From Deltaproteobacteria bacterium (lineage in GTDB: Bacteria; Desulfobacterota; Syntrophia; Syntrophales; UBA2210): a stretch of DNA of 45,502 nucleotides. Location: the NCBI GenBank assembly GCA_019313695.1, contig JAFDAS010000021.1, positions 1 to 45,502 on the forward strand. Direction: 5' to 3'. Positions 1 to 45,502 of the stretch are shown here, in pieces; position 1 is the first letter of the stretch; each line of letters opens with the position of its first letter. Both the position numbers and the translations under genes were made by a program. The notes beneath the pieces are model-generated. The model did no database searches, was not told where the DNA came from, and worked only from the letters and a program-made list of their open reading frames with translations.

Positions 1-165
1 CATAGTGACACGCTGCTCGCCCATAACCCACCGTATGGCGTCCACAATGTTGCTTTTTCCGCAACCGTTCGGGCCCACGATGGCGTTAATGTCACTGGAG
101 AGGTCGATGGGAGTCTTGTCCCTGAAGGATTTGAATCCGAGTATTTCCAGTTTCTTCAGTTTCAT
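1..165 (-). CDS. smc: Chromosome segregation protein SMC, N-terminal fragment
   Basis: Only the first 55 codons lie in the window; the gene continues off the left edge. The fragment shows the SMC head start: [14 protein letters not shown], then the Walker A motif GPNGCGKSN (about residues 31-39) and the following [13 protein letters not shown], all typical of bacterial SMC. SMC is the ATPase that compacts and helps segregate the chromosome together with ScpA and ScpB. The ATG at 163-165 (read on the minus strand) is preceded by an AGGGGA about nine bases upstream, and the N-terminus aligns with the family start, so the start is secure. The coiled coil, hinge and C-terminal head cannot be seen. 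Confidence 0.93.
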
Positions 166-394
166 GCCGCAAAGTCCCCTGCCGGATACCGGCAAAGTTG
201 TTCTCAAGAGGGGTTAATTCCCCGAAGCCTGCTTTGTCATCCTGCAGTTCCCATATGATAAGTGAAAATCTATCAAAGTTGCAGGCCTTTGTAAAGAAAA
301 AACCACTATGGAATGTATTGCCGAAAATCAGGGCACAATATATGGTATTTGGCAGGCTGGTTACGGTTAAGACACCTTCCTTAACGTTATTTTC

Positions 395-422
395 TTGACA
401 CCAATAAAAAGAACAATATACA
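395..422 (+). promoter_or_regulatory. Candidate sigma-70 promoter for the acyl-CoA synthetase gene
   Basis: TTGACA (395-400), a 16-base spacer and TATACA (417-422) lie about 65 bases before the ATG at 488. The 322-base gap 166-487 between smc and this gene holds no convincing gene; this promoter is the only element I see in it. The smc promoter, pointing the other way, should also lie here but I could not identify it. Confidence 0.45.
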
Positions 423-487
423 AACGGTCGCGGGTTTCAAGGTTTTAACTTGCGAACTTACCGGATTTCTTAAAAAAAGAGGAATAT

Positions 488-1954
488 ATGACAAGAACTT
501 GTGATTTTGGCAGAATATTCAACCCTGAAAGTGTCGCTATAGTAGGGGTCTCACCCAACCCGGGGTTTGGTTTCGGAAGGGGTATGTTCTATTCAATCCT
601 GGAGATGGGGTTTGCAGGCAGAATGTACCCTGTGGGCCCTAAAGGTGGAACGATAGAAGATTTGAAGATATATAAAACGGTGGATGAAATCCCGGAAGAG
701 ATAGATTTTGCCGTAATCGCAGTCGCCGCCCACCGCGTTCCGGAAGCCCTGGAGGCGTGCAGAAAAAAAGGCGCGGCCGGCGCGGAGATTCTGTCCTCCG
801 GGTTCAGTGAGATGGAGACACCGGAAGGGATTGCCCTGGAGGAAGAGATAAAACGGATAGCCCGAAAGGGGATCAGGATTATCGGGCCGAACTGCTTCGG
901 AATATATTGTCCTGAAAGCGGGCTCACGCTCCTTCCGGGCCCTGATCTCTCCAGAGAGCGTGGCCCTGTGGCCTTCCTGTCGCAGAGCGGAGGAATGTCA
1001 ATAGACTTTGCCCACATTGGAAAATGGATGGGAGTGGGCTTCAGCAAGGTTGTAAGCTTTGGAAACGGAGCTGACCTGAGAGAGTCAGAGCTTCTGGAAT
1101 ATCTGCGCGACGATTCCGATACCGGAGTGATAACCATGTATGTTGAGGGGGTTGAAAATGGACGGGATTTTTTTGATGTCCTTCGGAACACGGCCGGACG
1201 CAAACCGGTAATAGTTTACAAGGGAGGTCTGTCTGATTCAGGGGGGAGGGCGGTTGCAAGTCACACGGCATCCATGGGGGGAAGCGGTGTGATATGGGGA
1301 TCGGCGCTTCGCCAGTGCAACGCGGTTCAGGTGGGAGGCATCATGGAGATGGCGCAAACCAGTCTGGCTTTTTCCCTTCTTCCTCATAAGATATACAAGG
1401 GGATTGCCGTTATGGGGGGAGGAGGGGCTTTGGGCGTGAACGCGTGTGATATCGCGGAACCTCTTGGCCTGGAAATTCCCCGACTGAAAAAGGAAACAGA
1501 AAACAGGATTATCTCTATACTGCCCAGGCCGGGGTCCAGTGCCGGCAATCCCATAGATGTGGCAAACCCTTTTGTTCACCCGCAGATACTGAAAGAAACA
1601 TTGCTCCTGGCGGCGGGTGATGAGAAGATTGATCTTCAGATAATGATACAGCTGCTCTACCATTACAAGGCCTTTGCCAGGGGACTCGGAGCAGATTCCC
1701 TCAGGGATGTGGTGCCCTGCAATGAATTGGCGGACGGGGTGAAAGAGGTTGTGGATATCACCGGTAAGCCGGTCATAATGGTCCTCCCGAATATAAAACA
1801 GGAAATCGAATCCATGGATATAGAGGAGGTTATGCGCGAAGCGAGGAAGGCATTTCTGGATAGAGGCATCCCCGTCTTTGACGATATCGCGGACGCCCTG
1901 AAGGCGGTAAGCCGTGTCTCAGGTTACTGCAGAAGGAGGCACAGGATTTCCTGA
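488..1954 (+). CDS. Acyl-CoA synthetase (NDP-forming) alpha-subunit-like, CoA-binding protein
   Basis: A 488-residue protein of the ADP-forming acetate/acyl-CoA ligase family, alpha-subunit part only. Visible parts are an N-terminal CoA-binding Rossmann domain (SVAIVGVSPNPGFGFGRG near residues 15-32, IIGPNCFGIY near 131-140), a succinyl-CoA-ligase-like domain (FLSQSGGMSIDFA near 163-175) and the SHTAS motif whose His (about residue 259) matches the His phosphorylated in this family. The C-terminal third is a second ligase-like domain. There is no ATP-grasp (beta) domain and no beta gene beside it, so the partner would have to be encoded elsewhere. Such enzymes convert acyl-CoA, ADP and phosphate to acid, CoA and ATP, conserving energy in anaerobes. 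The ATG has an AGAGGAA ribosome site a few bases upstream. The substrate cannot be told from sequence. Confidence 0.8.
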   Translation: MTRTCDFGRIFNPESVAIVGVSPNPGFGFGRGMFYSILEMGFAGRMYPVGPKGGTIEDLKIYKTVDEIPEEIDFAVIAVAAHRVPEALEACRKKGAAGAEILSSGFSEMETPEGIALEEEIKRIARKGIRIIGPNCFGIYCPESGLTLLPGPDLSRERGPVAFLSQSGGMSIDFAHIGKWMGVGFSKVVSFGNGADLRESELLEYLRDDSDTGVITMYVEGVENGRDFFDVLRNTAGRKPVIVYKGGLSDSGGRAVASHTASMGGSGVIWGSALRQCNAVQVGGIMEMAQTSLAFSLLPHKIYKGIAVMGGGGALGVNACDIAEPLGLEIPRLKKETENRIISILPRPGSSAGNPIDVANPFVHPQILKETLLLAAGDEKIDLQIMIQLLYHYKAFARGLGADSLRDVVPCNELADGVKEVVDITGKPVIMVLPNIKQEIESMDIEEVMREARKAFLDRGIPVFDDIADALKAVSRVSGYCRRRHRIS

Positions 1955-1972
1955 GGGAGGTGGCATAGTAGC

Positions 1973-2221
1973 GTGGAAGACGAAAAATGGGAAGTTGCCC
2001 ATGTATCATCGGGAATGATAAACGCGAATATAGTGGCCGGAAGGCTCGAGACGGAGGGCATCCCTGTGAAACTCCGGTACGAGGCGGTGGGCGTCATCTA
2101 CGGCCTTACCCTTGATGGTCTCGGCGAGGTAAGAATAATGGTGCCCTCAGATTACCTGGAAAGGGCGCGTGAGGTACTTGCGGAATCCTATGAAGAGGAT
2201 GATATCGTGACAGACTCTTAA
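1973..2221 (+). CDS. DUF2007 (putative signal-transducing) small protein
   Basis: An 82-residue protein resembling the DUF2007 family. It has the family's pattern of an early G-M-I-N-A-N-I-V helix, a strand with EGIPVKLR, a YGL..DGLGEV segment and a final VPSDYLERAREVL helix. The family folds like a small ferredoxin-type regulator, but its function is not established. The GTG start is chosen because GGGAGG lies 12 bases upstream, directly after the stop of the previous gene, and no in-frame ATG precedes the conserved part. It is probably co-transcribed with the acyl-CoA synthetase-like gene. Its stop codon overlaps the stop of the convergent radical SAM gene by three bases, leaving no room for a separate terminator. 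Confidence 0.75.
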   Translation: MEDEKWEVAHVSSGMINANIVAGRLETEGIPVKLRYEAVGVIYGLTLDGLGEVRIMVPSDYLERAREVLAESYEEDDIVTDS

Positions 2222-3243
2222 ATGCTGTCCATTTCATAGATGCCGTCCAGCGGGGTTTTACACGCGGGGCATCTCGATCCCCTCAGATCTATATCCTCTA
2301 CATTAAATCCATATCTTTTTATCAATAGCCTTCCACAATTTGAGCAGCAGGTGTTTTCCCCTTCATCGCCCGGGACGTTTCCGGTGTATACGTATTTGAG
2401 GCCGGCGTCTTTTCCTATCTCAGATGCCATGTGTATCGTTGCCAGAGGCGTCGGAGGAAGGTTTTTCATCCTGTATTGCGGGTGGAACCGGCTGATATGC
2501 CAGGGAGTTTCAGGCCCGAGAGAATGAATATACCGGGCGATATCACTCAGTTCTTCCCTGTCGTCATTCAGGGTTGGTATGATGAGGGTTGTTACCTCTA
2601 CCCAGATACCGAGATCCTTCATCCTTCTCAGGCTGTCCAGAACCGGCTGGAGCTGTCCGCCGCAGTGCTTCTCATAGAATTCGTTGCGAAATGACTTGAG
2701 ATCGACATTTGCCGCGTCGAGACAGGGGGCGATCTTTTCAAGCGCCTCTCCGGTCATGAAGCCGTTGGTAACGAAGATATTTTTGATGCCCTTTTCATGC
2801 GCCATCATTCCCGTATCCAGAGCGTACTCAAGGAATATCGTGGGTTCAGTGTACGTGTACGCGATGGTTTTTGATCCCGTCCTCAGAGCCCTTTCGATGA
2901 TTTCCTCCGGCATGGAGCTGCGCCCCATAATCTTTCCCTCTCTGCGGCATGGTACCTGTGATATGTCGTAATTCTGGCAGAATTCGCACCGGAAATTGCA
3001 CCCAACGGTGGCTATGGAGTAAGATTTAGAGCCCGGATATACATGAAACAAGGGTTTCTTTTCGATAGGGTCTATACTCTCGGCTATTGTTGTTCCGTGT
3101 ACCAGTGTGTAGAGTGTTCCACTCCGATTTTCCCGAACCCCGCAGATGCCGGGTTTTGATGGGGCTATTTTGCATCTGTGAGCGCACAGATTGCACCTTA
3201 TGTAATCGTTACCCAGCTTTTCATAGAGGATCGCCTCTTTCAT
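2218..3243 (-). CDS. amrS: AmrS-type radical SAM enzyme (AmmeMemoRadiSam system)
   Basis: A 341-residue radical SAM protein. The [4Fe-4S]/SAM motif is C82-N-F-R-C86-E-F-C89-Q-N, the form typical of the AmrS (AmmeMemoRadiSam) and pyruvate formate-lyase-activating-like group. An N-terminal Cys cluster (C17, C20, C24, C34) and a C-terminal zinc-ribbon-like CSNC...CPAC segment complete the usual architecture. The family usually travels with AMMECR1 and Memo domain genes and has been linked to RNA or protein modification, but neither partner is in this window. The start at 3243 is chosen over a longer upstream reading frame because AAGGAGG lies about ten bases before it, and because ATGA overlaps the stop of the upstream methyltransferase, suggesting translational coupling. 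It is the last gene of the moaA / methyltransferase / amrS operon. Confidence 0.85.
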   Translation of the reverse strand: MKEAILYEKLGNDYIRCNLCAHRCKIAPSKPGICGVRENRSGTLYTLVHGTTIAESIDPIEKKPLFHVYPGSKSYSIATVGCNFRCEFCQNYDISQVPCRREGKIMGRSSMPEEIIERALRTGSKTIAYTYTEPTIFLEYALDTGMMAHEKGIKNIFVTNGFMTGEALEKIAPCLDAANVDLKSFRNEFYEKHCGGQLQPVLDSLRRMKDLGIWVEVTTLIIPTLNDDREELSDIARYIHSLGPETPWHISRFHPQYRMKNLPPTPLATIHMASEIGKDAGLKYVYTGNVPGDEGENTCCSNCGRLLIKRYGFNVEDIDLRGSRCPACKTPLDGIYEMDSI

Positions 3244-3968
3244 CTGCCTGTCCTCCTTCTCGCGGCACCGGGCGCGGGATATCCTCTTGCCGCCTTTGCC
3301 CTTGATGCTTCTCCAAGGGGGTCCTGCACTGTTATGCGATTGTAGGTGACCGGAAAAGCAAGCCCGATAAATGAACCGAATGGATTTTTCATGACGGGAA
3401 TACTTTCTTCGATAGAAGATGCGGCCGGGTACCACTTTGGCGGAAAAAAGATAGAGCTTCCCCACTTTATGGTGGTGTCCGGAAGCGTCAATCTGATAAG
3501 ACGAATCAATCCGGGGATGCTTGAAGGGGGCGCGTTCCCAGATGATGTGGTCTTCTCCATTCCATGCGCCCAGGTCGAAGAATACCTGTTTATTGTTCCG
3601 AAGAATATCCTGCCGCGGCATACCCTGATTGCCTCGTTTATCGCGTTTTGGAGGTTGCATGCCGAATCAGGGAAAATCAGGGTGACGATATCAAATTCAT
3701 TATCGGAAAAGGGGAGGTCTTCATAGTCACCGGGGCAGAGTTCAGCTCTCCCTCCCAGATTCTTTCTTGCCAGATCCAGCATGTGCTGTGATGGATCGAC
3801 ACCTGTTACACTGCACCCTTTTCCCCTGAAGAAACGAAGATAGTTCCCTGGTCCGCAGCCCATGTCTAACAGCCGTTCTCCATCCACGGGTTTCAAAAGG
3901 CGCTGGATCAAATCCTTCTCGCGTCTGTCTATGTAATATTCGGCCGGAGATTGTAGTTTAGTCGCCAT
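3240..3968 (-). CDS. Class I SAM-dependent methyltransferase
   Basis: A protein of about 242 residues with a class I Rossmann methyltransferase core in its first half. Motif I is LLDMGCGPGNYLRFF, followed by the acidic strand end VTGVDPSQHML, then PGDYEDLPFSDNEFD and the DIVTLIF strand. The C-terminal half is not obviously conserved and ends in an Ala/Arg-rich tail. The substrate is unknown; small molecules are the usual targets of this subgroup. Start choice is uncertain: ATG 3968 is used, but ATG 3983 and GTG 3989 are in frame. It sits about 50 bases after moaA and overlaps amrS by four bases (ATGA), so the three genes form one operon. Confidence 0.75.
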   Translation of the reverse strand: MATKLQSPAEYYIDRREKDLIQRLLKPVDGERLLDMGCGPGNYLRFFRGKGCSVTGVDPSQHMLDLARKNLGGRAELCPGDYEDLPFSDNEFDIVTLIFPDSACNLQNAINEAIRVCRGRIFFGTINRYSSTWAHGMEKTTSSGNAPPSSIPGLIRLIRLTLPDTTIKWGSSIFFPPKWYPAASSIEESIPVMKNPFGSFIGLAFPVTYNRITVQDPLGEASRAKAARGYPAPGAARRRTGR

Positions 3969-4020
3969 AGGATTGCCCCACATTTCCACTAAAATGCATA
4001 GCGTTGGCAGGTTATTCCCC

Positions 4021-5019
4021 TTACCCGCCGATTGAAGACATATTTGTCACGCACTTCCTTCTATGGGCCTGCTGCTGGTTTATCTTGTGACTGCCCGGTT
4101 TTCTGCTGATAAGGTTCTCTATAAGGGCCCCCAGTTCAGAATTGCTGCACCCGTTACGCAGAGGTGTCTTAAGATCCACCGTCGGTTCGTCCGAGAGGAG
4201 ACATGCCCTGAGGTGCCCGTCGGCCGTCAGGCGTAGTCTGTTGCAGGAACTGCAGAATTCGTGGCTCATGGCGCTGATGAAACCGATTTTCCCCATTGCG
4301 TCTTTCATGGTGTACAGGCATGCCGGACCGTCCGTCCTGTCCCGACGAGTCGGGACTACAGGTTCCAAAGGGCTGAAGCTGTTGATGCCCTTCAAGACCT
4401 CGTCGTTAGAGAGATAGCCCATACTGTTTTCCATGGCTGAGTTGCCCACCGGCATGAACTCAATGAATCGTATCTGATAAGGTTTGTCTATGGTGAGTTT
4501 CGCGAAATCGATTATTTCGTTGTCGTTGAACCCTTTTATCGCCACCACATTGATCTTGATGGGTGAGAATCCTGTGTCGTGCGCCTTGCTTATCCCGCGG
4601 ATCACCCTGCTGATATCCCCCCCCCTGGTTATGTCTCTGTATCTGTCGGGGGAAAGTGAGTCAAGGCTTACATTTATCCTCTTTATACCCGCATCAAATA
4701 TCTCTTCGGCATAATCTTCCAGGAGTATCCCGTTTGTTGTCAGACTGATGTCCCGCAGGCCTTCCACCTTTTTGAGGGAAGAAAGAAAGTCTGTGATTCC
4801 GCGCCTTACAAGGGGTTCGCCGCCGGTTACGCGTATCTTGATGATGCCGGTCTTTACAGCCGCGTCAACGATCCTCAAAATCTCTTCATAACTGAGAATA
4901 TCCTCGTGGCCGAGGAAAGATACGCCATCCTTAGGCATACAGTAAACACAGCGCAGGTTGCACCTGTCGGTGATCGATATTCTCAGATAGTTGATCTCTC
5001 TGTTGTGGTTGTCTATCAT
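4021..5019 (-). CDS. moaA: GTP 3',8-cyclase MoaA (molybdenum cofactor biosynthesis)
   Basis: A 332-residue radical SAM enzyme for the first step of molybdopterin synthesis (GTP to 3',8-cyclo-7,8-dihydro-GTP, with MoaC). Key residues are visible: N-terminal cluster C20-x3-C24-x2-C27, the VTGGEPLVRRG substrate loop, SMSHEFCSSCNRLRLTADG-type second cluster near the C-terminus (FCSSCNRLRLTADGHLRACL) and the essential terminal Gly-Gly. Length matches the family (about 330). An unusual stretch VVPTRRDRTDG in a variable region is encoded by a perfect palindrome (see 4339-4356). First gene of a minus-strand operon. No other moa or mob gene is in the window. Confidence 0.95.
   Translation of the reverse strand: MIDNHNREINYLRISITDRCNLRCVYCMPKDGVSFLGHEDILSYEEILRIVDAAVKTGIIKIRVTGGEPLVRRGITDFLSSLKKVEGLRDISLTTNGILLEDYAEEIFDAGIKRINVSLDSLSPDRYRDITRGGDISRVIRGISKAHDTGFSPIKINVVAIKGFNDNEIIDFAKLTIDKPYQIRFIEFMPVGNSAMENSMGYLSNDEVLKGINSFSPLEPVVPTRRDRTDGPACLYTMKDAMGKIGFISAMSHEFCSSCNRLRLTADGHLRACLLSDEPTVDLKTPLRNGCSNSELGALIENLISRKPGSHKINQQQAHRRKCVTNMSSIGG
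4339..4356. repeat. Palindrome inside moaA coding sequence
   Basis: GTCCCGAC-GA-GTCGGGAC is a perfect 8-bp inverted repeat with a two-base centre. The same palindrome core occurs at 28166-28183 in the thiamine ABC ATPase gene and is read there in the same phase, giving V-P-T-x-R-D in both proteins. The encoded segment lies in a part of MoaA that varies in length between homologues. Confidence 0.7.
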
Positions 5020-5342
5020 GTTCGATATCCAGGATCACGTGATACGCAAGGCACTTAATATCTTCAATCCCGCAAAAAGTCAAAAGAGACATCCGCGAGC
5101 TTGTCAGATATGAAGGCATTTTCTAACACAATCCTGCGGGCGTGGCAAACCCGATTTGACATCTGTAAGGATGTTTCACCCTTTCTTCCATCCCCCCCTC
5201 TTTACGCAAAAAACTTGACAGCACCGCTTTCTTCTGCTCTTTTGTTGCAATGTAATGTGCAATGTGTGCGTGTACGCAGCAGCAGAAAAAAGGATTTTAA
5301 ATCTACTTCGATTTTTTGCATGGAATATAAGCAGGGGATACT
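5020..5342. other. Intergenic region between divergent moaA and Fe-S gene
   Basis: These 323 bases separate two divergent genes and must carry both promoters. I see no convincing gene. A TTGACA at 5215-5220 lacks a good -10 partner at the proper distance. The AGGGGA ribosome site of the Fe-S gene lies at its right end. Confidence 0.5.
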
Positions 5343-6425
5343 ATGAATAACTATGACAGATTACGTGAAATACTTGACAGCCACCCATCCGGCGCACCCA
5401 AATCCAGGGCGTTTGACGAGATACTGCGAATTCTCTTTACGCCTGAAGAGGTGAAAATTGCTGTCCACATGAACTTTGCCGCTAAAGGCGTTGAGAAAAT
5501 CGCGCAAGCCGCAGGCCTTTTACCGGAAGAGGCGGAAAAAAAGCTGGAGGCTATGGCGGACAAGGTCATAATATTTTGTCGTGAGAAGGACGGCAAAAAA
5601 GGCTACGGGCTTGTGCCCTCTATCCCCGGCCTTTATGAATTCCCTTTCATGAGAGGAGGCGGCACACCTGCTCATGAAAAATTGGGGCGGCTGTGGGAAG
5701 AGTACCATAAAGACGGCATGGGGGCATCCTTTGCCGGGAATCCCACTCCCCTGGCCCGGGTTATCCCCGTGGAAGATTCTCTTGCTGTGGAAACAAAAGC
5801 ACATCCGTACGAGGAGGTATCCAGGTTTATTGAAGAAGCAGGCTATATTGCCCTGGCTGAATGTGCTTGCAGGGTAAGTGTGGGTGCCTGCGATGCGCCA
5901 AGGGATGCATGTCTCATCTTTGGAAGGACTTCCGAGTTTCTTGTAGATCGTGGTTATGCGCGCAAGATCAGCAAAGAAGAGGCTTACGAGGTGCTAAGAA
6001 GGTCGGAAGAGGCAGGCCTGATCCATACGAGTAACAACAGTGCGGACAAAGCAAGCTTCATTTGCAACTGCTGTCCCTGCTGCTGTACCATACTGCGCGG
6101 AAGGACACAGCTTGACCTCCCGCACGCGTTTGTCACCAGCTCATACATTGCTCAGATAAAAGAAGATGAATGCACTGGCTGCGGCATATGCGCGGACCAG
6201 CGCTGCCACATGGGCGCTATCGAGATAAAAGATGACATTGCCGTGATTGTCGATGAAGAATGTATAGGGTGTGGACTTTGCGTAAGCGCGTGCCCCGCGG
6301 ATGCTATATCACTGATAGAAAGGGTTGATAAGCCGGAGATTCCTTCTACCGGAAACGAGCTGGGGATAAAAGTACTTACAGAAAAAGGGAAATTAGAGAG
6401 ATTCCTTGACACAATGAAAAGCTGA
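5343..6425 (+). CDS. Cys-rich 4Fe-4S dicluster ferredoxin-domain protein
   Basis: A 360-residue Fe-S protein. Residues 1-90 look like a winged-helix domain (FTPEEVKIAVHMNF... VEKIAQAAGLLPEEAEKKLEAM). The middle holds an unusual Cys motif, ECACRVSVGACDAPRDACLIFG (C174, C176, C183, C190), followed by CNCCPCCC at 241-248. Near the C-terminus are two ferredoxin clusters: C277, C280, C283, C288 (with four residues before the last Cys and His instead of Pro after it) and a classical C307-x2-C-x2-C-x3-C317-P. Proteins of this build are common in Desulfobacterota and other anaerobes and are presumed to sense or relay electrons; no reaction is known to me. ATG 5343 has AGGGGA upstream. It is followed after 74 bases by the DUF819 gene, possibly in one transcript. 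Confidence 0.8.
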   Translation: MNNYDRLREILDSHPSGAPKSRAFDEILRILFTPEEVKIAVHMNFAAKGVEKIAQAAGLLPEEAEKKLEAMADKVIIFCREKDGKKGYGLVPSIPGLYEFPFMRGGGTPAHEKLGRLWEEYHKDGMGASFAGNPTPLARVIPVEDSLAVETKAHPYEEVSRFIEEAGYIALAECACRVSVGACDAPRDACLIFGRTSEFLVDRGYARKISKEEAYEVLRRSEEAGLIHTSNNSADKASFICNCCPCCCTILRGRTQLDLPHAFVTSSYIAQIKEDECTGCGICADQRCHMGAIEIKDDIAVIVDEECIGCGLCVSACPADAISLIERVDKPEIPSTGNELGIKVLTEKGKLERFLDTMKS

Positions 6426-6499
6426 GTACACTATGCACGATTTCTTTGAAAACAGGCATCATATCATTGCCATAAAATGCATTCGGCAAAGGGGGAGAA

Positions 6500-7657
6500 A
6501 TGGTTGTTATCCTGATAGGGTTTTATATTCTGTTTCCCGTGTTGGCGATCTGGCTCTGTTTCCGCTATGAGTTTTTCAATAAGATAGGCGCTGTTTTCAT
6601 CTGTTACCTCGTGGGGATCACCGTCGGCAATATCGGCATTATTCCCGAATCAGCTTTTCATGTACAGGAAAGCCTCAGTGAAGCCGCCGTGGCCCTGTCA
6701 CTGCCCTTGCTGCTCTTCTCCATGAATGTCAGGCGCTGGCTGAAAATTGCCGGCAAGGCGCTTTTGTCCATGCTGGGGGCTACCATAGCCATCATTATTA
6801 TCGCCTTTGTCGGTTACGCCATGATCAACGACCGGATTCCGGATGCCTGGAGACTGGGCGGGATGGCCATCGGTGTCTATACCGGCGGCACTCCCAATCT
6901 GGCTGCCATCAAGACCGCCCTTAACGTGGATTCAACCACCTTTATCATCATGCATACGTATGACACCTTCATTTCACTGATCTATCTCATCTTCTGCATG
7001 ACGGTGGCTCAGCGGGTCTTCAATATATGGCTGCCGCGCTTCAGCCTGGCGGCCAATAACAGGGGCGGCGCAGCCGGCGCAATGGAAACCGAGGATATTC
7101 ATTCCTATACCGGAATGTTCCGCCGCGGAACGGTTCTGGCGCTGGGCGGCGCAACCCTTCTGTCACTGCTGGTTGTGGGTCTGGCTATGGGGCTGGCCTC
7201 GCTCGTCCCCGCAAGTTATGCCACTTCGGTGGCGATCCTTACCATCACTACCGGCGGCATTGCCTGCTCGTTTGTTCCGAAAATCAGAAATCTTGATAAA
7301 ACCTTCCAGTTCGGCATGTATATTATTCTGATTTTCTGTCTGGTGGTGGGGTCCATGGCCAACCTGAGGGACCTTATCAATATTAACTGGAGTCTGATGT
7401 TTTTTGTGTCTTTCTGTGTCTTCGGCTCCCTTTTGCTGCATGGAATCTTTTGCCGGATATTTAAGATTGACACCGATACCTACATAATCACATCGGTCTC
7501 GGCCATTTGTTCGCCGCCTTTTGTGCCCGTTGTAGCCAGTGCCCTCAAAAACAAGGAAATCATCCTTTCGGGCCTTACCACCGGCATTGTCGGTTATGCC
7601 GTCGGCAACTATCTGGGGATCAGCCTGGCTTATATCTTCAGGGCCATGCTGGGATAA
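6500..7657 (+). CDS. DUF819 family membrane protein (putative transporter)
   Basis: A 385-residue integral membrane protein of the DUF819 (YjcL-like) family. About ten or more hydrophobic segments are visible, starting at residue 1. Family hallmarks are GGTPNLAAIKTAL (around residues 132-144) and SAICSPPFVPVVASALKNKE near the C-terminus, each resembling re-entrant or substrate-site segments of two-fold symmetric transporters. The substrate is unknown. A GGGGGAGA ribosome site precedes ATG 6500. It is 60 bases upstream of a PLP-dependent decarboxylase and a small ABM-domain gene, which suggests uptake or export of the substrate or product of that enzyme. Confidence 0.82.
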   Translation: MVVILIGFYILFPVLAIWLCFRYEFFNKIGAVFICYLVGITVGNIGIIPESAFHVQESLSEAAVALSLPLLLFSMNVRRWLKIAGKALLSMLGATIAIIIIAFVGYAMINDRIPDAWRLGGMAIGVYTGGTPNLAAIKTALNVDSTTFIIMHTYDTFISLIYLIFCMTVAQRVFNIWLPRFSLAANNRGGAAGAMETEDIHSYTGMFRRGTVLALGGATLLSLLVVGLAMGLASLVPASYATSVAILTITTGGIACSFVPKIRNLDKTFQFGMYIILIFCLVVGSMANLRDLININWSLMFFVSFCVFGSLLLHGIFCRIFKIDTDTYIITSVSAICSPPFVPVVASALKNKEIILSGLTTGIVGYAVGNYLGISLAYIFRAMLG

Positions 7658-7717
7658 GTGGCTTGCCGGAACCAGTGAATGACGAAACAGTCGTATAGAT
7701 CAGAGGGGGATAATACC

Positions 7718-9151
7718 ATGAAGAGCATCCCTGAAAAAGGCATCCCGCGTGAAGAGGTGCTGGACAGGCTTAAAGACTTTGCAGGGGAAGATGTGAACTA
7801 CCGCGATAATAAGATATTCAGTCTCGTGTATTATCTGGGCGAAGAACATACGGATTTCCTGAAACAGGCCTATGGCATGTATTTCAGTGAAAATGCTCTG
7901 AACCCGATGGCCTTTCGCAGTCTGAAACGATTTGAACACGAGGTGGTGCGCATGAGCGCTTCGCTGTTAAATGGTGACGACCAGGTAGCAGGTGTTATGA
8001 CCTCAGGCGGCACCGAAAGCTGTCTGCTGCCGGTGCTGGCCTACCGCGAGATGGCCCGCGCCAGCCGTGTTATTCCATTGCGCCGGCCGGAGATGATCGC
8101 TCCGGAGACCATTCATGTTGCCTGGGAAAAGGCCGCGAAATATTTTGGTGTCAAGATGGTGCATGTGCCTATAGACAGCGACTGCCGGGTTGATGTAGAT
8201 AGCGTCCGCAAGAAAATCAACCGGAATACCATCATGATAGTTGCTTCAGCCCCATCCTATCCGCACGGGGTGATCGATCCGATTACACATCTGGGAGAGA
8301 TTGCCCTCTCGCGCGGGATTCCTTTTCATGTGGACAGCTGTCTGGGCGGATTTTTGCTGCCCTTTGTCGAGCGATTGGGCTATGAGGTGCCGCCTTTTGA
8401 TTTCCGGGTTCCCGGCGTGACTTCGATCTCGGCCGACGTCCACAAGTACGCCTTCAGCGCCAAGGGCGCCTCAACCTTGCTCTACCGTAATATTGACTAT
8501 CTGAAACATCAGTTTTTCATCTGTACGGACTGGCCCGGCGGAATCTTTGCTTCTCCCGCCCTTCTGGGGACCCGTCCCGGCGGAGCTATTGCGGCCGCCT
8601 GGGCGGCCCTGAACACCATCGGCATGGACGGTTATCTGGATATTGCCCGCACCATCATGGATACCACTGATAAATTCAAAGCCGGAATTGAGGCCATCGA
8701 CGGGCTCAAGATTCTGGGAGAACCAGCCATGGGTGTTTTTGCATATACATCTGAAGACAGAGATGTGAATATTTTTGCGGTAGGCGACCAGCTCGAAGAA
8801 AAGGGCTGGCTGGTGGACCGTCTCCAGAGACCGGATGCCCTGCACTGCATGATAACACCGCGGCATGCCGCCATTGCTGATCAATATCTGGCGGATCTTC
8901 AAAGCGGCGTGGAGGCCGTACGCCGTAATCCCGAACTGGCGACAAGCGGCAACGCGGCTATGTATGGCATGATCGCGCATGTCCCTTTCCGCGCGCTTGT
9001 TAAAAAAGAAGTTGCCAAAATGATGAATGAACTTTACGGCTCGCAGTGTATAATGCCGCCCCTGTCCACCGGTTCGGATCAGGAATCCGGGCCTCGGGCG
9101 GTTAAACTGCTTTCGGCAGGATTGAATGCCTTAAACAGATTGAGGAAATAA
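7718..9151 (+). CDS. PLP-dependent decarboxylase, sphingosine-1-phosphate-lyase-like
   Basis: A 477-residue fold-type I PLP enzyme of the group II decarboxylase / sphingosine-1-phosphate lyase / MfnA family. The cofactor lysine is K243 in SADVHKYAFSAKG. The Asp that binds the pyridine nitrogen is in HVDSCLGGF (about D206). The phosphate-binding TSGGTES is at 95-101. ATG 7718 is preferred to an in-frame ATG 39 bases upstream because AGAGGGGGA lies eight bases before it and the longer N-terminus is not family-like. The reaction is either decarboxylation of an amino acid or retro-aldol cleavage of an amino-alcohol phosphate; sequence alone does not decide. The neighbours (DUF819 transporter upstream, ABM protein downstream) form a compact operon. 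Confidence 0.85.
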   Translation: MKSIPEKGIPREEVLDRLKDFAGEDVNYRDNKIFSLVYYLGEEHTDFLKQAYGMYFSENALNPMAFRSLKRFEHEVVRMSASLLNGDDQVAGVMTSGGTESCLLPVLAYREMARASRVIPLRRPEMIAPETIHVAWEKAAKYFGVKMVHVPIDSDCRVDVDSVRKKINRNTIMIVASAPSYPHGVIDPITHLGEIALSRGIPFHVDSCLGGFLLPFVERLGYEVPPFDFRVPGVTSISADVHKYAFSAKGASTLLYRNIDYLKHQFFICTDWPGGIFASPALLGTRPGGAIAAAWAALNTIGMDGYLDIARTIMDTTDKFKAGIEAIDGLKILGEPAMGVFAYTSEDRDVNIFAVGDQLEEKGWLVDRLQRPDALHCMITPRHAAIADQYLADLQSGVEAVRRNPELATSGNAAMYGMIAHVPFRALVKKEVAKMMNELYGSQCIMPPLSTGSDQESGPRAVKLLSAGLNALNRLRK

Positions 9152-9184
9152 CTCTAAAACCATTAATACCAGAGGAGGAATAGA

Positions 9185-9481
9185 ATGATTGTTATTGCAA
9201 AGCTGAAAGCGAAAAGCGGTAAGGAAGACGATCTTAAAAAGGCTGTTTTGGATGCGCTTCCCAATGTGGCGCAGGAAGAAGGCACACTGGTTTACGCGTT
9301 TAATCGTTCACTTACGGATCCCACAGAGTTTATTTTTTATGAAAAATACACGGACGGAGACGCTCTTAAAGCACACAGTTCAACCGAGCATTTCAAGAAA
9401 ATGTTTGCCGCCCTCACTCCCTGCCTCGATGGCGCTCCGGAAATCGGTATGTATGAGGAAATTGGTATCGTAAAAAAGTAA
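9185..9481 (+). CDS. Antibiotic biosynthesis monooxygenase (ABM) domain protein, YgiN-like
   Basis: A 98-residue single-domain protein with the dimeric alpha/beta-barrel ABM pattern: MIVIAKLKAKSGKEDDL, then a beta segment EGTLVYAFNRSLTDP, FIFYEKYTDGDAL and the HSSTEHFKKM helix. Members include YgiN quinol monooxygenase and small aldehyde- or heme-related oxygenases, and many have no cofactor. AGAGGAGG stands before the ATG, and it lies 33 bases after the PLP enzyme, so it is the third gene of that operon. It may act on a product of the decarboxylase, but this is inference. Confidence 0.8.
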   Translation: MIVIAKLKAKSGKEDDLKKAVLDALPNVAQEEGTLVYAFNRSLTDPTEFIFYEKYTDGDALKAHSSTEHFKKMFAALTPCLDGAPEIGMYEEIGIVKK

Positions 9482-9718
9482 AGTCCTCGGAATGCCCCCA
9501 GGAAAGACGGTTATCAGGATACTGTTAACGAAAATTAGCGGTAAATGGCACAAAACCTTGTAGGAATCGGACCCAAATGTCTCAAGAAATAATATTATAA
9601 AACAAGAGGTTAAGGGGATTAAAAAATGATGGGAGGACACTACGAATTTCCTTCTGTAACAAATAACACTTGAATTGGCCTTTTCATCTTAGATTATAAT
9701 TGGCAATCGGCAACAAGA

Positions 9719-9745
9719 GTCAAGAGCAGACTTGACCCCTTTTTT
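9719..9745 (+). terminator. Weak intrinsic terminator after the ABM gene
   Basis: GTCAAG (9719-9724) and CTTGAC (9731-9736) form a six-pair stem with a six-base loop, followed by CCCC and a run of T. It lies about 240 bases after the ABM stop, just before the convergent acyltransferase gene. The 279-base gap 9482-9760 shows nothing else. Confidence 0.4.
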
Positions 9746-9760
9746 CTGCCCCCTTTTTTT

Positions 9761-10390
9761 CTAGCCGGCCTTGCGATACAAAAAACCTTTTATATCCGGG
9801 GAGATATCAGCCAGGCTTGATTTTTCAGGATATTTGCCGGAGACAGTGGCATAAAAGGACTGAATTGCCACCATATCGGCGTCGATATCACCTGTCGGTT
9901 GAAAGATATGCCCGATTCCGCCGACCTTTCGTTTGTAGTCGAGAAAACCCATTACTATGGGCACATTGGCGCCATTGGCAATATAGTAAAATCCTGTCTT
10001 CCAGTAGCTGACATTCTGGCGGGTGCCCTCCGGAGGAATAACCAGGACAAGCCTGTTATTTTCCCTGAACGCCTGTATGGACTGCTCCACTACATTACTT
10101 GAAGTTGAGCGGTCAATCGAGATGCCTCCAAGAAACTTCATGATTGCGCCGAACGGCGGTTTAAAGATTGTGTCCTTGCCCATCCAGTAGACATTGCACT
10201 TAAAGGAAAAGGCCAGGGCCAGGGTTATGGGCAAATCCCAGTTTGTGGTATGAGGGGCTGCAATGATCACGTATTGGGGAATATCAGGCATTTTTCCCTC
10301 TTTGCGCCATCCGATAACCTTTAAGAATACCAGCGAAATCCAATACAGCAGGGACTTTATAACATGGGTGCTAAAAACAGTTCTGTGCAT
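9761..10390 (-). CDS. PlsC-like lysophospholipid acyltransferase
   Basis: A 209-residue acyltransferase of the LPLAT / 1-acyl-sn-glycerol-3-phosphate acyltransferase superfamily. The catalytic H-x4-D motif is HTTNWD (H47-D52) and the second motif is PPEGTR, which binds the phosphate of the acceptor. One hydrophobic N-terminal segment (SLLYWISLVFLKVIGW) probably anchors it to the membrane. The form with HTTNWD belongs to a small subgroup whose acceptor is not well defined, so a true PlsC role is not assured. AAGGAG lies nine bases upstream of ATG 10390. It is monocistronic as far as the window shows. Confidence 0.8.
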   Translation of the reverse strand: MHRTVFSTHVIKSLLYWISLVFLKVIGWRKEGKMPDIPQYVIIAAPHTTNWDLPITLALAFSFKCNVYWMGKDTIFKPPFGAIMKFLGGISIDRSTSSNVVEQSIQAFRENNRLVLVIPPEGTRQNVSYWKTGFYYIANGANVPIVMGFLDYKRKVGGIGHIFQPTGDIDADMVAIQSFYATVSGKYPEKSSLADISPDIKGFLYRKAG

Positions 10391-10425
10391 ATCATCATCT
10401 CCTTCAGTTTTCGCGAAGCAAGAAA

Positions 10426-10452
10426 ACTATAAAAAAAACGGTCTTGTGTCAA
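10426..10452 (-). promoter_or_regulatory. Candidate promoter for the acyltransferase gene
   Basis: Read on the minus strand: TTGACA (10452-10447), a 15-base spacer containing a T run, and TATAGT (10431-10426), about 36 bases before the start codon. The spacer is short for sigma-70. Confidence 0.4.
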
Positions 10453-10509
10453 TGAAATAATGGAGGAGCTTTCGTTGCAGGGGTAAGCCCTGATATTGCT
10501 GGGAATAGA

Positions 10510-10586
10510 TGGAGGGCGATGTGGGATTCGGACCCACGACCTTTGGCTTCGGAGGCCAACGCTCTATCCAACTGAGCTAATCGCCC
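10510..10586 (-). tRNA. tRNA-Arg (anticodon CCG)
   Basis: The minus strand folds as a complete 77-base cloverleaf. The acceptor stem is GGGCGAT / ATCGCCC. The D arm contains AGCTCAGTTGGATAGAGC. The anticodon stem TTGGC / GCCAA encloses the loop CTCCGAA with anticodon CCG (codon CGG). The T arm is GTGGG-TTCGAAT-CCCAC. The 3' CCA is encoded (10512-10510). The discriminator base reads as U, which is unusual for tRNA-Arg. Confidence 0.95.
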
Positions 10587-10801
10587 TTGTATCTGTCTCG
10601 AAATGGTTCCGTATTGGGAAGGCTGCACATTATTCTAATATGGAATTATTTTCAAATGATTTTTTTAGGAGGTCCTGTATCATATCGGCCCTGGTTGCCT
10701 GAACGCATGTCAGAATGAAAACCCGGGCGGGGTTGTAAACGCCGGGTAAAACTGTTAGACTTCCGCCAAAAAGTGGGGGGAAAGTGAGACATTCGGGGGC
10801 A

Positions 10802-12457
10802 ATGAAAAGGATATTACGGCTTGCGTTTTTCTTAACTCTGCTTTGTATGACCATTCCCTGCCCAGGGGCATTCGGCTCGGTGGGTATCCTCAATGTAAGG
10901 CACTGGACGGCTCCGGATCACACGAGGGTTGTTCTGGACGTGGGCGGCGAGACGTCTTTCAAGGTTGTAAGGGAGGGCAGCAGGATATTTATCGACCTGA
11001 AGGACGCGGTACTGCCCTCTGAAATCCCTCATGAATATGACCTCGATAAACCCTCAGTCAAAAAGGTCATTCTGACTTCTCTGCCCAAACGGGGTGTCAG
11101 GGTGGAATTGCGGGTAGCGGACAATGTCGGGCTGAAGGTGTTTAAACTTGGGAAGATACTCAAAAAACCGCATCGTATAGTTATTGATGTCATGCTCCCG
11201 GACATAAAAAAGAAGGAAAGCGAGGAGAGAAAAAAGGTAAAGATACTGGAAAAGAAGGTGGTGGTTATTGATCCCGGACACGGTGGAGAAGATCCGGGCG
11301 CGGTGGGCCGCAGGGGGACATACGAAAAGGATGTGGTTCTTGATATAGCGAAAAAGTTGAGGAGGATCTTGAAAAAGAGGGGCTACGAGGCTTTTCTCAC
11401 GAGAAAGGGAGATTATTATATATCTTTGAAAAACAGGGGCAGGATAGCCAGAGAATACGGCGCGGATATCTTCATCAGCATCCACGCCGATGCCTCCAGA
11501 AGCAGGGGTGCCCGGGGGACGTCTGTATATTGTCTGTCAACCAGAGGGGCGAGCAGCGAGGCCGCGAAACTTTTAGCGAAGAGTGAGAACCTGTCGGATA
11601 TAATAGGCGGTTCCCTGAATGAACATAATAACGGGGAATCAGATCCGATAACCCTTAATATGCTGCAGACAGAGACCATAAACCGTTCCAGGGCCTTCGG
11701 CGGCATCGCTCTGAAAAAAATAAAACAGGTAAATCATTTGAAATTTTCAAGGGTGCAGGAAGCCCCCTTCAGGGTTCTAAAACTTCCCGATATCACTTCC
11801 CTGCTGGTAGAAACCGCCTATATAACAAATCCAAGAGAGGAGCTCATGCTCCGGAGCCCTTCCTGTCAAACCGATATCGCGTGGGCGATAGCCTATGCTG
11901 TTGACAGTTTCCTCCCGCTTCCCTACGCGGCGGACAGGATCTGGTGTAAAGAGGTGCTCAGTCCGAAGACATCTTTTCCTGCCGGAGAGACAATATCTAC
12001 CACATATAAGGTAAAGAGAGGAGATATACTGGAGAGTATAGCCGTAAGACACGGCACTACGATAAGAGCTTTGATGAAGGCCAACAATATCAAGTCCAAG
12101 AACAGGATATATGTCGGCCAGAAGCTGAAGATACCCGCAAAATATCCCGCGACATCGGTATATGTGGTGAAACGGGGAGATATACTGGAGAGTATAGCCA
12201 CAAGACACGGCACTACGATAAGAACTCTGATGAAGGCCAACAGGATCAAGTCCAAAAACAGGATATACGTTGGTCAGAAGCTGAAGATCCCCTCAAAATA
12301 TCCCGCGACGTCGATATATGTGGTTAAGCGGGGAGATAATCTGGAAAGCATCGCCGGGAAATACGGCACTACGATAAGGGCCCTGATGAAGGTCAACAAC
12401 CTCAGGTCCAGAAACAGGATCTATGTCGGCCAGAAGTTGAAAATACCCTACGTGTAA
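10802..12457 (+). CDS. amiC: N-acetylmuramoyl-L-alanine amidase, AMIN + Amidase_3 + 3x LysM
   Basis: A secreted cell-wall amidase of about 551 residues. It has a signal peptide (KRILRLAFFLTLLCMTIP), an AMIN domain (about 28-133) for septal targeting, an Amidase_3 catalytic domain (about 150-372) and three LysM repeats (about 401-445, 453-497, 505-549) that bind peptidoglycan. Zinc ligands are visible at H160 (DPGHGG), E175 (TYEKD) and H228 (ISIHAD), and the catalytic Glu at E337 (LLVETAYITN). It cleaves the amide between MurNAc and the stem peptide to split daughter cells. In-frame GTG 10784 is an alternative start; neither has well-placed Shine-Dalgarno spacing. The three LysM units are nearly identical at DNA level. 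Confidence 0.88.
   Translation: MKRILRLAFFLTLLCMTIPCPGAFGSVGILNVRHWTAPDHTRVVLDVGGETSFKVVREGSRIFIDLKDAVLPSEIPHEYDLDKPSVKKVILTSLPKRGVRVELRVADNVGLKVFKLGKILKKPHRIVIDVMLPDIKKKESEERKKVKILEKKVVVIDPGHGGEDPGAVGRRGTYEKDVVLDIAKKLRRILKKRGYEAFLTRKGDYYISLKNRGRIAREYGADIFISIHADASRSRGARGTSVYCLSTRGASSEAAKLLAKSENLSDIIGGSLNEHNNGESDPITLNMLQTETINRSRAFGGIALKKIKQVNHLKFSRVQEAPFRVLKLPDITSLLVETAYITNPREELMLRSPSCQTDIAWAIAYAVDSFLPLPYAADRIWCKEVLSPKTSFPAGETISTTYKVKRGDILESIAVRHGTTIRALMKANNIKSKNRIYVGQKLKIPAKYPATSVYVVKRGDILESIATRHGTTIRTLMKANRIKSKNRIYVGQKLKIPSKYPATSIYVVKRGDNLESIAGKYGTTIRALMKVNNLRSRNRIYVGQKLKIPYV
12002..12455 (+). repeat. Three tandem LysM-coding DNA repeats, 156-bp period
   Basis: Units begin near 12002, 12158 and 12314 and repeat every 52 codons. 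Units 1 and 2 share long identical runs, and unit 3 is more diverged. The period is a whole number of codons, so loss or gain of a unit would keep the frame. Confidence 0.8.
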
Positions 12458-12554
12458 ATAATGGTGACAATTCAGGTTGTTTAGACTGTAATCTGAAGGT
12501 TGAAGGCATTTAGGTTGCAAAAAAGCTAACAGCCTACAGCCTAATAGTCTGATT

Positions 12555-15500
12555 TTACCATTGCCTTTCAATATCCGCTATCTTCTCTTTCAGTTTCTTT
12601 GGAGATACAGAGCCCCGGGCTTTTATCTCCGGAGCGAAGACTGATATCCTGTATTCCTCCATCATCCACGCGTACTCTTCCACGGCCCGTTTTTTCTCTT
12701 CGGATGAAGAGGGCGCCTCTTTCAACATCTCTTCCAGTCTGTCGGCAAAGGGCTTGAGCCGGTCAGCCTTGATTTTGTCCTTTTTCAGGTGAGCTATGCC
12801 CCTTTCGGCTCGAATCACAATGGCGCCCAGGTATCTCTGTATGTCGGGCAACCTTTCACTTTCATAAATTTCCACGAAATCCTCCGGCATCAGCCGGTCG
12901 ATATCTTTCCTGAGTCCGGCGATAAAATCGTTCGCGGCCCTGTTGGCAACATTTGCGATCTCCAGCCTGTGGAGAACTTCTCCGGCTTCTCCGCGCGCTT
13001 TCACTGCCGGTATAACATCCTGCAGTAATCCCTGCGCCTTCGGGAGGATGTCGCGCCCCACAGACTTCGCGTATCCTGAAAATTCCTCCTCTTTTCTTAT
13101 GTCCTGTTCAAAAAGAATGCGTATGATCTTCCGGTATATGGCATTTTCTATCTGCCTGGCTCCTCCACAACAGCTTGCACCCATTTTTATCTCCTGCGGG
13201 AGGGCGAGACACTTTTTTAGAAATTTCATATCCTTCCTGAAATGTATTTCGTAGAGCGCGGCTATTCCTTTTCTGTGTGTCATCGCCGCCTTTTCCATAT
13301 TTCTGAAGAGGCGTATGGCTATCTTGCCGTCATCTCCCCTTTCTATCGCCGGGTACGCCAGACCCTCGTCCCCGTCTTTACCTTTCAGGGCAATGCTTTC
13401 AGGAAGGTCCGCAAAGTTCCATGAGGTTATCCCCTCCCTTTCCCATTGTTTCTTTGCCGTCTTCAGCGCGAAGGATTCCCCGCCATCGGGGATATCTTTT
13501 TGCAGCAGGCGGATATCTCGGCCGGAACGGATTTCCTCTCCCTTTTCGTTCACGATGGAAAAGCGCATCTTCAAATGATCCGGAATGCTTTCCACCGGCC
13601 ATGCCGAGGCCGGAATGCTGATATTAAATCTCTCATGTATGAACCGTGCCAGGGATGTGATAAGTGAACCGTCTTCGTTTTTAATATCGCGCAGTATTGT
13701 GTCCACTGTCTGTCCTGTTGGCACAAGCCTCTTCCTGTATTCTTTGGGCAAACCTTTTATCAGGGCCGTTACCTTTTCTCTGAGAAGAGCGGGTATCTGC
13801 CAGTCCGCTGATTCCAGAGGGAGCATCGGGGCGGCATCGGAGGGAACATGTAGCGTCACTCCATCGTTCTCTTCACCGGGATTAAAATGGTATGAACAGG
13901 ACAGCGCCCTGTTGTTTAATGTGATTTCATCCGGGCGCATGGAAAGCTCTTCTTCCGGATGATACCCCATGATCTCTTCTCTGCTCATCCGGAGGAAATC
14001 GTCTGTGCCTCTGTCTTTTATAAGTTTTTTCAATGTTCTGGTGTTATAAGCGATGCCGATACGCTCCTCGTAGAATTCGGTGAGAACATCCTCGCTTACC
14101 AGGATATTTCTCCTGCGGATCTTGTCTTCCATGCCGGCCACTTCTTCGGTCAGATTCAGGTTGTGTATCAGAAAGGGGAGGGGATCCCTGATGTTTCCCT
14201 CCACGAGAGCGTTTCGGATGAATATCCCGGTGGCCTCCACGGGGTCTATGCGGCCGTATGACACAGGCCTTCCAGGCACTATTATCAGGCCGTGGAGTTT
14301 TACCTGTTCGTTAGCGATTACTTCGCCCCGGCTCTTTTCCCAGTGTGCTTCCAGGTAGTTACGGCGGCAGAGATCACCTCCAACCTCTTCCAGCCATTCG
14401 GGATTTATGACGGCGTTGATCCGGGCGAATATCCTTGATGTTTCCACTATCTCCGCCGAGACTATCCAGTCTCCGCCGTGGTTGAAGAGACCTGAACCGG
14501 GGAAAATCATGGCCTCTTTCCCCTTTGCCATCATATATATATTCTTTTCCTTCCTTACGCCGATGCTTGAAATATAGCCGCCAAGAATGGCCTTGTGTAT
14601 CCCTTCGTAGAGGGGTTCTCCCTGCAGAGTTTTCTTTGTCTTTTTGTGTCCGGTCTCTTCGAGGATGCTCGATATCTGTTCATATACATCCCGCCATTCT
14701 CTTATCCTCCTGTAGGACAGGAAATGTTCCCTGCAGAATCTGCGCATCCGGTTTTGTGTCTTCAGCTCTTTCCGGGTGTCGTGATACCTGTTCCAGATAT
14801 TCAGGAGTGTTATAAAATCGGAGGCGGGATTTACGAAGGGTTTATGCATCCTGTCGGCATCCTGTTCTTTTTCAAGGGGACGTTCTCTGGGATCCTGAAT
14901 GGACAGGGCGGAGGCTATAATTATCACCTCTTCCATGCACCCGTACTTTTCGGCATCTATGATCATACGCGAAATTCTGGGATCTAGGGGCAGGCGCGAC
15001 ATGGCAGTTCCCCTGTCCGTCAGGAAGATTCTTTTGCCCTCTGACCGGATGGAGCCCAGTTCACGGAGCAGGGCGAGTCCGTCCCTGATATTTCCAGGAG
15101 ACGGAGGGTCTATAAAGGGGAATGAAGAGATATTGCCCATCCCCAGGGCGATCATTCTCAGTATAACCTCTGCCAGGTTGGAACGGAGTATCTCCGGCAG
15201 AGTGAAGAGGGGGCGTTTTTCGTAGTCTTCTTCCGTGTAAAGACGGACACACACACCGTCCTGCACACGCCCACACCGTCCCTTTCTCTGGATGGCGCTG
15301 CTTTTCGATATGGCCTTTACGGGGAGTCTCCGGGTCCTTGTGCCGGGGTTGTATTCGGATATTCTCGCTAATCCGGTATCAATCACGTAGCGGATGCCGG
15401 GAATGGTAATGGAGGTCTCCGCCACATTGGTGGCCACAACAATCTTTCTCTTGCCAGTGCGTGCAAAGACGCGCTGCTGTTCGGAAAAGGACAGGCGTCC

Positions 15501-16490
15501 GAAGAGGGGAAGCACGGTTGAATCGCTGTCTTTCTTTGCGGTGAGGATACCACATGTATCCAGTATATCCTGCTGCGTCGGCATGAAAATGAGAATATCT
15601 CCGGGCCCTTCTCTTCTCAGTTCATCCACCGCCCTGACGGCTGTATCCACGTGGGATGTCTCACCATCCTCTTCCATTTTCGGATCAGTCGGCCGATACC
15701 GGACCTCCACAGGGTACATGCGTCCCGATACCTCTATTATGGGTGCATTATCGAACGCCTTTGAGAATTTCTCAGGATCTATGGTAGCGGATGTTATTAT
15801 AAGCTTCAGATCCCTTCTTCTGCGCAGAAGTCTTTTGAGAATGCCGAGAATGAAGTCTATATTCGCGCTCCTCTCGTGCGCTTCGTCAATAATAAGGGTG
15901 TCGTACCTGTTCAGACAGGGATCTGACTGCGTCTCCATGAGAAGAACGCCATCGGTCATCAGTTTTATGTGGATATTTTTATTTGTTCTGTCTTTGAAAC
16001 GTATCTTGTAGCCGACAGATCTTCCCACATCTTCCTTCAACTCGTCGGCTATTCTGTGGGCTACCGTTACCGCGGCGATCCTCCGGGGCTGGGTGCATCC
16101 TATGATGCCATCTATGCCGCGTCCCGCCTCGATGCACATTTTCGGGAGTTGTGTAGTCTTTCCGGAACCGGTCTCTCCGGTGACAACGACAACCGGATGA
16201 TTCCTTATGGCCTCTACGATTTCATCTTTTTTCTTTGTTATGGGGAGAGAGACGGGGCAGGTGATTTTCGGCAGATGGTTCCGGCGAGCTTCCTTTTTCT
16301 TGATGGAGGCCCTCAGTTTCTTTTCCAGCCGGCGAAGTTTTGTCACGATTTCTTCGCTGGTTTCACCTTTTTCCAGTGTTCTGCTTATGAGGCGCAACTC
16401 TTCGGTGATAGGGCGTCTGTCCAGCCGCAGAGCCCTGCCCACATCTGAGCGTATCCTTTTTTGCAGTGATTTTGTATCAGTCGGTGCCAT
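12555..16490 (-). CDS. hrpA: ATP-dependent RNA helicase HrpA
   Basis: A 1311-residue DEAH-box helicase, matching the length of E. coli HrpA (about 1300). Visible motifs are GETGSGKT (105-112), the DEAH box (202-205), SAT (234-236), the motif VI QRKGRCGR, then the helicase-associated and OB-like region, and a long C-terminal DUF3418-type domain. HrpA unwinds mRNA structures and in E. coli affects mRNA processing and ribosome rescue. The ATG at 16490 starts directly after a heptamer repeat array (16494-16535), and no Shine-Dalgarno sequence is visible upstream of it. The gene stands alone on this strand between two plus-strand blocks. Confidence 0.93.
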   Translation of the reverse strand: MAPTDTKSLQKRIRSDVGRALRLDRRPITEELRLISRTLEKGETSEEIVTKLRRLEKKLRASIKKKEARRNHLPKITCPVSLPITKKKDEIVEAIRNHPVVVVTGETGSGKTTQLPKMCIEAGRGIDGIIGCTQPRRIAAVTVAHRIADELKEDVGRSVGYKIRFKDRTNKNIHIKLMTDGVLLMETQSDPCLNRYDTLIIDEAHERSANIDFILGILKRLLRRRRDLKLIITSATIDPEKFSKAFDNAPIIEVSGRMYPVEVRYRPTDPKMEEDGETSHVDTAVRAVDELRREGPGDILIFMPTQQDILDTCGILTAKKDSDSTVLPLFGRLSFSEQQRVFARTGKRKIVVATNVAETSITIPGIRYVIDTGLARISEYNPGTRTRRLPVKAISKSSAIQRKGRCGRVQDGVCVRLYTEEDYEKRPLFTLPEILRSNLAEVILRMIALGMGNISSFPFIDPPSPGNIRDGLALLRELGSIRSEGKRIFLTDRGTAMSRLPLDPRISRMIIDAEKYGCMEEVIIIASALSIQDPRERPLEKEQDADRMHKPFVNPASDFITLLNIWNRYHDTRKELKTQNRMRRFCREHFLSYRRIREWRDVYEQISSILEETGHKKTKKTLQGEPLYEGIHKAILGGYISSIGVRKEKNIYMMAKGKEAMIFPGSGLFNHGGDWIVSAEIVETSRIFARINAVINPEWLEEVGGDLCRRNYLEAHWEKSRGEVIANEQVKLHGLIIVPGRPVSYGRIDPVEATGIFIRNALVEGNIRDPLPFLIHNLNLTEEVAGMEDKIRRRNILVSEDVLTEFYEERIGIAYNTRTLKKLIKDRGTDDFLRMSREEIMGYHPEEELSMRPDEITLNNRALSCSYHFNPGEENDGVTLHVPSDAAPMLPLESADWQIPALLREKVTALIKGLPKEYRKRLVPTGQTVDTILRDIKNEDGSLITSLARFIHERFNISIPASAWPVESIPDHLKMRFSIVNEKGEEIRSGRDIRLLQKDIPDGGESFALKTAKKQWEREGITSWNFADLPESIALKGKDGDEGLAYPAIERGDDGKIAIRLFRNMEKAAMTHRKGIAALYEIHFRKDMKFLKKCLALPQEIKMGASCCGGARQIENAIYRKIIRILFEQDIRKEEEFSGYAKSVGRDILPKAQGLLQDVIPAVKARGEAGEVLHRLEIANVANRAANDFIAGLRKDIDRLMPEDFVEIYESERLPDIQRYLGAIVIRAERGIAHLKKDKIKADRLKPFADRLEEMLKEAPSSSEEKKRAVEEYAWMMEEYRISVFAPEIKARGSVSPKKLKEKIADIERQW

Positions 16491-16493
16491 TTT

Positions 16494-16535
16494 CGGGTTA
16501 CGGGTTACGGGTTACGGGTTGCGAGTTGCGAGTTG
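16494..16535. repeat. Heptamer tandem array at the hrpA start
   Basis: Six 7-base units in a row: CGGGTTA three times, CGGGTTG once and CGAGTTG twice. The array ends four bases from the hrpA start codon, so on the minus strand it fills the place where a ribosome site and perhaps the leader would be. Confidence 0.85.
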
Positions 16536-16640
16536 AAAATCCTTGATCAATCATATCATTTGACGGGGATTTATGCATTTTCTTGGGATAATAGCAAACC
16601 AAATATGACTGTTCATGCCCACAGTTCAAAGTAAAAAATT

Positions 16641-16803
16641 GATGGCGTCGTAAAAACTCTCCATCTACTGCGTTGCATCGTTTTTTAAAGACCTCAACAT
16701 ACCGTATGTATGCCTTCGCCCTTTAAAAAACACTACGCCTTGTATATGGAGCTTTTTACTTAGCCATCTTGTATTCCAGATTTGGATTTTTTACGAGTGC
16801 ATC
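16641..16803. repeat. Palindromic MITE-like repeat, copy 1
   Basis: The left end GATGGC...GTAAAAA..TCCAT is mirrored by ATGGAGCTTTTTACTTAGCCATC (16746-16768 region), forming a long imperfect hairpin with a central CATACCGTATGTATG. A tail TTTTTTACGAGTGCATC follows. Copy 2 at 25728-25958 has the same plan: ATGGC / GTAAAAA / TCCA ends, a TACCGTA.GTA centre, GGAGCTTTTTACTT.GCCAT and the same ...TTTTTACGAGTGCATC tail. It fills most of the 484-base gap between hrpA and the Rho_N gene. No open frame or transposase is present. Confidence 0.7.
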
Positions 16804-16907
16804 AAAATTGAAGCCTGCTTCGGGGGAAAGTCGGCTTTTTGCCGGTGGGCCCGGCTGATGAATCGCGCTTTTTGGGGTCTTTTTCCGTTTCAACCATCTG
16901 ATTAAAT

Positions 16908-16937
16908 TTGATTTTGGAAGGCTCATTGTGCTATAAG
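16908..16937 (+). promoter_or_regulatory. Candidate promoter for the Rho_N to RNase G operon
   Basis: TTGATT (16908-16913), an 18-base spacer and TATAAG (16932-16937) lie about 38 bases before the ATG at 16975. It follows the palindromic repeat. Confidence 0.4.
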
Positions 16938-16974
16938 TCCAACGATAATTCAGGTATGAAGGGAGAAGAATGGC

Positions 16975-17445
16975 ATGACGGATGAAAAGGCTTTGGAAGA
17001 ATACACAGTGGCGGAGCTGAAGGAGATTGCACGAGGCACCGGGAAAATCGAGGGCCTCAGCGCCATGAAAAAGGCTGATCTGATAAGCGCTATCAGGGCT
17101 GCGCGGGATGAGATTGTGGAAACAGCGGAAGTTGTTTCTCCCGAAACAGTAGAAAAAGTGCCGGAAGAGAAGGTGTCAGAGACACCCGAAGAATCCGCGG
17201 AGACAGAGACAGTAGAAAAAGATGTTCCTTCTGAGCCCGCCAAAGAGAAGCCTAAAAAGAAAGCTGGAAAAGCGCCCGAAAAATCTCCGGTGACGGTATC
17301 ATCCTTGAAAGAAAAGATGGGGGTGCTCAAACAGAAAAAGGAGGAACTGAAGGAGAAGGGAGACAGGGCAGGAGTTAACCGTCTCAGAAAAAGGATAAAC
17401 AGGCTTAAAAAAAGGACAAGGATGCTGGCGAAAGTTGCTTCTTAG
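16975..17445 (+). CDS. Rho N-terminal-domain (Rho_N/SAP-like) protein
   Basis: A 156-residue protein. Residues 8-45 match the Rho_N helical domain found at the start of transcription terminator Rho (YTVAELKEIARGTGKIEGLSAM, KKADLI), which contacts nucleic acid. The middle (about 50-100) is low complexity, rich in Glu, Val and Pro and then Lys. The C-terminus is a highly basic coiled-coil-like segment (SLKEKMGVLKQKKEELKEKG, then NRLRKRINRLKKR). A nucleic-acid-binding or chromatin-like role is plausible, but no function is established. GGGAGAAG precedes ATG 16975. It leads a run of six co-directional genes. Confidence 0.75.
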   Translation: MTDEKALEEYTVAELKEIARGTGKIEGLSAMKKADLISAIRAARDEIVETAEVVSPETVEKVPEEKVSETPEESAETETVEKDVPSEPAKEKPKKKAGKAPEKSPVTVSSLKEKMGVLKQKKEELKEKGDRAGVNRLRKRINRLKKRTRMLAKVAS

Positions 17446-17478
17446 GCAAATCCCGAGTGTGATGTCGGAGGTTGAGTT

Positions 17479-18132
17479 ATGTTTGTAGGGAAAAAGATGG
17501 CGAGGAATCTGGTGACGATAACAGGGGATACGAGCATTCTCAAGGTAAAGAATCTTTTAAAACAGCATAAGATCGATCAGCTTCCCGTGGTGGATGGAAA
17601 GAAGCTGGTGGGCATTATTACAGACAGAGATATCAGAGTTAATCTGCCATCTCCGGCTAACACACTTTCTGTCCACGAGCTTAATTATCTTCTTTCGGAG
17701 ATGAAGACAGAGGATGTCATGACCAGGAAGGTGTTTACAACGACGCCGGGAACCACTATTGAAGAAGCGGCCAGATTGATAAATGAGAAACATGTCAACA
17801 GTCTACCGGTTGTGGCCGGTGATGAACTGGTTGGTTTGATTACCACCTGTGATCTTCTGAATGTTCTCCTTGAATTCATGGGGGTGCATAGTGCGCCGAG
17901 CGGCCGTGTGGAACTCAGGCTTTCAAGCAATATAGGTGAAATAGCGAAGATAGCGAATATCATAAACGATATGGGGCTGAAGATAGTGTCTCTGGTTTCT
18001 ACCATAGACAAAGATGACAGCGATGTTCGCCCCACTCTTGTGAGGGTTGATACGGATAACACGGGTGAGCTTTGCAGGGTTCTTGAAGATGCGGGGCACA
18101 CCGTTATTGATGAGTACAGGGTGGAAAAATAA
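17479..18132 (+). CDS. CBS-pair and ACT domain protein (AcuB-like)
   Basis: A 217-residue soluble regulator. It has two CBS domains in tandem (about 1-58 and 75-135; ITGDTSILKVKNLLKQHKID, VDGKKLVGIITDRDIR, and MTRKVFTTTPGTTIEEAARL, GDELVGLITTCDLL) and then an ACT-type domain (about 140-215; VELRLSSNIGEIAKIANIIND). This order is that of AcuB-like proteins. CBS pairs usually bind adenosine nucleotides and ACT domains bind amino acids, so it may link energy charge to metabolism; its target is unknown. GGAGGTTGAG lies before ATG 17479. Fourteen bases separate it from murJ. Confidence 0.8.
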   Translation: MFVGKKMARNLVTITGDTSILKVKNLLKQHKIDQLPVVDGKKLVGIITDRDIRVNLPSPANTLSVHELNYLLSEMKTEDVMTRKVFTTTPGTTIEEAARLINEKHVNSLPVVAGDELVGLITTCDLLNVLLEFMGVHSAPSGRVELRLSSNIGEIAKIANIINDMGLKIVSLVSTIDKDDSDVRPTLVRVDTDNTGELCRVLEDAGHTVIDEYRVEK

Positions 18133-18146
18133 GTAAAGCCAGAGAT

Positions 18147-19712
18147 TTGATCCCACAGAAAGAAACAGAAGCCACCCGCGTAGTGAAAGCGGCGTGGGTT
18201 GTCGGACTTGCAACTCTGCTGAGCAGGGTATTCGGCTTTATCCGGGATATGGTAATAGCGGGATTTTTCGGGGCAGGACCGGCTACAGATGCCTTTTTTG
18301 TCGCCTTCAGAATCCCCAATCTTCTCCGCCGCCTGTTTGCGGAGGGTTCTCTCACCATAGCCTTTATTCCGGTTTTCACCGGATATCTCAAAAGGTCAAA
18401 GAAACAGGCCGTTGAGTTTGCAGGCATCGCCTTTACGCTTCTTTCCATCATTCTGGCGCTGGTTTCGGTTGCGGGCATACTGCTTGCCCCCTGGATCGTC
18501 AAAGTCATGGCGCCCGGGTTTACTGATGTCCCGGACAAGTACGCCCTCACCGTATTTCTCACCCGCCTGATGTTCCCCTATATCTTTTTTATATCCCTGG
18601 TAGCGCTGTGCATGGGCATTCTCAATTCCTTTCGACACTTTGCCACTCCTGCCCTCGCCCCGGTTGTTCTTAATATCTGCATGATAGCCGCCGCGGTTCT
18701 CCTGAAGGACTGTTTCAGGGATCCGATACTATCTCTTGCTGTGGGCGTTATGGCGGGTGGAGTTTTTCAGCTTGCCATGCAATTCCCGTTTTTGCTCAAG
18801 GCAGGCGCGAGGTTGAGGCCGAATTTTCATTTCAATCATCCGGGAATAAAAAGAATAGGCGTTCTGATGCTTCCGGCGGTGTTCGGCGCCGCCGTCTATC
18901 AGGCAAGTATATTCATAAACACTATCCTGGCATCACTTCTTCCTGAAGGTAGTGTGTCGTACCTGTACTATGCCGACAGGGTGGTGCAGCTTCCGTTAGG
19001 CGTGTTCGCGATTGCGATGGGGACGGCAGCGCTCCCCAGCTTTTCAGAGCAGGCAGCCGGGGGAGATTACAAGGAATTGAAAAAGACAATAGCATTCTCC
19101 CTGAGACTGATACTGTTTGTTACTATACCGGCGATGATTGCACTGATTATCCTGCGCGTACCTATCATATCTGTGCTCTTCCAGCGCGGGGAGTTCGATG
19201 CCGCGTCGACGGTTTTTACGGCCCAGGCCCTGCTTTATTATGCCGTCGGCCTGTGGGCATTTTCGTGCATAAGGGTTGTTGTATCCGCGTTTTACGCCAT
19301 GCAGGATACCCGGACTCCTGTAAAGATTGCGGTTGCGGCGCTCCTTGTGAATGTTGTAATGAGTGTTGTACTGATGTTCCCTATGAAACACGCCGGACTT
19401 GCGCTTGCCACATCAATCGCCTCCGCGGTCAATATCGTAGTCCTTGCCGTGATATTGAAAAAGAAAGTGGGGAGGTTTCTTGAAAAGAGTTTCTGGACAT
19501 CTGTATTCAAGACCACGCTGGCATCCGGGGTCATGGGACTGTCGATAATTGCCGTAAACGGTACTCTCGGGTGGAGCAGCGAGGGAGCCTTCGGAGAGAG
19601 ACTGCTGTTCCTGACAGTTGCGGTGGCTGTGGGTTTTGCTGTATTTGCCCTGAGTTCACTCATCCTGGGCAACTCCGAGATGAAAGCCCTGCTCAGAATG
19701 AAAAACGGATAA
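18147..19712 (+). CDS. murJ: Lipid II flippase MurJ
   Basis: A 521-residue polytopic membrane protein of the MOP superfamily. The N-terminal segment SRVFGFIRDMVIAGFFGAG, then ATDAFFVAFRIPNLLRRLFAEG, is diagnostic of MurJ, and about 14 hydrophobic segments follow. Conserved Arg and Asp residues of the central cavity are present in these motifs. MurJ flips lipid II across the inner membrane for peptidoglycan synthesis. The start is a TTG at 18147 with AGAG upstream; in-frame GTG codons a little downstream are possible, and the conserved region begins about residue 12. Five bases separate it from the next gene. Confidence 0.92.
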   Translation: MIPQKETEATRVVKAAWVVGLATLLSRVFGFIRDMVIAGFFGAGPATDAFFVAFRIPNLLRRLFAEGSLTIAFIPVFTGYLKRSKKQAVEFAGIAFTLLSIILALVSVAGILLAPWIVKVMAPGFTDVPDKYALTVFLTRLMFPYIFFISLVALCMGILNSFRHFATPALAPVVLNICMIAAAVLLKDCFRDPILSLAVGVMAGGVFQLAMQFPFLLKAGARLRPNFHFNHPGIKRIGVLMLPAVFGAAVYQASIFINTILASLLPEGSVSYLYYADRVVQLPLGVFAIAMGTAALPSFSEQAAGGDYKELKKTIAFSLRLILFVTIPAMIALIILRVPIISVLFQRGEFDAASTVFTAQALLYYAVGLWAFSCIRVVVSAFYAMQDTRTPVKIAVAALLVNVVMSVVLMFPMKHAGLALATSIASAVNIVVLAVILKKKVGRFLEKSFWTSVFKTTLASGVMGLSIIAVNGTLGWSSEGAFGERLLFLTVAVAVGFAVFALSSLILGNSEMKALLRMKNG

Positions 19713-19717
19713 GGGTT

Positions 19718-20323
19718 ATGTTGCTTAAAGTAAATTCTGAAAATCCCCAGATGCGGCTTATAAAAAAGGCCGCCCAGGTACTGGATGACGGCGGTATAGT
19801 GGTTTATCCCACAGATACGGCTTATGGAATGGGGTGCGACCTGTTCAATAAACGGGGCATCGAGAAGATATATGAGATAAAGAGGAGGAGCAGGACACAG
19901 CCTTTCAGCTTTATATGCGCCGACCTTAGTGATATAAGCAACTATGCCGTGGTGACCAACTACGCGTACAAAATCATGAAGCGCCTGTTGCCCGGCCCGT
20001 ATACCTTTGTACTGGGGGCATCCAGGCTCGTTCCGAAGATCCTGATGCCTAAGAGGAAAGAGGTGGGCATAAGAATTCCGGACAACGAGATATGCCTTTC
20101 CCTTGTCAGAGAATTCGGGAGTCCCATAATCAGTACCACGGTGAAATCGCGCGAGGGTGAGATAATAACAGATCCGGAGATGATAGAGAAAGAATTGGGG
20201 CATTCCATAGACATTGTTATAGATGGAGGTGTCCTGCCTCCTGAACTGTCAACGGTTGTGACCCTTGTGAATGATGCCCCCGAGATAGTCAGAGAAGGAA
20301 AGGGCGATACGGACGTGTTTTGA
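19718..20323 (+). CDS. YrdC/YciO family (Sua5-type) protein
   Basis: A 201-residue single YrdC domain. It has VVYPTDTAYGMGCDLFN at about residues 28-44, KRRSRTQPFSFICADLSDI at 57-75, LLPGPYTFVL and a VGIRIPD segment. YrdC proteins make threonylcarbamoyl-AMP for the t6A37 tRNA modification. The wording PFSFICADLSDIS..A is closer to the YciO branch, whose exact role is less certain, so I leave the symbol empty. ATG 19718 is preferred to an upstream frame that overlaps murJ; AAGGG precedes it. It is co-directional with and tightly linked to murJ and the RNase G gene. Confidence 0.8.
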   Translation: MLLKVNSENPQMRLIKKAAQVLDDGGIVVYPTDTAYGMGCDLFNKRGIEKIYEIKRRSRTQPFSFICADLSDISNYAVVTNYAYKIMKRLLPGPYTFVLGASRLVPKILMPKRKEVGIRIPDNEICLSLVREFGSPIISTTVKSREGEIITDPEMIEKELGHSIDIVIDGGVLPPELSTVVTLVNDAPEIVREGKGDTDVF

Positions 20324-20437
20324 CACGTGTGTACGAAAGAAAAATAGTAAAAAATGAAAGGTTCGATATAAAAGATTCAGGTATCGTAGATGGATACAGT
20401 ATCCTTATGGACCTGGATATACAGAAAGAGGATTATG

Positions 20438-21130
20438 ATGACTAAGAAAATGCTTATAAATACAATAGATGAAGAAGAAAGCCGGATGGCCGTTGTTGAA
20501 GACGGCAACCTGGTGGAGTACAATATAAGGATGTCGGTCAAGGAACCGACAACCGGCAACATATACAATAGCACCGTGCAAAATGTGCAGCAGGGACTGC
20601 GGGCGGCCTTTGTCGATTATGGCGCTGGTAAAAGCGGTTTCCTTCCGCTGCGTGATGTAGCGACGGAATACTTTGGTGAGGACAGGAAATTGTCAGCAGG
20701 GAAGAAGTTGCTTGTCCAAGTCGTAAGGGAGGAGAAAGGCTCCAAGGGCGCGATGCTGACAACGCATATCTCGCTTCCCGGCCGGTACCTTGTTCTCATG
20801 CCCAACAGGCAGGGTAGTGGAATTTCCCGCAAGATAGAGAATGAAGCGGACAGAAAGAAGCTCAAACAGGTAATGGAGCAGATAACCGAACAGGAGAACA
20901 TGGGATTTATCGTTCGCACCGCCGGTATGAACAGAACAAAACAGGAGCTTATCCGGGACTACCAGATGTTGTTGAGGCTGTGGAAAGACATAAAAGGAAA
21001 CTCTGAAAAGACAACAGCGCCCGGATTGATATACCAGGAAACCGATTTTGCCATCAAGGCGTTCAGAGATTATTATACATCGGATATCAATGAGATACTG
21101 GTTGATGATTCTGAAACTGCACGGAAGTGA
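20438..21130 (+). CDS. rng: RNase G/E, N-terminal part (S1 domain half) of a split gene
   Basis: A 230-residue N-terminal half of ribonuclease E/G. It shows the family start (KKMLINTIDEEESRMAVVE), an S1 RNA-binding domain (GNIYNSTVQNVQQGLRAAFV, DYGAGKSGFLP) and the 5'-sensor region (RQGSGISRKIENEADRKKL, NMGFIVRTAG). It stops with TGA at 21128-21130, where homologues run on into the catalytic domain. The reading continues in another frame from GTG 21127, with GTGA overlap. Compared with RNase G as I remember it, about a dozen residues between VDDS and FYKEEVPLFD are missing, so a small out-of-frame deletion is the simplest cause; a sequencing error would not remove residues. ATG 20438 (or 20435) follows AAGAGGA. 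Confidence 0.82.
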   Translation: MTKKMLINTIDEEESRMAVVEDGNLVEYNIRMSVKEPTTGNIYNSTVQNVQQGLRAAFVDYGAGKSGFLPLRDVATEYFGEDRKLSAGKKLLVQVVREEKGSKGAMLTTHISLPGRYLVLMPNRQGSGISRKIENEADRKKLKQVMEQITEQENMGFIVRTAGMNRTKQELIRDYQMLLRLWKDIKGNSEKTTAPGLIYQETDFAIKAFRDYYTSDINEILVDDSETARK

Positions 21131-22098
21131 GGATGATAAAGTTTTATAAGGAAGAGGTGCCGCTGTTCGATCGATATGATATCGAGGACCAGATAAACGA
21201 GATATATCAGCCGCGCGTTAAGCTTAAATCGGGTGTTTCCATCGTGATAGAACCCACTGAAGCGGGGATAACAATAGATGTGAACTCAGGCCGTTTGAAG
21301 AAGCATGACGCGGAAGAGACCGCGTACAAAACGAACATGGAAGCGGCTGGAGAGATAGCGAGGCAACTACGCTTAAGGGATCTTGGAGGACTCATCGTGG
21401 TCGATTTTATCGACATGATGGACAAGAATCACATTGGTCAGGTGGAGAAGGCCTTCCGGGATGCGCTGAAGGTTGACCGATCCAGGATACAACTGGCAAA
21501 GATATCCAGATTCGGCATGCTGGAACTGTCACGACAGAAGAAGCAGTCTACGATACAGGAGATCAGTTATTCAATATGTCCCTATTGCAGGGGAAATGGT
21601 GTCAGACCGTCCGTGGAATATCTGGCACTCAGCGCGCTCCGGAGGATTAAAGCTGAGGCGGCAAAAGAGCAGTCTTCGGAGATTGCCATTACTCTTCCGC
21701 CGGAGGTGACCGCGTATCTCCTCAACCAGAAGAGAAACCAGTTAAGTAAACTGGAGGCACTTCATGGTGTTTCCGTGATCATCTCAGGAAACTCCGATCT
21801 GCTGTGGGGCGAATTTCATGTCAAGAAGGTAAAGAAGGCGCCTGTTGTTCCCGATGCCGCGGTTGAAAGCGCCGAAGAAGAGGTCAGGCCGGTTGTCAGC
21901 AAACCGGCCCGGAGGAGAAGAAGGCCTCGACAGTCAAAGCCCGGAAATTCCAGACATCCCGGAGCGCCCGGGACAGCTGAGGTCGGTGCAGTGGATAAAC
22001 CGGGTGTAACGGAATCACGCGCAGTATTTCCTGAAAAAGTTCAGGACTCCGCAAAGAAGAAAACAATAGCAAAAAAGATATATGATTTCTTTAAATAA
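21127..22098 (+). CDS. rng: RNase G/E, catalytic C-terminal part of a split gene
   Basis: A 323-residue continuation of the RNase G/E gene. It keeps the catalytic DNase I-like subdomain with both metal-binding aspartates (TIDVNSGRL and VDFIDMMDKNH), the ARQLRLRDLGG stretch and the Zn-link CPYCRGNG. A basic tail follows (KPARRRRRPRQSKPG). RNase G/E cuts single-stranded A/U-rich RNA for rRNA maturation and mRNA decay. The frame opens with GTG 21127 overlapping the previous TGA; ATG 21133 preceded by GGAAG is also possible. If translated by coupling, the enzyme could assemble from two chains; otherwise this is a broken gene. Both active-site aspartates lie in this part, but the RNA-binding S1 domain is in the other. 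Confidence 0.82.
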   Translation: MRMIKFYKEEVPLFDRYDIEDQINEIYQPRVKLKSGVSIVIEPTEAGITIDVNSGRLKKHDAEETAYKTNMEAAGEIARQLRLRDLGGLIVVDFIDMMDKNHIGQVEKAFRDALKVDRSRIQLAKISRFGMLELSRQKKQSTIQEISYSICPYCRGNGVRPSVEYLALSALRRIKAEAAKEQSSEIAITLPPEVTAYLLNQKRNQLSKLEALHGVSVIISGNSDLLWGEFHVKKVKKAPVVPDAAVESAEEEVRPVVSKPARRRRRPRQSKPGNSRHPGAPGTAEVGAVDKPGVTESRAVFPEKVQDSAKKKTIAKKIYDFFK

Positions 22099-22210
22099 CG
22101 AAACTAAAAGTCATTGACCGCCAGGGGTCAGTATGGCAAATACGTTTCGTTCGTAAGAACGGTTTCCGGGCCGACCACGGACGGGGCGAAAGTACGGGTG
22201 GGAGGATGAA

Positions 22211-23740
22211 GTGGAAAAACGGTTCAAGACATCGCTGACGGATCCGGCCGGCTTTTCGGTCACTTGGGAGCTGGTCCCCGGGAGGGGGGCGAGGGAAAAG
22301 GCCCAAGAGAACGTCCTGGAAGCCGCAAAACAGGCGGCCACAGGGGGGAGGATTCATGCCCTCACAATCACTGACAATCCGGGGGGTAACCCGGCCATGC
22401 TCGCCGATTATCTCGGCAAGGAGATCCTGCAACTCGGCATAGAACCTCTCGTCCATTTCACCTGCAAGGACAAGAACCGCAATCAGATGGAAAGCGAGCT
22501 CTATGCCCTCGACCGGGCGAATATAAAGAACCTCCTGGTCATGAGCGGGGACTATCCTGTGACTGGCTTTCAGGGAAGGCCCGCGCCGGTTTTCGACCTC
22601 GATCCGGTGCATACAGTCGAGTTGATCACAGAGATGAACCGTGGGCTGGAGTATCCCGGCCTCAAAGGGACAATTCAAAATCGGCCGAGCGATTTTTTCG
22701 CCGGCGTTGCCGTCTCACCTTTTAAGGCGACCGAAGCAGAGCAGATGATCCAGTACTTCAAGCTGACAAAGAAAATCGCGGCCGGTGCCGGGTTTGTCGT
22801 GACGCAGGTCGGCTACGATGCCCGGAAATTTCACGAGGTCCTTCAATTTATGGGGGAAAACGGTCTCGATATTCCCCTGGTGGGAAACATTTACATCCTT
22901 CCCTTCGGTGCGGCAAAGCTGATGAACGCAAACAGGCTTCCTGGTTGCGTTGTCACCGACAAACTTGTTGCCGAGCTGGATCAGGAACGGAACGCGGCCG
23001 ACAAGGGGAAAAAGGCAAGGCTCCTGCGTGCGGCGCGGATGTACGCGATCATGAAGGGAATGGGGTTCAGCGGCGTTCACATCGGCGGACACAATATCCT
23101 CCATGAGCAGGTCGAACAGATTATCGATGAGGGCGAAGCCTTAGCCCCCAACTGGCGGGATATGCTCCGCCATTTCGACTATCCGCAGCCGGGTGGATTC
23201 TACTATTATGAACGGGATTCTGAAACGGGACTCAATGCGGCAGCGCCGGCAGAGCGGCAGGGGCGACCCCTCGACGCTCCGGTCGGTTTTTCCTATCGGA
23301 TGTCGCGTTCCTTCCATCGGTTGATGTTTGAACCAGGGAAGAAGCTTTACGGCTTGATGAGAGGCATCAGTCGGGTCGTCGAAGGGTCAAAGGCGGAAAG
23401 TGCTTTTCATAAGCTGGAGCACCTGGCCAAGGTTGCGCTTTTTGACTGCCGGGACTGCGGGGATTGCGCTCTTGCCGACGTGGCCTACATTTGCCCCATG
23501 TCCCGGTGCCCGAAGCACCAGCGCAACGGCGCCTGCGGAGGGAGTTTCAACGGCTGGTGTGAAGTCTATCCCGAAAAACGGCTTTGTGTTTACGTCGAGG
23601 CCTATGCGAGGCTGAAGCATTACGGCGAGGAGGCGGATCTGGATGACGGCATTGTGCCCCCCTGCAACTGGGACCTTTATCAGACCTCCTCCTGGATCAA
23701 TTTTTACCTTGGCAAAGATCACACGGCTGATAGACTTTAA
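22211..23740 (+). CDS. metF: Methylenetetrahydrofolate reductase fused to MTHFR_C Cys-rich domain
   Basis: A 509-residue fusion. Residues 1-310 form the MetF TIM barrel (VTWELVPGRGAREKAQ, TITDNPGGNPAMLADYL, PLVHFTCKDKNRNQ, NLLVMSGDYP, GFVVTQVGYDARKF). Residues 365-500 form the MTHFR_C domain with many Cys (DCRDCGDC, CPMSRCPK, GACGGSFNGWCEVYPEKRLC), likely to bind iron-sulfur or zinc. It interconverts methylene- and methyl-tetrahydrofolate, and this Cys-rich form is typical of anaerobes using the Wood-Ljungdahl pathway, where it works with electron-transfer partners. GTG 22211 is used because GGAGG lies five bases upstream. The short stem CGTTC-GTAA-GAACG near 22147 lies in the leader. It is followed by adenine deaminase. 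Confidence 0.85.
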   Translation: MEKRFKTSLTDPAGFSVTWELVPGRGAREKAQENVLEAAKQAATGGRIHALTITDNPGGNPAMLADYLGKEILQLGIEPLVHFTCKDKNRNQMESELYALDRANIKNLLVMSGDYPVTGFQGRPAPVFDLDPVHTVELITEMNRGLEYPGLKGTIQNRPSDFFAGVAVSPFKATEAEQMIQYFKLTKKIAAGAGFVVTQVGYDARKFHEVLQFMGENGLDIPLVGNIYILPFGAAKLMNANRLPGCVVTDKLVAELDQERNAADKGKKARLLRAARMYAIMKGMGFSGVHIGGHNILHEQVEQIIDEGEALAPNWRDMLRHFDYPQPGGFYYYERDSETGLNAAAPAERQGRPLDAPVGFSYRMSRSFHRLMFEPGKKLYGLMRGISRVVEGSKAESAFHKLEHLAKVALFDCRDCGDCALADVAYICPMSRCPKHQRNGACGGSFNGWCEVYPEKRLCVYVEAYARLKHYGEEADLDDGIVPPCNWDLYQTSSWINFYLGKDHTADRL

Positions 23741-23854
23741 ATTCCATAACTTACAAAAAGGGCATACAGCACCATCCCCCATGTGGGAAGTGGAATGGCC
23801 GCTGGGTGCATCCGGGTTTTTCACAGGCGGATATATCGAAAATCTGGGTTCAAT

Positions 23855-23926
23855 TTTCCAAGAGAAAAGGAATATGAAAAGAATTTCAGGTTTCCAAGAG
23901 AAAAGGAATATGAAAAGAATTTCAGG
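23855..23926 (+). repeat. Perfect 36-bp tandem duplication at the ade start
   Basis: Bases 23855-23890 and 23891-23926 are identical. Each unit holds an AGAAAAGGAAT ribosome site, an ATG (23874 and 23910) and the codons MKRISG. The length is twelve codons, so both starts are in the same frame. Confidence 0.95.
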
Positions 23927-25538
23927 AAACATTGTTGATGTGGTGCATTCCGAAATCTACCCGGGAACCCTGGTGATTTCAGAGGGGCGGATAGTCGATA
24001 TCGTCCGGGAGGAGACCGGTGGTGATACGTACATCATGCCCGGTTTTGTGGATGCCCATATCCATATTGAAAGCTCGATGCTGACGCCTGCTGAATTTTC
24101 CAGGATAGCGACCGTGCATGGCACGGTTGCCACGATATCCGATCCGCATGAGATTGCGAATGTGCTGGGTATTGAAGGCGTGAAGTATATGATAGAAGAC
24201 GCGAAGATGTCCCGGATGAAGGTTTGTTTCGGAGCGCCTTCCTGCGTTCCGGCGACGCCCTTTGAGACAGCAGGCGCCGTGCTGGGAGTGGAAGAAGTGG
24301 AAGAACTGCTCAAGCTGGATGAGATTGGATATCTGAGTGAAGTTATGAATTTTCCTGGAGTTCTAAACGGCGACAAGGAGATCATGGACAAAATCAGCAT
24401 GACCGCGGAGTACTCTAAACCGGTGGATGGCCATGCTCCGGGCCTGCGTGGAGGTGAACTGGAGAGATACATAAACGCCGGAATATCGACAAATCATGAA
24501 TGTCTTTCGCGTGCAGAGGCGCTTGAGAACATCGAAAAGGGCGTTAAGGTTCAGATCAGAAAAGGGTCCGCGGCCGATATCTTCGAAGAATGTCTTCCCA
24601 TCCTTGACGAGCACTACGAAAGCTGTATGTTCTGCAGCGATGACAAACACCCCGATGACCTGCTGAAGGGTCACATCAACGATATGGTGAAAGGGGCGAT
24701 CGATTACGGCGTTGATGTCATGAAGGTTCTGAGAGTCGCCTCGGTGAATCCCGTATTGCACTATCGCCTGGATGTGGGCCTGCTTCGCAAGGGTGATCCC
24801 GCCGATTTTGTCAGGGTTGACAACCTTGCCGATCTCAATATCCTGGAAACGTATATAAATGGCAGGGCCGTGGCGCGTGAGGGCGTTTCGCTTATATCCG
24901 GAAGGGCTTCAAAGATTATCAACAATTTTCATGCAATAAAAAAGGAACCCGCCTCATTCGAAATCCCATGTATGGAAGGCAGAATAAACATTATAAAGGC
25001 CACGGACGGCACTTTGTTTACAGACAGACTGATCGAATTTCCAAAGGTGGAAAACAGCTGTGCGGTGTCGGACACGAAGAGAGATATTCTCAAACTGACA
25101 GTCGTGAACCGCTACAAAGACACAAAACCGGCGGTGGGTTTTGCCAGCAACTTCGGCATAAAAACCGGGGCGATTGCATCCAGCGTGGCGCATGACTCCC
25201 ACAACATTGTTGCCGTAGGGGTTTCCAATGAAGATATATGCAGAGCTGTCAATCTTGTTATCTGCAATCGCGGTGGAATAGGGGCAGTTTCGGGAAGCAG
25301 GGAGATGGTGCTCCCGCTGCCGATTGCCGGCATTATGAGTGATAAGGATTACGTCAGCGTGGCCGAAAGATACATAAAGCTTGATGGCATGGCCAAGACC
25401 ATGGGTTCAAAACTGCGCGCGCCCTTTATGACACTGTCATTCATGGCGCTCCTTGTTATCCCCGGGATAAAGATGAGCGACAAAGGGCTGTTCGACGCGG
25501 AGAAATTCAGGATGATGGATGTTTTCTGCGGGCAGTAG
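23910..25538 (+). CDS. ade: Adenine deaminase
   Basis: A 542-residue amidohydrolase that converts adenine to hypoxanthine and ammonia in purine salvage. Hallmarks are PGFVDAHIHIESSM (metal site), HGTVATISDPHEIANVLG, DGHAPGL, STNHE and SDDKHPDDL, plus the C-terminal domain with IVAVGVSNEDICRAVN. Length is near the family's usual 550-590. ATG 23910 is chosen because NIVDVVHSEIYPGT follows directly, as at the family N-terminus. ATG 23874, in the duplicated upstream copy, would add twelve residues. The open frame runs further upstream into metF, without a start there that makes sense. It lies 169 bases after metF. Confidence 0.92.
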   Translation: MKRISGNIVDVVHSEIYPGTLVISEGRIVDIVREETGGDTYIMPGFVDAHIHIESSMLTPAEFSRIATVHGTVATISDPHEIANVLGIEGVKYMIEDAKMSRMKVCFGAPSCVPATPFETAGAVLGVEEVEELLKLDEIGYLSEVMNFPGVLNGDKEIMDKISMTAEYSKPVDGHAPGLRGGELERYINAGISTNHECLSRAEALENIEKGVKVQIRKGSAADIFEECLPILDEHYESCMFCSDDKHPDDLLKGHINDMVKGAIDYGVDVMKVLRVASVNPVLHYRLDVGLLRKGDPADFVRVDNLADLNILETYINGRAVAREGVSLISGRASKIINNFHAIKKEPASFEIPCMEGRINIIKATDGTLFTDRLIEFPKVENSCAVSDTKRDILKLTVVNRYKDTKPAVGFASNFGIKTGAIASSVAHDSHNIVAVGVSNEDICRAVNLVICNRGGIGAVSGSREMVLPLPIAGIMSDKDYVSVAERYIKLDGMAKTMGSKLRAPFMTLSFMALLVIPGIKMSDKGLFDAEKFRMMDVFCGQ

Positions 25539-25551
25539 TTACGATTTTTTC

Positions 25552-25580
25552 TTGATTATAGGTGAAGTCTGGAATAGAAT
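25552..25580 (+). promoter_or_regulatory. Promoter of the thiamine operon
   Basis: TTGATT (25552-25557), a 17-base spacer and TAGAAT (25575-25580) stand directly before the TPP riboswitch, placing the transcript start at about 25587. Confidence 0.6.
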
Positions 25581-25593
25581 GGCAACTTAAAAG

Positions 25594-25678
25594 ATTCAGG
25601 GGTGCTCGGGGCATAGTGATCCCGGGCTGAGATGATACCCTTTGAACCGGATCTGGGTAATGCCAGCGCAGGGAGATA
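25594..25678 (+). promoter_or_regulatory. TPP riboswitch (THI element)
   Basis: The conserved thiamine-pyrophosphate aptamer is present: GGGGTGCTCGGGG at the 5' side, CTGAGATGATACCC (25627-25640) as the pyrimidine-sensor arm, and GAACCGGATCTGGGTAATGCC then AGCGCAGGGA as the pyrophosphate-sensor arm and closing strand. It is followed 17 bases later by an intrinsic terminator, so it most likely works by transcription attenuation. All downstream genes to 32637 are thiamine related or co-directional. Confidence 0.95.
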
Positions 25679-25694
25679 GAATACAGCGTTTTTT

Positions 25695-25728
25695 GAAGGC
25701 ATATCCGTACCGGGTATGCCTTTTTTTA
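25695..25728 (+). terminator. Riboswitch-controlled intrinsic terminator
   Basis: AAGGCATA (25696-25703) pairs perfectly with TATGCCTT (25715-25722), followed by a T run. Its position right after the TPP aptamer makes it the expression platform. Confidence 0.85.
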
Positions 25729-25958
25729 TGGCTTTGTAAAAAGTCCAACTTAGGTGTTCCACTGCATCCTTCGTCACTGCGGCGTACCGTAAGTACGCCT
25801 CATTCCTCACGATTTGCGCGCCTTGCCCGGAGGCAGCCCGAAGGGATGCAATATAAATGTAATGTTCCTTACCGGGAGGTGCACTACCCTGTAGGGAGTG
25901 CACCTCCATTTGGAGCTTTTTACTTTGCCATTTAAAATCGACTTTTTACGAGTGCATC
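25728..25958. repeat. Palindromic MITE-like repeat, copy 2, in the thiamine leader
   Basis: Ends ATGGCTTTGTAAAAAGTCCAA and TTTGGAGCTTTTTACTTTGCCAT (left end near 25728, right end near 25910-25932) form imperfect inverted repeats, and an ACTTTTTACGAGTGCATC tail follows as in copy 1. Near its right arm lies an extra perfect hairpin, GGAGGTGCACT / AGTGCACCTCC (25875-25907), whose loop pairs further as CCCT-GT-AGGG. It sits between the riboswitch terminator and the first thiamine gene. Confidence 0.7.
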
Positions 25959-25987
25959 TTTTTTGTTTCTGTTAGGGGGCGGACTGT

Positions 25988-26638
25988 ATGGATAAGATAA
26001 TCTTTGTCATATCGAACGGTGTCATGGATGATCTCCGGTTTCTTGATGAGGAGATCAGGCGCGCCGGCGACCCGGTCCTTATCTGCACAGACGGCGCGGC
26101 CCGGAGGATGAAAGAGCTCGACAGGGTGCCCGACATGATCGTGGGGGACATGGATTCCGTCGACGAGGCCACCCTGAAATATTTTGAACAGAAGGGGAGC
26201 CGGATTATCAGGCATTCCGAAGACAAGGACGAAACCGATACGCAATTAGCGCTTGAGAGCGCCTTTGAAATGAATCCGGACCAGATACGCATATTCGGCG
26301 CTCTCGGAGGGAGGATCGATCACGAACTGGCGAATATCTCCCTCCTCGTGATGTGCGCGAAGAGTGGTATCGACGCGAAAATAGTTGATAAGAATTGCGA
26401 GCTTTTTGTCATTGACCGGTCATGTGTAATCGACGGCAGAGAGGGTGAAACGGTTTCTCTGATCCCCATGTCTTCAGACGTCAGGGGGATAACACTCGAA
26501 GGTTTCAGATATCCTCTTTCCGACGGGGTGATGGAGATTGGAAGACCATACGGTGTGAGCAACAGGCTGGCCGGGACAAGAGGGTCAATTTTGGTGAAGT
26601 CGGGGTATCTGCTGATTATACGACAGCTTAAAGTTTGA
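25988..26638 (+). CDS. thiN: Thiamine pyrophosphokinase (thiamine diphosphokinase)
   Basis: A 216-residue enzyme that transfers pyrophosphate from ATP to free thiamine. Hallmarks are LICTDGAARRM, IVGDMDSVDE, HSEDKDETDTQLAL, the GALGGRIDHELANISLL motif and the C-terminal PYGVSNRLAG that closes the thiamine site. ATG 25988 has GGGGG about nine bases upstream. It is the first gene behind the TPP riboswitch. It uses thiamine, not thiamine monophosphate, which matters because ThiE in the same operon makes the monophosphate and no ThiL kinase is seen. A 397-base repeat-filled gap separates it from thiD. Confidence 0.92.
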   Translation: MDKIIFVISNGVMDDLRFLDEEIRRAGDPVLICTDGAARRMKELDRVPDMIVGDMDSVDEATLKYFEQKGSRIIRHSEDKDETDTQLALESAFEMNPDQIRIFGALGGRIDHELANISLLVMCAKSGIDAKIVDKNCELFVIDRSCVIDGREGETVSLIPMSSDVRGITLEGFRYPLSDGVMEIGRPYGVSNRLAGTRGSILVKSGYLLIIRQLKV

Positions 26639-26656
26639 CGCACCCGTAGAAAGTCT

Positions 26657-26980
26657 GTCATTCCCGCGTAGGCGGGAATCCAGTCAGGGTCTCGAGAATA
26701 ACGGGTATCGCCCTTCTGTCATTCCCGCGTAGGCGGGAATTCATAGAGAGCTAAGCACTTGAAAGAACTGGATTCCTGTTCCCCGATCGGGGTCGAGGAC
26801 AAGCTTCACGGGAATGACAAAATTGTGCATATTTCGACTTTTTACAAAGCCATCAAGTTTGATGGACTCGTGAAAAGTCCCAAAAACGTTATGCCGGACT
26901 TGATAAGCCTGCCCCGTACTTGATACGGGGGCATCCAGAACATATTGAAATTACTGGATTCCGACTTCCGCCGGAATGAC
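26657..26980. repeat. Cluster of GTCATTCCCG..CGGGAATCCAG palindromic repeats
   Basis: Four related palindromes lie here. Two are direct copies at 26657-26683 and 26718-26742 (GTCATTCCCGCGTAGGCGGGAAT). Two are inverted and altered at 26768-26818 and 26954-26980 (CTGGATTCC...GGAATGAC). A hairpin CCCCGTA-CTTGA-TACGGGG is at 26912-26930. A fifth family member stands at 32654-32682. Elements like these are dispersed in many Desulfobacterota genomes. Confidence 0.8.
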
Positions 26981-27021
26981 AAAAAATGGTGTTTTCTGAC
27001 TTTTTACGACTTTGTCAAGTT
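26836..27021. repeat. GACTTTTTAC-family inverted repeats before thiD
   Basis: GACTTTTTACAAAGCCATCAA (26836) and its near mirror image ending at 26879 form a 21-bp imperfect palindrome, 18 of 21 positions matching. A second GACTTTTTACGACTTTGTCAAG stands at about 26998-27019. These ends resemble the arms of the repeats at 16641 and 25728. The sequence CAAGTTT follows both right-hand arms. Confidence 0.65.
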
Positions 27022-27035
27022 TAGAGGAGTAAGAT

Positions 27036-27860
27036 ATGACGATAAAAAAAGTGTTGACGATAGCGGGATCTGACTCCGGAGGAGGAGCCGGCATACAGGC
27101 GGACCTAAAGACGATTACCGCGCTCGGAGGTTTCGGCATGAGCGTGATCACGGCCCTGACCGCTCAGAATACACTTGGTGTGCATGGAATCCACGAAGTG
27201 CCCGCAGATTTCATTGAAAAACAGTTCGACGCGGTGGCTACCGATATCGGTGTCGACGCCGCGAAGACGGGGATGCTCTCCAGCTCTGAGATCATGAGAA
27301 CCGTTGCGGGGAAAATAGAAGAATATGGGATAGAAAAGCTCGTCGTCGACCCCGTGATGGTGGCCAAGGGCGGAGCGATGCTTATAAGGCAGGAGGCAAA
27401 GCAGACACTGATCGACAGGCTTTTGCCACTGGCATTTGTGATAACCCCTAATGTCCCCGAGGCCGAGGAGTTGACAGGGATGAAGATTGCAACTGTTGAA
27501 GACATGAAAGAAGCGGCCAGGGCCATAAACCGGATGGGTGCAAAAAATATCTTTCTGAAGGGAGGGCACATGTCGGGAGATGCCCTGGATATTTTGTATG
27601 ATGGCAGGGATTTTCATGAGTTTACATCAGAGAGGATAGACACGAAGAATACGCACGGCACCGGATGTACCACCTCCGCCGCTATCGCCACGGGGCTCGC
27701 ACAGGGGATGGATGTGTTCGAAGCGGTCAAGAGGGCGAAGGATTATATAACCATGGCTATCAGGCATTCCTTCTGTATAGGCGGAGGTCACGGGCCGACC
27801 AACCACATGGCCTATCTGTTCAGGGACGGTGGTATGCCTGAAGGTGGATTTAAGGAATAG
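27036..27860 (+). CDS. thiD: Hydroxymethylpyrimidine / phosphomethylpyrimidine kinase ThiD
   Basis: A 274-residue ribokinase-fold kinase that phosphorylates HMP twice to HMP pyrophosphate, the pyrimidine half of thiamine. Hallmarks are TIAGSDSGGGAGIQADLKT at the N-terminus, VDPVMVAKGG, ITPNVPEAEELTG and the catalytic HGTGCTTSAAIA near residues 207-218. Length is normal (about 265). ATG 27036 has AGAGGAG upstream. It supplies HMP-PP for ThiE. Two bases separate its stop from the GTG of the ABC ATPase gene. Confidence 0.95.
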   Translation: MTIKKVLTIAGSDSGGGAGIQADLKTITALGGFGMSVITALTAQNTLGVHGIHEVPADFIEKQFDAVATDIGVDAAKTGMLSSSEIMRTVAGKIEEYGIEKLVVDPVMVAKGGAMLIRQEAKQTLIDRLLPLAFVITPNVPEAEELTGMKIATVEDMKEAARAINRMGAKNIFLKGGHMSGDALDILYDGRDFHEFTSERIDTKNTHGTGCTTSAAIATGLAQGMDVFEAVKRAKDYITMAIRHSFCIGGGHGPTNHMAYLFRDGGMPEGGFKE

Positions 27861-27862
27861 AG

Positions 27863-28615
27863 GTGAGCATGCTTTCAGTTTCAGGCCTGACAAAGAAATT
27901 TGAGGATCTCACCGTTATGGACGGGTTCGATCTGACCGTTCGCAGGGGCGGCTTCACCACCCTGATCGGGCCGTCCGGCTGCGGGAAGAGCACACTCTTC
28001 GATGTGCTGACCGGTGTTTTCCCCAGAGATGGCGGCAGGATATCCTGGCTTGGGGAAGATGTCTCCGATCTGATGGGCAGGGCGGCTTACATGCAGCAGA
28101 AAGACCTGCTTCTCCCGTGGTTTTCCCTGATTGACAATGCCATGTTTCCGGTAAAGATTGCCGGAGTCCCGACGAGTCGGGATTCGCGGGAAAAAACTAT
28201 AGCCCTGTTTGAGCGCCTGGGGCTGAATGGGTTCGAGGATTATACACCACAGAAAGTGTCCGGCGGTATGCGTCAGCGCTGCGCACTGGTGAGGACACTG
28301 ATGTTTGAGCATGAACTGGTTCTTCTGGACGAACCCCTCTCTTCCATTGACGCCATAACCCGAAGAAGCCTCCAAGGCTTGCTCCTGTTGCTCCAGAGTG
28401 AGTTTAACAAGACCATCCTGATGATCACGCACGATATAGAGGAGGCCCTTTTGATGTCTGATGAACTGCTTGTCCTGACGCCTATGCCGATGCGGGTAAG
28501 GGAACGGTTTGTCCTGGATATGCCGAAATCCGGAAGGAGCAGTAATCCTGAATTGTTGAAGATAAAAGAGCATGTGCTTGAAGAGCTGGAGGGCGATTTC
28601 GATGGAACGATCTAA
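27863..28615 (+). CDS. ABC transporter ATPase for thiamine precursor uptake (ThiZ-like)
   Basis: A 250-residue ATPase of the SsuB/TauB/ThiZ type. It has Walker A GPSGCGKST, signature VSGGMRQR, Walker B LVLLDEPLSSID and the switch His in ITHD. GTG 27863 is used; ATG 27869 with GAGGTG in front is equally possible. It should energise the importer formed with the next two genes. A palindrome-encoded stretch, VPTSRDS, lies after the Q-loop region and echoes one in MoaA. Confidence 0.88.
   Translation: MSMLSVSGLTKKFEDLTVMDGFDLTVRRGGFTTLIGPSGCGKSTLFDVLTGVFPRDGGRISWLGEDVSDLMGRAAYMQQKDLLLPWFSLIDNAMFPVKIAGVPTSRDSREKTIALFERLGLNGFEDYTPQKVSGGMRQRCALVRTLMFEHELVLLDEPLSSIDAITRRSLQGLLLLLQSEFNKTILMITHDIEEALLMSDELLVLTPMPMRVRERFVLDMPKSGRSSNPELLKIKEHVLEELEGDFDGTI
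28166..28183. repeat. Palindrome inside the ABC ATPase gene
   Basis: GTCCCGAC-GA-GTCGGGAT has the same core as 4339-4356 in moaA, with one end mismatch. It is read in the same phase, giving VPTSRD here and VPTRRD in MoaA. Confidence 0.7.
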
Positions 28616-29339
28616 CTGGATTTCCCTGCTGATTGTCCTGGTTGTCATTGCAGCCTGGGAGTTTGCCTGCGGGTGGTTCTCTGTCCCTGATTTCATCCTT
28701 CCCGCCCCCAGTGAGATATTAAAGACAACAGTATTTAAGGCCTCTCTTCTCCTGCCGCACGCGGGTGTGACCGCGCTGGAGATAATAATGGGAATCTTTC
28801 TGTCCCTGCTGGTCGCGGTGCCTCTTGCGACGGTCATGTTTGCCTGCCCCTCGGTCGAACGTGCCCTGTCGCCCTTTCTTGTGGCATCTCAGGCCGTGCC
28901 CGTATTCGCCCTGGCTCCCCTCCTGGTGATATGGCTTGGATACGGTCTTGCCAGCAAGGTCCTGATGGCGGCGATCATCATCTTTTTTCCCATAACAGTC
29001 AGCCTGCTTGAGGGATATAAGAACTGCGATCGTGAATACGCGATTTTCTTCGATCTGATGGGCGCCGGATTCTGGAAGAAGATGCGACTCCTCTACTGGC
29101 CCTGGGCCCTTCCATATTTCTTCTCCGGGTTGAAGGTGGGAGTGAGCGTCGCCACGATAGGAGCGGTCATCGGAGAGTGGGTGGGAGCGCAAAGTGGTCT
29201 GGGTTATCTGATGATACAGGCCAACGCGAGGCTCCAGGTGTCCCTGGTCTTCGCGGCTATCGTGTGGCTGTCCGTTATGGGGCTCGCCCTGTGGACCTTT
29301 GTCGGCCTTCTGGAGAAGAAGGTCATTTACTGGAAATAA
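28602..29339 (+). CDS. ABC transporter permease (ThiX-like)
   Basis: A 245-residue inner-membrane permease of the BPD_transp_1 type with about six hydrophobic segments. The cytoplasmic coupling loop is visible as DLMGAGFWKKMRLLYWPWAL, followed by PYFFSGLKVGVSVATIGAVI. ATG 28602 is chosen because GGAGGG lies eight bases upstream. The gene overlaps the ATPase by 14 bases. It should carry a pyrimidine thiamine precursor delivered by the binding protein encoded next. Its last codons lie in the left copy of a 12-bp direct repeat that flanks a small palindromic insert. Confidence 0.88.
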   Translation: MERSNWISLLIVLVVIAAWEFACGWFSVPDFILPAPSEILKTTVFKASLLLPHAGVTALEIIMGIFLSLLVAVPLATVMFACPSVERALSPFLVASQAVPVFALAPLLVIWLGYGLASKVLMAAIIIFFPITVSLLEGYKNCDREYAIFFDLMGAGFWKKMRLLYWPWALPYFFSGLKVGVSVATIGAVIGEWVGAQSGLGYLMIQANARLQVSLVFAAIVWLSVMGLALWTFVGLLEKKVIYWK

Positions 29340-29390
29340 AGTTGTAGGTTGGGTTGAGGTACGAAACCCAACAAAAGCCTGGAAATAAAG
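29330..29390. repeat. Short palindromic element flanked by 12-bp direct repeats
   Basis: CTGGAAATAAAG at 29330-29341 is repeated exactly at 29379-29390. The 37 bases between them contain the inverted repeat TTGGGTT / AACCCAA around GAGGTACGA. The left copy holds the permease stop codon, and the right copy leads into the ribosome site of the binding-protein gene. The pattern looks like a target-site duplication around a small mobile palindrome. Confidence 0.8.
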
Positions 29391-29401
29391 AAAGGAAAAA
29401 T

Positions 29402-30352
29402 ATGCTTATGAAAAACAGTTTTAAGGTATTCGTTTCAATCATTCTGGCGTCGTTTCTTCTGCTGACGGCGTCTCCCATCTGCGCCGCGCAGAGGATTACG
29501 GTCATGCTGGACTGGTTTCCCAACATAGACCACCTTCCCATCTATGTGGCGCAGCAGGAAGGATTTTTTGGCGATGAGGGTCTCGATGTTACGATACTTA
29601 CACCTTCCTCGACTACAGATGCCATGAAGCTTGCCGCCTCCGGTAATGTCGACATTGCCGTTTCGTACGAACCACAGGTGATTATCGGCGCCGCGGCCGG
29701 TCTGGAGATCCGGGTTGTTGGAAGACTGGTGGAACACCCCCTCAGTGTCCTCCTCTTTTTGAAGGGAAAGGGGATCAAAAGCCCGGCAGACCTGGAAGGC
29801 AAGACGATCGGTTACACCGTTCCGGGCATGATGGATCTGCTTATGGAGGCATTCGCGAAGATCAACGGGATCAAGAGCTACGAGCCGATCAATGTGGGTT
29901 TCTCGATTGCGCAGTCCCTGGTGGCGGGGAAGGTGGACGCGATTATGGGTCCCTATAAGAACTACGAGACTGTAGCGCTTGAGGAAAAGGGGTACAAACC
30001 CGGATATTTTGAGCTCAGCGAGTGGGGTATACCGGACTACGACGAGCTGGTTTTTATAAGTGGAAAACAGGCGGTGACGGAAAAACCGGAGGCCGTCAGA
30101 GGCTTTGCCCGCGCGATAGATCGCGCCATCTCACGGGCGAGGAAAGACCCCCAGAGGGCGCTTGAAACCTATTTCAGCGCCGTACCCGAAGCACCAAGGG
30201 AGATGGAATCGAAGGCGTTTAAGATTACGTTGCCCCTTTATGCCCACAGTCAGAGTTGTGACATGAAAAAATGGCAGAAGTTCGCCGATTTTGCCTTTCG
30301 TTACGGTCTTATTGAAAAGAAGGTGGATGTGACGACCATACTTGGGAAATAG
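29402..30352 (+). CDS. NMT1/THI5-like substrate-binding protein (ThiY-like)
   Basis: A 316-residue periplasmic binding protein with a signal peptide (FKVFVSIILASFLLLTAS, cleavage probably after ICAAQ). The mature start RITVMLDWFPNIDHLPIYVA is diagnostic of the NMT1/THI5-like family, which binds pyrimidine thiamine precursors such as formylaminopyrimidine. AAGGAAA precedes ATG 29402; ATG 29408 is also possible. Being inside a TPP-riboswitch operon with thiD, it most likely imports HMP or a degraded-thiamine pyrimidine. No ThiC is in the window, which fits salvage. Confidence 0.9.
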   Translation: MLMKNSFKVFVSIILASFLLLTASPICAAQRITVMLDWFPNIDHLPIYVAQQEGFFGDEGLDVTILTPSSTTDAMKLAASGNVDIAVSYEPQVIIGAAAGLEIRVVGRLVEHPLSVLLFLKGKGIKSPADLEGKTIGYTVPGMMDLLMEAFAKINGIKSYEPINVGFSIAQSLVAGKVDAIMGPYKNYETVALEEKGYKPGYFELSEWGIPDYDELVFISGKQAVTEKPEAVRGFARAIDRAISRARKDPQRALETYFSAVPEAPREMESKAFKITLPLYAHSQSCDMKKWQKFADFAFRYGLIEKKVDVTTILGK

Positions 30353-30362
30353 GAGAAGTTCC

Positions 30363-31172
30363 ATGAAGATTACAGCAAAGAATATCTGGCTGGATATCGA
30401 AAAGATCAGAGAGACATCCCCTCTGATCCACAACATAACCAATTACGTGGTGATGAACAGTACTGCCAACGCGCTTCTGGCGATGGGGGCGTCTCCGGTT
30501 ATGGCGCATGCCGTGGAAGAGGTGGAAGAGATGACAGGCATTGCCAGAGCCCTGGTTATCAATATAGGCACCCTGAGCGAATCATGGGTGAAGGCGATGT
30601 TTCGTGCCGTCAGACGGGCCGGTGAGCTGGGGATACCGGTTATCCTGGATCCGGTAGGAGCCGGGGCAACTTCCTATCGAACAAAGACCTGCCATGACCT
30701 TATCGATGCCCTCTCTCCGGCTATTATCCGTGGAAATGCCTCTGAGATCATGGCGCTCGTGATGGGGGAAACAAAGACAAAGGGAGTGGACAGCTCCGAT
30801 CCTTCGAGTGTCGCGCTGGAGGCGGCAAAACGTCTGAACGAAAAGACAGGCAGTACCGTTTGCGTGAGCGGAGAGGTGGATTATATCGTGAGTGGGGAGA
30901 ATGTGATAACAATTGAAAACGGACACCCGATGATGGGGAAAGTTACCGGTATGGGCTGCGCGGCCACCGCCCTGTGCGGCGCCTTTGCCGCCGTCGATTC
31001 CTCTTTTCCGGCCGCGGCCGCGGGGGCCATGGCAGCGATGGGTATTGCCGGAGAGACTGCCGCTGAAAGTTCCGAGGGGCCGGGCAGCCTGCAGGTCGGC
31101 TTTCTGGATGCACTTTTCCGCCTGTCCGAAGATGACCTGATAAATAGTATCAGGATAGGAGAGTTACAGTGA
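30363..31172 (+). CDS. thiM: Hydroxyethylthiazole kinase ThiM
   Basis: A 269-residue ribokinase-like enzyme that phosphorylates salvaged hydroxyethylthiazole. Hallmarks are SPLIHNITNYVVMN with the substrate-site residues, LDPVGAGAT, IIRGNASEI and the catalytic VTGMGCAATAL near residue 200. Length is normal. AGGAG lies seven bases before ATG 30363. Its TGA overlaps the GTG of thiE by three bases (GTGA), so the two are probably translationally coupled. Confidence 0.95.
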   Translation: MKITAKNIWLDIEKIRETSPLIHNITNYVVMNSTANALLAMGASPVMAHAVEEVEEMTGIARALVINIGTLSESWVKAMFRAVRRAGELGIPVILDPVGAGATSYRTKTCHDLIDALSPAIIRGNASEIMALVMGETKTKGVDSSDPSSVALEAAKRLNEKTGSTVCVSGEVDYIVSGENVITIENGHPMMGKVTGMGCAATALCGAFAAVDSSFPAAAAGAMAAMGIAGETAAESSEGPGSLQVGFLDALFRLSEDDLINSIRIGELQ

Positions 31173-31807
31173 AGGGACTGTATCTCGTCACCGACCGCGA
31201 TCTGTGCGGCGACAGATCACTCGAAGATGTGGTGTTGCGATCTGTAAAGGGGGGCGCCCGGTATGTGCAGATACGTGAAAAGGATCAGTCCACACGGGCC
31301 TTCATCGAAGAGGCTTTAAGTATCAAAGAGATCCTTGAACCCTTTAGCATACCCCTGATCATCAATGACCGTGTTGATGTGGCATTAGCGGTGAAGGCGG
31401 ATGGCGTGCATGTGGGACAGGCTGACATGCCGTATAAAATGGCGCGGTCACTCATGGGTCCCGGAGCGATTATCGGTCTGTCTGTGGAGACATGGGAGGA
31501 TGTTGAGGAGGCAGAGGCCCTTGATTGTGATTATATCGGCGTCAGTCCTGTCTTTGAAACGCCCACGAAGACCGACACAAAGGGCGCCTGGGGACTGGAC
31601 GGTCTTGCCAGGATCAGGGCCTTTTCGCGCCACCGGCTTGTCGCCATCGGGGGACTGAACGAATCCAACGCGGCGGATGTGGCAGCCGCGGGGGCCGATT
31701 GTCTTGCCGTGGTCTCCGCCATATGCGCCGCGCCCGATCCCGAAGCGGCGTCAAGGGAACTGGCCGGTATAATAGCAGATGCGCGGGGAAGAACGGATCG
31801 TGTGTGA
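31169..31807 (+). CDS. thiE: Thiamine phosphate synthase ThiE
   Basis: A 212-residue TIM-barrel enzyme joining HMP pyrophosphate and thiazole phosphate to thiamine monophosphate. Motifs seen are LYLVTDR, YVQIREKD, LIINDRVDVALA, DGVHVGQADMP, IGLSVET, YIGVSPVFETPTKTD and VAIGGL. The GTG start overlaps the thiM stop (GTGA). Its product needs either ThiL or dephosphorylation before the pyrophosphokinase can act. The stop overlaps the start of the HAD gene (TGATG). Confidence 0.95.
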   Translation: MKGLYLVTDRDLCGDRSLEDVVLRSVKGGARYVQIREKDQSTRAFIEEALSIKEILEPFSIPLIINDRVDVALAVKADGVHVGQADMPYKMARSLMGPGAIIGLSVETWEDVEEAEALDCDYIGVSPVFETPTKTDTKGAWGLDGLARIRAFSRHRLVAIGGLNESNAADVAAAGADCLAVVSAICAAPDPEAASRELAGIIADARGRTDRV

Positions 31808-32637
31808 TGTTTGAAAAACTCGTCATATTTGATTATTCAGGCACCCTCAGTCCGGATGCCGTCCGGTTTGGAGAAGACGACAACCTGACAGGGGAACTGG
31901 AACGGAGCGGTCTTGCGGCTCTGGGGATAGCGGACCCGGGAACATTCTGGGACGAGATAGCCAATCCCACCTGGGAAGTGGGGAGTTCTACCTCCATCGG
32001 CTACAGGGAGGTCATGTACAGAAGAATTAAAGAGGTGTTCTCTCCGGCGGTCTCGGATGAGAAGATACGCTTGAGCGCCGAGCGCTTTGTTGACAGCTAC
32101 CTTGAACATTCCCCTGTAGATAGTCGATGGCGTCCCATCCTGAAAAAACTGGGCGAAGAGTCCTCCGTTATGACGGTGATTGCCACCGATCATTACGCCG
32201 AGGCTACAGATTATATCGTTGGATTTCTCAAGGAAATGGGTGCAGGGGCGATATCGCTGAAGGATGTGCCCGGCGCGACTGTATCTCAGGGATTTGTCGT
32301 CGCCAATTCCGCTGATATGGGTGCGCACAAGGTCGATCAGGGATTCTGGGAGATGGTCAGAACTATTTTGAAACTGGACGCGATTCAGAGCATCCTGATA
32401 ATCGATGACTTCGGATATAATGAAGAAGCGGGAGACAGCTATGCGGATCGCCAAAAGGTGGAAGAGAGAAAGAACAAGACCATCGACCTGCTGAAAAGGG
32501 TCTTCAATGTCCCGGTTTACGCGATTCTGTTTATGCTTGAACGCGACGATCAGGCCGGCAAAAGCAAAAAAGACGAGAAAACCCGCGGGGATTCCATAAT
32601 CCAGGCATCTCTGGAAATAGAACAGTGGCTAAAGTAG
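31807..32637 (+). CDS. HAD-family protein, candidate thiamine monophosphate phosphatase
   Basis: A 276-residue haloacid-dehalogenase-like protein. Motif I is VIFDYSGTL: the nucleophile Asp (D9) is present, but the usual second Asp is Ser (residue 11). Other HAD marks are VIATDHYAEA (motif II-like), HKVDQGF (possible motif III Lys) and IIDDFGYNEEAGD (motif IV). It overlaps thiE (TGATG) and is the last gene of the thiamine operon. No recognised HAD thiamine gene has exactly this build to my knowledge. A thiamine monophosphate phosphatase role is inferred from the missing ThiL; the Ser at the acid/base position weakens that idea. The Lys-rich C-terminus is not conserved in form. Confidence 0.72.
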   Translation: MFEKLVIFDYSGTLSPDAVRFGEDDNLTGELERSGLAALGIADPGTFWDEIANPTWEVGSSTSIGYREVMYRRIKEVFSPAVSDEKIRLSAERFVDSYLEHSPVDSRWRPILKKLGEESSVMTVIATDHYAEATDYIVGFLKEMGAGAISLKDVPGATVSQGFVVANSADMGAHKVDQGFWEMVRTILKLDAIQSILIIDDFGYNEEAGDSYADRQKVEERKNKTIDLLKRVFNVPVYAILFMLERDDQAGKSKKDEKTRGDSIIQASLEIEQWLK

Positions 32638-32653
32638 CACTTCCAGGTAACTT

Positions 32654-32682
32654 GTCATTCCCGACCCCGATCGGGAATCCAG
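32654..32682. repeat. GTCATTCCCG-type palindromic repeat
   Basis: GTCATTCCCGACCCCGATCG and the closing GGGAATCCAG form a palindrome of the family seen at 26657-26980. It stands 16 bases after the thiamine operon. The 442-base gap 32638-33079 otherwise holds only a terminator-like stem and no gene I trust. Confidence 0.75.
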
Positions 32683-32944
32683 TCTTTTGTTCCCTTCACT
32701 CCGGCATGGGCCTGACCAGTTCGCGGATTTTTCCGGCAATATATCAACCAATTTTTTCAGATCAGGGCGGCATCGGTACGATTCCGATGCATACCATCGA
32801 AGCCTTACCCATCGGCAATACTTCTTGACATATAACGGTAATAGGTTTAGTCAGTTAGCGAGTTCCATCGGATTTTGAACGTAGGGCATGTGTTTTTAAA
32901 CGTGAACGACTGTAACCAAGAGGGAGATTATGGTCTGATTATCC

Positions 32945-32981
32945 AAAGCCCTGTTTTTCGATAAGAGAAGCGGGGTTTTTG
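32945..32981 (+). terminator. Candidate intrinsic terminator downstream of the thiamine operon
   Basis: AAGCCCTGTTTTTC and GAGAAGCGGGGTTT pair over about 14 positions with several G-T pairs around the loop GATAA, followed by a T run. It lies about 310 bases after the HAD stop and before the RhuM gene. Confidence 0.45.
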
Positions 32982-33079
32982 TGTTTTGTGAACGGGTTAG
33001 ATTACTATTGCGGTCACCGGGACGAAAAATGGGGTGTGTTTTCAATCCGGTTCCGCGCTCCGGACGGTAATACTGACAT

Positions 33080-33793
33080 ATGAATAAACAAATAAATACA
33101 GGTGAGATAGTCATATATCAAACGGAAGACGGTCAGGCGTCTTTAGAAGTTAATCTGGCGGAGGATACTGTATGGCTTGATGCTCATCAAATGGCGGGAC
33201 TTTTTCAGAGGGACAGGACCGTTATTCTCAGGCACGTAAGAAATATCTATAAAACCGGTGAATTGTTGCACGATCCAACCTGTGCAAAAATTGCACAGGT
33301 TGCCCAGGACGGCAAAAAAAGGGTAATGAATTTATATAACCTTGATATGATCATTTCCGTCGGTTATCGTGTCAATTCATTACGAGGCACCCAGTTCCGC
33401 GTCTGGGCCAACAGAATACTGAAAGATTATCTTGTCACGGGCTACGCGCTGAATGAAAAGAGATTACAGACACAGATTGAAAAATATGAGGCGCTCAAAC
33501 AATCGATCAAGCTTATCGATAATATGATTGATCGCAAACTGCTCTCCACGTCTGAATCCGAAGGTCTCCTGAGAGTCATTGGTGATTTCAGCTATGCTCT
33601 GGACACGCTTGATCGATACGACTACGGGAAGCTGGAATTAGGCAGTGTATCGGACCAAACTGTAAAACGAATTTCATATGAAGAAGCTAAAGGCGCGATT
33701 AAGAAAATGCTGGGAAAGTTTGGTGATTCCGCCCTGTTCGGACGTGAAAAGGATAATTCGTTCAACAGCTCCGGAAGCACCCAGCATTTATGA
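33080..33793 (+). CDS. rhuM: RhuM-family protein, C-terminally truncated
   Basis: A 237-residue protein matching the front part of RhuM/virulence-type proteins: an N-terminal DNA-binding-like domain (WLDAHQMAGLFQRDRTVILR, HVRNIYKTGEL), the characteristic LDMIISVGYRVNSLRGTQFR, and VWANRILKDYLVTGYALNEKRL. Full-length relatives are about 330-350 residues and end in a Fic/Doc-like domain. Here the frame stops right after GREKDNSF.SS, the point where that domain would begin, and the Doc-like motif is absent. The protein is therefore probably non-functional or reduced to a DNA-binding fragment. It marks the left edge of the defence island. Confidence 0.75.
   Translation: MNKQINTGEIVIYQTEDGQASLEVNLAEDTVWLDAHQMAGLFQRDRTVILRHVRNIYKTGELLHDPTCAKIAQVAQDGKKRVMNLYNLDMIISVGYRVNSLRGTQFRVWANRILKDYLVTGYALNEKRLQTQIEKYEALKQSIKLIDNMIDRKLLSTSESEGLLRVIGDFSYALDTLDRYDYGKLELGSVSDQTVKRISYEEAKGAIKKMLGKFGDSALFGREKDNSFNSSGSTQHL
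33276..33302. repeat. Perfect 12-bp inverted repeat within the RhuM gene
   Basis: CAACCTGTGCAA and TTGCACAGGTTG are separated by AAA. The hairpin encodes the segment PTCAKIAQVA, a region conserved in relatives, so it may be a by-product of coding or an operator-like site. Confidence 0.7.
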
Positions 33794-33852
33794 ATATAAA
33801 AAAACATTGTACTGAATAGTTACGATTTTTAAGAAAAAAGTGAGAATAAACC

Positions 33853-33908
33853 TTGACAGATTCCCTTTGTGGTATTATTTATACCACATGTGGTATACAA
33901 TAAACCAC
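33853..33908 (+). promoter_or_regulatory. Promoter with GTGGTAT/ATACCAC operator array for the XRE gene
   Basis: TTGACA (33853-33858), a 17-base spacer and TATTTA (33876-33881) form the promoter. Half sites alternate across and after it: GTGGTAT (33869-33875), ATACCAC (33881-33887), GTGGTAT (33890-33896) and ACCAC (33904-33908). The first pair encloses the -10 box and the middle pair is a perfect palindrome ATACCAC-AT-GTGGTAT. Self-repression by the XRE protein encoded next is the natural reading. Confidence 0.75.
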
Positions 33909-33968
33909 AGTGAATAGAGGAAGAGAGAAAGAAATGTATGAAGATGAGCCAGGAAAGGGGGAGGAGCG

Positions 33969-34331
33969 ATGTTTGGTGAATTTATCAAGGAAAGGAGAAT
34001 CGCCAGAGGCATCACTTTAAGAAAATTTTGTCAGAAACTCGATTGGGATGCCAGCAACTGGAGCAAGGTGGAGAGAGGTCTTCTCTCTCCACCCCAGGAC
34101 GAAGTGAAGCTGAGGCGCATCGCAGATCTAATCGGTATTAAGCAGGGATCGGATGAATGGCAAACAACAAAGGATCTGTCCCGCCTTGGAGCGCAGATGT
34201 TACCCGAGGACATAGCGTCGAACAAAAGAATCGTAAATGCATTGCCTTTATTTTTCAGAACGGTGAGGAGTGACAAACCAACAGCGGAGGAATTAGACAG
34301 GCTGATAGATCTGATCAAAAAGGAGGCATAG
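33969..34331 (+). CDS. XRE-family HTH regulator
   Basis: A 120-residue protein with an N-terminal helix-turn-helix (FGEFIKERRIARGITLRKFC, DWDASNWSKVERGLLSPP) and a C-terminal helical part that may bind its partner. GGGGGAGGAG precedes the ATG. It is followed after three bases by an ImmA/IrrE metallopeptidase gene, the usual pairing in which the protease inactivates the repressor on a signal. The promoter in front carries matching inverted half sites. Such pairs regulate mobile elements and defence genes. Confidence 0.88.
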   Translation: MFGEFIKERRIARGITLRKFCQKLDWDASNWSKVERGLLSPPQDEVKLRRIADLIGIKQGSDEWQTTKDLSRLGAQMLPEDIASNKRIVNALPLFFRTVRSDKPTAEELDRLIDLIKKEA

Positions 34332-34334
34332 GGA

Positions 34335-34967
34335 TTGAATCAGGCCGAGTTCAGGTGCAAATGGCTCAGATTGGAAGATATTTGGGATTGCGCGGAAGAT
34401 GTCCGCAACCGTTATTGGTCGGCAGGGAAGCTGCCAGTCGATGTCGAGGCTATTGTAGAATTCAAATTAAAGCTCGATATCGATCCGGAGAATAACCTCA
34501 TGCAGCAGACTGACATGGAAGCCTGTCTCAGATCGGATTTGAGAGGAATCGTTGTCGATCACGATCATTATATGAATGAAAAATTCGCCAACCGAATGAG
34601 ATTCTCATTTGCCCATGAACTCGGCCATTTTTTTCTTCACAAAGATTTTTACGCCATGATCGTATTCGAATCGGCAGAGGAATGGAAAGATATCCTCCTG
34701 AGCCTGCCCGACACAGAATACAGATACTTTGAATACCAGGCCAATGAGTTTGCCGGCCGCCTTCTCGTTCCTCGAGAAGACCTTGTTCGTGAAATTGATA
34801 ATGCCTTGAAATTACTGGAGCTAAATAACATGCTGGAATATCTGAAAGCGGATCCCAATGCCGTGCTTTCGCGTATAAGCACTCAATTATCAAGGCCGTT
34901 TGGTGTTTCAGCAGATGTTATCGAACGGCGAGTGGACAGGGAAAAATTGTGGCCACCGGATGCTTAG
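34335..34967 (+). CDS. ImmA/IrrE family zinc metallopeptidase
   Basis: A 210-residue protein with the zinc motif H94-E95-L-G-H98 in FAHELGHFFLH and a third ligand Glu in YQANEFAGRLLVP (about E138), the standard ImmA/IrrE arrangement. The start is TTG 34335, with AGGAGG eight bases upstream. It probably cleaves the adjacent XRE protein to switch on nearby genes. Its neighbours downstream are a putative OLD-like nuclease and the type III system. Confidence 0.9.
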   Translation: MNQAEFRCKWLRLEDIWDCAEDVRNRYWSAGKLPVDVEAIVEFKLKLDIDPENNLMQQTDMEACLRSDLRGIVVDHDHYMNEKFANRMRFSFAHELGHFFLHKDFYAMIVFESAEEWKDILLSLPDTEYRYFEYQANEFAGRLLVPREDLVREIDNALKLLELNNMLEYLKADPNAVLSRISTQLSRPFGVSADVIERRVDREKLWPPDA

Positions 34968-35085
34968 ATGTACGGGGGAATGGAGTCATTCGAAGGCAAC
35001 ATATTGCAGAGATAAAAGGTTATACCTTGCTTCAAAGTTAATAAGTTAACAGCGTCACCTACTGTTCGGACACAAACATGGGGAT

Positions 35086-36975
35086 ATGATAAACATGATA
35101 AACAAAGCATTGTCATTTGACCTGCCCATACCATGGAAGCAGAAAAAGTTTGAAATTACACAGATAGGGGCTATCAATTTTCTGGTCGGACCAAACGGAA
35201 GCGGCAAATCAAAATTCGCAGAAGCATTGCGTTCAGTTTTAGAAAATGTACGCATGTTAGGAACGGATCGACTTAGTGGTATGGAGCAAGCCAATCCGCT
35301 GAAGAATATTTTTGGAGATCATTTTGCAAATGGACTTGCCAAAAACCAGTTTCCTAATTTCAAAAGCGCTGGCCAGCAAGGATCGGGAATCGATACGATC
35401 GTGCTTTTAGAAGAAAGGATGGATCTACGCATACAGGTTGAGGCGACTTTAAGCCATCTGTTCAATCGAAAAATCATACTCGAATGGGACTCCGGAAATC
35501 TTGTAGCACGGGCGGTTCTTGGCGAAACAGGCGATTCTTACAGACTTGATCGAGATGAATGTCATGGAATTAAGGAACTGCTTGTCCTCCTTACGCATTT
35601 ATACAATGATGATCATTCATACCTTATTATTGATGAACCGGAACTCAATCTGCATCCCCAATTTCAGGCATTCTTTATGCAAGAGGTTCGCAAAATAGCA
35701 GGCGACCCAAGCGCAGACAATAAAAAGAAGGTCGTCTTTTTGGTCACACATTCTCCTTTTATCCTTGATTTTAGATCTATCGAAGATGTGAAATCCGTTA
35801 TTTCCTTCGATCTAAAGCATTCGATTCCAAAACACATTTTTGATCTTGATTCAGCGGCGACAGCAAGGTTGTCAACATTGGTGCCACGATTGAATGTACA
35901 CCACAAGCAACTCTTCTTTTCTGACAACCCGATATTTGTAGAAGGTGTTCTCGACGCTCAAATCGTCGGGACGATGCAGGAAGCACGTGGTGTATCCGTC
36001 GCTGGGGCAGGAAGTTGCATCATCGATGCTGGTGGCTGCGAGGAAGTGAATCGCTATCTGGAGCTATGCCGGGCCTTTGGCAAGAATGCACATTTCTTGT
36101 ATGATCTCGACAGTTTGTTTGGGGGAAATCTTCGAGCATGTGTTAGAGAGGACGGTTCAGTCCAAAGTTTTTTGGTAACGGCGGGCGTTGGAAGCGATTT
36201 TTCTAAGTACTGCGGAGAACTGGATAGGAAGCTAACAAACGTAATCGATCGACTTCTTGAAATCAATAATCCACTGCCCCCAATGAAGCGATTGGTAGAT
36301 TTTCTAACTAACCTGGGACCGAGATCACAGTGGAACGGGAAAAATTGGGCGAAGGCACGTATGGCTGTGATGACCGCGATTAGTCAAAATCGGCAGGCAA
36401 TAATTGAAGCTTTATCTCAGTCAGATATCGATGAGATCGAAGGACGGCTAAAGCAAATTATCATCGCGCTAAAGCAAATAAACGTAATCCTGCTGCCCGG
36501 TGGTACGTTGGAAAGATACTTACCCAAGTACATGGGGGACCATTACGAACTTACAGACGACGCCAAGCGAAAAGCAGTCGGAGAAGAGATCGAGGAAATG
36601 GCAAAGGCCATGACAACAACGGAGTTGTCGGATAGATACGGTGAGTTATATGAGGCAGTTTGTGCCTTGCCATCAAAGTCAAGTGTTGACGTAGAACGGG
36701 TTCTTCGCGATTACTTAAGCAATTACATCCATGATCTGCAAGCTGCGCTCGTGAGTAATCCGACTTGGGGGCTCGATCAGGTTCAAGCACACTTAAAAAC
36801 GATTCATCATGCCACAATCAAGGTCTTTTCTGTTCAAAAGTTGAATCGAGAATCACATAAAAAGTTCAGCGTCATTGTTGAAATCGCCGAAATGCTTGGC
36901 CAGAAAAAAAGGTTCGTGCGAGTCACTCATCAAACCAATGCGGGTATGGGTGATTTTAATATCGAATTTGCTTAG
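35086..36975 (+). CDS. AAA ATPase with TOPRIM domain, OLD-family nuclease-like
   Basis: A 629-residue protein. The ABC-type ATPase has Walker A GPNGSGKS (35-42), Walker B YLIIDEPELNLHP (179-191) and a switch His in VTHSPF (H222). After it lies a TOPRIM-like domain: E286 in FVEGVLDAQ and D340/D342 in LYDLDS. This ATPase-TOPRIM order is that of OLD-family nucleases used in phage defence (for example GajA-like and P2 Old). The C-terminal 250 residues are alpha-helical and unfamiliar. ATG 35086 is used; ATG 35095 has better Shine-Dalgarno spacing (GGGGA at 35080). No UvrD-like helicase follows, so it is not a typical Gabija pair. The coding is more AT-rich than upstream genes. Confidence 0.72.
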   Translation: MINMINKALSFDLPIPWKQKKFEITQIGAINFLVGPNGSGKSKFAEALRSVLENVRMLGTDRLSGMEQANPLKNIFGDHFANGLAKNQFPNFKSAGQQGSGIDTIVLLEERMDLRIQVEATLSHLFNRKIILEWDSGNLVARAVLGETGDSYRLDRDECHGIKELLVLLTHLYNDDHSYLIIDEPELNLHPQFQAFFMQEVRKIAGDPSADNKKKVVFLVTHSPFILDFRSIEDVKSVISFDLKHSIPKHIFDLDSAATARLSTLVPRLNVHHKQLFFSDNPIFVEGVLDAQIVGTMQEARGVSVAGAGSCIIDAGGCEEVNRYLELCRAFGKNAHFLYDLDSLFGGNLRACVREDGSVQSFLVTAGVGSDFSKYCGELDRKLTNVIDRLLEINNPLPPMKRLVDFLTNLGPRSQWNGKNWAKARMAVMTAISQNRQAIIEALSQSDIDEIEGRLKQIIIALKQINVILLPGGTLERYLPKYMGDHYELTDDAKRKAVGEEIEEMAKAMTTTELSDRYGELYEAVCALPSKSSVDVERVLRDYLSNYIHDLQAALVSNPTWGLDQVQAHLKTIHHATIKVFSVQKLNRESHKKFSVIVEIAEMLGQKKRFVRVTHQTNAGMGDFNIEFA

Positions 36976-37060
36976 CCCATCGGAAGACACATGCCACTTA
37001 TCAATGGCTTGCAAGGCGACGCGGCACGTGCCTGAAGACGAACGTTCGGCTGAAAAGCAT

Positions 37061-37420
37061 ATGAAGAAGACCAAAGACAAACGATTCGTGATACTTGAGG
37101 CCCTGATCTGCTACGCCGACCAGTCCGGCATCTTCAACCCGCATTTCTACAAAGATGAAATGCTCAAGATACTTAATGTTACCGAGAGTGACTTTAACAT
37201 TATGCAGAAGCAACTCGGTGACGAATACTGCCACATGGTCGACAGTCGCGAAGGGAGAACTCGGTATGCCATCAGTGTCAACAGGTGCCTTGCACTCCGC
37301 GACCAGATATCCCAGACAAAAACGGAAGAAAAGAGGCATCGTGAGGGCCTCCGCATTGCAGTGCTCACAACAATACTGGGCACTTTTCTCGGATTTATTC
37401 TCGGACGCTGTTCGATCTGA
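37061..37420 (+). CDS. Small protein with C-terminal membrane anchor, function unknown
   Basis: A 119-residue protein I do not recognise. Residues 1-70 are predicted helical with a winged-helix-like feel (RFVILEALICYAD, YKDEMLKILNVTESDFN). A charged linker KTEEKRHREG leads to one hydrophobic segment at about 97-115 (LRIAVLTTILGTFLGFILG). ATG 37061 is chosen because the longer frame overlaps the OLD-like gene. The ribosome site is weak. It lies 39 bases before mod. It could be a membrane effector or an anchor for a neighbouring system, but nothing shows this. Confidence 0.6.
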   Translation: MKKTKDKRFVILEALICYADQSGIFNPHFYKDEMLKILNVTESDFNIMQKQLGDEYCHMVDSREGRTRYAISVNRCLALRDQISQTKTEEKRHREGLRIAVLTTILGTFLGFILGRCSI

Positions 37421-37459
37421 AATGGCTGAACGCCCAATACAAAGAAGGAGAAAATTTTT

Positions 37460-39595
37460 ATGCCACGACTGACCGAGCAGGAACAGCAGGAGATTATCCG
37501 CTTTATCGAGGCGGATAAACCGTTGCCGGACAAATACCGTTTTCTCTTATTCGAGGAGAAACGGGAAGTTGAACTGGTCTGGAACGGCAAGACGAGCGAG
37601 GTCTGCAATATTGTTCTCCCGTTTCAGGTCATTGAGCAGGTGGATGAGCCGCGCGCCGAGAAGCCGGAGGATACAGCTGCCCAGTTGTCTCTTTTTGACG
37701 AACGCGGACGCCAGCTCAAGGGCTGGACGAATAAACTCATCTGGGGCGACAACAAGCTGATTCTCTCGTCGCTGAAGAATGGGCCGCTGCGGGAGGAGAT
37801 TGAGGCCCAGGGCGGCCTCAAGCTTATCTACATTGACCCGCCCTTTGACGTGGGTGCGGATTTTTCAATGGATATCGAGATTGGCGGGGACACCTTCACA
37901 AAGAAGCCCAATATCCTCGAAGAAATTGCCTACCGCGATACCTGGGGCAAGGGCGCGGATTCCTTCATCGCCATGATCTACGAGCGGCTGGTGCTGATGC
38001 GCGATTTGCTGGCCGAGGATGGGAGTATTTATGTGCATTGTGATTGGCGGGTTACCGCATATATCCGAATGGTACTCGACGAGGTTTTTGGAAAGGATAA
38101 CATCCTCAACGAGATTATTTGGTACTTCAGCCAGGGAGGGAAGGGGGCAAAACTCTTTGCCAAGAAGCACAACACGATCTTATTCTTCGGAAAATCAAAG
38201 CAACCGTTGTTCAATGAGAAGGATGTTCGATTGCCGTTTACTCCGCACAAGCAGGATTCTTCCGGAAAGAACTACGGGGGGAGAATGGGTGTTGATGACG
38301 ACGGGCGAGAATACGTTGAAAAATGGGGAACAGGGAAGAAGAAGCTCTACCGTTACTACCTTGATGAAGGGAAACTACCGGAAGATGTTTGGTTGGATAT
38401 TCAGTCAATACAATCTGCTGCCGGTGAACGAGTTGCATACCCTACCCAAAAACCCGAAGCCCTCCTGGAACGTATCATCAAAGCTTCTTCCAAAAAAGGC
38501 GATCTCGTCGCCGACTTTTTCTGCGGTTCCGGCACCACGGCCGCGGTGGCTGAAAAACTTGGCCGCAAGTGGATCGTCAGCGACCTCGGCAAGTTCGCCA
38601 TACACACCACCCGCAAGCGCATGATCGGCGTTCAGCGATCACTTAAAGCCGATGGCAAGGACTACCGCGCCTTCGAGATTCTCAACCTGGGCAAGTACGA
38701 GCGTCAGCATTATATCGGCGTCAACCCGAACCTGCGCGAGGAGCAGCAGCAAAAGCAGATAGAGGAAAAAGAAGCCGCCTTTCTTAATCTGATCCTGCGC
38801 GCCTATCGGGCGGAAAAGGTAGAGAATTTTGCCTGTTTCAACGGCAAGAAGGCCGGACGGCTTGTCGCTGTCGGCCCGGTTAACCTGCCCGTGACTCGCC
38901 TGTTCGTGGAAGAAGTCATTTTGGAATGCCGGAAGAAACATATTACGAAGGTGGACATCCTGGGCTTTGAATTCGAGATGGGATTGTTTCCGAATGTGCT
39001 GGACGAGGCGCGCGCCAAGGGGATCGACATCGCGCCGAAGTACATCCCGGCCGAGGTGTTCGATAAGCGGGCAGTGGAGAAGAATCAGGTGGTGTTCCAT
39101 GATGTGGCGTTTATCGAGGTTAAACCGCACGTGAAGAAGAACAGCGCGGCAGTGGAATTGACCGATTTTTCGGTGTTCTATTCGCAGGACTCTATCGCCA
39201 ATGCCGAGGCTGCCATCAAAAATAAAGGCAGTCGCATAGTTGTGGAGAAGGGACAGATCGTGAAGGTGAGCAAGGACAAGGACGGCATCGTCAATCGTGA
39301 AGTACTCACAAAAAACTGGACCGACTGGATCGACTACTGGGCAGTGGATTTCGATTTCGAGAACAAACGCGAAATCATCCGGGTAAAAGACGAGGACAGC
39401 GGCGAGTGGGAAGAACGCTGGACGGGAGATTTCATCTTTGAGAACGAGTGGCAGTCATTCAGGACAAAAAAAGACCGCTCCCTGGAACTGAAGAGCGTTT
39501 TCCACGAATGCACGCCGGGGCGGCGCAAGATCGCGGTCAAGGTGGTTGATATCTTCGGCAACGACACGATGACCATTGTCGAGGTGACGGTATGA
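37460..39595 (+). CDS. mod: Type III restriction-modification DNA methyltransferase (Mod)
   Basis: A 711-residue adenine-specific DNA methyltransferase of the beta class. The catalytic motif is DPPF at 126-129 (IYIDPPFDVG), with the SAM-binding FxGxG motif ADFFCGSGTT at about 351-360 placed after it. The central part (about 200-330) is the target-recognition region. Mod methylates one strand of an asymmetric site and supplies specificity for Res. AGAAGGAG stands upstream of the ATG. The stop TGA overlaps the ATG of the next gene (ATGA). In a plain type III locus res would come next, but here it starts 3.6 kb away. Confidence 0.9.
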   Translation: MPRLTEQEQQEIIRFIEADKPLPDKYRFLLFEEKREVELVWNGKTSEVCNIVLPFQVIEQVDEPRAEKPEDTAAQLSLFDERGRQLKGWTNKLIWGDNKLILSSLKNGPLREEIEAQGGLKLIYIDPPFDVGADFSMDIEIGGDTFTKKPNILEEIAYRDTWGKGADSFIAMIYERLVLMRDLLAEDGSIYVHCDWRVTAYIRMVLDEVFGKDNILNEIIWYFSQGGKGAKLFAKKHNTILFFGKSKQPLFNEKDVRLPFTPHKQDSSGKNYGGRMGVDDDGREYVEKWGTGKKKLYRYYLDEGKLPEDVWLDIQSIQSAAGERVAYPTQKPEALLERIIKASSKKGDLVADFFCGSGTTAAVAEKLGRKWIVSDLGKFAIHTTRKRMIGVQRSLKADGKDYRAFEILNLGKYERQHYIGVNPNLREEQQQKQIEEKEAAFLNLILRAYRAEKVENFACFNGKKAGRLVAVGPVNLPVTRLFVEEVILECRKKHITKVDILGFEFEMGLFPNVLDEARAKGIDIAPKYIPAEVFDKRAVEKNQVVFHDVAFIEVKPHVKKNSAAVELTDFSVFYSQDSIANAEAAIKNKGSRIVVEKGQIVKVSKDKDGIVNREVLTKNWTDWIDYWAVDFDFENKREIIRVKDEDSGEWEERWTGDFIFENEWQSFRTKKDRSLELKSVFHECTPGRRKIAVKVVDIFGNDTMTIVEVTV

Positions 39596-40470
39596 ACTTT
39601 TCTTTACCTTTACCGGAGATTCGTCACGATAAGGCAGGTTTTGAAGCCCTGGTTTGCCTTCACGGGCAAGCAAAGGATTGTTTTTTCGATAACATTGATG
39701 TTGACATGAGCGCAACAAGCTGGTTCGATGCTGATATGTGTGCGGCATTTGGCGCGATCCTTTACCGTTTAAGCAAAAACTTGAACACGGTAAAATTGAC
39801 AAATGTCGAGAAAAATGTTGTAAGTATTCTGTCAAAAAATGGATTTATGAGCAGTTATGGGCGCGAGAAGATTCCTGATCGTTGGGGGACAACAATCCCG
39901 TATCAGCGTTTCGATGTCAAAGATGATCGCTATTTTGCCGGTTATATAGAGAATAAATTCATGCAACGCTCAGAGATTCCTGTCATGTCACCGGGGCTGC
40001 AGAAAAAGTTCCGAGAGGGCATCTTTGAAATTTTCAGCAATGCTGTGTTACACTCACAGACAGAGATGGGGATTTTCAGTTGCGGACAGTTTTTCCCAAA
40101 ACGAGACAGACTTGATTTCTCTGTCGCGGATCTGGGGATTGGTATCCGCCGAAATGTAAAGGAAAACGCCGGACTTGATCTCGCGCCGGAAGACGCCATT
40201 ATATGGGCAACCGAAGGGTGCAATACGACGAAACGCGGTCAGATTCCCGGCGGATTGGGTCTAAAATTGCTTTGTCAATTCATTGACTTAAATGAAGGGT
40301 GCATCCAGATTGTCTCGGATGCCGGATATTGGAAGCGGGAAAAACGTAAAACCTTTACCGCCCGATTAAGCCAGCCCTTTCCCGGTACAGTGGTAAGTGT
40401 GGAAATTAATACTGCTGACAAGCAATCCTACGCACTCACTTACGAATTATCGGAAACCGACATATTTTGA
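39592..40470 (+). CDS. GHKL ATPase with N-terminal STAS-like region (cassette 1)
   Basis: A 292-residue protein with a histidine-kinase-type ATPase domain at about 135-275. The N box is E146-x3-N150 in EIFSNAVLHSQ, the G1 box is D180-LGIGI and the G2 box is GGLGLKLL (220-227). Before it lies a STAS-like segment (DNIDVDMSATSWFDADMCAA and on to about residue 85). There is no phosphoacceptor His domain, so it resembles anti-sigma kinases or other GHKL switches rather than a sensor kinase. It overlaps mod by four bases (ATGA). Together with the following STAS-like and PIN genes it forms a three-gene cassette. Confidence 0.75.
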   Translation: MNFSLPLPEIRHDKAGFEALVCLHGQAKDCFFDNIDVDMSATSWFDADMCAAFGAILYRLSKNLNTVKLTNVEKNVVSILSKNGFMSSYGREKIPDRWGTTIPYQRFDVKDDRYFAGYIENKFMQRSEIPVMSPGLQKKFREGIFEIFSNAVLHSQTEMGIFSCGQFFPKRDRLDFSVADLGIGIRRNVKENAGLDLAPEDAIIWATEGCNTTKRGQIPGGLGLKLLCQFIDLNEGCIQIVSDAGYWKREKRKTFTARLSQPFPGTVVSVEINTADKQSYALTYELSETDIF

Positions 40471-40480
40471 GGTAATCATT

Positions 40481-40852
40481 ATGAGTAAGAACTTGGAACT
40501 TTCCATATTTGAAGTCGTAGGTAGCCCGCTTTGCGTTGCCTCCAGCGATGGACAGAAGGTCTACGATCGCATTATGACTGCTCTGAGTAAAAAACGAAAT
40601 GTCGCTCTTTCATTTGGTAATATCACTGCGTTGACATCGGCATTCCTTAATGCCGCTATAGGCCAATTGTATGGCACATTCAGTGAAGAAGAAATACGCT
40701 CCCTGCTCAATGTACGAGATATGCAGCAAGATGATATTGCGCTTTTGAAACGCGTGGTTGAAACGGCCAAGCAATACTTTAAAGATCCACAAAAATTCGA
40801 CAGGGCTGTTCGAGAAACGATGGAGGACGATAACGATGGCTCACAAGACTGA
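40481..40852 (+). CDS. STAS-like DUF4325 domain protein (cassette 1)
   Basis: A 123-residue protein with the DUF4325 STAS-like pattern: VALSFGNITALTSAFLNAAI, GQLYGTFSEEEI. In other loci such proteins accompany GHKL ATPases and are thought to behave like anti-anti-sigma partners; the conserved STAS Ser/Thr region LTSAF is present. GAGGT lies before ATG 40481. The gene overlaps the PIN gene by 17 bases. Confidence 0.75.
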   Translation: MSKNLELSIFEVVGSPLCVASSDGQKVYDRIMTALSKKRNVALSFGNITALTSAFLNAAIGQLYGTFSEEEIRSLLNVRDMQQDDIALLKRVVETAKQYFKDPQKFDRAVRETMEDDNDGSQD

Positions 40853-41378
40853 GGAAATCTCCACTTATGATTTCAAGTCTTCGGAGGCATTATTGCTGGA
40901 TGCCAATATCTGGTTGTTTGTCTATGGCCCACAGAAACCGACTGACACGAGGGTAACTGCCTACTCTGAAGCCTTAAAGAATATTCTCGCAGCAAAGAGC
41001 TGCATTTATATTGACGTGCTGATTGTTTCCGAATTCGTCAACGCCTACGCCAGAATGAAGTGGAATCTTCTACCTGAGTCGTCCCGGCCCAGATATTTCA
41101 AACAATTTCGCAAGAGCACGGATTTTAGCCCTGTTGCTCGAGACATTGCCGCTGATGTCAAACGTATGTTGCAACATTGTACACGAGTAGAAAGCGGTTT
41201 TGAATCACTTGCGATCGATATCCTGGTTGACGAATATGCGGCGGGTGACTCAGATTTCAACGACCAGGTTCTAACCGCTCTGTGTAAAAAGAAGGGGTTA
41301 AAGATGGTAACAGACGATGCAGATTTCAAAGGACAAGACATTTCCATCATCACCGCAAACAAACGATTACTTTCCTGA
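40836..41378 (+). CDS. PIN-domain ribonuclease-like protein (cassette 1)
   Basis: A 180-residue PIN-type protein. Acidic metal ligands fit at D22 (LLLDANIW), E66 (VSEFVNAY), D140/D143 (SDFNDQ) and D160 (MVTDDADF). PIN proteins cleave RNA, often as toxins. GGAGG precedes ATG 40836, which lies inside the end of the STAS-like gene. Six bases after its stop the res-like scar begins. With a GHKL switch and STAS partner next to a restriction system, an inducible RNA-cutting effector is plausible but unproven. Confidence 0.8.
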   Translation: MAHKTEEISTYDFKSSEALLLDANIWLFVYGPQKPTDTRVTAYSEALKNILAAKSCIYIDVLIVSEFVNAYARMKWNLLPESSRPRYFKQFRKSTDFSPVARDIAADVKRMLQHCTRVESGFESLAIDILVDEYAAGDSDFNDQVLTALCKKKGLKMVTDDADFKGQDISIITANKRLLS

Positions 41379-41384
41379 TATATT

Positions 41385-41420
41385 ATGGCCTTACACAAGG
41401 ACTTCCCTGATTCGCCGCAA
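41385..41420 (+). pseudogene. res: Remnant of the res 5' end
   Basis: The codons read MALHKDFPDSPQ, against MALHKNFPDSPH at the true res start (43237). Only about 12 codons survive. The preceding ATTATGGC also matches the context of res. The next bases belong to a mod remnant. Confidence 0.85.
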
Positions 41421-41487
41421 GCTCGCGGTAAAGGTGGTGGACATCTTCGGCAACGATACGATGACGATTGTGGAGGTGAACCTATGA
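41413..41487 (+). pseudogene. mod: Remnant of the mod 3' end
   Basis: In the frame 41413-41487 the codons give VKVVDIFGNDTMTIVEV and a stop; 21 of the last 24 residues match the C-terminus of the intact mod gene, with synonymous changes at third positions. Its TGA (41485-41487) overlaps ATG 41484 of the next gene, exactly as intact mod overlaps the GHKL gene. Confidence 0.88.
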
Positions 41488-42401
41488 GTGTCCAGTCGCT
41501 CCGACTGAAAGCTCCAGCCTATCATCGCCAGCGGTTACTGTTATTCTTTCTCGAATTTGCGGGCAAAAGCTTAGGAAAGATTGAATTACAGAAGCTCATT
41601 CTGCTTTACACAAGGGAGATGCAGTTGGGACACTATGCATTTGTGCCTTTTCGTTATGGTTGTTATTCCTTTGTTTGCGCGGATGATTTGGACTTGTTAG
41701 AGAAGCAGGGATGGGTTACATCAGACGGCAACCGGCTTTCACTGAAAGCAAGTCTCGCCGGGGAGAAATGGGCTGTTGCTTCGGCGGAGCGGAAGGCAGT
41801 TCGCTCGTGGCTCAAGCGGAATCCGAAAAGGGGAGATGCATTGATTGCCGAGACATACCGCCGCTATCCCTATTATGCCATTTTTAGCAAGACGAAAGAG
41901 CATATTCTGACACCTTCCGAGATGAAGGCCGTGGAGCGTTCACTTGATTCCGTAGACAACAAAAATGAGATCGTAGTCTTCACGATTGGTTATGAGGGTA
42001 TCCTGCTTGAGGAGTATCTTAATAAACTCATTCGGAATCGGGTGGTGGTGTTATGTGATGTCCGCCGCAATCCTGTGAGTCGAAAATTCGGGTTTTCCGG
42101 CAGAATGTTATCGCAGGTGTTACCGAAGATCGGGATCAAGTACGTGCATTTTCCGGAACTTGGCATTGAGTCGGAAAAACGTCAGAACCTGAATTCACGG
42201 GAAGCCTACAATGATCTTTTCTATGAGTATCGCCAGGACTTGCCGAGGAGAACAGAAACATTGGCGTTGTTAAAGCAGCAAATTGATGTCGAAAAACGAG
42301 TGGCGCTAACTTGCTTCGAAAAAGATTCGCATCTCTGTCATCGTCACTGTATCACTGATTTGCTCAAATCTGAGTTTGGCTATCGAATCGAGCATTTATG
42401 A
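41484..42401 (+). CDS. DUF488 protein with Panacea/SocA-like N-terminal domain (cassette 2)
   Basis: A 305-residue protein. The C-terminal half (about 165-295) is a DUF488 domain: FTIGYEGILLEEYL, LCDVRRNPVSRKFGFSGR and the end motif CFEKDSHLCHRHCI with C277 and C285-H286-R287. The N-terminal half (about 15-100) resembles a winged-helix or Panacea/SocA-like domain (LGKIELQKLILLYTREMQ, FVPFRYGCYSF). The start is ATG 41484, because the longer frame from 41385 only reads through the scar in the wrong frame for mod. Function is unknown. It overlaps the next gene by four bases (ATGA). Confidence 0.75.
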   Translation: MSVQSLRLKAPAYHRQRLLLFFLEFAGKSLGKIELQKLILLYTREMQLGHYAFVPFRYGCYSFVCADDLDLLEKQGWVTSDGNRLSLKASLAGEKWAVASAERKAVRSWLKRNPKRGDALIAETYRRYPYYAIFSKTKEHILTPSEMKAVERSLDSVDNKNEIVVFTIGYEGILLEEYLNKLIRNRVVVLCDVRRNPVSRKFGFSGRMLSQVLPKIGIKYVHFPELGIESEKRQNLNSREAYNDLFYEYRQDLPRRTETLALLKQQIDVEKRVALTCFEKDSHLCHRHCITDLLKSEFGYRIEHL

Positions 42402-43234
42402 AAGAGAAGATTCTCATCACGGTGAATACCTATCCAACGCTATCGCGGAAATACGCGGAGCTGGTTTGTACGGCCGGAGTGAATGAATCGGGAGAATGGC
42501 GCCGGATCTATCCTGTGCGTTTTCGCCAGTTGCTTGATGATCAGAAATATAGAAAATTTCAGTGGATCGAAGCAGAAATTGAAAAATCGTACATAGATCG
42601 TCGGCCAGAGAGTTACCAGATTGTTCGCGAAGAAAGTTTACGAATTCTGGGGAAACCGCTGACCACGGCAGGTAAGTGGTTCGCAAGACATGAAGTTTTT
42701 CTCAATAAGGTACCAGTTCATGACGATTTGACTGCGATAATCCAGGCGGCACACCAAAATGAACTTTCGCTGGCGGTTTTCAAGCCATTTGAATGGATGG
42801 AATTCACACATGAACCCGTCGAAAGAGAGTGGGACGCTAAGAAGCTGGCTAATTTGGAAGTACAAAGGCGGCAGTTGGATTTCTTCAAAGATGAAACAAC
42901 TCTGGCAGAGGAATTGAAAGTAGTAAAGAAATTACCCTATAAGTTTTCGTATCGATTCAAGGACATTCAAGGAAAGGAAAGCAAGCTGATGATCGAGGAT
43001 TGGGAGATCGGAGCACTTTACTGGAATTGTCTTCATTCGAGTCAGGGGGATGAAGCGGAAGCGGTTTGCAAGGTGAAGACGAAGTATTGGAATGAATTTG
43101 TTGTCAGTAAACGTTTTTCTCCCGCTTTGATTCTTGGGACGACCTTAGAGCATCACAATAAAAAAGCTTCGAATCCATTCGTCATTGTCAGCGTTTTGGC
43201 ACCTCCACTGGATTTGCAGCAAAGGTTGTTTTGA
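42398..43234 (+). CDS. Unrecognised protein, partner of the DUF488 gene (cassette 2)
   Basis: A 278-residue soluble protein I do not recognise. It begins MKEKILITVNTYPTLSRKYA, continues with a Trp-rich RRIYPVRFRQLLDD-like section and has basic stretches near residues 195-210. The ATG overlaps the DUF488 stop. There are no clear nuclease or membrane motifs. Its tight coupling to the DUF488 gene and its place two bases before res indicate that the pair is a unit inserted into the mod-res locus. Confidence 0.7.
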   Translation: MKEKILITVNTYPTLSRKYAELVCTAGVNESGEWRRIYPVRFRQLLDDQKYRKFQWIEAEIEKSYIDRRPESYQIVREESLRILGKPLTTAGKWFARHEVFLNKVPVHDDLTAIIQAAHQNELSLAVFKPFEWMEFTHEPVEREWDAKKLANLEVQRRQLDFFKDETTLAEELKVVKKLPYKFSYRFKDIQGKESKLMIEDWEIGALYWNCLHSSQGDEAEAVCKVKTKYWNEFVVSKRFSPALILGTTLEHHNKKASNPFVIVSVLAPPLDLQQRLF

Positions 43235-43236
43235 TT

Positions 43237-45279
43237 ATGGCATTACACAAAAATTTTCCCGATTCGCCACACGCTGTCCTCGATCCGGATATCCGCTGGT
43301 TTCCTGCTGATGAGGCCTTGCGCGAGACCAGCATGGACAAACTCATGCCGCCTCTGGTATCGCAATTGCGCAAGAAAGTGAAGGAGTTCCGGGACGGCGG
43401 TTACGTCGGCGCGGCCGATACCAGCAAGAGTCTGCTCAACTGGTGGTTTAATACTCCGCACATGCTGGAGCAGGCTGGTGGAACCATGAGTCAGTTTCAG
43501 TACTATTTCGCCCAACGCGAAGCATTGGAAACAATCGTTTACCTGTACGATGTTGCAGGCGTTCAGGATAAGCACGACATGATGCGCTTTGACGCGAGCG
43601 GTCTTGTATCGGGAAGCATGTTCGACGAGACATGGCGGCGCTTTGTAGTCAAGATGGCTACCGGAAGCGGCAAGACCAAGGTCCTCAGCCTTGTGCTGGC
43701 ATGGAGTTTTTTCCACAAACTTTACGAGCCGGACTCACAACTGGCACGCAACTTCCTGGTAATCACGCCCAACATCATTGTGCTGGATCGTATCTACAAG
43801 GATTTTCAGGGACTGCGTATTTTCTTTGAAGATCCGGTGCTTCCTGACAATGGAGTGGACGGCCACAACTGGCGCGATGATTTTCAACTTACCCTGCACA
43901 GGCAAGACGAGGTCACCATCACCAGACCCACCGGCAATATCTTTCTTACCAACATCCACCGCGTCTATTCGGGTGAGGATATTCCGCCATCGCCGGATGA
44001 TGAAGATATGCGAGATTATTTTCTGGGCAAGCGGCCCACGGGCGCGACCACGGATTCCAAGGTGGATTTGGGTATGATCGTTCGTGATATCGACGAGTTG
44101 ATGATCCTGAATGACGAGGCACACCATATCCACGATCCGCGCATGGCCTGGTTTAAATCCATCGAGGATATTCACAACCGGCTGCTTCAAAAAGGTGGTT
44201 CGCTTGCCTTGCAGGTGGATACGACGGCCACACCCAAGCACAATAACGGCGCTATCTTCGTGCAGACCATCGCCGATTACCCGCTGGTGGAAGCCATCTC
44301 CCAAAACGTAGTAAAGCACCCGGTACTGCCCGACGCGCCCAGCCGCGCCAAGCTCTCCGAGCGACAAAGCGCGAAATACACCGAAAAGTACGCCGATTAC
44401 ATTGACCTGGGCGTGATCGAATGGCGCAAGGCGTATGCTGAGCACGAAAAGGTGGGCAAAAAGGCCATCCTGTTCGTCATGACCGATGACACACGCAACT
44501 GCGATGATGTCGCGGAATATCTGGAAGGCCACTACCCCGACTTAAAGGGCTCTGTGCTGGTTATCCACACAAAGAACAACGGCGAAATTTCCGAGGTGCA
44601 ATCAGGCAAAGCCAAAGACGTACTTGAAGACTTACGCAAACAGGCCAATGAGATTGACAACGCCGATAACCGGTTCAAGGCCATCATCTCGGTAATGATG
44701 CTTAAGGAAGGATGGGACGTGAAGAATGTTACCACCATCGTGGGCTTGCGCGCCTATTCTGCCAAGAGTAACATTCTCCCGGAACAGACGCTTGGTCGTG
44801 GACTTCGGAAGATGTACCCCGACGATACAGAGGAATACGTTAGCGTAGTCGGCACGAATGCCTTTATGGAGTTTGTGGAATCCATCCAGGCCGAAGGAGT
44901 TGTCCTGGAGCGCAAGGCGATGGGTGAGGGTACTGCGCCCAAAACGCCTCTGGTAGTTGAGATTGACAAAGAAAATGACAAAAAAGATATCGACGCACTG
45001 GACATAGAAATCCCTGTTCTCACTCCTCGTGTCTACCGCGAATATAAAAACCTCAACGATCTGGACGTGGCCGCGCTGGGACATCAACGCGTGGCTTACC
45101 TGCAGTTCAGTGAGGAAGAGCAGCGGGAGATCGTCTTCAAGGACATCACCAACGGTGAGGTCACCCATACGACGATCCTCGACACGGCAGGTGTCGCCGC
45201 AAACCATCATGAAGGATCTGCGGTTGGTCAGCGGCTACGACGTTCTCTACGGCAAAGTCAAAGCATTCGTACAGGATGA
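43237..45279 (+). CDS. res: Type III restriction endonuclease helicase subunit (Res), frameshifted
   Basis: A 680-residue reading frame carrying the Res helicase. It has Walker A ATGSGKTK (141-148), the DEAH box in LNDEAHHIHD, motif III-like VDTTATPKH and the C-terminal helicase part with GRGLRKMYP. It starts at ATG 43237, with the N-terminus MALHKNFPDSP. After DTAGVA (45196) the frame is lost: the family sequence continues in the +1 frame as QTIMKDLRLVSGYD from 45200. About eight to ten residues between the two look deleted. The nuclease domain that normally follows is absent, so this Res probably cannot cut DNA. Confidence 0.85.
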   Translation: MALHKNFPDSPHAVLDPDIRWFPADEALRETSMDKLMPPLVSQLRKKVKEFRDGGYVGAADTSKSLLNWWFNTPHMLEQAGGTMSQFQYYFAQREALETIVYLYDVAGVQDKHDMMRFDASGLVSGSMFDETWRRFVVKMATGSGKTKVLSLVLAWSFFHKLYEPDSQLARNFLVITPNIIVLDRIYKDFQGLRIFFEDPVLPDNGVDGHNWRDDFQLTLHRQDEVTITRPTGNIFLTNIHRVYSGEDIPPSPDDEDMRDYFLGKRPTGATTDSKVDLGMIVRDIDELMILNDEAHHIHDPRMAWFKSIEDIHNRLLQKGGSLALQVDTTATPKHNNGAIFVQTIADYPLVEAISQNVVKHPVLPDAPSRAKLSERQSAKYTEKYADYIDLGVIEWRKAYAEHEKVGKKAILFVMTDDTRNCDDVAEYLEGHYPDLKGSVLVIHTKNNGEISEVQSGKAKDVLEDLRKQANEIDNADNRFKAIISVMMLKEGWDVKNVTTIVGLRAYSAKSNILPEQTLGRGLRKMYPDDTEEYVSVVGTNAFMEFVESIQAEGVVLERKAMGEGTAPKTPLVVEIDKENDKKDIDALDIEIPVLTPRVYREYKNLNDLDVAALGHQRVAYLQFSEEEQREIVFKDITNGEVTHTTILDTAGVAANHHEGSAVGQRLRRSLRQSQSIRTG

Positions 45280-45400
45280 GTTATTTGACCGCCCGGTAGA
45301 GCTTGAAAGTCCTAACACCCTGCGTAACCTGTCCGAATTGCCGGCTACTAAGATGGTTATAGAAACTTTCAAGAAAGCGATCAACGCCCTTAGGAATTGA
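45200..45400 (+). pseudogene. res: Res continuation in another frame, truncated
   Basis: From 45200 the frame reads QTIMKDLRLVSGYDVLYGKV and on to PATKMVIETFKKAINALRN, which belongs to Res after the helicase core, then stops at 45398-45400. Complete Res proteins run on by about 250 residues to the PD-(D/E)xK nuclease. The stop lies a few bases before a putative transposase end, so an insertion likely cut off the rest. Confidence 0.75.
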
Positions 45401-45413
45401 AAATTAATAACCT

Positions 45414-45502
45414 TTACACTATGGCAACTTTCGGCTTGATCTTATAGTTCCATTCACCGTGAAAACCTGATCGCTCTATACGAACATTCTTCAATTCTTT
45501 GT
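45414..45502 (-). CDS. Partial transposase, probably ISAzo13 family C-terminus
   Basis: Reading the minus strand into the window edge gives about 28 codons ending KELKNVRIERSGFHGEWNYK and IKPKVAIV, then a stop at 45414-45416. The RxxFHGEWNY pattern matches the last residues of ISAzo13-type transposases as I remember them. The rest lies beyond the window, so this is tentative. No terminal inverted repeat could be confirmed. Confidence 0.5.
   Translation of the reverse strand, partial: KELKNVRIERSGFHGEWNYKIKPKVAIV

Follow-up and report, generated by a model that had tools for sequence, protein, structure and literature searches.

A HAD-fold protein lacking the second motif I aspartate is a candidate thiamine monophosphate phosphatase in a thiamine operon without ThiL

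The HAD-fold protein encoded by the final gene of a thiamine (thi) operon in a deltaproteobacterial draft genome is probably a thiamine monophosphate (TMP) phosphatase. The gene occupies positions 31807-32637 of the plus strand of the window, i.e., the whole stretch of 45,502 nucleotides analysed here, which is contig C110 of a 2.82 Mb assembly (95.5% complete), and its product comprises 276 amino acids. The reaction, the residue roles and the substitute acid/base proposed below were inferred from the observed gene order, the absence of ThiL, gene co-occurrence, the fold and residue conservation. In the proposed scheme, ThiM and ThiD would phosphorylate the salvaged thiazole and pyrimidine, ThiE would join the two phosphorylated moieties to TMP, and the HAD enzyme would hydrolyse TMP to free thiamine. 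Thiamine pyrophosphokinase (TPK) would then convert thiamine to thiamine pyrophosphate (TPP), which would feed back via the riboswitch. The earlier note had put the gene forward as a candidate for this step, and the proposal gained support from the finding of TPK without ThiL, the coupling to TMP synthase, the exclusion of ThiL among relatives and the riboswitch association in another phylum.

ThiE yields TMP, TPK uses free thiamine as its substrate, and ThiL converts TMP directly to TPP. The whole-genome check for thiL suggested in the earlier note was carried out on the 95.5%-complete assembly, with the TIGR01379 cut-off of 184 bits as the criterion for ThiL. None of the proteins scored above the cut-off, and the two matches obtained (76 and 37.5 bits) were rejected as ThiL, being SelD (361 bits against its own model) and PurM (455 bits against its own model). 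ThiL is therefore absent from the assembled part of the genome, to which approximately 5% may be lacking; TMP synthase and TPK are both present. The HAD protein itself gave no match to TIGR01379 in the NCBIfam search. Elsewhere in the source genome (G000:C230:4343-4486), an open frame of 58 amino acids matched the end of ThiN, which suggests that a further TMP synthase, based on ThiN, either lies on a broken contig or survives as a remnant.

The operon is headed by a TPP riboswitch aptamer (RF00059, 25588-25691, plus strand; 61.3 bits, above the gathering score). Directly 3' of the aptamer lies a terminator-like hairpin (25695-25723, plus strand) of 13 pairs followed by a T-run, which, judged by its position, is probably the expression platform of the riboswitch; the frequency of such hairpins in the region was not above that in shuffled sequence. 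The genes that follow, all on the plus strand, encode TPK (25988-26638; TIGR01378, 178 bits against a cut-off of 76; PF04263/PF04265), the HMP/HMP-P kinase ThiD (27036-27860; TIGR00097, 368 bits), an ABC transporter ATPase (27863-28615; PF00005) and permease (28602-29339; PF00528, start codon picked by eye), an NMT1/THI5-like substrate-binding protein (29402-30352; PF09084, 204 bits), the substrate of which is probably a pyrimidine precursor, the hydroxyethylthiazole kinase ThiM (30363-31172; TIGR00694, 294 bits), thiamine phosphate synthase ThiE (31169-31807; TIGR00693, 208 bits against a cut-off of 145) and, finally, the HAD protein. Two observations of the earlier note were confirmed: the thiE stop codon (TGA, 31805-31807) and the HAD start codon (ATG, 31807-31809) have one base in common, and no ThiL was found among the genes from the riboswitch to HAD. 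Its claim that the HAD gene is under the TPP riboswitch held with a qualification. The aptamer does head the operon, but we infer co-transcription from it, because a repeat-bearing gap of 398 bp splits TPK from thiD. In this spacer (26639-27035), a dispersed repeat (TGTCATTCCCGCGTAGGCGGGAATCCAG type) is present in several copies, some direct and some inverted. It looks like a later insertion, since TPK and thiD lie close in relatives (mostly close or overlapping in those of the same genus), and continuity of the transcript across the gap was assumed on the same ground. At the 3' side of HAD, the window carries a defence-like gene group (33080-36975). Its members are a RhuM-family gene, an HTH gene together with its partner of the ImmA/IrrE type (Peptidase_M78), and an OLD-like AAA ATPase that contains a TOPRIM domain.

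A survey of 100 related genomes identified the HAD family in 61, ThiL in 12 (including one split gene below the cut-off), TPK in 75 and ThiE or ThiN in 90. HAD and ThiL were never found together, as 61 genomes contained HAD alone, 12 contained ThiL alone and 27 neither (Fisher p = 4e-6, uncorrected for kinship). The exclusion represents few independent events, because ThiL is confined to three families of the order. All 12 ThiL genomes were devoid of both the HAD family and TPK, and ThiL and TPK never co-occurred. TMP synthase, on the other side, was present in 60 and TPK in 54 of the 61 HAD genomes; when only those at least 90% complete were counted, the values were 50/50 for TMP synthase, 47/50 for TPK and 0/50 for ThiL. 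Because all seven non-fragmentary HAD genomes without ThiE have ThiN, the constant partner of HAD is TMP synthesis and not ThiE as such. In a further 17 relatives, TPK and a TMP synthase are present while ThiL and the HAD family are both missing (G031, G047, G067, G075, G081, G087, G092 and G096 of family f14, as well as G027, G043, G028, G044, G011, G038, G048, G074 and G086). TMP dephosphorylation is thus achievable by other means, and inspection of those thi loci of these genomes that were read revealed no obvious alternative phosphatase beside thiE or TPK.

Within the order, the HAD gene was located beside thiE or in a thi operon in 52 of the 61 carriers. In 47 of these 61, thiE lies directly upstream on the same strand, and thiC takes this position in five further carriers, four of which display the visible order TPK, thiD-thiN fusion, Thi4, (tenA), thiC, HAD. 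HAD is retained when ThiN replaces ThiE, which suggests that the intermediate common to both arrangements is TMP. In the remaining nine carriers, no thi gene adjoins HAD, which counts against the assignment. A chance neighbourhood was rejected on account of the 52 linked carriers and the spread over three phyla. Some additional features of these loci were recorded. In family f9, HAD is followed by a gene for an MBL-fold protein of the ribonuclease Z subfamily (PRK02126), which in several cases overlaps HAD and which is also found where the neighbour is not thiE (loci L083-L085, L088, L089, L091, L094, L096, L099, L100 and L102). The relative G012 has a truncated HAD copy (L050:10898-11344) that runs into nucleotidyltransferase-like sequence some 6 kb after thiE, followed by an HTH gene similar to the one downstream in the window; a full HAD copy lies elsewhere on the contig (L051:3616-4434). 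At L055:2879-4318, a Thi4-type thiazole synthase is continuous with a methyltransferase-like domain in a single ORF.

The neighbourhoods also bear on the identity of the substrate. The protein might instead be a salvage or clean-up phosphatase for HMP-P, HMP-PP, thiazole phosphate or a damaged TMP analogue, with promiscuous enzymes dephosphorylating TMP, and we regard this as the foremost alternative, though an unlikely one. It would accommodate the occurrence of HAD alongside Thi4, thiC and the salvage enzyme TenA, as well as the 17 relatives that manage without HAD, but it does not predict the strict absence of HAD from all 12 ThiL genomes. Moreover, ThiM versus Thi4 and ThiE versus ThiN vary by operon type; since the thiazole and pyrimidine routes differ in this way, TMP is the intermediate common to all. 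TMP hydrolysis is the reading that we retain.

The HAD family was found in three phyla, namely Desulfobacterota, Chloroflexota and Bacillota. In a sample of 394 Desulfobacterota genomes, strong matches were confined to the same order, and seven weak partial matches (E about 1e-4, over 38-58 profile positions) were detected in another family. Bacillota related to Syntrophomonadaceae have the orders thiM-thiE-HAD, thiM-thiE-thiD-HAD and thiE-thiD-HAD. The Roseiflexus HAD gene comes after TenA, which in turn is preceded by a TPP riboswitch, an arrangement that constitutes independent evidence of thiamine control; the gene pair resembles plant TH2, which is a TenA-HAD fusion. The HAD copies of Chloroflexus are unlinked to thi genes, which likewise counts against the assignment. 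TPK was present in each of the 12 Chloroflexota carriers and ThiL in none. No TPP riboswitch reached the gathering score beside the thiM-thiE-HAD loci that were read outside the host family.

The HAD protein showed no significant match to Pfam, NCBIfam or PDB sequences, and it remained below the curated cut-offs of the HAD-IA family models of Pfam and NCBIfam. Among 14 family members, sub-significant matches were obtained to TIGR01509 (two members) and TIGR02247 (three members), with a best E of 0.013. An AlphaFold model built with 14 homologues (pLDDT 89.3, pTM 0.89) predicted a Rossmannoid HAD core with a helical C1-type cap inserted between motifs I and II. Conservation was counted in an alignment of 84 sequences from three phyla, with motif I scored in 82. 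Motif I (31831-31839) reads D9-Y10-S11-G12-T13, i.e., DYSGT where phosphatases have DxDGT, with Asp9 conserved in 81/82 and Ser11 in 82/82 sequences. Motif II (32185-32193) contains Thr127 (82/84, Ser in the other two), Asp128 and His129 (both 84/84). Lys175 of motif III (32329-32331) and Asp200-Asp201 of motif IV (32404-32409) were likewise found in 84/84. Next to motif II, no variation was seen at Asp128, His129, Tyr130, Glu132 and Thr134. The predicted fold, the presumed nucleophilic Asp and motifs II-IV argue for membership of the HAD superfamily. The nucleophile is probably Asp9. Mg2+ would probably be bound by Asp200 and Asp201, and the phosphate held by Thr127 and Lys175. An aromatic cation, of which thiamine is an example, would be well accommodated by the invariant or near-invariant aromatic residues Trp48, Trp56, Tyr98, Trp108 and Trp181.

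The second Asp of the DxD motif is the general acid/base in HAD phosphatases (PMC8069645), and Ser11 would be unable to serve in this capacity. The earlier note had observed this Ser and treated it as a caution, which is a real one, yet the substitution is a trait of the family: as Ser11 is invariant in 82/82 relatives, a sequencing error, a local mutation and a pseudogene were rejected. Since the DxD feature was looked for and found to be replaced, we do not call the protein a canonical HAD phosphatase, though it can plausibly work like one. The substitute acid/base may be an invariant residue next to motif II, probably His129, Asp128 or Glu132. That a distinct HAD family spanning three phyla and lying outside Pfam and NCBIfam hydrolyses TMP with Ser in place of the acid/base Asp, the proton being transferred by His129/Asp128 or by the substrate, is a more specific proposal, to which we give about even chances; it would add a catalytic variant to the HAD phosphatases and supply a vitamin B1 step that has been missing.

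The replacement of the acid/base Asp of ordinary HAD phosphatases by Ser also raised the possibility of a different chemistry, in which the HAD-fold enzyme would either transfer phosphate, as a phosphotransferase, or act at carbon as a hydrolase. HAD enzymes without the second Asp, such as dehalogenases, phosphonatase and P-type ATPases, are not known to be simple phosphatases; Ser11 is invariant, and cis-epoxysuccinate hydrolases were at the top of the Foldseek list. Against this, the second structural aligner, VIA, placed phosphatase-type HADs first (BT2542, YihX-like proteins and the N-domain of soluble epoxide hydrolase, Z about 13-14), the phosphate- and Mg-binding motifs are all retained, and the pathway context demands a dephosphorylation, so that we consider a different chemistry less likely still than a different substrate. 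The loss of one canonical catalytic residue might suggest that the HAD-like protein has a non-catalytic or regulatory part in the thiamine operon. This is very improbable, as Asp9, Lys175, Asp200, Asp201 and the region of motif II show little or no variation across three phyla, which is unexpected for a dead enzyme. The preferred assignment thus remains a TMP phosphatase.

The proposed enzyme was compared with known systems. The best structural matches were to BT2542 (VIA Z 14.1, rmsd of 3.1-3.4 over about 195 residues) and YihX-like phosphatases (Z 12.9), at 12-14% identity. These differ in being smaller than the HAD protein, and they have a canonical DxD and act on sugar phosphates. The N-terminal phosphatase domain of soluble epoxide hydrolase (HAD-1A3 type, TIGR02247) gave a VIA Z of about 13.5, and its G-x-x-K, in the region of the motif III Lys, and DDFGxN of motif IV could be aligned with the HAD protein at a sub-significant E of 0.18; it differs in having DxD in motif I and in its substrates. 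ThiL uses the intermediate proposed as the substrate of HAD and thereby fills the same gap in the pathway, but the two proteins are unrelated and did not co-occur in any of the 100 relatives. The closest functional parallel is provided by TMP phosphatases of HAD subfamily IA, including plant TH2, as reported by Hasnain et al. 2016 (Biochem J 473:157) and Mimura et al. 2016, to the extent that these are cited in PMC5627462 and PMC8331165. According to the account in PMC5627462, dephosphorylation of TMP in plants and certain bacteria is carried out by HAD-IA enzymes, whose genes either form fusions with thiD/thiE or share an operon with them (Hasnain 2016). Compared by description, the HAD protein resembles these enzymes in its fold, in its operon with thiE/thiD and in the presence of TPK without ThiL. 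The operon linkage to thi genes that marks the bacterial HAD TMP phosphatases was found in 52/61 carriers, in Bacillota and in Roseiflexus, and the combination of TMP synthase and TPK without ThiL was found as well. The HAD protein differs from them in having Ser for the second Asp and in matching no HAD-IA model above the threshold. The role of TMP phosphatase for a HAD enzyme in a thi operon is already known, since HAD-IA enzymes of this kind were reported (Hasnain et al. 2016, as cited in PMC5627462). What is new is a family outside the existing models, its spread and its invariant Ser.

As this family matches no current model of Pfam or NCBIfam, automatic annotation would overlook it. For the conversion of TMP to thiamine, which frequently has no assigned gene, the finding offers a specific candidate in those syntrophic and phototrophic bacteria in which TPK is used and ThiL is lacking. 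Whether a HAD phosphatase can work without the second Asp of DxD is a question for which the family also provides a natural test.
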